Below, one piece after another: positions 1-64,000 of a stretch of DNA of 64,000 nucleotides. The stretch is from positions 1 through 64,000 of the forward strand of contig SKCR01034810.1 in the NCBI GenBank assembly GCA_019454045.1, in the 5' to 3' direction. Under the pieces are notes generated by a model, which saw only the letters and a list, made by a program, of their open reading frames with translations, was not told the origin of the DNA and did not search any database. Position 1 is the first letter of the stretch, and every line of letters starts with the position of its first letter. The translations under genes were made by a program, and so were the position numbers. The DNA is from Zanthoxylum bungeanum. Its lineage: Eukaryota; Streptophyta; Magnoliopsida; Sapindales; Rutaceae.

Positions 1-284
1 TTGCATAAACCCACATGTGAATCATAGTTATATATCCTAATTAGAGTTGACCCTTTATGCTTTTGAAAAACCACATGCATATTATATCTCATACATCGCA
101 TGCATCTCATGCATACACACATATGTTACCCATTTGTGTCTTAAAAGCCATCATAGATATCTGTTGGGGTAGGGAGAAAAAATAAGTTTGTCAATAGGAG
201 TTTAGCAAACATAGATAGCGGGGAAGAGGAAATCGAGAACAGAAAACCTTACAGCAAGGATAGAAAGACCATGGGGGGGCCTTC

Positions 285-375
285 AAAAAAAAAAAAAAAG
301 AAAAAAAAGAGGAAAGAAAAAAAGAGAGAAAAGAGAGAAAAAGAAAAAAAAGAAAAATAGAGGAAAGAAAAAAAA
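285..375 (+). repeat. Homopurine (A/G) low-complexity tract
   Basis: An almost uninterrupted run of A and G covers about 90 bases; the first T is at about 358. A strand-asymmetric homopurine tract like this can adopt triplex structure and is prone to length error in assemblies. No coding role is implied. Confidence 0.85.
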
Positions 376-774
376 TTTTTGTTTTTAGTCATTGATGTTT
401 ATACATAAGTCCAATGATGAAATTGATTGCTTTAGGCGAAACCTTAGAAACGATAACTCTTGACGTGCTCTTATCCGATACTTTGAGTGATTGATCTATG
501 TTAAACTCGTAAGCACTTGATTATGGTTCTTAGCAGTGAAAACCTGATTAGTTTGCAAAGTGACTAGTTGAAGAATTGTAGGTTGGTGAATGACCGTTTC
601 TTAGATGTCTATCCTAATTTTCTTATGTTATGATGTGTGGTATGGTTGAAAAAAAAAAGTCTCTAAAGAAAAGAAATAAACCGCCTATAACCGATAAGCG
701 TGAAGCTACCCATGGGCGGGTATTAGGACCACCATGAGGAGAAATGCTACCTTAAAGGGTAGGTGTGTTGAAAA

Positions 775-848
775 AATAAGAAAACAAAAAGAGAAAAAAG
801 AAAAAGAATTTCAAAATGAAAAGAAAAAAAAAGACAAAAGAAAAATAA
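775..848 (+). repeat. Second A-rich purine tract
   Basis: About 70 bases dominated by A with scattered G and few pyrimidines, similar in composition to the tract at 285-375. The reverse-strand reading frame across it is a Phe-rich artefact of this composition. Confidence 0.7.
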
Positions 849-1495
849 AGCCATACAACATTGAGCACGGAAAAGCAATCGCAGAGCATACCTGAGACAT
901 CTAGGTTGGTTTGACCCACCGATCCCGATTTTTGAAACGAAATCATTGAGTTAACTTACCTAGGGATGAATCCGCAAAGGAACCTTTGCACAAACACACT
1001 TTGAGTCTGGCATAGATCATTTATTCAAAAACTCAGATTTGAGTTGCATTGAGTGTTTTGAATGTTCTCTGGTTTCATTACTGAGCATTCCTTGAGGACG
1101 ATAATATGTATAACTATTGGGACTATTTCGTAGCATGTGATATAGTATGATGATATGGAAGGCCCCACCATGTGGTTCATCTTGACCAAGTACAAACAGC
1201 AGAGAGCAGAAAGCTAAATCAATACTGGGTGCGACCAGTCTACCACCTCGCGAATCAGGGACATAACAAGATATTGAGTCATGAAACCAGAGAGAAGACT
1301 GAGCAATAGCCTGGAGAACTGGTGGAAGACCTAACCCAACAGAATAGGAAATTCATGCATGCATGCATACACGTAATGTATTTTTGCATTCTTTTTTGTG
1401 TTTGTTTTGTTTTGCATTCACAGGGTTCAAAGATGAAAAAGAGAAAGCGGCAAAGACAAGCCAACCAGAATCAGCAACATATGAGTAGTAGTTTT

Positions 1496-2009
1496 GGGGA
1501 TGAGTCCCAGGGTCGAGGCCCATATCAGTAGAGTTTTGGAATATCCGGGAAGGAGTCCAAGGGTTGAGGCCCATATCAGTCAGTTTCGGGGATGAGTCCC
1601 AGGGTTGAGGCCCATATCAGTTTCAGTCTTGGGGATGAGTCCCAGGGGCGAGGCCCATATCAGTATCAGTTTGGGGCGAGGCCCACATCACTCTGGGGGT
1701 GAGGCCCACATCGTTATCAGAAACATCTTGTCGGGTTATGGCACTCTGGGGCGGGCCCACATCATTATCAGTATCAGTGTTGCCGAGTATGGAACCTGGG
1801 GCCGAGGCCCACATTAGTTCAGATCAGTCTTGAAGGGTATGACACTTTGGGGCAAGGCCCACATCGTATCAGAAGAATCAGTCTTGTCGGGTATGGCACT
1901 CTGGGGCGGCCCACATCATTATCGTATCAGTGTTGTTGCCGGGTATGGCACTCTGGGGGCGAGGCACGCATTAGTTCAGTATTAGTTCTACCAGGTATCA
2001 CACTCTGGG
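1496..2009 (+). repeat. Tandem array, left part (roughly 30-60 bp units)
   Basis: Repeated blocks built from 'ggggatgagtcccaggg', 'cgaggcccatatcagt' and 'ggcactctgggg' follow one another with variable spacing. The array is cut at 2009 by copia A and resumes at 12225. Removing A with one copy of the CTGGG duplication restores a phrase that matches the neighbouring unit (cactctgggtatggagat against cactccgggtatggagat on the right side). It therefore forms one array with 12225-14630. Arrays of this kind are known from the hypervariable 3' untranslated region of Tat-lineage gypsy elements. Confidence 0.85.
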
Positions 2010-2126
2010 TGTTGGATAATATGACCCATAGCGTCACTATTTGCACAGATCATTGTGTTGTTGAAGCAAATTAACTATGTAATAAGGAAATTGCACTCTC
2101 ATCATTTGTGATTAGATCACCATAGA

Positions 2127-2135
2127 TATATAAAT
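2127..2135 (+). promoter_or_regulatory. TATA-like box of copia A LTR
   Basis: The sequence TATATAAAT lies about 118 bp into the LTR and is repeated at 10212-10220 in the 3' LTR. Related TATATA-rich positions occur at the equivalent place in the minus-strand LTRs of B, C and D. A second candidate (ATATATATAAG) lies just before the hairpin at 2319. I cannot tell which one directs transcription. Confidence 0.4.
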
Positions 2136-2284
2136 GAAGAGAGGTCCCTATGATTAGTTCCTGGATTGAGATGATATGAGACAGTATCAGTCCACGAAGG
2201 ATTAATCATTAAATATCCCTAGCCGTAGTATTATCGAGACTGGACATCGATAATGCGGAATAGGCTAGTATTGCACTTGTGCGT

Positions 2285-2337
2285 GTTGTGAGGGCACAAC
2301 GGCATAGTTCTCATATATATAAGTATTGGATACTTAT
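2285..2337 (+). other. Twin hairpins in copia LTR
   Basis: Two close dyads are seen: GTTGTG...CACAAC at 2285-2300 and ATAAGTAT-TGG-ATACTTAT at 2319-2337. The same pair occurs inverted in the B left LTR (about 17279-17330) and in both C LTRs; in D the second stem has decayed. Its place downstream of a TATA-like box suggests the R/U5 part of the transcript, which is an inference. Confidence 0.55.
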
Positions 2338-4133
2338 GCAAGTGCGATAGGAGGTCGTGTTCACCGATGGTACGGGAAACAGCTTCGCTCTGGATAGACC
2401 CCTCGGAATCCCATTGGTATTATGACTATGTGTCTATGGGAGGCCGAATCAAGGTAGGTGTGTATGGTCTTAACCTGAGACTTACATCGCTAATACTTAC
2501 GATAATCGATAAACTTTGGTTTTGGTGGTAGGGGACTTTTAACAGGTTCTGCGTACACCACTTCTGGGTTTATCAGAGAGTCGTAGAGTATTGGGTGTGA
2601 TGTCAAGACGGAAGTGTCACTTCAGTCATATTGGAGTTGATGTCACGCAGGATACGGTACTAGTGCTCTTGAGTGTTGCGCAACCAATCGGGATATTGTG
2701 ACCAGGTCATGTATATCCGATTATAGAGACTATGTTACCAGACATCCGATATGTGCTTCGGACGGGGTAGACACTTATCCAGCCCCAGCCCTAGCACGTG
2801 ATTATCCGATACTGGGCTAATATACACAATACTACGGTATACTACGCTTGATACAGATCTATATATTCCTGTAAGAATATTTCTGGAGAATTGGGTAGGC
2901 ATGGCGCTTTGCTAGAAGCCAACCTTGTCTTGTAAATCGATATAAACGTAGTACGAGGTACTTACGTGTTCGGACAGTCCGACGATCGTATTTACTGCCA
3001 ACATATCCGGAGATCTCATGGGTCGCTTCCTGAAGATTCACCGATGATGTATTACTCGCACTTTGATTAATCTGGGATTAATTAGAAGAGAGAGATAGAA
3101 TTAATCTGGGATTAATTCGATGAGAGAGAAAATTAATCTGGGATTAATTGCGGAGATATTTTATCTCGGATAAAATATCGTTAAAGAGAGAGAACGATTA
3201 ATTTGGAATTAATCGATAAAATAATATATTTGATATATTATTAGAAATTGGATTTTGACGCGAAATTAAAATTAGATTTTAATTCGGGCGAACGAATTAA
3301 TTTAGAATTAATTCGTTAGCGACGTGAATAGTGATTTCGCTAGGCGTAATCATTTAATTACGACGCGACGGAAAATTCGTTAATTTGGAATTAGCGAACC
3401 CGAGCCCGAGAGTGATTGCGAGCGCATTCGCATTTCGAATTCGAGCGCGGCACGCGAGTCACATCAAGCGTCAAATCGTTTGTCAGATCATGCGTCAAAT
3501 CAATTGTCACTTTGAGTGATGTGACTTGACAACATGTCACTTTATTAAAGTGATGTGATGTGACTTAAAGTAAAAAGTAGAAATGATGGAAAGCTTTATT
3601 GCTTTTTATTTTTGACTTTTGAATTAAAAGTAATATATATATTTTATTAATTTACTTGGAAATGTAATAAAAATATATATTAAATCATTCTCTCTCTCTA
3701 GCATGCAAGGCATATACGGTTTCTCATCTCCCTCCCTTTTCTTCTCTCATCTTCTTCACGTATGGTGCGTTTTTCTTCTTATTTTTCTGGTTCACCGAAT
3801 TTTTGAGAAGCAAAATGGAAGATGAACAAGTGCTAGCACACCTTGAGTAATACATAGGTGATAGGGAAGTGTCTTCATGAGCTTGGAAAGCTTGAAGCTT
3901 GGAGCTTCAATGGAGTCTTGCATGGCCGAAAATGGTGGAGTCCAAACCAGTCCAAACCGCACAGCCCACTGTCAAGAAAGCCATTGCCGAGCTTGGAGGG
4001 AGCTTAAAATCGCACCTTGTTCTTCTTCATCAACCGAAATTCAATGTGAGTATTCCGCACCTCCTTTGATGTGTTCATATACGGTTTTTATGCATGATTT
4101 GTTGATCTTGGGACTTGATTTAAACTCCTACAA

Positions 4134-4145
4134 TGGTATCAGAGC
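4134..4145 (+). other. Primer-binding site of copia A
   Basis: TGGTATCAGAGC begins one base after the 5' LTR. This is the usual plant copia complement to the 3' end of initiator-methionine tRNA, which primes minus-strand synthesis. Confidence 0.9.
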
Positions 4146-4249
4146 TTTGATTGCATGAAAACCGAATTAGGGTTCTTGAGCAAATTTGGGGCTTTTTGAT
4201 TTTAGCTTGATTCTGACAAATTGATTGTTTAAGAATGATTATATATGAT

Positions 4250-4640
4250 TGAATTTGAGTTGTGTATATGTAATCAATTTGATAAAAAAATTGATTGGAT
4301 TGATTTTCCCCAATTTGCTTATTTTTGGTCAAAACTTTAATTTGGGCAAACTCGATTTAGGCATGATTTGGTTGAATTGTTTGATGAAGTATGCTTGAAT
4401 GAGGTTGAATTGAGTTGTGCATGATCAATTTCAAGAAAATTGGATTAGATCATTTTTCCCCAATTCTTTAGGTTGAACATGAAACTTGAAATTGGGTAAA
4501 TGTGTTTGAGCATGTTTTAATTGAATTGGATTTTAAGTATGCTTAGAACATGTTTAATTGAGATTGTGTGTGATCAATTTCATGAAATTGGATTGGATTC
4601 AATTTTCCCCAAATTGAGGCTTGGCCGAAAATTGCATAAC
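4250..4640 (+). repeat. Degenerate ~149-bp tandem repeat in copia A leader
   Basis: The phrase TTTTCCCCAA recurs at about 4304, 4453 and 4603, embedded each time in an AT-rich block containing 'gatcaattt' and 'ttggattgga'. This gives three imperfect units of 148-150 bp. The inverted counterpart, with 'ttggggaaaa', is seen in the C leader around 53200-53360. Confidence 0.65.
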
Positions 4641-6110
4641 CCTAATGTCTTGGTAATTTTGTTTTGTTTGATCATTGGATGACTTAAAACAATTGTTAAT
4701 GTTGTTTTGAAGTTCAATTGGATTGAATTTTGATTTGAACATTTTTTCCCTTTTAAAGTGGCTTGGCCGAATCTTATGAACATGAAATTCTTTGTGATTT
4801 TTTGTTTTAATTCATTGGATGAATTGAATTGATTTGGGAAATTAAGATTGTGGACTCAATTGGATTGAAACCGAATCGAATTGAAAAACCCCTAATTGCC
4901 GAGACTTGAAAGCATGTTAATTGGGTTTGATTTTAATTGAATTGTGTTGGACACTATTTGGTTGTTAAAGTGCATGATTATTAGGCTAATTGATGTTTTA
5001 GAAATGTTAATTGGGTAATTGATTGTGTATTACACTTAGGTTAATTAATTGTGAAATTTGGAATTTTATAAGTTAATTAATTTGGGCTTGATTTTGGAAA
5101 TTGGGCTTGTTAGGTTGTAATTGGGCTTTTGGGCTTTGTTGTAACAAAGTTGGGTTTAGGCAAAATTGGTTGGATCCAATTAGGCCCAAAACCGAATCCA
5201 AAAGGTCCAATTATGACTTAATGGACCTTAATTATTTAATTGGGCCTAATGGGCCAAAATTAATTTAAAGGCTTATGGGGTAACTCCCGGATTGGATTTT
5301 GGTTGTTCGGTTTGACCCGAGTTGACCAAAAGTCCACGCCTTAGAAATTAATTAAAAGCCCATTGGACTTTAATTAAATAAAACATTAGATGTTATCGGG
5401 CTTTGAGACCCGTTGCGATTAAATTTGGAATTTAAGTCGTAAAGGTTCGTTAATAAAAGTGTAATATTTAATTTAGAATTAAATAATGAATTAGAATTAA
5501 ATACGTATTAAATTGGATTTAATTATGTAATTTAATTTAATTCGTAGAATCGTACTTTGAGTACGTGTTCGCAATACGAGTTTGACTCGAACAAAAATCA
5601 AATCTTTGTTTGAACATTGGATGATCACTAATAATCAAGATTAATTAATTTGATTGATTGATTGATAACATGCTTGTATGAATACATGGTTGTGATGTTT
5701 GAATAATGTATATCGGATGGATATTAGTCGGGTTGGGCGATTTTGGAAATTGTAATAAATTTGATTTATTAAATTGGACCTGCGTGTCCAGCCTTATCTC
5801 CTATTTCTTTGTATTCTCTTCTCACCTATTCCCCTCCATGTAAAAGAGGTTTCTTTAGAAGTGTAGTGTAACGGGTAGAAGTAATACAAGTGCTAGCGGG
5901 AGAGAGAAAGGGAGAGATTTGATCTAGGATCAATGTGTTAAGTATCCATCCGCATATCATTATTATTTTATTTCATACTCGCTTTATTATGTATTTAGAA
6001 TGCATGTTTAAGGGTGTATGATGATGAGACCTTAACAAAGATAATTAAATTGGTAGCCAATTTGCACGCGAAAAACCCTCGTTTTATATTAAGCAAATAT
6101 CCTTCCATTG
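4641..6110 (+). other. Copia A leader, AT-rich, no gene
   Basis: This part of the internal region is rich in 'aattgggcttt' and 'ttaatttaattcg' phrases and has no coding potential. The corresponding sequence is found inverted in B (22500-23730) and C (52100-53510). It is therefore leader shared across the copia group rather than host DNA. Confidence 0.6.
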
Positions 6111-6111
6111 A

Positions 6112-6600
6112 ATGATTCTTGTTCAAGATCCGAAGTTGGCATTGGTTTTTATTGACCAAAGTCAAGACCTTTGTCAATCAAGGATGTACTTGAATCATGA
6201 GAGTTTTGTTGCATATCGGTGTCTTGTCCAAATCGTGATTTTTATTGGCCAAAGTCAAGGTCACTTTTTGTCCAATGACATTGATTACGAAACTTTCCCG
6301 TCAATGGGTCCCGCTTAACTGGAATCATTAGGTTTGTTTTGGCCAAAGCCAAGGCCTAGATGATTCGAGGATATGGTTAGGAAAATGTATTGGATACATT
6401 GACATTATACATATGTTTCGGACTTGGATGTCCACCTAACCGGATCTAGGAATTGGATGAGATCCAATTGATCTGTGAGATCTACCTAGTTAAATAGCAT
6501 ACAGCTTTTTATTGGCCAAAGTCAGGGTTGTGTGTTATTTAACGGGATCCTAGCCCACTAGGAAACACGGTTTCCCGAGTACTCCACAGAGGGTTAGAGA
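6112..6600 (+). other. Conserved leader block with four GGCCAAAGTCAAGG motifs
   Basis: Four near-copies of 'ttggccaaagtcaagg' occur near 6155, 6247, 6340 and 6510. A short open frame over 6112-6318 reads through two of them as repeated 'QSQ' phrases (FIDQSQDLCQSRMYLNHESF, then FIGQSQ...NDIDYE). The block is retained inverted in B (about 21780-22260) and C (about 51360-51850), so it survived in both the near-intact and the decayed copies. Whether the function lies in RNA or in a small peptide is unknown. Confidence 0.6.
6451..6469 (+). other. 8-bp-stem hairpin in the conserved leader block
   Basis: AATTGGAT-GAG-ATCCAATT is a perfect 8-bp stem with a 3-base loop. The same stem is perfect in B (21892-21910, loop on the opposite strand) and damaged in C (around 51480-51497, caattggatctcatccaact). 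Confidence 0.6.
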
Positions 6601-6739
6601 CTCGACGAAAAATAGTGGGAGGCAAGTATTGAATTTGCAACATTCGTTCGATTACTCGCTAAACACGCTCATTTAAATTATTTCGTCGTTATATTAAATG
6701 TTAGTTAGACTAATATTTAAATTGTTGTTTTAATAAACA

Positions 6740-6975
6740 GTTGGACTGTATTATACTTGATTATATATAATTGGATTATATTAATCAATATATTTGAATT
6801 AATTAATTTCAGTTTACAGTTGATTTTATAATTGGATTATAGTAATCAATGTAATTGAGGTTAATTAATTTGGATTATATTTGATTATATAGTTGGACTA
6901 TTATAATCATTATAATATATATAGTACCACTAATCGTTGATTAAATAGTTGGACTATTGTAATCAAGATAAAATT
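6740..6975 (+). repeat. AT-rich degenerate repeats (ttgatta...taatca)
   Basis: Four to five imperfect units contain 'ttgattatata(g/a)ttgga(c/t)ta' followed by 'taatca', so each unit is itself partly an inverted repeat. C carries the same expansion inverted (about 50990-51240). B has only a trace of it near 21640-21670, so it may be specific to the decayed lineage. Confidence 0.55.
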
Positions 6976-7279
6976 GAAAAGTTGGATATTTAAAATATAA
7001 TCTGGGATTAAAATATTTTAAATGATTTAATTTTCAAATTGGGAATAAATAATAGGTTACTTTATTTGATAAAATAACTTATTATACTTACGCCCAAAAT
7101 TAAGCAAAATAAGTAGAGCATAAAATCTTTGGAAGATTTATGTGATGATGACTTTAATGCTTAATTTAATATACTTATCATAAATCTAATTTTAGATTTA
7201 AGAAGTATTAAAATTGCAATTATAATTCTTGGAGAATTAATTGACTATTCTAGTGGAGAAAAGTCAAAGTTTGCAATTG

Positions 7280-10084
7280 GGCATGTAGCACAAGGTGCAC
7301 ATCGTTTCGATATTCCGAAACCCAAGGCTTGGCCAAAGGTTTGTGAAATATTGAAAAGGATAATTGACATATATCAAAAGTGACTACCATTTGGATATGG
7401 AAGACACGAAGGAATTAAAGATAGGGCGAGGCTCTAACTTTAAAAATATTTGTCAAAGTTATGTTTACTACTAGTATTGAAATTGGATTTTAAATACTTA
7501 GTGTGGTACATAATACATATATGTATTGACGTTCAGAATCCGCTGTGAGCTGGATACTGGCTTCAAGCCGAGATTTCTCTGCGAATTGGAAACGGGACGA
7601 AAGTCGCTGTTTCGACCGTAGATACCTAAGTTTAGGAACTACCCTTTGGGTATGTACTTAAATTAGGAAATGTTATATGTAACTAGTTTAACTAGAGACA
7701 TTATCTCTATATCAGTGTTTAATCCATTGCGGATAAAACCTTTATATTCTAGAACACTAAAGTGTTTCATTATATAAAGATGATACTGAGATAAATACAT
7801 TGGATGTAAATAACAGAATTTATATTTTGAATATAAATAAAATCTCAAACATATAAATGACAAATAAATAGCTCAAATTGATTTGATCAATAGAGACTTA
7901 TTTGTGGCATTGTTGTCTAGGACACAATTAAAGAAGACTCGTATATCCACACTTTTTAAGAGTGGGTACTAGGACTGATTTGACTATTCAAATAAGGTCT
8001 ACGAATCTAGTTTATTAGGTTAAATACCTAAAATACTATTTACTTGGTAATAGTAAAAGGGCCACCGATCTGTTAGCCCTATTCATGGTGAAGTAAGTGG
8101 GCCCATATCTAGCTAGGCTAGATGTGAACATGAATATTTCGTGACCTTAACGGATGTGACATCACGTTGTGGTTATGTGTTTCTTTTGAAGAACACAGAT
8201 CGGAAACTTCAGAGTTTCGACACGAAGTAGACAAACAGATCGGCTATAGTATTATTCCGCCACGGTAAAACCGTAATGGAAAATACTTAAGCAGTAAGTT
8301 TCATACGTAAATGAAAGAGTACGGTATTCTTTCATATGAGGACATGATAAGGTTTATCACAAGTCGCTCAGAGCTACTATCTCCTTCAACCGGATATGTA
8401 TTTACAGTGCTAAACTTATTTAGAATAAGGTTCCATATAAATCTGTTTGACAGATATCATATAGGATATGAACAGGGAAGAAACGAGGTTTCTCATTCCT
8501 GATAATTTGGGTATGCCAGGCATAGCGTTTGGATGATACCAAACTAAGGACCCAAATTTGATAAGTGCCAATATAGGTTATCTTAAGGGAAACCTTAAGT
8601 ATAGTACTTATAAATCCCACATGAGAACAATATGATTGTTGCTCACCATGCGGTTTTCCTGAGAGAAATACCGATATGCAGTGGTCAGTGGGAGGATAGT
8701 GATACTCGATAAAATCGGAGTAATACTGTTCAAGGCACGAAGTCCTTAATGGAACACAAATAGTTCATCTATGATGAACTATATACCATTAATCTTCAAA
8801 TACACAAGACACTCGTAGATCGGATAGAGTCAGAAAAAGACCTAGGGTATGGGTTTCTGATCTAACCTCATAAAGATGTCAATCTATGGAGGTGTACCAT
8901 CCGACTACGTTTTGAGAAGTGATACGAGGTATCGACTCCCTATTATGGCAAAGTGCCATGAGTCTGGAATGGATTCCACAAGGCATTTGACGGAAAGGTA
9001 TCGTTATCAACATTGTGTTAATAACGGTTCAACCTTTTACCTGTTGCCATGGTAAATCCATTTTGAAAATGCTTGAAAATAACTGTATATTTCATTTATG
9101 AAATGTGTCAGTTATAAATCAAAATCGCTTCCTGAAAAGGAAACCTTTTGGAGGATGTTTACAACATCCTGACGATTTTGTATAACAGACAAACAAGGTT
9201 TGCGGTTATTCAATCATGTTTGGATCAATGCAAGCATAAGGTTCTTGGAACTGACGTTTTGAAATAATCATAATGGTTTATGATTTGATTCAAAACGAAA
9301 TAATTCTTGTGTATATAAGGAGGTGTGGGAGAGCGCACTGACAGTAAAATTCCCATAAAGCTATTGTTGAAAGCTTGGCTTTCAATAGAAATTCTCCGTA
9401 GAATTCTGGGAGTAACAACCTTTATTCAAGGAATAAAGATCTACTGGGATAGATTTGGAGTTGTTAACACTCTCTGGGAATTGTACATTTAAAATGTACT
9501 TGTATTGGTGTCTCATACACTTCGAGCATATGGAGTCACAATCGGATCAATCCAAGTGATAGTCACTGGATTGAAGTTAAGAACATCTGTTAGTATCTCT
9601 GAGAACTAAAGATGCTATCTTAAACTATGGAGATGGAGAACTTGAAGTGACTGGGATCACTGCAGCAAGTTTCCAAACGATTAAACTGCGGTACTATAAA
9701 GTTTGAACACCGGGACAGTGAACTGGAAATCTTCCAAGCAAGATAACTGTTGCCGAATAAACAACAAATGCGGATTATTGCTGCAGCTGAGGCAGCAATA
9801 GAAGTCTTTGGATTGAAATAAATCTAATTAGATTAGATATAGTTCTGTTAGCAGCTGAGCTAGGCGTCAGCACAGGCTAAGGAATTAAAGGTCTCATCGA
9901 CGATCCAGATATATACTTCTATATCATCTGATTCGTTCGGATCATACATCGTGGCGATGTGATGATCGTATAAATCGCGTCAAACGATAATCAAACAAAT
10001 CCGCTGACGAAAACCTTTCCTCAGCAATTTGAGCGAATTGTACATAGTTCGGGTGTTAGGCACTCGAGTGACTGGCTATGTGCC
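7280..10084 (+). pseudogene. Copia A decayed gag-pol remnant
   Basis: No frame longer than about 70 residues remains, but nucleotide order follows B's pol. Around 7540-7620 lies the stretch after the protease. About 7720-7960 corresponds to the pre-integrase region, where 'tggcattgttgtctaggacac' echoes WHCRLGH. About 8100-8500 corresponds to the integrase core and about 8900-9500 to the start of reverse transcriptase. About 9770-10080 corresponds to RNase H and the tail. Gag is essentially gone, and indels and deletions are frequent. C and D show the same style of decay at the same places. It cannot encode the proteins needed for its own movement. Confidence 0.8.
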
Positions 10085-10095
10085 AAGTGGGAGAT
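10085..10095 (+). other. Polypurine tract of copia A
   Basis: AAGTGGGAGAT abuts the 3' LTR and is the usual copia plus-strand primer position. The same tract appears in E (45781-45791) and, inverted, in B (17603-17613) and D (60802-60812). Confidence 0.85.
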
Positions 10096-12224
10096 TGTTG
10101 GATAATATGACCCATAGCGTCACTATTTGCACAGATCATTGTGTTGTTGTAGCAAATTAACTATGTAATAAGGAAATTGCACTCTCATCATTGTGATTAG
10201 ATCACCATAGATATATAAATGAAGAGAGGTCCCTATGATTAGTTCCTGGATTGAGATGATATGAGACAGTATCAGTCCACGAAGGATTAATCATTAAATA
10301 TCCCTAGCCGTAGTATTATCGAGACTGGACATCGATAATGCGGAATAGGCTAGTATTGCACTTGTGCGTGTTGTGAGGGCACAACGGCATAGTTCTCATA
10401 TATATAAGTATTGGATACTTATGCAAGTGCGATAGGAGGTCGTGTTTCACCGATGGTACGGGAAACAGCTTCGCTCTGGATAGACCCCTCGGAATCCCAT
10501 TGGTATTATGACTATGTGTCTATGGGAGGCCGAATCAAGGTAGGTGTGTATGGTCTTAACCTGAGACTTACATCGCTAATACTTACGATAATCGATAAAC
10601 TTTGGTTTTGGTGGTAGGGGACTTTTACAGGTTCTGCGTACACCACTTCTGGGTTTATCAGAGAGTCGTAGAGTATTGGGTGTGATGTCAAGACGGAAGT
10701 GTCACTTCAGTCATATTGGAGTTGATGTCACGCAGGATACGGTACTAGTGCTCTTGAGTGTTGCGCAACCAATCGGGATATTGTGACCAGGTCATGTATA
10801 TCCGATTATAGAGACTATGTTACCAGACATCCGATATGTGCTTCGGACGGGGTAGACACTTATCCAGCCCCAGCCCTAGCACGTGATTATCCGATACTGG
10901 GCTATATACACAATACTACGGTATACTACGCTTGATACAGATCTATATATTCCTGTAAGAATATTTCTGGAGAATTGGGTAGGCATGGCGCTTTGCTAGA
11001 AGCCAACCTTGTCTTGTAAATCGATATAAACGTAGTACGAGGTACTTACGTGTTCGGACAGTCCGACGATCGTATTTACTGCCAACATATCCGGAGATCT
11101 CATGGGTCGCTTCCTGAAGATTCACCGATGATGTATTACTCGCACTTTGATTAATCTGGGATTAATTAGAAGAGAGAGATAGAATTAATCTGGGATTAAT
11201 TCGATGAGAGAGAAAATTAATCTGGGATTAATTGCGGAGATATTTTATCTCGGATAAAATATCGTTAAAGAGAGAGAACGATTAATTTGGAATAATCGAT
11301 AAAATAAATATATTGATATATTATTAGAAATTGGATTTTGACGACGCGGAATTAAAATTAGATTTTAATTCGGGCGAACGAATTAATTTAGAATTAATTC
11401 GTTAGCGACGTGAATAGTGATTCGCTAGGCGTAATCATTTAATTACGACGCGACGGAAAATTCGTTAATTTGGAATTAGCGAACCCGAGCCCGAGAGTGA
11501 TTGCGAGCGCATTCGCATTTCGAATTCGAGCGCGGCACGCGAGTCACATCAAGCGTCAAATCGTTTGTCACATCATGCGTCAAATCAATTGTCACTTTGA
11601 GTGATGTGACTTGACAACATGTTTTTTATTAAAGTGATGTGATGTGACTTAAAGTAAAAAGTAGAAATGATGGAAAGCTTTATTGCTTTTTATTTTGACT
11701 TTTGATTAAAGTAATATATATATTTTTTATTTTTTTACTTGGTAAATGTAATAAAGATATATATTAAATCATTCTCTCTCTCTAGCATGCAAGGCATATA
11801 CGGTTTCTCATCTCCCTCCATTTTCTTCTTCATCTTCTTCACGCATGGGTGCATTTTCTTCTCTTATTTTTCTGGTTCACCCGAATTTTTGAGAAGCAAA
11901 ATGGAAGATGAACAAGTGCTAGCACACCTTGAGTAATACATAGGTGATAGGGAAGTGTCTTCATGAGCTTGGAAAGCTTGAAGCTTGGAGCTTCAATGGA
12001 GTCTTGCATGGCCGAAAATGGTGGAGTCCAAACCAGTCCAAACCGCACAGCCCACTGTCAAGGAAAGCCATTGTCGAGCTTGGAGGGAGCTTAAAATCGC
12101 ACCTTGTTCTTCATTCATCAAAACCGAAATTCATGTGAGTATATTCCGCACCTCCTTTGATGTGTTCATATACGGTTTTTTATGCATGATTTGTGATCCT
12201 TGGGACTTGATTTAAACTCCTACA
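10096..12224 (+). repeat. Copia A 3' LTR (2129 bp)
   Basis: It matches the 5' LTR from TGTTGGATAA to CTCCTACA. Differences that I can see are mostly 1-3 base indels (for example 'catcatttgtg' against 'catcattgtg', and 'gtgttcacc' against 'gtgtttcacc'). It is followed by the target duplication CTGGG. Confidence 0.95.
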
Positions 12225-12595
12225 CTGGGTATGGAGATATTACAGCGACGCCTTGGGTATGAGGTTTAGCACGCCAGGTACGGCACTCCGGGTATGGAGA
12301 TATCACAGCAGCGACGCCTTGGGTATGAGGTTTAGCAAGCCAGGTACGGCTCTCCGGGTATGGAGATATTACATACGCGACGCCTTGGGTATGAGGTTTA
12401 GTAAGCCAGGTACGGCACTCCGGGTATGGAGATACATCATCAGTTCTGTCAGGTATGGCACTCCGGGTATGGAGATACAACATCATTTTTGCCAGGTACG
12501 GCACTTCGGGGATGTAGATATTACAGTAGCACTCCGGGTATGGAGACACTGCATCGGTTTTGTCGGGTATGGCACTCTGGGAATAAAGCCCACAT
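12225..12595 (+). repeat. Tandem array block: ~65-bp 'gggtatggagat' units
   Basis: Units of the type 'gggtatggagatat...cagcgacgcc...ggtatgaggtttagcacgccaggtacggcactcc' repeat four to five times with shortening toward the right. This is the continuation of the array interrupted by copia A. The open frames across it arise because the units lack stop codons in some frames. Confidence 0.85.
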
Positions 12596-12905
12596 TCAGT
12601 ATAGTTCGAGAATAAACAAGCCGAGAATGGCACTCCGAGAATGGAGCACAGTTCGAGAATGAACAAGCCGAGAATGAACAAGCCGAGAATGACACTCCGA
12701 GAATGGAGCACAATTCGAGAATGAACAAAAGCCGGGAATGACATTCCGAGAATGGAGCACGGTTCGGGAATAGATCACCTCACAGCACGGATTGGGAATG
12801 AACCACCTCACAGTAACATTTCGGGAATGGACCACCTCATAGTAACGGTTCAGGAATGGACCATCTCATATAGTACAGTTCGGGAATGAACCATTACATC
12901 AGCAT
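12596..12905 (+). repeat. Tandem array block: 'cgagaatgaacaagc' units
   Basis: Short units combine 'cgagaatgaacaagc', 'cactccgagaatggagcac' and, further right, 'cgggaatgaaccacctca'. Period and wording differ from the flanking blocks, so the array is a mosaic of families sharing 'gg.atg' cores. Confidence 0.8.
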
Positions 12906-13555
12906 CAGCATCAGTTTTGGGGATGAGTCCAGGGCTGAGGCCCACATCAGTATCAGTCTGGGGGCGAGGCCCATATCAGTATCAGTTTTGGGCGAGGCCC
13001 ACATCAGTTTGGGGCGAGGCCCACATTAGTATCAGTTTGGGGCGAGGCGCATATATGTTTGGGGCGAGGCCCACATTAGTATCAGTTTGGGGCGAGGCCC
13101 ATATCAGTTTGGGGCGAGGCCCACATCAGTATCACTCTGGGGGTGAGTCCCACATCAGCATCAATCTGGGGGCGAGGCCCACATTAGTATCAGTTTGGGG
13201 CGAGGCCCATATCAGTTTGGGGCGAGGCCCACATCAGTTTCAATCTGGGGGCGAGGCCCACATCAGTTTTGGTCTAGGGGCGAGGCCCACATCAGTGTCA
13301 GTCTGGGGGCGAGGCCCACATTAGTTTCAGTCGGGGGGCGAGGCCCATATCAGTATCAATCCGGGGCAAGGCCTACATCAGTATCAGCTTGGGGATGAGT
13401 CCCAGGGCGAGGCCTACACTAGTATCAGTTTAAGGCGAGGCCCACACTAGTATCAGTTTGGGGCGAGGCCCATATCAGTTTGGGGCGAGGCCCACATCCG
13501 TGTCAGTCTAGGGGCGAGGCCCACATCAGTACCAGTTTAGGGTCGAGGACCCACT
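12906..13555 (+). repeat. Tandem array block: ~30-bp 'gggcgaggcccacatcagt' units
   Basis: About twenty or more units of 'ttggggcgaggcccacatca' plus 'gtatcag' run nearly uninterrupted, with 'tggggatgagtccca' variants interspersed. It is the same unit type as 1560-1990. The 135-codon frame at 12917-13324 is a Gly/Arg/Pro-rich by-product of repeat length. Confidence 0.9.
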
Positions 13556-14630
13556 ACATCATCAGTTCAAGGGTGAGGTCCCTATTGTCAGCGGTGTTGG
13601 GTCGAGGTGCCCAGGGTCGAGGTGGCCCCCGTGTTGGTTGTAGTTCCGGGTCGAGGTGCCCAGGGTCGAGGTGCCCACTACATCATCAGTTCTAGGTCGA
13701 GGTCCCTATTGTCAGCGGTGTTGGGTCGAGGTGCCCAGGGTCGAGGTTGCCACCATTGTCGGTTGTAGTTCCGGGTCGAGGTGCCCAGGGTCGAGGTGCC
13801 CACTACATCTTCAGTTCGAGGGCGATGTCCCTATTGTCAGCGGTGTTGGGTCGAGGTACCTAGGGTCGAGGTGCCCCCGTTGTCGGTTGTAGTTCCGGGA
13901 TGCGTCCCAGAGTCGAGGTGCCCACTACATCATCATATTGAGGGCGAGGTCACTATTGTCAGCGGTGTTGGGTTGAGGTGCCCAGGGTCGAGGTGCCCCC
14001 GTTGTCGGTTGTAGTTCTGGGATGCGTCCCAGGGTCGAGGACCCACACATCATCAGTTTAAGGGTGAGGCCCACTTTGTCAGCAGTGTTGGGTCGAGGTG
14101 CCCAGGGTCGAGGTGCCCCCGTTGTCGGTTGTTGTTTCCAGGATATGTGTCCCAGGGTCGAGAGCCCACTACATCATCAGCTTGAGGGCGAGGTCCCTAT
14201 TGTCAGCGGTGTTGGGTCGAGGTGCCCCCGTTGTCGGTTGTAGTTCCGGGATGCGTCCCAGGGTCGAGGTGCCCACTACATCATCATATTGAGGTTGAGG
14301 TCACTATTGTCAGCGGTATTGGGTCGAGGTACCAGGGTCGAGGTGCCCCCATTGTCGGTTGTAGTTCCGGGATGCGTCCCTGGGTCGAGGTGCCCACCAC
14401 ATCATCATATTGAGGGCGAGGTCCCTATTGTCAGCGGTTTGGGTCGAGGTACACAGGGTCGAGGTGCCCCCGTTGTCGGTTGCAGTTCCGAGATGCGTCC
14501 CAGGGTCGAGGGCCCACTGCATCATCATCACAGTTCACATTCGGTGGTTCGGGAACAAAGCCTAGAGGTCGAGGCGCCTCGCCACCATATCTACTACATC
14601 ATCAAATCAGTTCGAAGCAGCGGGCAAACC
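13556..14630 (+). repeat. Tandem array block: ~120-bp higher-order units
   Basis: A longer unit repeats about eight times. Its order is 'gggtcgaggtgcccacta', 'catcatcagttcgagg', 'tccctattgtcagcggtgtt', 'gggtcgaggtgcccccgtt', 'gtcggttgtagttccggg', 'atgcgtccca'. 'gggatgcgtccca' and 'gggatgagtccc' are small dyads. It degrades from about 14530 into single-copy sequence. Confidence 0.85.
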
Positions 14631-14718
14631 AGGTAGCAGCTGGCGAGCCAGGTAAGTGAAAATGCATTGCACGTACTTTGATAGGATTGTCACTGTCACA
14701 CACTGCACAAGTCCCATC

Positions 14719-14732
14719 AAAGTGGGGGCGAC
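14719..14732 (+). other. Polypurine tract of the Tat-type gypsy element
   Basis: AAAGTGGGGGCGAC directly precedes an LTR start (tataggcattgc; the better copies at 34402 and 37489 read TGTAGGCACTG). An 'aaagtgggggca' tract before 'tgtag' is characteristic of Tat/Ogre/Retand-type gypsy elements, which is the basis for the clade name. Confidence 0.7.
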
Positions 14733-14879
14733 TATAGGCATTGCATTTTTGCATATCAGCCCGATGATGAGTCTCGTATGGAGGCACTACCTCTTTAGTC
14801 ATGAAAGTCGCGGGAAAGACGTTGGAAGGGTAAAGTTGGAAATTAGCATTTGGTCGGATTTAACTCGCTTGTTTCGCTT

Positions 14880-15290
14880 CGGTTCACTTGTTGGACCTCT
14901 ATTTTAAACACATATCACAATTAAATAATTAAAACATTTAAAATTGTGTCACAATCAAATAAAACAAATCAATTAAACTTAAATTAAATTAAATTAAAAC
15001 ACATTCACAAATTAAAAGATATTAAATTAAATCAACAAATTAAATAACTAATTGAAATTTAATTAAAACTAACTAATTATTAATTCAAATTAATAAAACA
15101 AATAAATTTAAATTAAATACCAAAATTAAATAATTCACTTCCAATTAAATCAAATCAAATCAATTCATTCCTAACTTTAATAAATCACTCACCAATTTAA
15201 TAAATTTAACCCCCAAAATAAATATCCTTCCTAAACTATTAAATCAAATACCACACATGCATTATAATTGATTTGCTTCCTTTAGATCCT
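14880..15290 (+). other. AT-rich, gene-free part of the Tat LTR
   Basis: The sequence is dominated by 'aattaaattaaa' phrases. Nothing codes here. Equivalent but shorter AT-rich sequence follows the LTR start at 34680-34900. Confidence 0.6.
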
Positions 15291-15644
15291 GCAAACCCTA
15301 ATCACACTCTCACACTATATAAACAAACTAAACCCAAACCCCTGGAGATACACGCACAAACCAAAACACAACCCTAAACCCTAAAACTACACGCCTCCTC
15401 TTGCATCTCTCGCTCTCGCCAAACCAGAACAAAAAAGAAACAACCCTCAAGCTCCATGGCTGCCCTCTTCTTCACACACAACTCGGCAGCCATCGAAACC
15501 CTAGACAAGCTCACGGTCTGTGCACAGCCACAAACCAAAACAAACCCTTCACCCAAGCCGCTCACGGCAAACAGTCTATTCACGGCTCAACTCCATTCAC
15601 GCACACATAGCCTCCCTCTAAATAAACAAAAGCAAAAACCCTTC

Positions 15645-17602
15645 TGGTGGTTTCTATAATATGTCCCAAGGAAAGATTAAGCATTTGAAATACAACAATG
15701 AATATATATATTAAAAGATGAAGTATGGCAGAATCATACTTACAATGCTTTAGTGATGAAGAAAATCAAACCAAAATGGAAGCTCCAAGTTGGATGATGC
15801 GGCCAAGAGAAGAGGTGGAAGCTCCAAGCTTTGTGTATTCCAAGCTCTTTGATGGTTTCCCTATCACCTCTTTATGATCCCTTGAAGGTGTAGCCTTGTG
15901 TGTGAATATATGTTCCAAACAACCACAATTTCTTCAAGTTTTTGCAACAAAAAATGAGAATGGAGAGCCCAAAACTGTTTCAGGTTTCGGCAATTTGAGA
16001 GAGAGAAAGAGTTGTGTAATTGATTTTTGTTACCAAAAATCAATTTATATTTATGCCATGATATTTTATTAAATTAATAATAAACTTATGACACAAACCA
16101 TGCAATGGCTTAGAGTGTCAAACACTCAAACTCCATGCAAAACAATTGAGTGTATTGTACACTATCACCATGCAATGCATTATCAATTAAATAATGCATA
16201 TAATGACATGTGTCATGTGGGCCCCACACGTTTCCAAATGAAGTGGGCCCACGTGCACTCACGCGTTCGGGTTCGATATTTCCGAAATACCGAACTTACG
16301 TCGCGACGTTAATTAAATCGAATTTAAATAAATAATTGCGCCTGCGAAATTATTATTTACGTCGCTAACGATTAATTCTAAATTAACTCGTATGCCCGAA
16401 TTAAAATCTAATTTTAATTTCGCGTCGAAATCGAATTTCGATTATTATATCGAATATAATAATTTTATCGATTAATTCCAAATTAATCGTTCTCTCTCTC
16501 TAAACAAGGCACTTTATCCAAGATAAAGTTTCTCCGCAATTAATCCAAGATTAATTAAGTTCGAATCAAATATCATAGGTGAATCTTCAGGAAGCGACCC
16601 AAGAGATCTCCGGATATGTTGGCAGTAAATACGGTCGTCGGATAATCCGAACACGTACGTACCTCGTACTACGTTCTTACCGATTCACAAGACAAGGTTG
16701 GCTTCTAGCAAAGCGCCATGCCTACCCAATTCTCCAGAAATATTCTTATGGAATATAAGATCTATATCAAGCGTAGTATACCGTAGTATTGCGTACATCG
16801 ATCCAGTATCGGATGATCACATGTTAGGCCTGGGGCTGGAGATGTGTCTGCCCCGTACGAAACATATATCGGACATCAAGCAACTAGTCTCTTTAAATCG
16901 GACAATCCTGACCTGGTCATATTGTCCCGACGGTTGCAACCTTTTATAGAGTACTAGTTCTGTGTCCTGCGTGATCATCACCTCCATATGTCTGAAGTGA
17001 TACTTCCATCTCGACATCACATCCAGTACACTACGATTCTCGATAAACCCAGAAGAGGTGTACACAGACCGGTTAAGGTCCCCAACCACCAAAACCAAAG
17101 TTTACCGATTGTCGCAAGTACTAGCGATGTAAGTCTCAGGTTAAGACCATATACACCTACCCTGATGCGGCCTCCCATAGACACGCAGACATACTACCAA
17201 TGGGATTCCGCGGGGTCTATCCAGAGCGAAGCTGTTTTCCGTACCATCGGTAAAACACAACCTCCTATCGCACTTGCATAAGTATCCAATACTTAAATAT
17301 ATGAGAACTATGCCGTTGTGCCCTCACAACGTGCACAAGCGCAATACTAGTCTATTCCGCATTATCGATGTCCGATCTCGATAATACTCCGACTAGGGAT
17401 ATTTAATGATTAAACCTTTATGGATTGATACTGTCTCATATCATCTCAATCCGTATTAATCATATGGACTTTCGCCATTTATATATCAAAGTAAATAATA
17501 TTACAAAACGGCAAAAGGCAATTTCATTATCACATAGTTAATTTTGTACAATAATACAATATCATTTACAAACAGTGACGCTATGGGACATAATGTCTAA
17601 CA
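15645..17602 (-). repeat. Copia B 3' LTR
   Basis: On the plus strand it runs from TGGTGGTTTCTATAA to ATGTCTAACA, and it borders the polypurine tract on the right. Compared with the other B LTR it differs mainly by 1-2 base indels in homopolymers. Its right half is related to the LTRs of A, C, D and F. Confidence 0.92.
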
Positions 17603-17613
17603 ATCTCCCACTT
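17603..17613 (-). other. Polypurine tract of copia B
   Basis: Minus-strand AAGTGGGAGAT sits against the 3' LTR. The gag-pol stop codon lies only a few bases away (17617-17619). Confidence 0.85.
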
Positions 17614-17616
17614 GGC

Positions 17617-18012
17617 CTATAGCCAGTCACTCAAGCATCTAATACCCGAACTATGTATGTGTCGTTCAAAAACTTGCTGAAGAACAGCCTTCGTCAGCGG
17701 ATCTGCAATGTTGTCATCTGATGTGACCTTCTCGACCTTTACATCGCCACGATGTATAATCTCCCGAATCAGATGGTAACGTCGAAGAACATGCTTGGAC
17801 CGTTGATGAGACCTTGGTTCCTTAGCCTGCGCTATAGCCCCGTTATTGTCACAATACAATGGAACGGGCTCAGCTGCTAACGGAACTACTCCTAATCCGA
17901 TTAGGAACTTTCGGATCCAAACTGCCTCCTTTGCTGCTTCAGATGCAGCGATGTACTCCGCTTCTGTTGTTGAATCGGCAACAGTATCTTGCTTGGAAGA
18001 TTTCCAGCTCAC
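17617..18012 (-). CDS. pol: Copia B RNase H C-terminal part
   Basis: The block continues RNase H in a shifted frame. SWKSSKQDTVADSTTEAEY carries the catalytic glutamate, LYCDNNGAIAQA the next aspartate, and SKHVLRRYHLIREI the conserved tail helix. It closes with a stop four bases from the polypurine tract, the normal end of a copia polyprotein. Confidence 0.9.
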   Translation of the reverse strand: MSWKSSKQDTVADSTTEAEYIAASEAAKEAVWIRKFLIGLGVVPLAAEPVPLYCDNNGAIAQAKEPRSHQRSKHVLRRYHLIREIIHRGDVKVEKVTSDDNIADPLTKAVLQQVFERHIHSSGIRCLSDWL

Positions 18013-19415
18013 TGCTCTCCGTTATTCAAACAAAAAATGTACCCGGATTGTGACTTGTAGTCATCCTTGTCGGTTTGGAAACTTGCATCGGTATACCCAG
18101 ATACCGCAAGTTCTCCACCTCCATAAATTAAGAAAGCATCCTTAGTTCGTTTAAGATACTTAAGGATATTCTTAACTGCTATCCAGTGACCTTCACCTGG
18201 ATCGGCCTGATAGCGACTGCACATGCTCAAAGCATATGAGACATCAGGTCGTGTACATATCATGGCATACATGATCGATCCGACTGCCGAGGCGAACGGT
18301 ATCCGACTCATGTTGTCTCTCTCTTCCTGAGTCTTAGGACACATGTCCTTAGACAGAGAGGTACCACGTACCATTGGAACCAATCCCCTCTTGGATTGTT
18401 CCATGTTGAATCGCTTCAACACTTTATCAATGTATGTACTCTGGGAGAGTCCAAGCAGCTTTCTAGATCTATCCCGGTAGATCTTTATTCCAAGAATAAA
18501 GGCTGCTTCTCCCAGATCTTTCATGGAGAATTTTAATGAAAGCCAAGCTTTCACCGACGTTAGCATGGGAATGTCATTGCCTATAAGCAATACGTCGTCG
18601 ACATAAAGGACAATAAAAGTAAGTGCTCTCCCACTAACCTTCTTGTATACACAAGGGTCATCTGCGTTTTGCACGAAATCATATTCTTTTATGATCTCAT
18701 CAAAACGCTGATTCCATGACCGTGATGCTTGCTTCAATCCATAAATGGATCGATTTAACTTACAAACCTTGTTTGCAAGTCTTGGTACGATAAAACCGTC
18801 AGGCTGTTGCATATAAACATCCTCCAAAAGGTTTCCGTTAAGGAAAGCGGTTTTAACGTCCATCTGCCATATCTCGAAGTCGAAATATGCAGCTATTGCA
18901 AGCATTATCCGAATGGATTTAATCATGGCAACGGGTGAGAAGGTTTCGTCATAATCAATACCATATTGTTGACGATACCCCTTCGCTACAAGCCTAGCTT
19001 TGTACGTTTGTACGTTGCCATCCATGTCGGTCTTCTTCTTGAAGATCCATCTGCATCCAATAGGCTTTACGCCTTCTGGTGCATCAACCAGTGTCCAAAC
19101 TTGGTTGGCGTACATGGAATCCATCTCGGACTTCATGGCTTCTTGCCATAAAGCGGAATCGATATTTTGTATCGCTTCCTCATACGTAGCCGGCTCATTA
19201 TCCTCAATAAGATTAATATCTACATGAGGTGAGATCAGGAACCCATACCTCTCAGGTACTGTTCTGACTCTCTCCGACCTACGCGGTCCTTGTGTATGTG
19301 AAGTTTGTGGTACAGACTCATCCCGGACGGTCTGTTCTTGTTCCGTCGTTGATTCATTGCCAGGAACAGTATCACTACGATCTTCATCGAGTTCTACTTT
19401 CCTCCCACTTACCAC
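18009..19415 (-). CDS. pol: Copia B reverse transcriptase and start of RNase H
   Basis: This 468-codon open block has an acidic linker at 1-75 and the conserved start NQVWTLVDAPEG (about 104-115). The first catalytic aspartate lies in DVKTAFLNG (D186), and the YVDD box is at 271-274. The thumb region includes LGLSQSTYIDKVLKRF, and the block enters RNase H at GYTDASFQTDKDD, which supplies its first aspartate. It ends prematurely at 'LNNGEQ' because of a 2-base AG duplication. Reverse transcriptase copies the element RNA inside Gag particles. Confidence 0.93.
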   Translation of the reverse strand: MVSGRKVELDEDRSDTVPGNESTTEQEQTVRDESVPQTSHTQGPRRSERVRTVPERYGFLISPHVDINLIEDNEPATYEEAIQNIDSALWQEAMKSEMDSMYANQVWTLVDAPEGVKPIGCRWIFKKKTDMDGNVQTYKARLVAKGYRQQYGIDYDETFSPVAMIKSIRIMLAIAAYFDFEIWQMDVKTAFLNGNLLEDVYMQQPDGFIVPRLANKVCKLNRSIYGLKQASRSWNQRFDEIIKEYDFVQNADDPCVYKKVSGRALTFIVLYVDDVLLIGNDIPMLTSVKAWLSLKFSMKDLGEAAFILGIKIYRDRSRKLLGLSQSTYIDKVLKRFNMEQSKRGLVPMVRGTSLSKDMCPKTQEERDNMSRIPFASAVGSIMYAMICTRPDVSYALSMCSRYQADPGEGHWIAVKNILKYLKRTKDAFLIYGGGELAVSGYTDASFQTDKDDYKSQSGYIFCLNNGEQ

Positions 19416-19420
19416 TGCAT

Positions 19421-21172
19421 TTATAAAATCCTTCTCAAGAAAAATGCTTGTAGAGCAACAAATACTTTGTTCTCTTGTGGGTGATAGAAGTAATATCCTT
19501 TGGTTTCCCTAGGATATCCTACGAAAAGGCATTTATCAGATTTGGGTTCAAGTTTGGTACCTTCCAAACGTTTAACATATGCCCAGCATCCCCAAATCTT
19601 CAGGAAAGAGAAACCTGGTTTCCTTCCTGTCCATATCTCATATGGAGTCTGTTCAACAGACTTCGACGGTACCTTATTCAAAATAAGTATAGCACTGTTT
19701 AATGCGTATCCCCAGAAGGATATTGGTAGCTCAGTGCGACTCATCATTGACCTTACCATGTCCAACAAGGTGCGGTTTCTCCGTTCGGACACACCGTTTA
19801 ATTGCGGTGTTCCAGGAGGAGTCCACTGTGAAAGAATACCATATTCTTTCAAGTAATCTTGAAACTCATAACTTAAGTATTCGCCACCACGGTCTGACCG
19901 TAATGTCTTAATACTCTTCCCTGTTTGTTTCTCCACTTCGTGTCGAAACTCTTTGAATTTCTCAAAAGTTTCCGACTTGTGTCTCATAAGATACACATAA
20001 CCGTAACGAGATGCATCATCTGTAAAGGTTACGAAGTAGTGAAATCCACCTCTAGCCTGGCTAGACATGGGCCCGCATACGTCAGTATGAACGAGAGCCA
20101 ACAGTTCTGTGGCACGTTCACCTTTACCGCTAAAAGGTGATTTAGGCATTTTGCCTAAAAGACAAGATTCGCAGACGTCATATGAATTGGGATCAAATTC
20201 GTCCAAGTACCCACTCTTCGAAAGTGTGGATATGCGAGTCTTGTTGATGTGTCCTAGACGACAATGCCACATATAAGCTTCATCTTTTAGATTACTCCTT
20301 TTGAGCCTTTTGTTTGTCATTTTAGGAGATTCATTTATATTCAAAATATAAAGACCGTTATTTGCAACAGCTGTGCAAATTTCTGTATCACTTTTATATA
20401 AATAACACCCGGTGTTTCTAAATACAAAAGTGTAACCCTGCTGGGTTAACAAGGATACAGATATAATATTCCTAGTTAAACTAGGTACAAAATAACAGTT
20501 CAAAAGTTTAAGTACATGCCCTGAGGGCAGTTCTAAAACAAAAGTCCCTACGGCCAAAACAGCAACTGGTGTTCCGTTTCCGACCCGTAGATCCATCTCC
20601 CCTGACGCCAGCACCCTGCTATCCTGCAGATCCTGCACATCAGTACAAATATGAGCACCACAACCAGAATCAAAAATCCAATTTTTAAAACTAGAAGTAT
20701 TCATATTTATCTCAATAACAAACATACCAGAGGCGATGGCCTTGCCAGCCTTGATATCCTCCCTCTGCCCATTGCCCATTCGGCAGTCACGTTTCCAGTG
20801 ACCCCTCTTGCCGCAGTTGAGGCAGATGTCGCGAGATTTGTCCTTTGGCTTCCTAGAAGCCACTGTCAACTTGCCTTTGCCCTTCTTCTTGAACTTCTTC
20901 TTCCTCGCACCTCCAATTGCCTTGGGCCCAGCCCTTGGCGCATGAGAGGTCGATGCATAATGCGCCTCGCGCTTGCTCCCCTTTAGGAGTTCCCTTTCGG
21001 ACTCCTTCAGCACGGACAACAACTCTCCAAGAGTGTCGTCAGTATCCATCAACTTATAGTTGATGATGATTTGTTTCCAAGTATCGGGTAAGCGATGTAA
21101 TAGCATATCAATCGTCAGCTCTGCCTCCAAGACAATGCCCATCTTGGCTAACTCATCTATGTCAGCGATCAT
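19421..21172 (-). CDS. pol: Copia B Gag C-terminus, protease and integrase
   Basis: This is a 583-codon open block. A lysine-rich stretch (about 89-101) is followed by a CCHC zinc knuckle (C117, C120, H125, C130) that binds RNA. Protease follows with the active-site DSG at 168-170. The pre-integrase zinc finger is H303/H308/C334/C337 (WHCRLGH...CESC). The integrase triad is D364 (HTDVCGP), D427 (SDRGGEY) and E463 (NGVSERRN), giving exact D,D(35)E spacing. The C-terminal integrase part contains LKIWGCWAYVK and KCLFVGYP. It ends out of frame at 'LRRIL', where one base appears to be missing. All key residues are intact, so only frame continuity is lost. Confidence 0.92.
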   Translation of the reverse strand: MIADIDELAKMGIVLEAELTIDMLLHRLPDTWKQIIINYKLMDTDDTLGELLSVLKESERELLKGSKREAHYASTSHAPRAGPKAIGGARKKKFKKKGKGKLTVASRKPKDKSRDICLNCGKRGHWKRDCRMGNGQREDIKAGKAIASGMFVIEINMNTSSFKNWIFDSGCGAHICTDVQDLQDSRVLASGEMDLRVGNGTPVAVLAVGTFVLELPSGHVLKLLNCYFVPSLTRNIISVSLLTQQGYTFVFRNTGCYLYKSDTEICTAVANNGLYILNINESPKMTNKRLKRSNLKDEAYMWHCRLGHINKTRISTLSKSGYLDEFDPNSYDVCESCLLGKMPKSPFSGKGERATELLALVHTDVCGPMSSQARGGFHYFVTFTDDASRYGYVYLMRHKSETFEKFKEFRHEVEKQTGKSIKTLRSDRGGEYLSYEFQDYLKEYGILSQWTPPGTPQLNGVSERRNRTLLDMVRSMMSRTELPISFWGYALNSAILILNKVPSKSVEQTPYEIWTGRKPGFSFLKIWGCWAYVKRLEGTKLEPKSDKCLFVGYPRETKGYYFYHPQENKVFVALQAFFLRRIL

Positions 21173-21434
21173 TTGAGTCCCGTGGCCTCAACTGATGCGC
21201 CGTCTGTCATCCGGGAGCGGAAGAGTTTCCTTACTAGCTCGTACCTCTCCATCCGCTTGTTGGTGCGGTGAAGATCACGCAATCTTGCCATCATGTTATA
21301 GGGATCCAAGTCCCTGTTCTGGCGTCTGAAATGCTGGGTCATTGCAGCTAGCATAACTGACTGAGCTTGGTCACAATCGTCACTATGAGTCTTCCATAAC
21401 TCTAGCTCCAGTGGCTCAGTGGGTTTAGGCGGAG
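21169..21434 (-). CDS. gag: Copia B Gag middle segment
   Basis: The second Gag frame includes MLAAMTQHFRRQ and MERYELVRKLFRSRM, typical of the helical UBN2-like copia Gag domain. It stops at 21169 in the context 'ctcaaatgatcg', where the overlapping ATG of the next frame sits. Loss of one A from an A run explains both the stop and the frame change. Confidence 0.75.
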
Positions 21435-21439
21435 AGGTC

Positions 21440-21569
21440 TCTGAATAGTATACAGTACCCTCTCAGCCCCAAGCACTATCTTGAGGTTCATTTCCCAGTC
21501 GGCAAAGTTTGTCCCTTTGAAGACATTATCGCCCATGATTATGTCGCGGATATTACCTTTGCCAGTCAT
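21440..21569 (-). CDS. gag: Copia B Gag N-terminus (first ~45 codons)
   Basis: The ATG at 21569 opens a frame beginning MTGKGNIRDIIMGDN and containing FKGTNFADWEMNLKIVLG. This fits the 'F.G.N..DWE..L' pattern at the start of copia Gag. The frame fails after about 45 codons (QRPL). The next block continues in another frame with PPKPTEPLELELW and runs into the segment ending at 21169, so a 1-base indel lies near 21435. Gag forms the particle in which reverse transcription occurs. Confidence 0.75.
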
Positions 21570-23726
21570 CTTGACAACTATAGTCCAACTATAAAGTCAA
21601 CGATGTTATGGGTACAGTCAAACTGTTACAAGTAAAATAACAATATATTAGTCCAACTAATTATTTAAAATATTGACGAAATAATTTTGAAAGACGCGTA
21701 AGGCTAAATATCTGAACGAAATTGCAAATTCAATAATAGCCTCCCACTATTTTCTTCAAGTCTCTAACCCTCTGTAGAGAACTCGGGAAATCGAATTTCC
21801 TAGTGGGCTAGGATCCCGTTAAATAACACACAACCTTGACTTTGGCCAATAAAAATTGTATGCTATTTAACTTAGGTAGATCTCCATGATCAATTGGATC
21901 TCATCCAATTCCTAGATCCGGTTAGGTGGACATCCAAGTCCGAAACATATGTATAATGTCAATGTATCCATTACATTTTCCTAACCCTATCCTCCGAATC
22001 ATCTAGGCCTTGGCTTTGGCCAAAAACAAACCTAATGATTCCAGTTAAGCGGGACCCATTGACGAGGAAAGTTTCGTAATCAATGTCATTGGACAAAAAG
22101 TGATCTTGACTTTGGCCAATAAAAATCACGATTTGGACAAGACACCGATATGCAACAAAACTCTCATGATTCAAGTACATCCTTGATTGACAAAGGTCTT
22201 GACTTTGGTCAAAAACAAACCAATGCCAACTTCGGATCTTGAACAAGAACCATTCAATGGAAGGATATTTGCTTAATATAAATTGAGGGATTTTCGCGTA
22301 ATTGGCAACCAATTTATTTATCTTTGTTAGGTCTCATCATCATACACCCTTAAGCATGCTTCTAAAACATCATAAAGCGCGTAAAGTAATTAATAGTGAT
22401 ATGCGGATGGATATATAAACAACTTGTTCCTAGAACAAATCACTCCCTTTCCTCTCCCCGCTAGCACTATTCTACTTCTACCCAATTACATAATACAATA
22501 AGAGAAACCTCATTTACATGAGGGGAATTAGGTGAGAAGAGAATACAAAGAGATAAAGAGATAAGGCTGGACACGCAGGTCCAATTTATAATTCCAAATT
22601 TACAATAATTTCTAAATTACCCTTTCCCTTCTAATATCCATCCGATATACACTATTCATTCATCACATACATATATATTCAAACAAGACATGCTTTTACA
22701 ACCAATCTAATCCAATTAATTAGTCTTTGTTTAAGTGATCATCCAATGTTAAACAACGGTTTGATTTTGCGCGAGTCCAACTCGATTGAGAATAAGTACA
22801 TAAGGTACGAATTCGCGAATTATATCGAACTACTTATTAAATCTAATTTAATTCGTATTCAATACTAATTCAATTATTTAATTCCAAATTAAATGTTTAC
22901 ACTTTTAATGTGCTTTAAAGACTTAGATTCTAAATCTAATTCTATTGGGTCTCAAAGCCCAACTAACATCCAATGTTTAATTTAATTCAAGTCAAATGGG
23001 CTTTCAATTGATTTATTAAGGCTTGGGCTTTGGTCAATGTGGGTCAAACCCAATTACCAAGCCCAAATAAGGAATCACCCTTAAATGCCATAAAACCAAT
23101 TTTAAGCCCATAAGGCCCAATTAAATTATTAAAGCCCATTATATTATATTTGGACTTAATGGAGTGATTTAGGCCCAATTGGATCCAATCCTTTTGGCCC
23201 AAATCTACTTGGTCCAACCAAGCCCATTATGCCCAAATACAATATTAAAAGCCCAATTCACCAATTAAGCCCATTAATTAAATTTTAATATTCCAAATAT
23301 TAAAGTCCAATTAATTAAAGTGTAATACCAAGATTAATACATTAAACCAAATATTTCAAAATACCCATTTAATTTATTAATCATGTATTGTTCAAAACAT
23401 ATGTCCAACATTAATTTGAACAAAAATCAAGTCCTTTTCATGTCTATGTGTATTCGGCCAAGGTGAGTTTTTTGTGTCGATTTGTTTTTCAATCCGATTG
23501 AATTACTAATCTACGTCCCGTATACGTTCTAAGTCATCCAATGATCTTAAACACAAAAAATTCCAACACATCCAATGGTGACACCCATTCGGCCAAGGCA
23601 TAAAATTGATTCCATATTATGTCATATTACATACATATAAGCATACTCATTCATCAACTTTCACAAGAACATGCTTCAATCAATTTTAACCAAATTTTAA
23701 CCTAAAGTATTTCATGCTTAAACCTA
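21570..23726 (-). other. Copia B leader (5' untranslated region)
   Basis: About 2.15 kb without a convincing gene lies between the primer site and the Gag ATG. Near 21780-22260 it holds the motif block with several CTTGACTTTGGCC sites and an open frame (21971-22312) related to those in A and C. The hairpin AATTGGAT-CTC-ATCCAATT is at 21892-21910. The rest (22700-23700) is AT-rich with many 'aagcccaatt' phrases. Confidence 0.7.
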
Positions 23727-23740
23727 GCTCAATGATACCA
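23727..23740 (-). other. Primer-binding site of copia B
   Basis: Minus-strand TGGTATCATTGAGC adjoins the 5' LTR. The first eight bases match the initiator-Met tRNA 3' end; the remainder diverges from the commoner TGGTATCAGAGC seen in A and E. Confidence 0.8.
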
Positions 23741-23741
23741 T

Positions 23742-25698
23742 TGTTGGTTCTATAATATGTCCCAAGGAAAGATTAAGCATTTGAAATACAACAATGAATA
23801 TATATTAAAAGATGAAGTATGGCGGAATCATACTTACAATGTTTAGTGATGAAGAAAATCAAACCAAAATGGAAGCTCCAAGGTTGGGATGATTCGCCCA
23901 AGAAGAGAAGAGGTGGAAAGCTCCAAGCTTTGTGTATTCCAAGCTCTTTGATGGTTCCCTATCACCTCTTTATGATCCCTTGAGGTGCTAGCCTGTGTGT
24001 GATATATGTTCCAAACAACCACAATTTCTTCAAGTTTTTGCAACAAAAAAATGAAGAAATGGACAGCCCAAAACTGTTTCAGGTTTCGGCAATTTGAGAG
24101 AGAGAAGAGAGTTGTGTAATTGATTTTTTGTTACCAAAAATCAATTTATATTTATGCCATAATATTTATTAAATAATAATAAACTTATGACACAAACCAT
24201 GCAATGGCTTAGAGTGTCAAACACTCAAACTCCATGCAAAACAATTGAGTGTATTGTACACTATCACCATGCAATGCATTATCAATTAAATAATGCATAT
24301 AATGACATGTGTCATGTGGGCCCCACCGTTTCCAAATGAAGTGTGGACCCACGTGCACTCACGCGTTCGGTTCGATATTTCCGAAATACCGAACTTTCGT
24401 CGCGACGTTAATTAAATCGAATTAAATAAATAATTGCGCCTGGCGAAATTTTATTTACGTCGCTAACGAATTAATTCTAAATTAACTCGTATGCCCGAAT
24501 TAAAATCTAATTTTAATTTCGCGTCGAAATCGAATTTCGATTATTATATCGAATATAATAATTTTATCGATTAATTCTAAATTAATCGTTCTCTCTCTAA
24601 ACAAGGCACTTTATCCAAGATAAATTTCTCCGCAATTAATCCAAGATTAATTAAGTCCGAATCAAATATCATAGGTGAATCTTCAGGAAGCGACCCAAGA
24701 GATCTCCGGATATGTTGGCAGTAAATACGGTCGTCGGATAATCCGAACACGTACGTACCTCGTACTACGTTCTTACCGATTCACAAGACAAGGTTGGCTT
24801 CTAGCAAAGCGCCATGCCTACCCAATTCTCCAGAAATATTCTTACTGGAATATTAGATCTATATCAAGCGTAGTATACCGTAGTATTGCGTACATCGATC
24901 CAGTATCGGATGATCACATGTTAGGCCTGGGGCTGGAGATGTGTCTGCCCCGTACGAAACATATATCGGACATCAAGCAACCAGTCTCTTTAAATCGGAC
25001 AATCCTGACCTGGTCATATTGTCCCGACGGTTGCAACCTTTTATAGAGTACTAGTTCTGTGTCCTGCGTGATCATCACCTCCATATGTCTGAAGTGATAC
25101 TTCCATCTCGACATCACATCCAGTACACTACGATTCTCGATAAACCCAGAAGAGGTGTACACAGAACCGGTTAAGGTCCCCAACCACCAAAACCAAAGTT
25201 TACCGATTGTCGCAAGTACTAGCGATGTAAGTCTCAGGTTAAGACCATATACACCTACCCTGATGCGGCCTCCCATAGACACGCAGACACTACTACAATG
25301 GGATTCCGCGGGGTCTATCCAGAGCGAAGCTGTTTTCCGTACCATCGGTAAAACACAACCTCCTATCGCACTTGCATAAGTATCCAATACTTAATATATG
25401 AGAACTATGCCGTTGTGCCCTCACAACGTGCACAAGCGCAATACTAGTCTATTCCGCATTATCGATGTCCGATCTCGATAATACTCCGACTAGGGATATT
25501 TAATGATTAAACCTTTATGGATTGATACTATCTCATATCATCTCAATCCGGTATTAATCATATGGACTTTCGCCATTTATATATCAAAGTAAATAATATT
25601 ACAAAATGGCAAAAGGCAATTTCATTATCACATAGTTAATTTTGTACAATAATACAATACATTACAAACAGTGACATTATGGGACATAATGTCTAACA
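23742..25698 (-). repeat. Copia B 5' LTR
   Basis: On the plus strand it spans TGTTGGTTCTATAA to ATGTCTAACA. It is nearly identical to 15645-17602. Within it, 24675-25387 is open on both strands (see separate entry). Confidence 0.92.
24675..25387. other. Conserved LTR block open on both strands
   Basis: A 157-codon sense frame (25387-24914, starting MDTYASAIGG) overlaps a 123-codon antisense frame (24675-25046, starting MNLQEATQEISGYVG). Matching antisense frames exist in A (2859-3041 and 10943-11125) and C (54555-54737), and matching sense frames in A (10411-10617) and D (60170-60454, shifted start). F and D have lost the antisense frame. No protein family is recognised. Conserved regulatory DNA or RNA is as likely as coding. 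Confidence 0.4.
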
Positions 25699-26830
25699 CT
25701 TCCCACTCACCGACACAGGCCACACCATGCAGACACATAGCATCTCTCTAACAAAACAAAAAGAATAAACCCTAGATGGCTCTCACTCTCAGCACCACAC
25801 AGTGAGCCACGCACCAACCCTAGATGGCATCTACACCAAAGACCAACTTCACTCAAAACCCTACACGCCACTGACCTTAGCCACTCACACATACGTTAAC
25901 AGGCAGCCACGACCCACTTCCTTTCGCGCCCTTAGTGCCACCACTCGTTCATAACGCCAGCCCTCCACTCAAGCACCTGCTGCCCTCAGCCTCATCAAGC
26001 CCACAATCCCCACAATAACAGGTAGCCAGCCTCAAAGCAGCCCTCACTAGCCCTCACGAAGCAAACCTCACCTCACGCAATTGCCCTTCCAACAAACCCA
26101 TCATACGCACGCACTTGACCCTTCCCGCATCTGACCATTCACGTAACAATACCCTCCAACTAAGCCATTACTTCAAGCCAATAGCCCTCAACTCAACGCC
26201 ACAAGTCCCACATCGATCAGCTACTGCCTCCCTCAAAGACACACGCACAGCAGCCCCTCACTCCCTCTTCACGCGCAGCACACACTCGGCACCATTCACC
26301 AGCCACGCCACTCTCACCTAAACTCACGCACACAAACCGACTAAACTGCCCCTAACAAAACTCACGAGCTTCACGTAGACAAACTGCTCATGCTAATCAC
26401 TCACAGCACACACGAACCATCGACCACAAGCAAGCAATACCCCCACTAACGCATGAACAACAATAGCCACTCAGACCTCACACGTCCCACATCGGCCACA
26501 ATCAACAAGACCACTCAAGGCCCTCCACCAATTTCACCCCTCATACACACACGTGAAACCCAACTCTACACCACCCTTGTTTCACGCATCAGCCCCTCAT
26601 CCAGCCTGCCTTCCATCCACGCCCAACTGCCCTCCATTACCCACGTACTGCCACGCATCCAAATAGCCTTCACGCACCAACAGTCAGTACATTTTACCCA
26701 TTCACGCACCAAGAGCCTTCACGCCAAACTGCATTCCCATAAACCACGCCAAACTAACCTCACATTCACACAAAAAACTGCCCAGAATTCCCCTTAAAGA
26801 TCACCAAAATCGCAGCCCCTTAAACCCTTA
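25699..26830 (+). other. C-rich, G-poor part of Tat LTR
   Basis: The plus strand is rich in 'cactcacgc', 'caaccctag' and 'ccctcact' phrases and poor in G. Open frames such as 26453-26797 are Thr/Pro/Ser/His-rich products of composition. A shorter C-rich region occupies the same place in the LTR at 34980-35640, and its complement is in the inverted arm at 36270-36930. Confidence 0.6.
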
Positions 26831-27733
26831 AAACCGACACCAAAAATGTCCCTAAATTGCCTTAAAACAATAACCAAAAAATACCTTGAAAACAGCTGTC
26901 CAAACAGCGAAACAGCGAGAAAAAAACGTTGGATTAGTGAACCAGAAAAATTGCGGAACATCAACCCTTCCAACGGACGTGTAACGCCCTTTCTTAGACG
27001 AAAAAAGAGGTTAGACCTGAGGCACCTTTTTTTACTTATCTTCTTTATCTTTGTTTTATTTATTTTGATATATAATTGCATGAGAGTCGTTTTTGAAGCA
27101 TGATGTGATTGTTGGATGAGCGGGATGTGTATTCCTTTTGTGGTATATCGGATGGAAACCGGACATAAATTCCATAGCCGATTCCGAATGGACGGTAGTA
27201 GTCTGGTCTGCACTCGGGATACAATGCCACGTACCACTTAAGATACACGTATCTCGTCTCATCCAAATTTGTATTTGAGCATGTTATAGTCTTTAGGTTA
27301 TTCGTTTATTATTTAAAGCATGTTTAATTTAGTTTGTTATTTATTTGTTAAAGCATATTTAGGTTGTTCTTTATGCATGTTATTAGTTTATGATGTGTTT
27401 GGGTAATGATTTATACATGTTGATTTGATGGTTTAATATGCTCGTTGTGTTACATTGTGTTGAGTTAATTTGATGAAAGCCTGATTAGATCTAAATACCC
27501 ATGAGCATGATTATTGAGTAGACTTGGTTGATTCATTGCACAAATTATATCATCACAAGTGACATAAGTAAGGGACCATTCCGAACCCAACGGTTTGAGG
27601 TCTTCCCTTGCGAGGGGTGAGTGCGGCCTTAAATCTTTGTCCCGGTTCACACCGGGTGGCGACTCCATGTTATTTCGTACTTCCCAACTAGGCCGCGAGC
27701 CTAGAACAGCGTCGTCAAGTTCTGTTGTCTACA
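26831..27733 (+). other. 3' part of the Tat LTR
   Basis: The segment moves from the C-rich zone into T-rich sequence (27030-27480, with 'gcatgtttaatttagttt') and then the well-conserved end 'agggaccattccgaac', 'gtcttcccttgcgagggg', 'gtggcgactccatgttatt', 'ggccgcgagcctagaaca'. The same end is found at 36070-36260. No gene is seen. Confidence 0.6.
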
Positions 27734-29168
27734 CCTATGAACCATAAATTGACATTATCCTTTCAAAGATAAATTGGTCCGAGGACGATCGTGGTAAGAG
27801 GCGTCGGATTAATCTGGATCTTAACCTTTAACTTTTTGTGTAGAATTTCAGCTAACCAGGTATTATCTTCCAAGCTCTTCTTCTACTGTTTTAAGACATT
27901 GGGGACAATGTCTCATTTAGGTTTGGGGGAGGGAATTAGTTGATCAGTATCTAGTTTTTAGTTGTGTGTTGTTTTTATTTATAGTCCAATTTTTTTTTCG
28001 AAAAATACAAAAAATTTGAACATTTTTCAAAAATTACAAAATATTTTGCGTTTTTGTTTTTGTTTTTTATTTTGACTAAAAGGTGAAATTGGTATGAGAT
28101 AGCTGAGTAAGGAGTTTCCACTGCTGAGACGTGTCTAAAACCTATTAAGGAACAAGTTAATTTTTGTTTATTTCCTTTTGAATTATTTAATTTTTGAATT
28201 CTCCGTAATACTGACTAAAATGGATTTTATATGCTCAGTTGGCAGATAATATCAACATGCATGGTAACATACAGAAATGAGCTATAATTGAAAAGTTTGT
28301 AATATTCAGTGCTATAGTTTAATTGGAGGAAGCATCTCAAAAAGTAACGGAGTAAAAAAAAAACGTCTGAGATCAGAGTTATTAAGTCTGTAAGGGTGTT
28401 TTAACACCTAGTGCCCTAAAGCCAACTGGTTTGGGAGTCACTGGCTCAAAGCTCGCTACATGGATCAAAGATGCTGCAAAAATATATATATTTGAAGTTT
28501 GAGTAATTAAGTCCGTAGGGGTGTCTTAACACCTGGTGCCCTAAAGCCAACTGGTTTGGGAGCCACCGACCCAACACTCGCTATATAGATGGAAGATATT
28601 GTATATAAATAAATAAAATCAAAGAAAAAAATCAAAGAAAAAAATCAAAAAAATCAGAAAAATTGTTCCATTGCTGCAAAAAGGTGTGAATTCTGATAAA
28701 ACTTTAGGACAAAAATATTACTCTCTTATCAACTACACTTGTGACTATTGTGGGCAAAAATGAGTTGATTAATATTTTGTCGGCTGTGCATATGGAGAAT
28801 GGTAAATATAATCGGAGAATTTACTTATTCAGTAATTTAGAAAGAAAGAAAAAACTAGTAACTTGGAGTTGAAGTTTCACCTGATTAGTCACAAACTTCT
28901 TTATTATTTTTTCTCTTGTCATTTTGCTTTTGTGTGCATTATTTTTATTATCTTTTTACTTTTGTAAAGTGTTTGTGGGTATCGTTGCTGTAAGCTCTCA
29001 TGAGACTATAACTCGTCCACTAGGGACACCTAGGAGTTTAAAGGCTTGTTGCATATGCTAAATGCAACCGTGATCCCTACGAAAGTGGCTTAGTTTAATT
29101 TTAATTGTTTCTTGTATTTTATTTTATTGTTTTGCTCGAGGACTAGAAAAATGTAAGGTTTTGGGGTG
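27734..29168 (+). other. 3' untranslated end of an Athila-like gypsy element
   Basis: The stretch contains 'gacattggggacaatgtctc' followed by 'ggtttgggggaggg' (about 27890-27935), a phrase typical of the region after the last gene in Athila/Tat-group elements. Farther right are T/A-rich sequence, a tandem duplication, 'tgctcgaggact' and the polypurine tract 'ggttttggggtg' (29157-29168). No coding sequence is visible. The upstream part of the element was replaced by the Tat insertion or lies outside the window. Confidence 0.55.
28381..28615 (+). repeat. Two ~125-bp direct repeats with a hairpin
   Basis: Two copies, starting near 28381 and 28506, contain 'taagggtgttttaacacc' or 'taggggtgtcttaacacc', then 'tgccctaaagccaactggtt' and 'ctcgctacatgga'. 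Each holds a GGTGT...ACACC dyad. Confidence 0.75.
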
Positions 29169-30061
29169 TGATGAGCGGAAAATATATCAATATTTACCGC
29201 CCCATTTACTTAATATTTTCTTTAGTTTCTTGGGTTTGATGAACGTTTTGATATGTTTTAGTTTATTTTGCAGATAAAATAATATTGGGACATAATGACA
29301 TCATTTAGGACGAAATATGGGTCAAATAAGGGCAAATATTGGACTTGACATATTAATTTGGAGATTGGAAACTTGAAAGGGCGTTTTAACGAAGTGCAGT
29401 TTTGGAAATTCCAGTTTTGCGCATCTGTCGTATTTTTGGCATAATTGTTTACTCCAAAATCCGATTGATCTGATTAAAGTTCCAGATTAAAGAAGACTCA
29501 AATATCTACAACTTTTAAAGACAACATAATTTCTAATTCTGAATATTTCATGCCCTAAATTGATGAACCATCTAGAAGTGTGTTGTGTGTAATTATTAAA
29601 GTCATTTTCAATCATTTTCAAAGCAAAAAATAAATTAATAAATAAATAATAAAAATTATCAAATCACCACCAAACATGATAATAAATTAGTGGAGCAATT
29701 AATAATGGATTTGGTGGATGATTTGATGGAGGCAAAATTTTGCCTATAAATACCAAGCCATTTCATTTGTAAATTCATACTTTCTTCTAAGGAATTCCTT
29801 AAGAATACTAAGAAGATTGTATCTTGTTTGTTTATTTACAGATTTCAGTAATTCATTTCCGATTTCACACTTTCTTTTCTTTACTTTTCAGTTTTTACTT
29901 CCCGTATTTTACTTTTACGCACAATACTTTTCTTTCTTTAATTTTCAATTTTTACTTTCAGTAATGAGTAGGTAACTCCCCTTTGCTGGGGTAAAAGGTA
30001 AAACTTTTATCACTAATATTTAGATTAATCTCCCTTAATTATAATATATAAACTAGTTAAA

Positions 30062-30222
30062 ACTTGAGTTAACGAGGATACCGCCATATTGGTCTGTTGG
30101 AAATTATTTAAATTGGTTTTAACCTGACTAAACTGGATACCGCCTGATTGGTCGGTTGGTAATTAATTATTAATTTGACTTAATCTGGATACCGCTTATA
30201 TGGCTGGTTGGTAATTATCATG
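30062..30222 (+). repeat. Three ~55-bp repeats inside the Athila-like LTR
   Basis: 'ggataccgcc...ttggtc.gttgg.aatta' occurs at about 30076, 30134 and 30187. The spacing is 53-58 bp. Confidence 0.7.
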
Positions 30223-30307
30223 CAAAGTTAATATGTTATATTAATGGATATATCTAAAATAAAAGTAATAAAAATGGATCCTTTTACCTCATCATTTTCT
30301 TTTATTG

Positions 30308-30493
30308 TACTTTTACTTTATTTACTTTTCAGCAATTTACTTTCAGCATTTACTTTTCAGCAATTTACTTTCAGCATTTGCTTTTCAGTAATTTACTTTC
30401 AGCATTTACTTTTCAGCATTTAATTTTCAGTATTAATTTCAGCATTTACTTTCCGTCATTTACTTTTCAGCAATTTACTTTTCAGCAATTTAC
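30308..30493 (+). repeat. Short-unit repeat 'atttacttttcagca'
   Basis: Roughly a dozen imperfect units of 'atttacttttcag' and 'caatttactttcag', 13-15 bp each, lie in succession within the LTR. Confidence 0.85.
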
Positions 30494-31192
30494 TTTATGT
30501 CTTTTATTTTATTTAAGTTTTACTAGCCCTAGTTATGTGTCTTAACTAAGTTAGTTATCTGGGGTTGTGATGAATTCTAATATCACCGGTTTATAAGTGG
30601 TTATTTTATTGTTTGGTTAATTTAAAGGTTTACTTATTAAGTCTTAAGCTTAATGCGTCTTGTTAATTGGCCACTAATAAGATTGATCTGGTAAATCTAA
30701 AATAAACTTGACAAATGAATTTTAGGTTTCAGCCTTAGACCTAATAGCCCACGATCATCCTTGAGGATAAATAACCCTTTAATAGATTTCCTTACAGGAT
30801 AGACATATACTTGTCGGGCGGGTGTAGCCATAATTGGAACTTAAACTTAATGAATCCAGATAATTTGGTTGACATAGACATATGGTTCAATTGGGTTAAA
30901 CTGGGTATTTGCGTCTAACCATCGACAGAGGCTTTCACATAATTTAGTGTTCCTAGATAGTTTCCTAATATTGAATTTTCTTAAACCTACTTTCGTGTAA
31001 TTTTATTTACTTGTTTTTAAATTTAGAATCATCACCATTTCAAATCAATCAAACAACATGTTAGATACTAGTAATCATTTGACCTCATAAAATTAATAGA
31101 TTAGGTATTAAGTCCTCGTGGGATCGATACTTTTTATACTACTTGAACGATACGTGCACTTGCGTTATAAGCGTGTGATTACGCACCGGTCA

Positions 31193-34152
31193 CTTCGTAG
31201 AGTAGCATAATGGTATAAATTGAATTGTTTGTGTATTAGTATATTGAATATGTGTTTATGGTAGAATCTGAGAGAAATCATAGCGAATTGGATCGATCAG
31301 ATAAGTAAGCGAGTTTTCGGTAAAAAAATATGTTTCACATGCATATGTGCTTTAATGAACATAATTAAAAATATAGATTAATTACGATGATATGATATTA
31401 TTTGAGTAATTCTAGAGAGGTTCGGAGGGCTTAGGTTCATTCCGTAGCATTTTCGAAAACTTTTTGGAAGATTTTTCGGAAACGCGTAATATGTATATTT
31501 GAGCTACTGAATTGACATAAAAACAATGTTTAATGATGTAATATAAGTATTGGATGTATCATGAGTAATGAAACTGAAAACGAATTTAATTTGGATTTTC
31601 CCGGAAAGTTTGGGAGTATATGCTATCAGTTAGTTTTCCATGATTAACGACCCTCACAGTCTGTATTTTGTGTTACAGATGGGGAAAGAAAAAGGATAGC
31701 ATGGACCCAAGGCAAGTTTCTCACTATGAAATCGCCGTAGTAGACAAGATACGATGGTTGATTATATGGTTAGGTATGTGTATAGATTGAAGGCTCAGAA
31801 AAATAAATAATTGTAGTTATGTAGTTTTAAAATGCATAAAATGAGAGATTCGAGAGGTATAGACAGTGAGATTCGTAAAGAGCACGTATAGAAATAGATT
31901 GTCTGAAAGTATACATAGTTTTAGGTTTCTAATAGCAAGCTAGTATCAGCATGAAAAGTTCAGTTCAAGCCATTTTTACATTTTCATTGTTAAGCATATC
32001 TTCAAGTAGAGCACGCTTCCATACTCGAGATATAAAAGTTTTGTAAAGAGTTTTAACGAATTTTCCAGACTTTAGTTTAGTTTTGGTCTGAGTGTGGAAC
32101 CAATATATGAAATGTGTTGATATGTTTAATGACACGTGTGAGCATTTTCCATATAGATGAGTTTGTTGAATGTGGTACGTGTCCATTTTGTACGTATTGG
32201 ATGAGTGAGATGTCACCAGCTCATAATGGAGTGTGGTTGACATTTCTGTTGTGTATATTGATAATGTCATTGCATTGCAAAACTTACATGATCATATGGT
32301 TGATATGATGATGGATATGCATTTTGCATACCCCGAGGGAGACCCAATGCACATTGACAAATACAGACCTAGGACTAGAGGGATGGTGATGCATAACGCC
32401 CTTGGATCCTAATCATAGTGAATGGAAACTTTTCTTTTAAGTTGACCTTCATTATGTTATTGTTCATATCAGACTTACTTTTCGCTTTTAGGGCGTTATC
32501 CACGTTCACTACCAATTATATTTTTATATCATGTTTTGAGAAATGGTTTAGAAAAAAATGTTTTAAAAGCATGAGTTTTATGTTTTCGAGGCATGCGGGA
32601 AAAGCCCACCTCAGTATGTAACTTGATTTAGATATCGAATTGATGGAGAGAATATGTGCCCATGTAGAGGTCTATGGGGACGATAATACGTAATGCCCCC
32701 AGATCCTAGTTTAGGACTATGGATGACAGATGCCCCTAGATTATTAATTTAGAGCTTGGAGGGTAGCATAGATTCGCACCCCAGTTCTAGTTCAGTGGCT
32801 TGGAGGACGACGATACGTAACGCCCTAAGACCACTAGTTTCAGGGTCATGAGTGGCATACTTTGGGGGACGGCGATACGTAACGCCCCAAAGTCATTGGT
32901 TTGCAATCCTGGCTCTAGTTAGGCATATGAGGGGACAGTGATACATAAACCCCCCATACGTCAGGTATTCAAAGATATAGACCAATTTTTCCAAAACAGT
33001 TTTCAAAGATCAGTTTCAGAGATAGTTTTCAGAACAGATCTTTCAGATATAGATTTTTCATGAATAGATTTTCAGAAATGGATTTTCAGAGATAGATTTT
33101 CAGAAAATGATGGTTTATAAATGTGTTTTCAAGAGAAATAGTTTTAAGGGAATCTCATAGATTAACAGACAGAAAAAGATTTCTAGAAAAGTTTCACAGG
33201 AAGAGATTTGTTTTCAGACAAGAATAGAGTTTTCAGAATGATTGGATTTCTTGAGATATTTTATTTTATATGGAAATTTAGTGATATCTAGTTTTGATTT
33301 GATGAGTAGCATTGTAGTAGGCTATGAGTATGTGCTTTGTATAAATTGTATGTTGTGATGCATGATCGATTTGTGATATTAATGTAAGGGTTGAGTGTTG
33401 GGTGTTTACCATATTTAGAATGCAGTTGTGAGGATTCCAATGAATGGAATCAATCGTCGGTATCTTATACTATATAGAGGTCTGAGGCTTCAGCTCTGTG
33501 TTTCAGTAGAAGTTGTACAACTCGTAGATAGCTAATGTTTATGTTTTTAGCGCACGTAATTCATATGAAGTGACCAGCCATAGTTTAAGCTGACTAAACC
33601 ACCACGGGTTTGGGATGGCTTTAGCCGTGGGTTTGGGTGGTTTGGTAGATAATAAGTTAGTTTTAATTAGAAGAAAATTTGATGTTGCTAGTATATAAAG
33701 TATAACTATAGTGAGCAAAAAAAGTATGTATGTACGTGGATGACTGCTTTTAGATTGGTGTATGAAAGATGATAGAACTCCGTAAATGTGAGGTTTAGTG
33801 TGAGATCTAAAAGATTAATTCATTTCAATGTTGCTTTCAGTTCAATGAGTAAATTATCCAGGTATAACATAAGTATACGGCCATTATTTAAGGATGTGAT
33901 TTATAAGTTTGTGTATTTAGATATGTCTGATTTTTATTTAAGTTCTTGTTGTCATTTGATATATTTACATAAGACGTGAGTACTTACTGAGCTTTATAGC
34001 TCACACCCCGGCTGTTGCTAGTTTTGCATGTTTACATTAGACTTAAAGAGCTAGAAAATTTCCTTTGACGTCTTACAGATAGCGAATCACCCCAATACAG
34101 TCAAGTCGGTCTTGAGTCGTTGTATGGTTCTGGGATGTGATTGGGCTCTCAC
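31193..34152 (+). repeat. Dispersed repeat G1, gypsy-LTR-like, non-coding
   Basis: This segment matches G2 (56045-58747) over about 2.7 kb and continues 260 bp past the point where D interrupts G2. Phrases such as 'gtgagtacttactgagct', 'gctcacaccccggctg' and 'gttacagatggggaaag' are typical of chromovirus (Tekay-like) LTRs, so I favour a gypsy LTR. All frames are short. It is bordered on the left by the Athila-like LTR and cut on the right by copia F at 34153. Confidence 0.6.
32385..32952 (+). promoter_or_regulatory. Five near-palindromic GGCGATACGTAACGCC sites in G1
   Basis: Sites lie at 32385, 32682, 32809, 32871 (exact form) and 32937 (weakest), each 16 bp and preceded by a run of G with 'ac'. 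The consensus is symmetrical except for one A/A pair and centres on TACGTA, an ACGT core of the type bound by plant bZIP proteins. The same five sites in the same order occur in G2. A regulatory role is inferred. Confidence 0.6.
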
Positions 34153-34401
34153 TGTTGGTTCCTAGAACATGCCAAAGATCTATAAGTCATGATTTCATAT
34201 GTGAATAATCAAAGAAGTTGGAGAAAAAATACTTACAATGAGCCAATGTAGTATTTCAAAAATATTTTAGTTTCGGAAGCTCCAAGCTTTGTGTTGAATC
34301 TTTAATTCCAAGGATGAGTTTCCATATTACGTTCTTTAACTCCTTGTGTGCTAGAAATGTTGAAATTTTGCAACAAAAATCTCAAGAACAAGAAAGGGTA
34401 T

Positions 34402-36269
34402 TGTAGGCACTGTATTTTTGCATATCAGTCTCTTTGATGAGTCTCGTATGGAGACACTACCTCCTTAAGTTGTGGAAGCCTCGGGAAACAGACATCGGAA
34501 GGTAAGAGTCAAGAATTGACATTTTGTTGGATTTAATTCATTGGATTAGCTTCGGGTTCGCTTGTTGGACCTCTGTTTCAAAACACATACCAAGCCCACA
34601 CACCACCAAACCAAACACCCAAGCCCACCAAAACAAAGCAACTCACGCCCAAATCAACCTAAGCCACACGCCCAACACTTCCCAAATTAAACAAAAATCA
34701 CATTAAACACATGCATGAATCAAGCCAAATCCCCTTCCTAAATGAAAGAAATCACATGGATCCCTTGCCTAATTAAACCAAATCATATCCCTAACTAAAA
34801 GAGAATAAATCAAATTAAATCAAATCACTTCTCTAAATTAAAAGATTTCCTTATCACATACCAATTTAATAGATATTCCCTTTAATGCACAAATCATTCT
34901 CCTTCGCAAACAAGGAAAGCCCCCATCCATTTGCCTATAAAAAGAACCCTTCACCAACACATTAAAACCCTAGCTCATTCTCACAAAAAACACAAATAAG
35001 TAACCCATTTCCGTCCACACAAAGCCCTGAAAATCACCTCCATTGACGTCAAACCAATATCCCTAAAGCCCTCCATTACCGTGAACAATATCCCCACAAA
35101 CAACCTGCCCATTCACGCGTCAACTGCCTGCCCATTCACGCCTAGCCACTTAAAAAATCCACTCACGCACAGTCCCCCTCATTGCCTCAACTCACACCTA
35201 GCCACCTAAGGTCATTCACGCCTAGCCCCCCACTGTCTCAACTCACGCACATCCCCACTGTCTTAACACCAAGCCACTGCCCCAACGCAAAACACTAATG
35301 CTTGCCCTTCAATTCAGCCAGTAAACTGCCTCACAAATCACCAAAAAAAACACCCATCACTGCATCCCCAAAACAGCCGCATAAAACCCCGCAGAACCAG
35401 TCCTTCACAGCCGCAAAACACTGAAACTGTCAAGCCCTTCAACTGACGCACATACCCTCATAAACTGCCCAGTTTGTCGCAGATTTAACCATAGAAAACT
35501 CCCCCAAACAGCCTTAAAACTGCACTAAAAACAGTCCAAAAAAATGCCCCCAAAACAGTCTAAAAACTGCAGCCCAAACCAGTCAAAATAACCCGCAAAA
35601 TAGTCCCTTAATTACAAAAAAATAGTGACCAGAAAATACAGCGAAAATAACAGTGAAACGGAGTGAAAACAGAAGCCCATATATTCGAGCATGATTTAGT
35701 CTAGTAGATTATTTAGCATGATTAGGTTGCTAGTATGTTATCTATTATTTAAGCATGATTTAGTCTAGTACATTATTTTTTTAAGTATGATTATGTTATT
35801 TATTTATGCATGATTTAGTTCTTTAATTTTACATTAGTAATTTAGTTTACGTTTATGTGAAGTAACTATTTATTTGTTATTTGCGTTGGATGATTCAATA
35901 TGCTCGTTGTGTGATATTATATGCTTGCCGTTATAATGACTTATTTTTAAAGCATGCGAACTTAGTAATAGGATTTATTTTGATGAAGGCGGACTAGGTC
36001 TAAGTTACCTTTGAGCATACATGTTGAGTAGATTCGGTTACTTTATTGCACAAATCATATCATTACAAGTCACATAAGTAAGGGACCATTCCGAACTCAA
36101 CAGTTTGAGGTCTTCCCTTGCGAGGGGTGAGTGCGGCCTTAAATCTTTGTCCTGATTCACACCTGGTGGCGACTCCATGTTATTTCTCTGGTTTAGTTCC
36201 CCGCGAGCTATTCTGTACTCCCAACTAGGCCGCGAGCCTAGAACAGTGTCGTCAATTTTTGTTGATTCA
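34402..36269 (+). repeat. Left arm: complete Tat-type LTR (1868 bp)
   Basis: It runs from TGTAGGCACTG to about 'tttttgttgattca', the degraded counterpart of 'ttctgttgtctaca' at 27733. The first ~1230 bp pair with the right arm. The last ~640 bp, with 'ggtggcgactccatgttatt' and 'ggccgcgagcctagaaca', are unpaired. Confidence 0.75.
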
Positions 36270-37489
36270 TTATTTTTTGGTAATTAATGGACTGTTTTAC
36301 GGGTTATTTGGACTGGTTTGGGCTGTGGTTTTTAGTCTGTTTTGGGGACAGTTTTTTAGAATGTTTTTAGTGCAATTTTAGGGCTGTTTGGGGGCGTTTT
36401 CTGGGGTTAAATCTGTGGCAAACTGGGATGTTTATGAGGGTATGTACGGCAGTTTAAGGGCTGGACAATTTCAGTGTTTTGCGGCTGTGAAAGACTGGTT
36501 CTATGGGGTTTTATGCGGCTATTTTGGGGATGCAGTGAGGGGTGTTTTTTGGTGATTTGTGAGGCAGATTACTGGCTGAATTGAAGGGCAGGCGTGAGTT
36601 TTTGCGTTGGGGCAGTGGCTTGTTGTTAAGGCAGTGGGGCTGTGCGTGAGTTGAGGCAGTGAGGGGCTAGGTGTGAATGACCTTAGGTGGCTAGACGTGA
36701 GTTGAGGCAATAAGGGGGACTGTGCGTGAGTGGATTTTTAGGTGGCTAGGCGTGAATGGGCAGGCAGTTGATGCGTGAATGGGCAGGCTGTTTATGGGGA
36801 TATTGTTCACGGTAATGGAGGGTTTTAGGGATATGTTTGGACGTCAATGAAGGTGATTTTCAGGGCTTTGTGTGGACGACAATGGGTTAACTTCTTTGTG
36901 TTTTTTGTGAGAATGAACTAGGCTTTTAATGTGTTGGTGAAGGGTTCTTTTATAGGCAAAGGGATGGGGGCTTTCCTTGTTTGAGAATGAGAATGATTTG
37001 TGCATTAAAGGGAATATCTTTTAAATTAGTATGTGATAAGGAAATCTTTTAATTTAGGGAAGTGACTTGATTTAAATTGATTTATTCTCTTTTAGTTATG
37101 GATATGATTTGGTTTAATTAGGCAAGAGTTCCATGGGATTTCTTTAATTTAGGAAGGGGATTTGGCTTGATTTATGCATGTGTTTAATGTGATTTTTTTT
37201 TTAATTTTGGAAGTGTTGGGCGTGTGGCTTAGGGTGATTTGGGCGTGAGTTGCTTTGTTTTGGTGGGCTTAGGTGTTTGGTTTGGTGGTGTGTGGGCTTG
37301 GTATGTGTTTTGAAACAGAGGTCCAACAAGTGAACTCGAAGCTAATACAGCGAATTAAATCCAACAAAATGTCAATTCTTGACTCTTCCCTTCCGACGTT
37401 CATTTCCCGCGGCTTCCACAACTTATGGAGGTAATGTCTCCATACGAGACTCATCATAGGGAGTTATATGCAAAAATGCAGTGCCTACA
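36270..37489 (-). repeat. Right arm: inverted partial Tat-type LTR (1220 bp)
   Basis: On the minus strand it reads from TGTAGGCACTG through the C-rich zone and stops inside the LTR near 'taattaccaaaaaata', about 640 bp short of the LTR end. Its truncated side is fused to the finish of the left-arm LTR. Confidence 0.8.
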
Positions 37490-38523
37490 GGTATGTTCGG
37501 CCATGAGGGAGAGAATAAGAGAGATGAAGTGTTTTCTTTGTATTTTGTTTCTAAAACCAAAATTACAAAGTCAACTGATTCAATTTGTGTATATGTTTTA
37601 CCAAAAGCAAAAAACAAAAGGTGTTGGAGGGAAAAATGGCAATTAATGCCTCCAACCACTTTCATCACTCAAGTTGACACTTGATGGACAAATGATGCAA
37701 GTTGGTGGGACCCACTTTAATTCAAAATTCAAGTGGCTTGCTCAACACACTTCGGGCTCGGGTTTGCTTAATCCAATTAAACAATTTTTCCGTCGCAACG
37801 TAATTAAATTCAATTTAATTAATTAATAGTGCCTCGCAAAATTATTACGAAAGTCACTCGCGAATTAATTCTAAAATAATTCGTTCGCCCGAATTAAAAT
37901 ACAATTTTAATTCCGCTTTGAAATCTAATTTCAATTAATATATCCAATATATTATTTAATCAATTAATTCCAAATTAATCACGCTCTCTCTTCTAATTAA
38001 ATTTTATCCCAGTTAAATTCTTGCCGCAATTAATCCCACATTAATTTTATCTCTCTTATAATTAATCCTAGATTAATTCTGTTCGAGTCAAGTATCATCG
38101 ATGAATCTTTGGGAAGAGACCCAATAGATCCTTGGATATGTTGGCAGTAAATCCGATCAACGGAATTTCCGAAAACATGTGTACCCCGTACCACGTTCTT
38201 ACCGATTTACAAGACATGGTTGGCTTCTAGCAAAGCACTGTGCCTACCCAATTCTCCAAAAAATATTCAATAAATAATATATAATTTTTATCAAGCATAG
38301 TATACTAAGTATTGCGTATTACGATCCAATATCGGATGTCACATGCTATGCCTGGGGCTGGAATTTTGTATGCCCCGAACGAAGCATATATCGGATCACT
38401 AGCAACTAGTCTCTTTAATCGGATAATCATGACCATGTCATATTATCCCGATAGTGCAACATATTAGAGTATCAGTTCGGTATCCATGCGTGATCATCAT
38501 CTCCATATGACTGAAGTGATACT

Positions 38524-40474
38524 TGTAAGGGATATGCCCTATACCCAACCTATGGATGGGCTCTATGTGCATGTATTTGTATGATTTTTCATTAATTAAT
38601 AAAATGTCAATTTTTATTATACGTGTCTTACATAAATTATATGAATCATCAAATACTATAATAAAGCCCCTGCAGCAAGATAGAGATGGCTTCCACGCCT
38701 TATGAGAATCATTACTCTCAAATATTCCTAGTCATAGTTTTGTGAATAATCTGGGCGTTCACAAAGCGGAGACACTAGCATGATTATATGATCCGCCTTT
38801 AAGTGTGGTAGCCGATCTAATAGGCTATTAGCGGAGATCCGTCCACTTGGTGTATCACATGGATGCATGAGTTGCTCATGTCCATCGAACTGACCGCCGA
38901 AAGTTTTCACATTGAGTGTTTATCCCATGTGTCTATGAGAACTTTTATGTATCGATTGTATGACTAGTCCTTAGAATTGAGGTCTTTACAATCTTATGTG
39001 TGGATCAAATAACTTTGACATTCTCATTCCCCGGTTCAAAAGATCCGGTCATAAGGGTATGATTGGGTCATTTGTTGAAACATATGAAGTTTGTAAAGAT
39101 ACAACAGAGAGTCGCCACTCTCTCAGATAATATTTTCTTATAAGAGTAGTATTCCAGTTCGCGGGTTGATATGTGTGATCAGTGCTTTAGACTGTGGCCG
39201 CAACGGAAGAATCATGTGAGATTCTTGGGTTAGCACGATTCATGACACTATCAACATCATACCTTTGACCATATGTGTAGACATTTTCCGTACCCTAAGT
39301 CAAAAGGTGGGGATACAGTAAGGCGAGGGACCGTATCATATGTAAATCGCATACATAATGGGTATATATCTTTCCTTCTCATTTGGGGGCCTTGACATGT
39401 TACTAGATGTCAACCTTGGTCATTGAAATCGAAAAACCATCTGATCGGAGGATAATTTATGTTTGATTAAATTATCACGATTCATTTCATGTCCAACTTG
39501 AGGGGAACCAAAAGGTCACACACAACAAAGTTGAAATCAATGGTTAACAGTGCACAATACAAATTTAACAACATATATGATTGCTGTAGGAATTGTTCAT
39601 AAATGGTTCAATGTGTTTAAATATTGAACAGATCATTTATGAGGTTCCATAGTGGCTTAGGGATCGGTGAATGACGATAGGGGCAATTTGGGAATTGGAA
39701 TAAATAAATAAATAAAAGGCGCATATGGCGCTTTATTTCTTTTTTTTTATTATTTTTTTATTTGTTATTTGTTTTGAATTCAATTCGGCCCAAATCTTAT
39801 TAGGATTTTATAATCTCATTAAACCACTAAATTAAGATCCAATGGCTAAGATTAAATTATCATTTATCCCACATCGGATTCTTAATTAATTTTGTTGTCT
39901 TTGGAGTACCTATATAAACCCAAAGAATTTTTTAAAAAATTTTACACCAAAACCTTTCATATCTTGGGTTTATATAAGTGAGCAACTCTATAATTTAAGA
40001 GTAGCCACTGATTTTGAGGATCCTTAAGTCTAATTGACTAGAGGAATCTCAAGTTAAATGTTTTGAGGTATTTTCTAGGCTAGCCCCAAGGGCAAAATAC
40101 ACGTGCACTCAAGGCGTAGTCTTGCCGTTGAGTTTTGGTTTTGGTGTGTGCACCTTTGGAGGCCACACACTTGGGTGGCTCTTTGGAATGTGGAAGAGCT
40201 TGCTGAGTTCGAGAAAAGCTTGTAGATTGGAGAGAGGATCGGAGGAGTCTTCGGTTCAAGTAAGTCTTTTTCTTTCTTTATTTTAATTAGAGTTCTTATG
40301 ATAGTTAGCATGTTTAGGTTTATGTTCATTGCATGTTTTATAAGTTTTTATGCTTAGAATACATAGTAACATGCCTAGGCTTGTAGAATAATAAAAACAA
40401 ATGGGTATTGGGCAAAGGGACGGCGGCATCATGATTTTAATTTTCTGCTGCGCACTCGCGGCCGCTTCCCAACA
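38524..40474 (+). repeat. Copia E 5' LTR (1951 bp)
   Basis: It starts TGTAAGGGATATGCC and ends CGCTTCCCAACA next to the primer site. Near 39700-39760 an A-rich/T-rich pair encloses 'ggcgcatatggcgc'. The terminal ~480 bp, including the 'gagttttggttttggtgtg' zone and a GC-rich end, have no counterpart in the truncated 3' LTR. Confidence 0.9.
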
Positions 40475-40475
40475 G

Positions 40476-40487
40476 TGGTATCAGAGT
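40476..40487 (+). other. Primer-binding site of copia E
   Basis: TGGTATCAGAGT lies one base after the LTR and matches the initiator-Met tRNA 3' end except for the last position. Confidence 0.85.
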
Positions 40488-41853
40488 TCCGTTTGTTTTT
40501 GATAAGTTCTATCTCATTTGAACTAGAAATTTGATGTGTAAAAGCTCGTTGGAAAGTTAACACCCTGAACTTACTTTTAGGCACAAGTTTTGCATGATTT
40601 GGTTAAGATTTGAATTGTGAAATTGCATTTAAAGTTCACGCATCTGTAAAAAATGTGAATAGTAAATTTACTTGAATAAAATAAAATGCAATATCATAAT
40701 TAAATATTAATCAAAGTTATTTAATGCCTAAAATAATTGCAACATATTAAAACTCATATGCTTGATGATTCTATGTATGATTATAATTGGCATGATAATT
40801 TTAGGGTGCAAGCATCTAGAGACTTTCTAAGGAAATAGAGAGTGCATTGCTCATCCCTTAGCTAAGTAATTATTACATGATGAACTTAGAGATTTATTTT
40901 CTTTAAGACTAATAAATATAAATCACTTATTTATAATAAAAGACATTATAAAAGGTACAAATGGGGTGGGACCAAGGCATTAATAAAACTTTCCAAACTA
41001 AAGTTAATTTATCCAAAGGTATTACTAGAGTTAGGTAATGATTTGGTGTCTTCCTTCACTCACTACCTTTTTATAGCCAAAAGGAAAAGCTGTGAAGACA
41101 TCTAGATAATCATTTACTCAAAGCTTACCTTAAAGCATATTTAAAGTGTTGGACTGATTTGGAGGATCTATTGTTTATTCCTATCACCAAGGCAATAAGA
41201 GCCTAAGAGGTAAGAGTATGTAAGAGAGTTCGCTCCACCCTCCCTCTGGGGAATTTTCAATGGAGGAATCCATTTGACAGTTATTCACTTAAACTTACTA
41301 AAATCCTTAATAATAATTTAAGTCTAAAATCTGCCTCCCATTTTAAAGTATAGACCCAAAGGGCTTAAACCGTATTGGCAGGACTAGGCTTTACCAGACT
41401 AACCAATACCAATTTGTCCCTAAATCATACTATTGACAATGGTTTGACTTTTCTTAGTCATAAGACGCAGCGACCCTTAGGCGTGGTCTTATAACTTAGT
41501 GGCAAAGATTGGGTGTCCACAAGGACTAGCATAAGTTATGGCATGTTTGATGGCCCAACCCAATGATCAAAGAATTATGATTTATATCATAAATTGGTTT
41601 GGAACCTACCTAATTATCATATTTTATAACGACCGGCCCTAGTCGGAGTTATGAAATGATGATAATGGGATCCTTGCCCACAAGAAATCCATCATATTGG
41701 GGTTGATGTGATTTGCTTAAAATTTTTACAATCGAGTGGGAGGAAATTCATAATATTAAAAGCCCATGTTATTATGAAACATTAATGAAAACATATTCCT
41801 TATTTTAACATTCTCTCTTAATAGGTGGGTTAAAATATTTGACAAACATTCAA
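40488..41853 (+). other. Copia E leader, no gene
   Basis: About 1.4 kb between primer site and Gag start. It is AT-rich with no long frame. A purine-rich passage at about 41190-41220 and a short G-rich passage at 41740 are the only visible features. Confidence 0.6.
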
Positions 41854-42075
41854 ATGGCAAACAGAGTATCACTTTGTTCTATCCTTGATGAATATAAACT
41901 AATAGGAGACAACTACAATGACAGGTTTAGAAACCTTAAAATTGTCTTACGACAAGAAAAGATTGTCTATGTTCTTGAAAGACCATTTCCCCATGAACCC
42001 GCATAAGATGCTGACCAAAAGACAATTGATGCTTGGAAGAAACACGTCGATGATGATGAGCAAGCACTTTACATA

Positions 42076-42987
42076 ATGTTTGGCTCTATGTCAGACGAAC
42101 TACAGAAAGCTCACGAAGATATGGATGCTCAAACCATCATCTTTCACTTGAAGGAGTTGTATGCAACTTCCATTCATACCGTGAGATTCCAAGTGTCATG
42201 TGCCTTATTCCAAATAAGGTATAAGGAAGGATCTGTTAGTGTACATGTGCTTAATATGATTGGTCATATTGAAAAATTGGCCAACCTCGTGTTCATCATG
42301 GATCATGAGATAGGTCACGATCTAATTCTTCAGTCCTTACCAAAAGACTTCTCTAACTTTATTATGCAGTTTCATCTGTCTAATAAAGAAGCTACTTTAG
42401 CAGAATTGAACAATCTGATAAAGCAAACAAAGAATGACTTGAAACCGAAGCTTAAAACCTCTGTCATGCTTACGGGTACGGACCTGAAGCCACGAGGCCC
42501 AATGAAAAATAAGGCCGATGCCAAGGCTCCAGATCACCTAAAGCCCAATGGTAAGGTGGACAAGAAAAAGGGAAATGGGAAATATTTCTTTTGTGGAAAG
42601 AATGGTCATTGGAAGAAAGACTGCAGATCCTTGAAAGCCAAAGAAGCTAGGAAAGCCCAAGAGGGCAAGAAGCCCAATGCTTCAGGTATGTTGTATATGA
42701 TTGAACTATATTCTCAAAACTCTGAACCTTCTACTTGGGTACTTGACACCGGTTGTGGGACTCACTTGTGTAACAATGTGCAGGGCCTGAGAAACATTAG
42801 GAGACTCTGTCATGGGGAGGTTGACTTACGTATAGGTAATGGAGCAAATCTGGCTGCATTGTGCGTGGGGACTTATTCATTAGTTTTGCCGAATGGTTTA
42901 GTTTTAGACTTAGAAGATTGTGTTTATGTACATTCTCTAGTAAAGAACATCATTTCAATTTCTGTAATAAAGGTTTTTCATGCCTAA
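42076..42987 (+). CDS. Copia E Gag and protease block
   Basis: A 303-codon open block, in frame with the Gag start at 41854 but separated from it by one stop. The Gag helices (MFGSMSDELQKAHEDM...) are followed by a Lys-rich region and a knuckle reading YFFCGKNGHWKKDC. The first cysteine of the CCHC finger is a tyrosine, so zinc binding should be lost. Protease DTG is in VLDTGCGTHLC. The block ends by frameshift at 'IKVFHA'. The real sequence carries on in another frame to about 43130. Confidence 0.85.
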   Translation: MFGSMSDELQKAHEDMDAQTIIFHLKELYATSIHTVRFQVSCALFQIRYKEGSVSVHVLNMIGHIEKLANLVFIMDHEIGHDLILQSLPKDFSNFIMQFHLSNKEATLAELNNLIKQTKNDLKPKLKTSVMLTGTDLKPRGPMKNKADAKAPDHLKPNGKVDKKKGNGKYFFCGKNGHWKKDCRSLKAKEARKAQEGKKPNASGMLYMIELYSQNSEPSTWVLDTGCGTHLCNNVQGLRNIRRLCHGEVDLRIGNGANLAALCVGTYSLVLPNGLVLDLEDCVYVHSLVKNIISISVIKVFHA

Positions 42988-43341
42988 TAAGTTGTAATGA
43001 ATGTTCTATTTATTTCAATGAAATAAAACATGGAGATGGTATTTTGAATAATGGTATCTATGTCTTTCAAACTAACAAAGAATGTTCAACCTCTAACATA
43101 TACAATGTTAACTCGAATAATCTCAATTAATCACTTATATGGCACAGTCGCTTACGTCATATCAATGAAACAAGATTAACTAAGCTACATAGGGATGGGT
43201 ATTTCAGACCCTTCAGATATGAACCTTATGGAACTTGTGAGTCTTGTTTACTTGGTAAAATGACCAAATTACCCTTCAAAAGGTAAAGGACACCGTACAG
43301 CGAAGACATTAGAACTCATACACTCTGATGTATACGGACCA

Positions 43342-43545
43342 ATGTCAGTCACCGCTAGAGGTGGATTCTCCTACTTCATTACCTTTATCGATGATCACTC
43401 GCGATATGGGTATGTGTACCTTATGCGGTACAAATATGAAGCCTTTGAAAAATTCAAAGACATTAAAGCTGAAGTAGAAAACCAACTTAATAAAAGTATT
43501 AAGTCACTGAGGTCTGACCGAGGTGGTGAATACTTAATCGAATGA
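43342..43545 (+). CDS. Copia E integrase core fragment
   Basis: The frame includes GGFSYFITFIDDHSRYGYVYLM and LRSDRGGEYL, the second catalytic aspartate of integrase. The first (HSDVYGP) lies just upstream, around 43321-43341. The frame breaks at 'LIE' by a one-base change before the third motif. Confidence 0.85.
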   Translation: MSVTARGGFSYFITFIDDHSRYGYVYLMRYKYEAFEKFKDIKAEVENQLNKSIKSLRSDRGGEYLIE

Positions 43546-43558
43546 ATTTCAAGATTAC

Positions 43559-44527
43559 TTGAGAGAAAATGGCATTGTTTCCCAGTGGACTCCTCCGGGA
43601 ACTCCACAACATAATGGGGTCTCCGAAAGGAGAAATCAGACATTATTAGATATGGTCCGATCAATGAAGCCAGACACAGATCTACCTCTTTCATTTTGGA
43701 GTCTTGCTTTAGAAACTACAACACTACTACTAAACCAAGTTCCTTCCAATACTGTTAGTCAAACACCATATGAGTTATGGTATAGGAAACGCCATAGTCT
43801 TAGTTATCTAAGAGTTTGGGGATATGACGCATATGTTAAGCTCACACGAACTAACAAATTGGATGATAGTGCAGTTAAATGTAAGTTTGTAGGATATGCC
43901 TTGAACTCAATAGCATACATGTTCCACGTCCCAAATGAACAAAGAACATTTGTCTCACGAAATGTTAATTTTATAGAGAATGAATTCCTTATCAAGAAAT
44001 ATAGAGGGAGTGGACTTGATGTCGATGAGGTACGAGAAGAACAAACTAACATAAAACTAAACCCTAGGCCCCTCAAAAGGGCAGTGACGGAACAACCACA
44101 AGGTTATGAACTTAAAAGGACTGATAGGGAAAGATATGAGCCTGAAAGATATGGTTTCCATATTGATGAGGAACATGATCATGTCATTGATAATGATGAT
44201 CCCACCAGTTATGACGAAGCAATGTGTGATATTGATTCAGTCAAGTGGCTTGAGGCCATAAAATCCGAAATAGACTCTATGTATCAGAATCAAGTCTGGG
44301 ACTTGGTGGATGCACCTGAAGAGATAAAACCCATAGGCTACAAGTGGATTTACAAGCGTAAAACTGATGCAGAAGACAACATCCAAACCTATAAGGCCAG
44401 GTTGGTGGCGAAAGGTTATAGACAAATCAAAGGAATTGACTATAACGAAACCTTATCGCATGTTCCAATGATAAAGTTCATTCGAATTTTACTGTCACTA
44501 GCTGCACACTTTGATTATGAGGTTTGA
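43559..44527 (+). CDS. Copia E integrase C-terminus and start of reverse transcriptase
   Basis: A 322-codon block with ENGIVSQWTPPGTPQHNGVSERRNQ supplying the integrase glutamate, SYLRVWGYDAYVKL, then the linker and NQVWDLVDAPEEIKPIGYKW opening reverse transcriptase. A stop (tga) replaces the expected tryptophan directly before the [11 protein letters not shown] motif. Confidence 0.88.
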   Translation: MRENGIVSQWTPPGTPQHNGVSERRNQTLLDMVRSMKPDTDLPLSFWSLALETTTLLLNQVPSNTVSQTPYELWYRKRHSLSYLRVWGYDAYVKLTRTNKLDDSAVKCKFVGYALNSIAYMFHVPNEQRTFVSRNVNFIENEFLIKKYRGSGLDVDEVREEQTNIKLNPRPLKRAVTEQPQGYELKRTDRERYEPERYGFHIDEEHDHVIDNDDPTSYDEAMCDIDSVKWLEAIKSEIDSMYQNQVWDLVDAPEEIKPIGYKWIYKRKTDAEDNIQTYKARLVAKGYRQIKGIDYNETLSHVPMIKFIRILLSLAAHFDYEV

Positions 44528-45277
44528 CAGATAGATGTTAAAACAACTTTCCTTAATGGGAACCTCGTAGAGGATGTCTATATGACACAACCTGATGGGC
44601 TTACATCTAAGGATGATCATAATAAATTATGCAAGCTTAAACGATCCATTTATGGACTCAAACAAGCATCCAAAAGTTGGAATATATGATTTGATGAGAC
44701 AATCAAAGAATTTGACTTCATCAAAATTGTAGACGAGCCTTGTGTTTATAGGAAAAGTAGTGGGAGTGCTTTTGTATTTCTTGTATTCTATGTCGATGAC
44801 ATATTAATCATCGGGAATGACATTCCCATGATGCAAGACACCAAACAATGGTTATCTTAAAATTTCTCCATGAAAGATTTGGGAGAAGCAGCCTATATCC
44901 TCGGCATTAAGATCTACCGTAATAGATCCAAGAGGTTGTTATGACTTTGTCAATCAACATACATAGATAAAGTTTTGAAAAAAAATCAAAATGGAATATT
45001 CCAAAAGAGGTAATTTACCTACTTGTCATGGAATCAAATTATCTAAGGAGCAATGTCTATATACTCATTCAGATAGAGAGCGTATGAGTAGGATCCCTTA
45101 TGCTTCAGCAATAGGATCGATCATGTACGCCATGCTATGCATAAGACCTGATGTCTCTTATACTCTTAGCATAACGAGCAGGTATCAGGTAAATCCTAGT
45201 GATCAACATTGGGCAGCTGTCAAAACAATCTTCAAGTATCTGAGAAGAACTAAAGATGTGTTCTTGACATACGGAGA
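44528..45277 (+). pseudogene. Copia E reverse transcriptase remainder
   Basis: Motifs survive between stops: [58 protein letters not shown]. Internal stops follow 'SWNI', 'QWLS' and 'RLL', and a frameshift lies near 44985. From 44991 a 126-codon block covers the thumb region (SRIPYASAIGSIMYAM). Confidence 0.85.
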
Positions 45278-45721
45278 TTGTTCCGAGATGAAATCATTGG
45301 TTACTATGATGCGAGCTTTCAGACCGATAGGGATGATAGCAGATCGCAAACAGGATATCTGTTTACTATGAATGGCAGAGCTGTCAGTTGGAAAATCTCA
45401 AAGTTGTCAACAACAGCAGACTCCACCACTGAAGCCGAGTATATTGTAGCATCTGAGGCAGCTAAAGAAGCAGTCTGGATAAAGAAGTTCATCACGGAGC
45501 TGGAAGTGCTTCCAGCGATAAAGAATGGCATCACGATATACTATGACAACACATGCGCCATTGTTCAATCAAAGGAACTAAGGTCCCACCAGAAATCCAA
45601 GCATGTACTTAGGCGATTTCATCTCATCAGGGAGATTGTTGAGAGAAAAGAAGTTATTATAGAGAAAATATCCACAGAAGATAATCTTGTAGATTCTCTA
45701 ACTAAAGGGCTGACTCAATAA
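45278..45721 (+). CDS. Copia E RNase H block
   Basis: A 147-codon block with GYYDASFQTDRDDSRSQTGY, SWKISKLSTTADSTTEAEY, YYDNTCAIVQSKE and SKHVLRRFHLIREIVE. The acidic residues of RNase H are present. It ends at a normal stop shortly before the polypurine tract, so this domain is the least damaged. Confidence 0.88.
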   Translation: MFRDEIIGYYDASFQTDRDDSRSQTGYLFTMNGRAVSWKISKLSTTADSTTEAEYIVASEAAKEAVWIKKFITELEVLPAIKNGITIYYDNTCAIVQSKELRSHQKSKHVLRRFHLIREIVERKEVIIEKISTEDNLVDSLTKGLTQ

Positions 45722-45780
45722 AAGCATGATAGCACACCCGAGAGTATGGTGTCCAGATTCAAAATAGTTGGCTATAGTGC

Positions 45781-45791
45781 AAGTGGGAGAT
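45781..45791 (+). other. Polypurine tract of copia E
   Basis: AAGTGGGAGAT directly abuts the 3' LTR start at 45792. Confidence 0.85.
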
Positions 45792-47293
45792 TGTAAGGGA
45801 TATGTCATATACCCAACTTATGGAAGGGCTATATATACATGTATTTGTAATATTTTTCATTAATAAATAAAATGGCAATCTTTATTATACGTGTCTTACA
45901 TAAAATATATGAATCAACAAACACTGTAATAAAGCCCTTGGAGTAATAAGATGATAGCTTCCACGCCTTATGAGAATCATTACTCTCAAACATTCCTAGT
46001 CATCGTTTTGTGAATAATCTGGGCGTTCACAAAGCGGAGAGACTAGCATTATGATACGATCCGCCTTTAAGTGGGGTAACTGATCTCAAAGGCTACTAGC
46101 GGAGATTCGTCCGCTTGGTGTATCACATGGATGCATGAGTTGCTCGTGTCCATCGAACTGACAACCGAAAGTTTTCACATGGAGTGTTTATACCATGTGT
46201 CTGTGAGAACTTTCATGTATCGATTATATAACTAGTCCTTGGACTTGCGGTCTTTACAATCTTATGTGTGGATCAAATAACTTTGACATTCTGCTTCCCC
46301 GGTTCAACAGATTCGGTCATAAGGGTATGATTGGGTTATTTGTTGAAACAAATGAAGTTTGTAAAGATACAATAGAGAGTCGCCACTCTCTCGGATAATA
46401 TTTTCTTATAAGAGTAGCATTCCAGTTCGCAGGTTGATATGTGTGATCAGTACTTGAGACTGTGGCCACAGCGGAAGAATCATGTGAGATTCTTGGGCTA
46501 GAATGATTCATGACACTATGAACATCATTCCGTTGACTATATAAGTAGACACTTTTCATACCCTGGGTCAAAAGGTGGGGATACAGTGAGGTGAGGGACC
46601 GTATCATATGTAAATCGCATACAAAATGGGTATATATCTTTCCTTCTCATTTGGGGGCCTTGGCATGTTGCTAGATGTAAACCTTGGTCATTGAAATCGA
46701 ACAACCATCTGATCGGAGGATAATTTATGTTCGATTAAATTATCACGATTCATTTCATGTCCAACTTGAGAGGAACCCAAAAGGTCACACACAACAAAGT
46801 CGAAATCAATGGTTAACAGTGCCCAGTACATATTTAACAGCATATATGATTGCTGTATGAATTGTTCATAAATGGTTCAATGTGTTTAATTTTTGAACAG
46901 ATCGTTTATGAGGTTCCATAGTGGCTTAGGGATTGGTGAATGACGATAGGGGCACTTTGGGAATTGGAATAAATAGATAAAAAAAAAAGTATCACTATTC
47001 ACGTGAATAGTAATGCGTGAATAGTACCACAAGAATAGTAAAATTTTTTTTTTTTTTGTTATTTGTTTTGAATTCCAATTCGGCCCAAACTCTTATTAGG
47101 GTTTTATAATCTCATTAAACCACTAAATTAAGATCCAATGGCTAAGATTAAATTAGCATTTATCCCACATCAGATTCTTAATTAATTTTATTGTCTTTGG
47201 AGCACTTATATAAACCCAAAGAATTCCTTATAAATTTTTTACACCAAAACCTTTCATATCTTGGGTTTATATAAGTGAGCAACTCTAAAGTTT
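45792..47293 (+). repeat. Copia E 3' LTR, truncated at its right end
   Basis: It aligns to the first ~1.5 kb of the 5' LTR and stops in 'gtgagcaactctaaagttt', after which copia C LTR sequence begins. About 480 bp of the LTR is missing. It contains a perfect 18-bp palindrome (46994-47011) where the 5' LTR has a different hairpin. Confidence 0.88.
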
Positions 47294-48103
47294 ATCGGCC
47301 CAGTATCGGATAGTCACGTGCTAGGGCTGGGGCTGGATAAGTGTCCGCCCCGTCCGAAGCACATGTCGGATGTCTGGTAACTAGTCTCTATAATCGGATA
47401 TGTATGACCTAGTCATAATATCCCGATGGTTGCGCAACACTTAAGAGCACTAATACCGTATCCTGCGTGACATCATCTCCACTATGATTGAAGTGATACT
47501 TCCGTCTTGACATCACACCCAATACACTACGACTCTCTGATAAACCCAGAAGTGGTGTACGCAGAACCGGTTAAAGCCCTGTACCACCAAGACCAAAGTC
47601 TATCGATTATCGTAAGTATTAGCGATGTAAGTCTCAGGTTTAGACTATACACACCTACCTTGATTTCGGCCTCCCATAGACACATAGTCATAATACCAAT
47701 GGGATTCCGAAGGGTCTATCCAGAGCGAAGCTGTTTCCCGTACCATCGGTGAAACACGACCTCCTATCGCACTTGCATAAGTATCCATACTTATATATAT
47801 GAGAACTATACCGTTGTGCCCTCACAACGCACACAAGTGCAATACTAGCCTATTCTGCATTATCGATGTCCAGTCTCGATAATACTCCGGCTAGGGATAT
47901 TTAATGATTAATCCTTCGGGGACTGATACTGTCTCATATCATTCTCAATCCAGGAACTAATCATAGGGACCTCTCTTCATTTATATATCTATGGTGATCT
48001 AATCAAAAATGATGAGAGTGCAATTTCCTTGTTACATAGTTAATTTGTACAACAACACCATGATCTGTACAAATAGTGACGCTATGGGTCATATTATCCA
48101 ACA
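47294..48103 (-). repeat. Copia C 3' LTR, partial
   Basis: It starts abruptly at 'atcggcccagtatcgg', equivalent to about 54776 in the other C LTR, and ends CATATTATCCAACA. The two C LTRs differ by scattered substitutions, more than the A pair. Confidence 0.88.
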
Positions 48104-50650
48104 ATCTTCCATTTGGCACATAGCCAGTCACTCAAGTGTCCCACACCCGAACTATCAACGGTTCGCTCAAATTGCTGAGGAAAGGTTTTCGTCAGCGGAT
48201 TTGTTTAATTATCGTCTGACGCGATTTACACGATCATCACATCGCCACGATGTATGATCCGAACGAATCAGATGATATAGAAGTATATATCTAGATCGTC
48301 GATGAGACCTTTAATTCCTTAGCATGTGCTGACGCCTAGCTCAGCTGCTAACAGAACTATATCTAATCTAATTAGATTTATTTTCGATCCAAATGGCTTA
48401 TATTGCTGCCTCAGCTGCAGCAATAATCCGCATTTGTTGTTTATTCGGCAACAGTTATCTTGCTCGGAATATTTCCAGCTTACTGTCCCGCTATTCAAAC
48501 TTTATAGTACCGCAATATTTACCGGTTTGGAAACTTGCAGCAGTGATCCTAGTCACTTCAAGTTCTCCTACTCCATAATTTAAGACAGCATCTTTAGTTC
48601 TCTAAGATACTAATAGATGTCCTTAACTTCAATCCAATGACTATCACTTGGATTGTCCTGATTGTGACTCCATATGCTCAAAGCGTATGAGACACCATAT
48701 CAAGTACATTTTAATGTACAATTTCCCAGAGTGTTAACAACTCCAAATCTATCCCAGTAGATCTTTATTCCTTGAATAAAGGTTGTTACTCCCCAGAATT
48801 CTACGAAGAATTTCTATGAAAGCCAAGCTTTCACCACATTGCTTTATGGGAATTTCATTATCAGTGCTCTCCCACTAACCTCCTTATATACACAATAATT
48901 ATTTCGTTTTGAGTCAAATCATAAACCATTATGATTATTTCAAAACGTCAGTTCCAAGAACCTTATGCTTGTTTCAATCCAAACATGGATCGAATAACCC
49001 GCAAACCTTGTTTGTCGGTTATACAAAATCGTCAGGATGTTGTAAGCATCCTCCAAAAGGTTTCCTTTTCAGGAAAGAGATTTTGATCTGCAACTGACAC
49101 ATTTCATAAATGAAATATGCAGTTATCAACAAGCATCTTCAAAATGGATTTACCACGGCAACAGGTAAAAGGTTGAACCGTTATTAACACAATGTTGATA
49201 ACGATACCTTTCCGTGTCTGTATTCCTCTCAGGAAAACTGCATGGTGAGCAACAATCTAATTGTTCTCTGGTGAGATGTATAATACAATACTTATGGTAT
49301 CCCTAGGATAGCCTACAATTGACACTTATCCAATTTGGGTCTAGTTTGGTATCATCCAAACATATGCCTAGCATCCCAAATGGTCAGGAATGAGAAACCC
49401 GGTTTCTTTCCCGTTCATATCTAATATGTAATCTGTCAAACAGATTATATGGAACCTTATTCTAAATAAGTTATTGCACTGTTTATCTGTATCCATTGAA
49501 GGAAATGGTAGCTCAGAGCGACTCATGATTAGCCTTATCATGTCTGACATGATTCGGTTAATCCGTTCGGACACACCGTCACTTTGACGTGTTCCGGGAG
49601 GAGTCCTCATTTGAAAGAATACTATACTCTTTCAAGTATATAAGAAACTTATTGCTTAAGTATTTTCCATTACGGTCTTACCGTGACGGTATAATACTAT
49701 AGCCGATCTATTTGTCTATTTCGTGTCGAAACTCTAAAAGTTTCCGATTTGTGTTCTTCAAAAGAACACATAACCATAATGTGATGCCACATCCGTTAAG
49801 GTCACGAAATATTCATATCTACATCTAGCCTAGCTAGACATGGGCCCACTTACTTCACCATGAATAGGGCTAACAGATCGGTGGCCCTTTTACTATTACC
49901 AAGTAAATAGTATTTTAGGTACTTTACCTAATAAACTAGATTCGTAGACTTTATTTGAATAGTCAAATCAGTCCTAGTACCCACTCTTCAAAAGTGTGGA
50001 TATACGAGTCTTGTATAATTGTGTCCCAGACAACAATGCCACAAATAAGTCTCTATTGATCAAATCAATTTGAGCTATTTATTTGTCATTTTATATGTTT
50101 GAGATTTTAATTATATTCAAAATATAAATTCTATTATTTACATCTAATGTATTTATCTCAATATCATCTTTATATAATAAGACACTTAGTGTTCTATAAT
50201 ATAAAGGTTTTATCCACAACGGATTAAACACTGATTTAGAGATAATGTCTCTAGTCAAACTAGTTACATTATAACAGTCCCTAATTTAAGTATAATACCC
50301 AAAGGGTAGTTCCTAAACTTAGGTATCTACGGTCGAAACAGCGACTTTCGTCCCGTTTCTGATTCGCAGAGAAATCTCGGCTTGAAGTCAGTATCCAGCT
50401 CATAGCGGATTCTGAATATCAATACATATATTTTATGTACCACACTAAGTATTTAAAATCCAATTTCAATACTAGTAGTGAACATAACTTTGACAATTAT
50501 TTTTAAAGTTAGAGCCTTGCCCTTTCTTTAATTCCTTCGTGTCTTCCATATCCAAATGGTAGTCACTTTGGTATATGTCAATTATCTTTTTCAATATATT
50601 TTAGGAACCTTAGGCCAAGCCTTGGGTTCTTAGAATATCGAAACGATGTG
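48104..50650 (-). pseudogene. Copia C decayed gag-pol remnant
   Basis: The polypurine tract is mutated (atcttccattt at 48104-48114). Leftover phrases follow B's pol in reverse. RNase H lies at 48115-48600 and reverse transcriptase at 48650-49200. Integrase covers about 49340-49850; 49368-49610 still reads RTPPGTRQSDGVSERINR. Pre-integrase lies at 49950-50300 and protease at about 50320-50480. The first part of reverse transcriptase is deleted between about 49190 and 49240. The pattern matches A, not B. Confidence 0.75.
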
Positions 50651-53516
50651 CACCTCGTGCTACATGCCCAATTGCAAACTTTGACTTTATCTCCTCTAGA
50701 ATAGTCAATTAATTCTCCAAGAATTATAAATTGCAATTTTAATACTTCTTAAATCTAAAATTAGATTTATGACAAGTATATTAAATTAAGCATTAAAGTC
50801 ATCATCACATAAATCTTCCAAAGATTTTATGCTCTACTTATTTTGCTTAATTTTGGGCTTAAGGTATAATAAGTTATTTTATCAAATAAAGTAACCTATT
50901 ATTTATTCCCAATTTGAAAATTAAATCATTTAAAATATTTTAATCCCAGATTATATTTTAAATATCCAACTTTTCAATTTTATCTTGATTACAACAGTCC
51001 AACTATTTAATCAACGATTAGTGGTACTATATATTTTATAATGATTATAATAGTCCAACTATATAATCAAATATAATCCAATTAATTAACCTCAATTACA
51101 TTGATTACTATAATCCAATTATAAAATCAACTGTAAACTGAAATTAATTAATTCAAATATATTGATTAATATAATCCAATTATATATAATCAAGTATAAT
51201 ACAGTCCAACTGTTTATTAAAACAACAATTTAAATATTAGTCCAACTAACATTTAATATTACGACGAAATAATTTGAATGAGCGCGTATGGCGAGTAATT
51301 GAACGAATATTGCAAATTCAATTCTTGCCTCCCCAACTATTTTTCGGCGAGCCTCTAACCCTCTGTCGAGTACTCGGGAAACCGTGTTTCCTAGTGGGCT
51401 AGGATCCCGTTAAATATCACACAATCTTGACTTTGGCCAACAAATTGTATGATAATTAACTAGGTAGATCTCGAAGATCAATTGGATCTCATCCAACTCC
51501 TAGATCCAGTAGGTGGACATCCAAGTCCCAAACATATATCTTATATATGCCTATACATCGAATGTATACCCTAACCTTTTTCCTCTGAATCAACTAGGCC
51601 TTGGCTTTGGCACAACAAACCTAGTGATCCCAGTCAAGCGCGGACCCATTGACATGGAAGCTTCGTAATCAATGTCGTTGGACAAGAAGTGGTCTTGACT
51701 TTGGCCAACAAACCACAACTTGGACAAGACACCAATATGGAACAAAGCCTCGTGATTCAAACACATCTTCGACGGACAAGGGCTTGACTTTGGCCAACAA
51801 CCCATGCCAATCTAGGATCTTGAGCAAGAATCACTCAATGGAAGGAAAAACGCATGATATTTTATGAGGGTTTTTCGCGTGCAAATTGGCTACCAATTTA
51901 ATTATATTTGTTAAGGTCTCATCATCATACACTTTAAACATGCATTCTAAACACATAATAAAGCGCATATGATAAAATAATAATAATATGCGGATGGATA
52001 TTTTACACATTGATCCTAGATCAAATCTCTCACTTTCTCTCTCCCGCTAGCACAAATATTTCTTCTACCCGTTACACTACACTTCTAAAGAAACCTCATT
52101 TTCATTGAGGGGAATAAGTGAGAAGAGAATACAAAGAATAGAGGTGATAAGGCTGGACACGCAGGTCCAATTAATAAATCAAATTTATTACAATTTCCAA
52201 AATCGCCCCACCCGACTAATATCCATCCGATATACATTATTCAAACATCACAACCATGTATTCATACAAGCATGTTATCAATCAATCTAATCAAATTAAT
52301 TAATCTGATAATTAGTGATCATCCAATGTTCAAACAAAGATTTGATTTTGTTCGAGTCAAACTCGTATTGCGAACAAGTACTTAAAGTACGAATTACCGA
52401 ATTAAAATTAAATTACATGATTAAATCCAATTTAATACGTATTTAATTATAATTCATTATTTAATTCTAAATTAAATATTACACTTTATAAAATAAACCT
52501 TTACGACTTAAATTCCAAATTTAATCGTTACGGGTCTCAAAGCCCGATTAATATCCAATATTAATTTAATTAAAGTCCAATGGGCTTTTAATTAATTTCT
52601 TGAGGCGTGGACTTTTGGTCAACTCGGGTCAAACGGAATAACCAAAATCCAATCCGGGAGTTACCCCATAAGCCCATAAATTAATTTAGGCCCATTAGGC
52701 CCAATTAAACCTTAAAGGTTCATTAGTCGCATTTGGGCCTTTTGGAAGCGGTTTGGGCCTAATTGGATCCAACCAATTTTGGCCTAAACCAACTTTGTAC
52801 AACAAAGTCCAATAAACCCAATAACAACTTTAAAAGCCCAAATCTAATTTTAAGCCCAATAATTTAATTCCAAAATTCCAAATTTCCCAATTAAATTACC
52901 TAAAGTGTAAACATTATTAATTACCCAAATCAAAGTTTCCAAAACATCAAATTGTCTAATTAATCATGCTTAACATCAATGAATCATGTCCAACATAATT
53001 TGATCAAAATCAAACCCAATTTCATGCTTCAAGTGTCTCGGCCAAAGAGGGAAATTATGCCCAAATCAAATTCAATCCAATTGAACCAAATTAAACATAA
53101 ATTCAACATCCCCAAATGATTGCAAGTCATCCATGAACAAAAAATTAAAAATCCAAGACATTAGGGCACTTACTAAATTCGGCCAACATTAGCAATTTGG
53201 GGAAAATTGTTCCAAACACTTTTTCAACAAATTGATCCAATCAATCCTCAATTAAACAACATTTAAGCATTCTAATTCATCCAATTTCATTAAACATGCT
53301 CAAAATCAAGTTTACCCAAATTAAAGTTTTGGCCAACAATAAGCAAATTGGGGAAAATCAATCCAATTAATTTTTCTTCAAATTGATTACATATAACTCT
53401 AAGTTATTCATATACAAACATTCTTAAACAAACAATTTGTCAAAATCATGCTTAAATCAAAAAGTCCCAAATTTTGCTCAAGAACCCTAAAAACGTTTTA
53501 TGCACAAACCCTTCAA
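50651..53516 (-). other. Copia C leader
   Basis: It contains the AT-rich 'taatcca...aatca' repeats (about 50990-51240) and the conserved motif block (51360-51850) with repeated CTTGACTTTGGCC. Long AT-rich sequence with 'aagcccaatt' and 'ttggggaaaat' phrases follows. No gene is recognised. Confidence 0.65.
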
Positions 53517-53523
53517 GATACCA
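53517..53523 (-). other. Primer-binding site of copia C, degraded
   Basis: Minus-strand TGGTATC remains next to the LTR; the following bases (ttgaag) no longer match the AGAGC seen in A. Confidence 0.6.
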
Positions 53524-53524
53524 T

Positions 53525-55585
53525 TATTTAGTTTCAATCAAGTCCCAAGGATCATAAATCATGCATAAACGAGTTGAATACATATCAAATGAGGTGCGGA
53601 ATAACTCACATTTATCGGTAGAGATGCAACGAAGATGAACCAAATTCGCACTTCATGTTTCTGCCTCCCTCCAAGCTCGGCAATGGCAGTGAACTGCAGC
53701 TCCATTTTCGGCTTTGGGTGGTCCTCCATTGATGCTCCAAGCTCCAAGCTTCACAAGGTGATTCCTTGCTCACGAAATCACTTCCCTAACACCTTTGTAT
53801 TCCTCCATGAGTGTGCTAGCACATAGATCTTGTAACAAGATCATTGCTTCTCCAATTTCTTTCGGTCAAACCAGAGAAAGAGATGAAGAAATCGGTCCAA
53901 GACCGAGAGAGAAGATGAAGATGTTTTTGGCTCCAAAATGAGCAAAAACGTGAAGGAGAGAGAGAGTGAATTGATGAAAAAGAAATTGTAATTGGCTTTA
54001 TATTTTCCCAAAAAATAATAAACCATTTACCTTTTTCCAATTTCAAAAACAAACATTAAATGCTTGTCAATCACTACAAATCAACTCACATCAATCACTC
54101 AAATGTCACATCACTCAAAGTGACATGTGATTTGACGATTGATGTGACTTGCGATTTGACGCTTGATTTGACTTGCGTGCCGCACTCGAATTCGAAATGC
54201 GAATGCGCTCGCAATCAATCCCGGGCTCGGGTTCGTTAATTCCAAATTAACGAATTTTCCGTTGCGTCGTAAGTAAATGATTACGCCTAGCGAATTCACT
54301 ATTCACGTCGCTAAGAAATTAATTCTAAATTAATTCGTTCGCCCGAATTAAAATCTAATTTCAATTCCGCATCGAAATCTAATTTCGTTATAATATATCG
54401 AATATATTAATTTATCGATTAATTCCAAATTAATTGTTCTCTCTCTTTAACGATATTTTATCCGAGATAAAATATCTCCGTAATTAATCCCAGATTAATT
54501 TTCTCTCTCATCGAATTAATCCCAGATTAATAAAGTGCGAGTCATACGTCATCGGTGAATCTTCAGGAACCGACCCATGAGATCTCCGGATATGTTGGCA
54601 GTAAATACGGTCGTCGGACTATCCGAACACGTAAGTACCTCGTACTACGTTTATACCAATTTACAAGACAAGGTTGGCTTCTAGCAAAGCGCCATGCCTA
54701 CCCAATTCTCCAGAAATATTCTGACAGGAATATATAGATATGTATCAAGCGTAGTATACCGTAGTATTGTGCATATCGGCCCAGTATCGGATAGTCACGT
54801 GCTAGGGCTGGGGCTGGATAAGTGTCTGCCCCGTCCGAAGCACATGTCGGATGTCTGGTAACTAGTCTCTATAATCGGATATGTATGACCTAGTCATAAT
54901 ATCCCGATGGTTGCGCAACACTTAAGAGCACTGATACCGTATCCTGCGTGACATCATCTCCACTATGACTGAAGTGATACTTCCGTCTTGACATCACACC
55001 CAATACACTACGACTCTCTGATAAACCCAGAAGTGGTGTACGCAGAACCGGTTAAAGCCCTGTACCACCAAGACCAAAGTCTATCGATTATCGTAAGTAT
55101 TAGCGATGTAAGTCTCAGGTTAAGACTATACACACCTACCTTGATTTCGGCCTCCCATAGACACATAGTCATAATACCAATGGGATTCCGAAGGGTCTAT
55201 CCAGAGCGAAGCTGTTTCCCGTACCATCGGTGAAACACGACCTCCTATCGTACTTGCATAAGTATCCAATACTTATATATATGAGAACTATGCCGTTGTG
55301 CCCTCACAACGCACACAATTGCAATACTAGCCTATTCCGCAGTATCGATGTACAGTCTCGATAATACTCCGGCTAGGGATATTTATTGATTAATCCTTTG
55401 GGGACTGATACTGTCTCATATGATTCTCAATCCAGGAACTAATCATAGGGACCTCTCTTCATTTATATATCGTTGGTGATCTAATCACAAATGATGAGAG
55501 TGCAATTTCCTTGTTATATAGTTAATTTGTACAACAACACCATGATATGTACAAATAGTGACGCTATGGGTCATATTATCCAACA
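53525..55585 (-). repeat. Copia C 5' LTR (~2060 bp)
   Basis: On the plus strand it runs from 'tatttagtttcaatcaagtc', where the TG end is mutated or lost, to CATATTATCCAACA. It includes the block opening with MNLQEPTHEISGYVG on the plus strand (54555-54737) and the twin hairpins near 55258-55310. Confidence 0.85.
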
Positions 55586-58500
55586 GTGGTCGGTGCATGG
55601 CTGGTTGGCCACCGCCGGCGGTGCGCGCCGGCACCACCGGCTTCGTCCAGAGCAGGCCAGCCACGTGCTGGCCAGTGATCCCCCAATAGGCGGCCGAAGC
55701 GGTGAGAAAATTGGGGAGAAATACGTGGAAATGAGTTTGTCGATCCCGACTCCTCGTTTCGTTTCACGACCCAAGCCACCACCAAATCGAAGCTCTCAGA
55801 GAGTACTACAATATGGCAGTGATGATTTTTCCGATCGGTGCTCGGTTACATGCAAAATAAGGAGAAGAAGAGGTGGTGAATAGTAATGTCGAATGAACAG
55901 TGCCTCCGATCGAAATTCCTTCGATTCTAGTGCGTTCGTGGGATCGTTTTGAGTCTGTATATGGCCTCGAAATCTTGGTAAGACCTACCGGTATAAATCC
56001 TTTATTTTCAAGTTTTATGTTAAATGTTCGGATGTTTCCAGTAGCTTCGTAAAGTAGTATAAAGCTATAAAATGAATTTTTTGAGTATTACTATATTGAA
56101 TATATGTTTATGGTAGAATCCGAGAGAAATCAGAGCGAATTGGATCGATCCGATAAGTAAGCGAGTTTTTGGTAAAAAAACTGATTTTGCATGCATATGT
56201 GCTTTATTGAAAGTAATTAAGAATATAGATTAATTACGATGATACGATATTATTTGAGTAATTCTAAAGAGGTTCGGAGGGCTTAGGTTCCTTCCGCAGC
56301 GTTTTCAGAAACTTTTTAGAAGATTTTTCGAAAACGCGTAATTTGCATATTTGAGCTACTGAATTGACATAGAATATTGTTTAACGATGTAATATAAGTA
56401 TTGGATGTATCATGAGTAATAAAACTGAAAACGAATTTAATTTGGATTTTCCCGGAAAGTTTTGGAGTTTAAGTTATCAGTAAGTTTTCCATAATTAACG
56501 ACCCTCACAGTCCATATTTTGTGTTACAGATGGGGAAAGAGAAAGGATATCATGGACGCCAGGTAAGTGTCTCACTATAAACTTGTCGTAGTAGACAAGA
56601 TACGATGGTTGATTATATTTTTAGATATGTGTATAGATTGAAGGCTCACAAAAATAAGTAATAGTAAGTTATGTAGTTTTAAAAAGCATGAAATGAGAGA
56701 TTCGAGAGGTATAGACAGTGAGATTTTTAAAGTGCACGTCTAGAAACAGATTATCTGAAAGTATGCATAGTGTCGTGTTTCTAAATAGCAAGCTAGTATC
56801 ATCATGAAAAGTTTAGTACAAGATGTCATTACATTTTCATAGTTAAGCATATCTTCAAGTAGAGCGTGCTTCCGTAATCGAGATGTAAAAGTTTTGTTAA
56901 GAGTTTTAACGAAGTTTCCAGACTTCAGTTTAGTTTTGGTCTGAATGTGGAACCAAAGTATGAAATGTGTTGATATGTTTAATGACAGGTGCGAGCATTT
57001 TCCATATAGATGCGTTTGTTGAAATATGGTACATGTCCATTTTGTATGTATTGGATGAGTGAGATGTCACCAGCTCATAATGGAGTGTGGTTGACTTTTC
57101 TGCTATGTATATGGATAATGTCATTGCATTGCATTGCATTTCATTGCATAACTTCCATGATCATATAGTTGATATGATGATGCATATGCATTTTACATAC
57201 CCCGAGGGGGACACAATACACATTGACATATACAAACCCAAGATTAGAGGGACGGCGATGCGTAACGCCCCTGGATCATAGTCAATGTGAGTGGACACTT
57301 TTCTTTTAAGTTGACTTTCATTATGTTATTGTTCATATAAGACTTACTTTTCACTTTTAGGGCGTTAGCCAATTTCACTACCAATTATATTTTTATATCA
57401 TGTTTTGAGAAATGGTTCAGAAAAGAAATGTTTTCAAAGCATGATTTTTATGTTTTCGAGGCATGGGGAAAAACCCACCTCAGTATGTAACTTAATTCAG
57501 ATATAGAATTAACAGAGAGAACATGTGCACAGGTAAATGACTGGTGGGACGGCGATACGTAACGCCTCCAGATCCTAGTTCAGGACTAGGGATGACAAAT
57601 GCCCACATATCCTATATTTAGAGCTTGGAGGGTAGCATAGATTCGCACCCCCATTTCTAGTTCCGTGGCTTCGGGGACGGCGATACGTAACGCCCTAAGA
57701 TCACTAGTTTTAGGGACATGAGTGGCATGTTTTGGGGGACGGCGATACGCAATGCCCCAAAGTCATGGGTTTGAATTCCTGGCTCTAGTTAGGCATATGC
57801 GGGGACGGTGATACGTAACGCCCCCATACATCAGGTTTTCAGAGACAGAAACCAATTTTTCAAAAACAGTTTTCAGAGATCAGTTTTAGAGATAGTTTTC
57901 AGAACATGTTTTTCATATACAGATTTTTCAGGAATAGATTTTCAGAAATGGATTTTCATAGCCAGATTTACAGAAAATGATGGTTTGTAAGTGTGTTTTC
58001 AAGAGAAATAGCTTTAAGGGAATCCCTGAGATTTACAGACATAAAAGGATTTCCAGAAAAGTTTCACAATAAGAGATTTATTTTCAGACAAGAAAAGAGT
58101 TTTCAGAATGATTGGTTTTCTTGAGGTAATTTCATTGATATGGAAATTTAGTGATATCCAGTTCTGATTTGATAAGTAACATTGTAGTATGTTATTGCTA
58201 TGTGCCTTGTATAAATTGTATGTTGAGATGCATGACCGATTTGTGATATTAATGTAAGGGTTGAGTGTTAGGTGTTTACTATATGTAGAATGCAGTTGTG
58301 AGGATTCCAATTAATGAAATCAAGCGTCGATATCTTATACTATACATAGGTCCGAGGCTTTAGCACTGTGTTTCAGTAGAAGTTTTACAGCTTATAGATA
58401 GCTAATGCGTATGTTTTTAGCCCACATAATTCATATGAAGTGACCAGCCATAGTTTAAGTTGACTAAACCACCACGGGTTTTGGTGATTTTTTATATAAT

Positions 58501-58747
58501 AAGTTAGTTTCGGTTAGAAAACAATTTGATGTTGCTAGTATATAAGGTATAGCTGCAGTGTGGAAAAAGAGTATGTTTGTACGTGGATGAATACTTATAG
58601 ATTGGTGTATGAGAGATGCTAGAACTCCGTAAATGTGAGTTTTAGTGTGAAATAGAGAAGTAAAAATCCTTTCATTGTTGCTTTCAGTTCAATGAGTAAA
58701 TTATCTAGGTATAACATAAGTAAATGACCATCGGGTAATGATGTGAT
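55586..58747 (+). repeat. Dispersed repeat G2, second copy of G1, with GC-rich start
   Basis: From about 56045 it parallels G1 to the point where copia D interrupts it. The first ~450 bp (55586-56040) have no counterpart in G1, which begins at 31193 next to the Athila-like LTR. They include a GC-rich stretch (55590-55700, 'ggccaccgccggcggtgc'). The frame at 55491-55883 crosses from the C LTR into this stretch and is not a gene. Confidence 0.6.
57254..57822 (+). promoter_or_regulatory. Five near-palindromic GGCGATACGTAACGCC sites in G2
   Basis: Sites start at 57254, 57551, 57679, 57741 and 57807. Those at 57551 and 57679 are exact; the others have one or two changes. Order and spacing agree with the G1 sites. 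Each is preceded by 'gggac' or 'ggggac'. Confidence 0.6.
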
Positions 58748-60801
58748 TGTTGGTTTCTATTAAGGTCCCAAGATCAATAATAAGAATGAATCAAGTGCGA
58801 ATACACATTGAAGAAGTTACGGAATACTTACATCGATCGGTTGAGCGACGCGGAGGCAACAAAAATCAACTTTGCTCGGCAGTGGACTGGTTTGGCAGTG
58901 AGCAGTCCATGCTCCTCCATTTTCTGTTTTTGAGCTCCTTGAACAAGCTCCAAGCTTCGTCGAAAGATTCCCGGCTCATTGGTGGACTTCCCTATCACCT
59001 TCGCATGTCTCGTAAGTGTGGTAGCACTTGTGATTTTGCCACAAAATCACACTCTTGTGCTTCCCACTGCTCACGTTGTTTAGAGAAACCAGTGAGCTGT
59101 TTTGCCCCTCCATGGGCGTGAAGAAGAGAGATTTGAGAGGAAGAGAGAGTTGTGTGAGAGAGAGGAAAAAGTGTAATGGATTAAATGATTTCTAAAATCA
59201 TTTACCATATACAATTTTTTTGATTTCAAAAGTCAAGCCATAAATGGCTCCAACCACCTCCATCATCTCACATCAATCCATCAATCATGAATAGTGACTT
59301 GCGTCAATCACTCAAAGTGAAAGACATCCATCACTTGATTGACGAATGATGTGAGGCTAGATGCGACTAGCGATTTGATGCTTGATTTGACTTGCGTTCC
59401 GCACTCGAATTCGAAATGCGAATACGCTCACAAATAATCTCGGGCTCGGGTTCGATAATTCCAAATTGACGAATTTTTTGTTGCGTCGTAATTAAATGAT
59501 TACGCCTAGCGAAGTCACTATTCACGTCGCTAACGAATTAATTCTAAATTAATTCGTTCGCCTGAATTAAAATCTAATTTTAATTCCGTGCCGAAATCCA
59601 ATTTCTGTTTAATATATTAAATATATTAATTTCTCGATTAATTGAAATTAATCGTCATCTCTCTTTTAATAGATATTTTATCCCAGAAAAAATATCTCCG
59701 CAATAAATCCCAGATTAATTTTCTCTCTCTTCTAATTAATCCAGATTAATTTAGAGTGCGAGTCATACATCATCGGTGAATCTTTAGGAAGCGACCCATG
59801 AGATCCCCGGATATGTTGGCAGTAAATTCGGTCGTCGGACTATCCGAACACGTAAGTACCTCGTACTACGTTTTACCGATTTACAACACAAGGTGGCCTC
59901 TAGCAAAGCGTCATGCCTACCCAATTCTCCGGAAATATCCTTACAGGAATAAAGGATCTGTATCAAACGTAGTATACCGTAGTATTGCGTATTTCTGTCC
60001 AGTATCAGATGATCACGTGCTAGGCCTGGGGCTGGAATTATGTCTGCCCCGTATGAAGCACATGTCGGATGTCTGGTGACTAGTCTCTATAATCGGATAA
60101 ACCTGACCTTGTCATTTTATCCCGATAGCTGCAGCATTAAGAGAACCAGTCCCGTATCCTACGTGACCATCATCTCCATATGACTGGAGTGACACTTCGT
60201 CTTGACATCACACCCAACACACTATGATTCTCAATATACCAAGTATTGGCGTACACAGAACCTGTTAAAGCCCTGGATGACCTCAACCAAAGTATATTGA
60301 TTGTCGCAAGTATTAGCGGTGCAAGTCTCAGGTTAAGACCAAATACACCTACCCTGATTTCGGATTTCCATAGACACATAGTCATACTACCAATGGAATT
60401 CCGATGGGGTCTATCCAGAGCGAAGCTATTTCCCATACCATCGGTAAAACACAACCTCCTATTACACTTTCATGAGTATCCTATACCCAAATATATGAGA
60501 ACTATGTCGTTGTGCCCTCACAACGCGGACAAGTGTAATACTAGTCTTTTACGTATTTATCGATGTCCAATCTCGACAATGCTCTGACTAGGGATATTTA
60601 ATGATTTATCCTTCATGGACTGATACTGTCTCATATCATTCTCCGTCCAGGAACAAATCATAGGGACCTCTCATCATTTATACATCTAGGTGATCTAATC
60701 ACAAATGATAAAAGTACAATCTTCTTTGTCACATAGTTAATTTTTACAACAACACCATGATCTGTACAAATAGTGACGCTATGGGTCATAATTTTCCAAC
60801 A
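58748..60801 (-). repeat. Copia D 3' LTR (2054 bp)
   Basis: On the plus strand it runs from TGTTGGTTTCTATTAAGG to ATAATTTTCCAACA. It is homologous to the A and C LTRs with more substitutions. The hairpin at the TATA-proximal site is mutated (gagtatcctatacccaa). Confidence 0.88.
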
Positions 60802-60812
60802 ATCTCCCACTT
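60802..60812 (-). other. Polypurine tract of copia D
   Basis: Minus-strand AAGTGGGAGAT is intact next to the LTR. Confidence 0.85.
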
Positions 60813-63800
60813 GACCTATAGCCAGTCACTCGAGTGCTTGACACCCGAACTATGTACGGTTGGCTCAAACTGCTGAGAAAAGCTTTCGTCAGCGGATTTA
60901 CATGATTATCATCTAATGCGATTTATTCAATCATCACATCGCCACGATGTATGATCCAAACGAATCAGATGAATATCGAAGTATTTATCTAGATCGTTGA
61001 TGAGACCATTAATTCTTTAGCCTGTGCTGACGCCTAGCTCAACTGCTAACAGAATTATTTCTAATCTAATTAGATTTATTATCGACCCAGAAGGCTTCTA
61101 TTGCCGCCTCAGCTGCAGCAATAACCCGCATTTGTTGTTTATACGGTAACAATATCTTGCTTGGAATATTTCCAGCTTACTGTACCGTTATTCAAACTTT
61201 GTAGTACCCTTTGCGACTTATAGTCGTTTTATCGGTTTAGGAAACTTGCTATAGTGATCCCAGTCACTTCAAGTTCTCCATCTCCATAGACTAAGACAGC
61301 ATCATTAGATCTCTCAGCTGCTAACAGATGTTCTTAACTTCAATCCAGTGACTATCACTCGGATTGGCCTGTTTGTGAATTCATATGCTCAAAGGGTATG
61401 AGACACCGAGTCGCGTACATTTTTCAATGTATGATTTCTCAGAGAATTTTATCGAAAGCCAAGCTTTCACCGATTGTTATTATGGGAATATCATTTCCAA
61501 GAAATGACATATTATCATTATTATATAGGACAACGATTGTCAGTGCGCTCCCACTAACCCTCTTATATACACAAGAATAATTATGATTACATCAAAACGA
61601 CAATTTCAAGAACCTATGCTTGCTTCAATCCAAACATGGATCGAATAACCTGCAAACCTTGTTTGCTTGTTATGGTATGACAAAACCGACAGGATGTTAT
61701 AAACATCCTCCGAAAGGTTTCATTTTTAGGAAAGAGATTTTGCCGTAATGCTGACATATTTCTTAAATGAAACATGCAGCTTTGGCAAGCATTATCCAAA
61801 TGGATTTACCGTGGCAACAGGTAAAAGGTTGAATCGTAATCAATACAATGTTGATAACGATACCTTTCTGTTAAAAGCCTAGCCTTATACGTTGGTATGT
61901 TGCCATCCATGTACGTCTTCCTTGAAGACTTATAAGTACCAATAAGCACAATGCCTTGCGGTACATCAACTAGTATCCAAACTTGGTTGATATACATGGA
62001 ATCCAATTCGGATATTATGGCACTTTGCCATAATAGGGAGTCGATACCTTGTATCACTTCCTTGTACGTAGTCAGTTGGTATACCTCAAAAGATTGACAT
62101 TTTTACGAGGTGAGATCAGAAACCCATACCCCAGGTTATTTTCTGACTCTCTCCGACCTACGCGGTTCTTGTGTATTCGAAGATTAATGGTAATCATTTC
62201 ATCCTTGATGAACTATTTTGTGTTCCATTAGGATTCGATGCCTGGAATAGTATTACTATGATTTTCATCGAGTTTTACTGTCCTCCCACTTACCACTGCA
62301 TATCGGTATTCCTTGTAGGAAGACCGCATGGTGAGCAACAATCTAATTGTTCTCTTGTGAGATGTATAAGTACAATACTTATGGTATCCCTAGGATAACC
62401 TATAATTGGCACTTATCCAATTTGGGTTTTAGTTTGGTATCACCCAAATGTATGCCCAGCATACCCAAATATTTAGGAATGAGAAACCCGGTTTCTTTCC
62501 CGTTCATATCTAATATGATATCTGTCAAATAGATTTTTATGGAACCTTATTCAAAATAAGTTCTTGCACTATCTAAAGCTTATCCGTTGAAGGAAATGGT
62601 AGCTCAGAGTGACTCATGATTAACCTTATCATGTCCAATAAAATTCGGTTACTCAGTTCGGACACACAGTCAAATGACGTGTTCCAGGAGGAGTCATCAT
62701 AGAAATAATACTATACTCTTTCTAGTAAATTAGAAACTTATTGCTTAAGTATTTTCCATTACGGTCTTACCGTGACGGTATAATACTATAGCCGATCTGT
62801 TTGTCTATTTCGTGTCGAAACTTTAAAAGTTTCCGATTTGTGTTCTTCAAAAGAAACACATAACCTTGACGCGATGCCACATCCGTATAGGTCACGAAAT
62901 ATTCATATCCACATCTAGCTTAGCTAGACATGGGCCCACTTGCTTCACTATGAACTAGGGCTAGCAGATCAGTGGCATTTACACTTTTACCAAGTAAATA
63001 GTGTTTTAGGTACTTTGCCCAATAAACTAGATTCGTAGACTTTATTTGAATGGAATCAAATTAGTCATAATACCCAATCTCCGAAAGTGTGGATATACGA
63101 TTCTTGTTTAATTGTGTCCTAGACAATAATGCCACAAATTAGTTTCTTCTGATCAAATCAGTTCGAGCTATTTGTTTTTCATTTTATACATTTGAGATTT
63201 ATTTATATTCAAAATATAAATTCTGTTATTCACATCTAATGTGTTTATCTCAATATCATCTTTATATAATAAAACACTTTAGTGTTTAGAATATAAACTT
63301 TCACCCGCAGCGGGTTAAACACTGATATAAAGATAATGTATCTAGTCAAACTAGTTACATTATAACAGTTTCCCAATTTAGGTACATACCCGAGGGTAGT
63401 TCCTAAACTTAGGTATCTATGGTTAAAACAGCGACTTTTGTCCCGTTTCCAATCCGCAGATTTATCTCAATTGAAGTCAGTTTCCTGTTCAAACAATTCT
63501 GAACATTATAAATTTATGTACCACACTAAGTATTTAAAATCCAATTTTAATACTAGTAGTGAACATAATGTTGACAAACATATTTGAAGTTAGAGCCTTG
63601 CTCGTCTTCAATTCCTTCATGTCTGCTTTGTCCAAACGCTAGTCACGCTTCCGCGATCCCGTTTGCCACAATCAGGCAGACATTTTGGGATATGTCATTT
63701 ATCTTCCCAGAAGATTATAATGATTTTGCCTTTGCCCATTTTCCACACTCCAGAAGCCTTTGGCCAAGCCTTGGCCTTCTAGAATATCGAAGTAAGGTGC

Positions 63801-64000
63801 GACTAGCGCTACTTGCCTTATTGCAAACTTTGACTTTGTCTCCTTGAGAATAGTCATTAATTCTCCAAGAATTATTTATTGCAATTTAGTACTTCTAATA
63901 TCTAATCATAGATTTATGAAGATCCTTCAATTTCATTATCATACTTTAAGGATCTAATCCTTAGTTCTGATTCAGAAATTAAGGAGTCTACTGCGACAAG
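60813..64000 (-). pseudogene. Copia D decayed gag-pol remnant
   Basis: In the minus direction, RNase H traces lie at about 60820-61220 and reverse transcriptase at 61320-62160. In the latter, 61806-62057 still reads INQVWILVDVPQG and YKARLL, and 61614-61799 ends MFGLKQA. Integrase lies at about 62290-62960, pre-integrase at 63050-63300, protease at 63400-63560 and a Gag end near 63600-63720 with a CxxC-like trace. Stops and frameshifts are everywhere. Confidence 0.75.

Follow-up and report, generated by a model that had tools for sequence, protein, structure and literature searches.

How can retrotransposon DNA come to lie in a plant genome with the start of a long terminal repeat (LTR) at both of its ends? 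This question is raised by a unit of 3088 bp, found at positions 34402-37489 of the 64,000 nucleotides of Zanthoxylum bungeanum DNA analysed here. This whole stretch (the window) lies on contig C31214 of the 3.96 Gb genome that was searched. The unit is a real, unusual single insertion, and it is best read as a variant of the LTR products that arise by template switching.

Structure of the insertion

The unit opens at its left end with TGTAGGCACTG, closes at its right end with CAGTGCCTACA, and is bordered on both sides by GGTAT, a 5-bp target-site duplication. These termini and the flanking GGTAT copies, described in an earlier note on this DNA, are seen directly in the sequence. The features are as follows.

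34397..34401, no strand: left target-site duplication GGTAT (8/8 fetched empty sites uninterrupted, one with AGTAT)
34402..35628, + strand: left inverted-repeat arm, beginning at the LTR start (self-alignment)
34402..36262, + strand: forward LTR, 8 bases short of its finish (where relatives have GTCCTACA) and with about 355 bp missing internally
34936..34943, + strand: TATA-box-like TATAAAAA at LTR position 535, a putative promoter element
35629..36266, + strand: unpaired spacer of 638 nt between the innermost arms (remaining forward LTR and filler)
35681..35682, no strand: deletion breakpoint, at which about 355 bp of a full LTR, that of C33152, are missing in the alignment (short TATA homology at the ends)
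36263..36266, no strand: filler TGAT between LTR tail and inverted arm, adjoining a shared TTTyTG; this joint was found once
36267..37489, - strand: right arm, LTR positions 1 to about 1227 reversed, ending at the LTR start CAGTGCCTACA (self-alignment)
37490..37494, no strand: right target-site duplication GGTAT (sequence and fetched empty sites)

The inverted arms, 34402-35628 against 37489-36267, are 91.7% identical over 1229 aligned columns. TG...CA ends and a short direct target duplication are present, and there is an LTR start at each outer end of the unit. The pairing of start and finish that belongs to an ordinary LTR integration product is absent: there are two starts, and the LTR finish is missing. 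A genome search that allowed up to 3 mismatches gave a single occurrence of the breakpoint pattern of the internal deletion, which may have preceded or followed the insertion.

The LTR family

The 16-base LTR start TGTAGGCACTGCATTT occurs 25,711 times in the genome (12,884 forward and 12,827 reverse), with 0 occurrences for the reversed control. It is carried by the right end of the unit, and the left end differs from it by T for C at base 12, in agreement with the earlier claim that both joined ends are LTR starts. The two LTR ends, when read inward, are TGTAGGCACTG and TGTAGGACACAG, which are nearly identical. The TATA-like box is kept in each arm, at LTR position 535 or 536. In a related copy (L096), one of the three ORFs scanned, lying downstream of the LTR, encodes a gag of the PF03732 type (Retrotrans_gag). 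Such a gag is expected in the Ty3/gypsy Tat lineage, the putative affiliation behind the label Tat in the earlier note, but it is not Tat-specific. The closest relatives of the LTR vary with the segment considered (outer 600 bp, inner 600 bp or last 580 bp), a comparison which suggests that LTRs of this family are mosaic.

The window holds other traces of the family. Diverged pieces of the start and end of its LTR, with 78-80% identity, are found at 14732-14917 and 27462-27727, about 13 kb apart. Between them lies a pair of repeats, 15652-17612 and 23748-25707, which are 97% identical and are probably the LTRs of a nested element. A further region, 12903-14528, gives overlapping direct self-matches and resembles a tandem array with diverged units.

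The site before insertion

The flanks of the unit were joined with one GGTAT into a query of 500 bases representing the empty site. The alignment was contiguous in 40/40 scored candidates (the best 40 of 6,744), at 91-94% identity, and in all 40 it spanned query base 1-9 to 498-500. All eight copies that were fetched (8/8) are uninterrupted, seven reading GGTATG and the eighth AGTATG. The earlier proposal that removal of the unit restores the host sequence is thus borne out, and the contiguous flanks and uninterrupted copies imply that the unit entered as one insertion. Given the target duplication together with the empty site, the entire palindrome was inserted at once, with two U3-type ends, as had also been proposed.

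The host sequence is itself a repeat. Among the 40 scored matches, those sharing a contig have the same orientation, and three pairs are 10.5-10.7 kb apart, which makes the host repeat LTR-like. Copia-type gag/pol ORFs are found downstream, at 42.1-44.5 kb of the window, and would be part of the same host element.

Palindromes are error-prone in long-read data, and the palindromic structure of the unit therefore brings an assembly artefact into consideration, a concern already expressed in the earlier note. An artefact of palindromic reads would give near-identical arms, however, and here the arms differ at 94/1221 aligned sites, with private changes in each arm. The duplication is clean and the empty site is present. 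The arm differences weaken the concern without removing it, and we regard misassembly as extremely improbable.

The 94 differences comprise 52 transitions and 42 transversions, giving a K2P distance of 0.0815. Substitution rates for plant LTRs are 1.3e-8 or 0.65e-8 per site per year, from which the insertion would be about 3 or 6 million years old, if the arms were identical at insertion.

The inner joint

The LTRs of relatives finish with ...CTGTGTCCTACA. In the window the LTR ends at 36262 (...TTTTTGT), eight bases before the CA end used by integrase, and is followed by TGAT and then by the inverted arm from 36267. A short TTTyTG beside the joint is common to the LTR tail and the inverted interior. 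In the earlier description the finish of a complete LTR is fused to the interior of an inverted LTR. The finish is in fact incomplete, the inverted arm starts at LTR position about 1227, and the joint lies between 36262 and 36267 rather than at 36269/36270.

A loose motif search of the fetched loci gathered 37 distinct LTR tails, the window joint included. The tail GTCCTACA is exact in 28/37 and has a one-base variant in 7/37, a total of 35/37. The remaining two are the window joint itself and a doubtful locus, L033, which matches GTCCTACA only with two edits (GTCTAGA) at the expected place; judged from its sequence, the L033 LTR is probably also truncated at its end. Since the terminus is present in 35/37 tails and absent at the joint, a precise integrase joint is unlikely here.

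This bears directly on the mechanism suggested in the earlier note, in which an LTR finish attacks a second cDNA (autointegration) and the two free starts then integrate. Such an event should leave two U3 starts free and an LTR tail attached to an LTR interior, and in outline this is what is seen. However, autointegration would be expected to preserve the LTR end exactly where the two molecules meet; in place of a precise CA-3' joint the last 8 bases are lost and a 4-base filler is present, which argues against it. Later erosion of the joint would have to be added, and we consider autointegration very unlikely.

A search for recurrence

A family of mobile elements of the foldback type, derived from an LTR, would account for a spacer between two long inverted arms and for the target duplication around them. 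The joint was sought elsewhere in the genome. A search allowing up to 3 mismatches gave one occurrence, that in the window, and a search allowing a variable gap again gave one. Using a 301-bp query across the joint, the window alone spans it among 40 scored matches, the best 40 of 5,664 candidates. That the joint and the deletion of about 355 bp are each found once points to a single event rather than a family. The foldback suggestion in the earlier note finds no support in these searches of the assembly, and we give it almost no credence.

Pairs of convergent LTR starts were also sought. Among 100 of the 25,711 starts listed, one such pair within 12 kb was found, on C14; none was seen among 100 of 394 matches listed in a further start search, and among 100 of 315 matches listed there were four close pairs, all in the same orientation and none convergent. 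These lists are samples of the genome, and such insertions may recur elsewhere in it. The C14 pair (L095, C14:49650-55050) served as a negative control. Its starts face outward and are 5.3 kb apart, its 5-bp flanks are unequal, and only the outer ~112 bp match, indicating that chance nesting looks different from the unit described here.

The control is relevant to another explanation, that an ordinary forward LTR insertion was altered later, an inverted start replacing the right end by repair or conversion at CCTACA. The LTR finish (GTCCTACA) and the inverted start (GTGCCTACA) do have their last six bases in common, and the internal deletion is evidence of rearrangement, at one time or another, in this copy or in its parent. 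Nevertheless, a later replacement requires a switch no more than 6 bases from the target duplication, and a reversed donor LTR as well; the C14 pair, in addition, has unequal flanks and matches only over its outer part. We judge later replacement to be distinctly unlikely.

A proposed mechanism

As read from the sequence, the comparisons establish one insertion event with two LTR-start ends and an inner joint 8 bases before the LTR finish, a joint found once. We think it reasonably probable that a palindromic LTR cDNA was formed during reverse transcription and then integrated via its two U3 ends. Plus-strand strong-stop DNA, with its start at the U3 terminus and its end at the U5/primer site, would be extended to a few bases before the LTR finish. 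Its 3' end would then fold back on itself, or move to a sibling plus-strand DNA, at TTTyTG near LTR position 1235, and be copied back to the U3 terminus. The product would be U3-R-U5 followed by part of an LTR in inverted orientation, so that both ends are U3 termini, and integrase would insert these two ends with a 5-bp duplication. On this proposal palindrome formation would take place on cDNA, by a strand switch and a second-strand step, and integrase would act as the inserter; the switch could be within one molecule or between two.

Three observations lead us to place the switch at the cDNA stage. Plus-strand strong-stop synthesis ends at the LTR finish, and the joint is 8 bases away from it; a random breakpoint would fall within 8 bases of an LTR finish in about 0.4% of cases, a rough estimate for an element of roughly 9.3 kb, this size being based on a single LTR pair (C15553) with a spacing of ~7.1 kb. 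The right arm ends at the U3 terminus, as expected of a DNA template whose 5' end is the U3 start. Finally, the likeness of the inward-read ends TGTAGGCACTG and TGTAGGACACAG makes a U3/U3 pair plausible as an integrase substrate. Counting against this proposal, the four filler bases are unexplained by simple priming, a single example was found, and the inner stretches of the arms are sometimes closer to other copies (C24967 or C21341) than to each other.

The ancestry of the arms was examined with trees on three segments of the LTR, with 24, 17 and 14 rows, both arms included. The rows were drawn from 31 named copies and the two arms; copies covering under 85% of a segment were dropped, C747 (which has the same matches as C35277) was left out, and C21341 is absent from the tree of positions 900-1227 by the coverage filter. 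Whole arms were compared with 9 copies, including C747, and inner arms with twelve copies. For positions 1-585, the attachment points of the arms are ~0.003 substitutions per site apart, which suggests that little difference separated the outer parts of the arms when they were inserted; several relatives attach nearby. When the arms were held as sisters the AU p value was 0.365 for positions 1-585 and 0.185 for 900-1227, and in the tree of positions 600-920 the arms are grouped, with branch support 54/74; a sister relationship of the arms is neither established nor rejected by these values. In 901-1227, C24967 and the left arm are 93.2% identical, compared to 89.5% for arm against arm; in 601-900, C21341 and the right arm are 95.3% identical, compared to 92.9% for arm against arm. 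At positions 1160-1227 the left arm has 2/68 differences from C24967 and the right arm 1/45 from C21341, as against 8/68 between the arms. The inner-arm relationships, as far as these alignments go, would be no worse explained by two parental molecules than by the fold-back of a single one.

They also lend something to a bimolecular concerted integration, in which two separate cDNAs each contribute one U3 end to the same integration complex, and their distal parts are linked by end joining with the interior lost. It would account for U3 at both ends and the target duplication, for the four filler bases and the short homology beside them, and for inner arms that are locally nearer to other copies than to each other. 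It requires the near-total loss of two interiors, and yet one breakpoint falls 8 bases from the LTR finish. We regard bimolecular integration as possible, though doubtful.

Relation to known elements

Several known arrangements share features with the unit. A solo LTR has a start at one side and a finish at the other, with a 5-bp duplication and no interior. The unit likewise is LTR sequence without an interior between 5-bp duplications, but it lacks the finish and has an inverted start in its place. Snap-back and autointegration of retroviruses give inverted arrangements of LTRs or cDNA before integration, and an inverted arrangement of pre-integration origin is what we propose here, although the exact LTR CA terminus that autointegration would leave at the inner joint is absent. 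Foldback transposons, with long inverted repeats, have long inverted arms, a spacer and a target duplication, as does the unit; they differ in that its joint was found once and its arms are the LTRs of a very abundant retrotransposon.

The closest precedent found is a group of complex LTR elements, which Sabot and Schulman (2007, PMC1950507) explain by template switching during reverse transcription and identify from their flanking 5-bp target duplications. As described there, they contain two cores and three LTRs, the outer ones being alike; on the model given, all three would have the same direction. From that description, the unit resembles them in having an abnormal LTR arrangement in a single insertion with a target duplication around it; in contrast to them, it has no interior, part of the second LTR is inverted, and U3 is at both ends. 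A palindromic LTR insertion running from U3 to U3 was not found in open-access titles and abstract openings, among the matches listed, which is a weak negative with the subscription literature mostly outside it.

Implications

Integration using two U3 ends is usually discussed for integration in the test tube, and the unit is an apparent genomic fossil of such integration in a living plant. It has a signature that can be searched for directly in plant genomes assembled from long reads: two outward LTR starts, equal 5-bp flanks, and an inner joint near the LTR finish. It is conceivable, if rather unlikely, that strong-stop DNA of this abundant family self-primes into U3-ended palindromes accepted by integrase, giving recurring, unannotated, short mirror-image insertions. 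If so, they would escape annotation tools for which direct LTR repeats are a requirement, and the inward-pointing TATA-like boxes in both arms could yield long hairpin RNA against the family itself. A transcript begun in either arm would enter its own complement, and is thus predicted to form a hairpin; for the two 663-base arm stretches inward of position 565 the predicted duplex has 616 pairs and -1097.5 kcal/mol. Hairpin RNA from the unit, and silencing by it, is a speculation based on this folding prediction. The unit also points to the strong-stop stage as one at which strand switching could generate inverted LTRs, and such LTRs may trigger small-RNA silencing.
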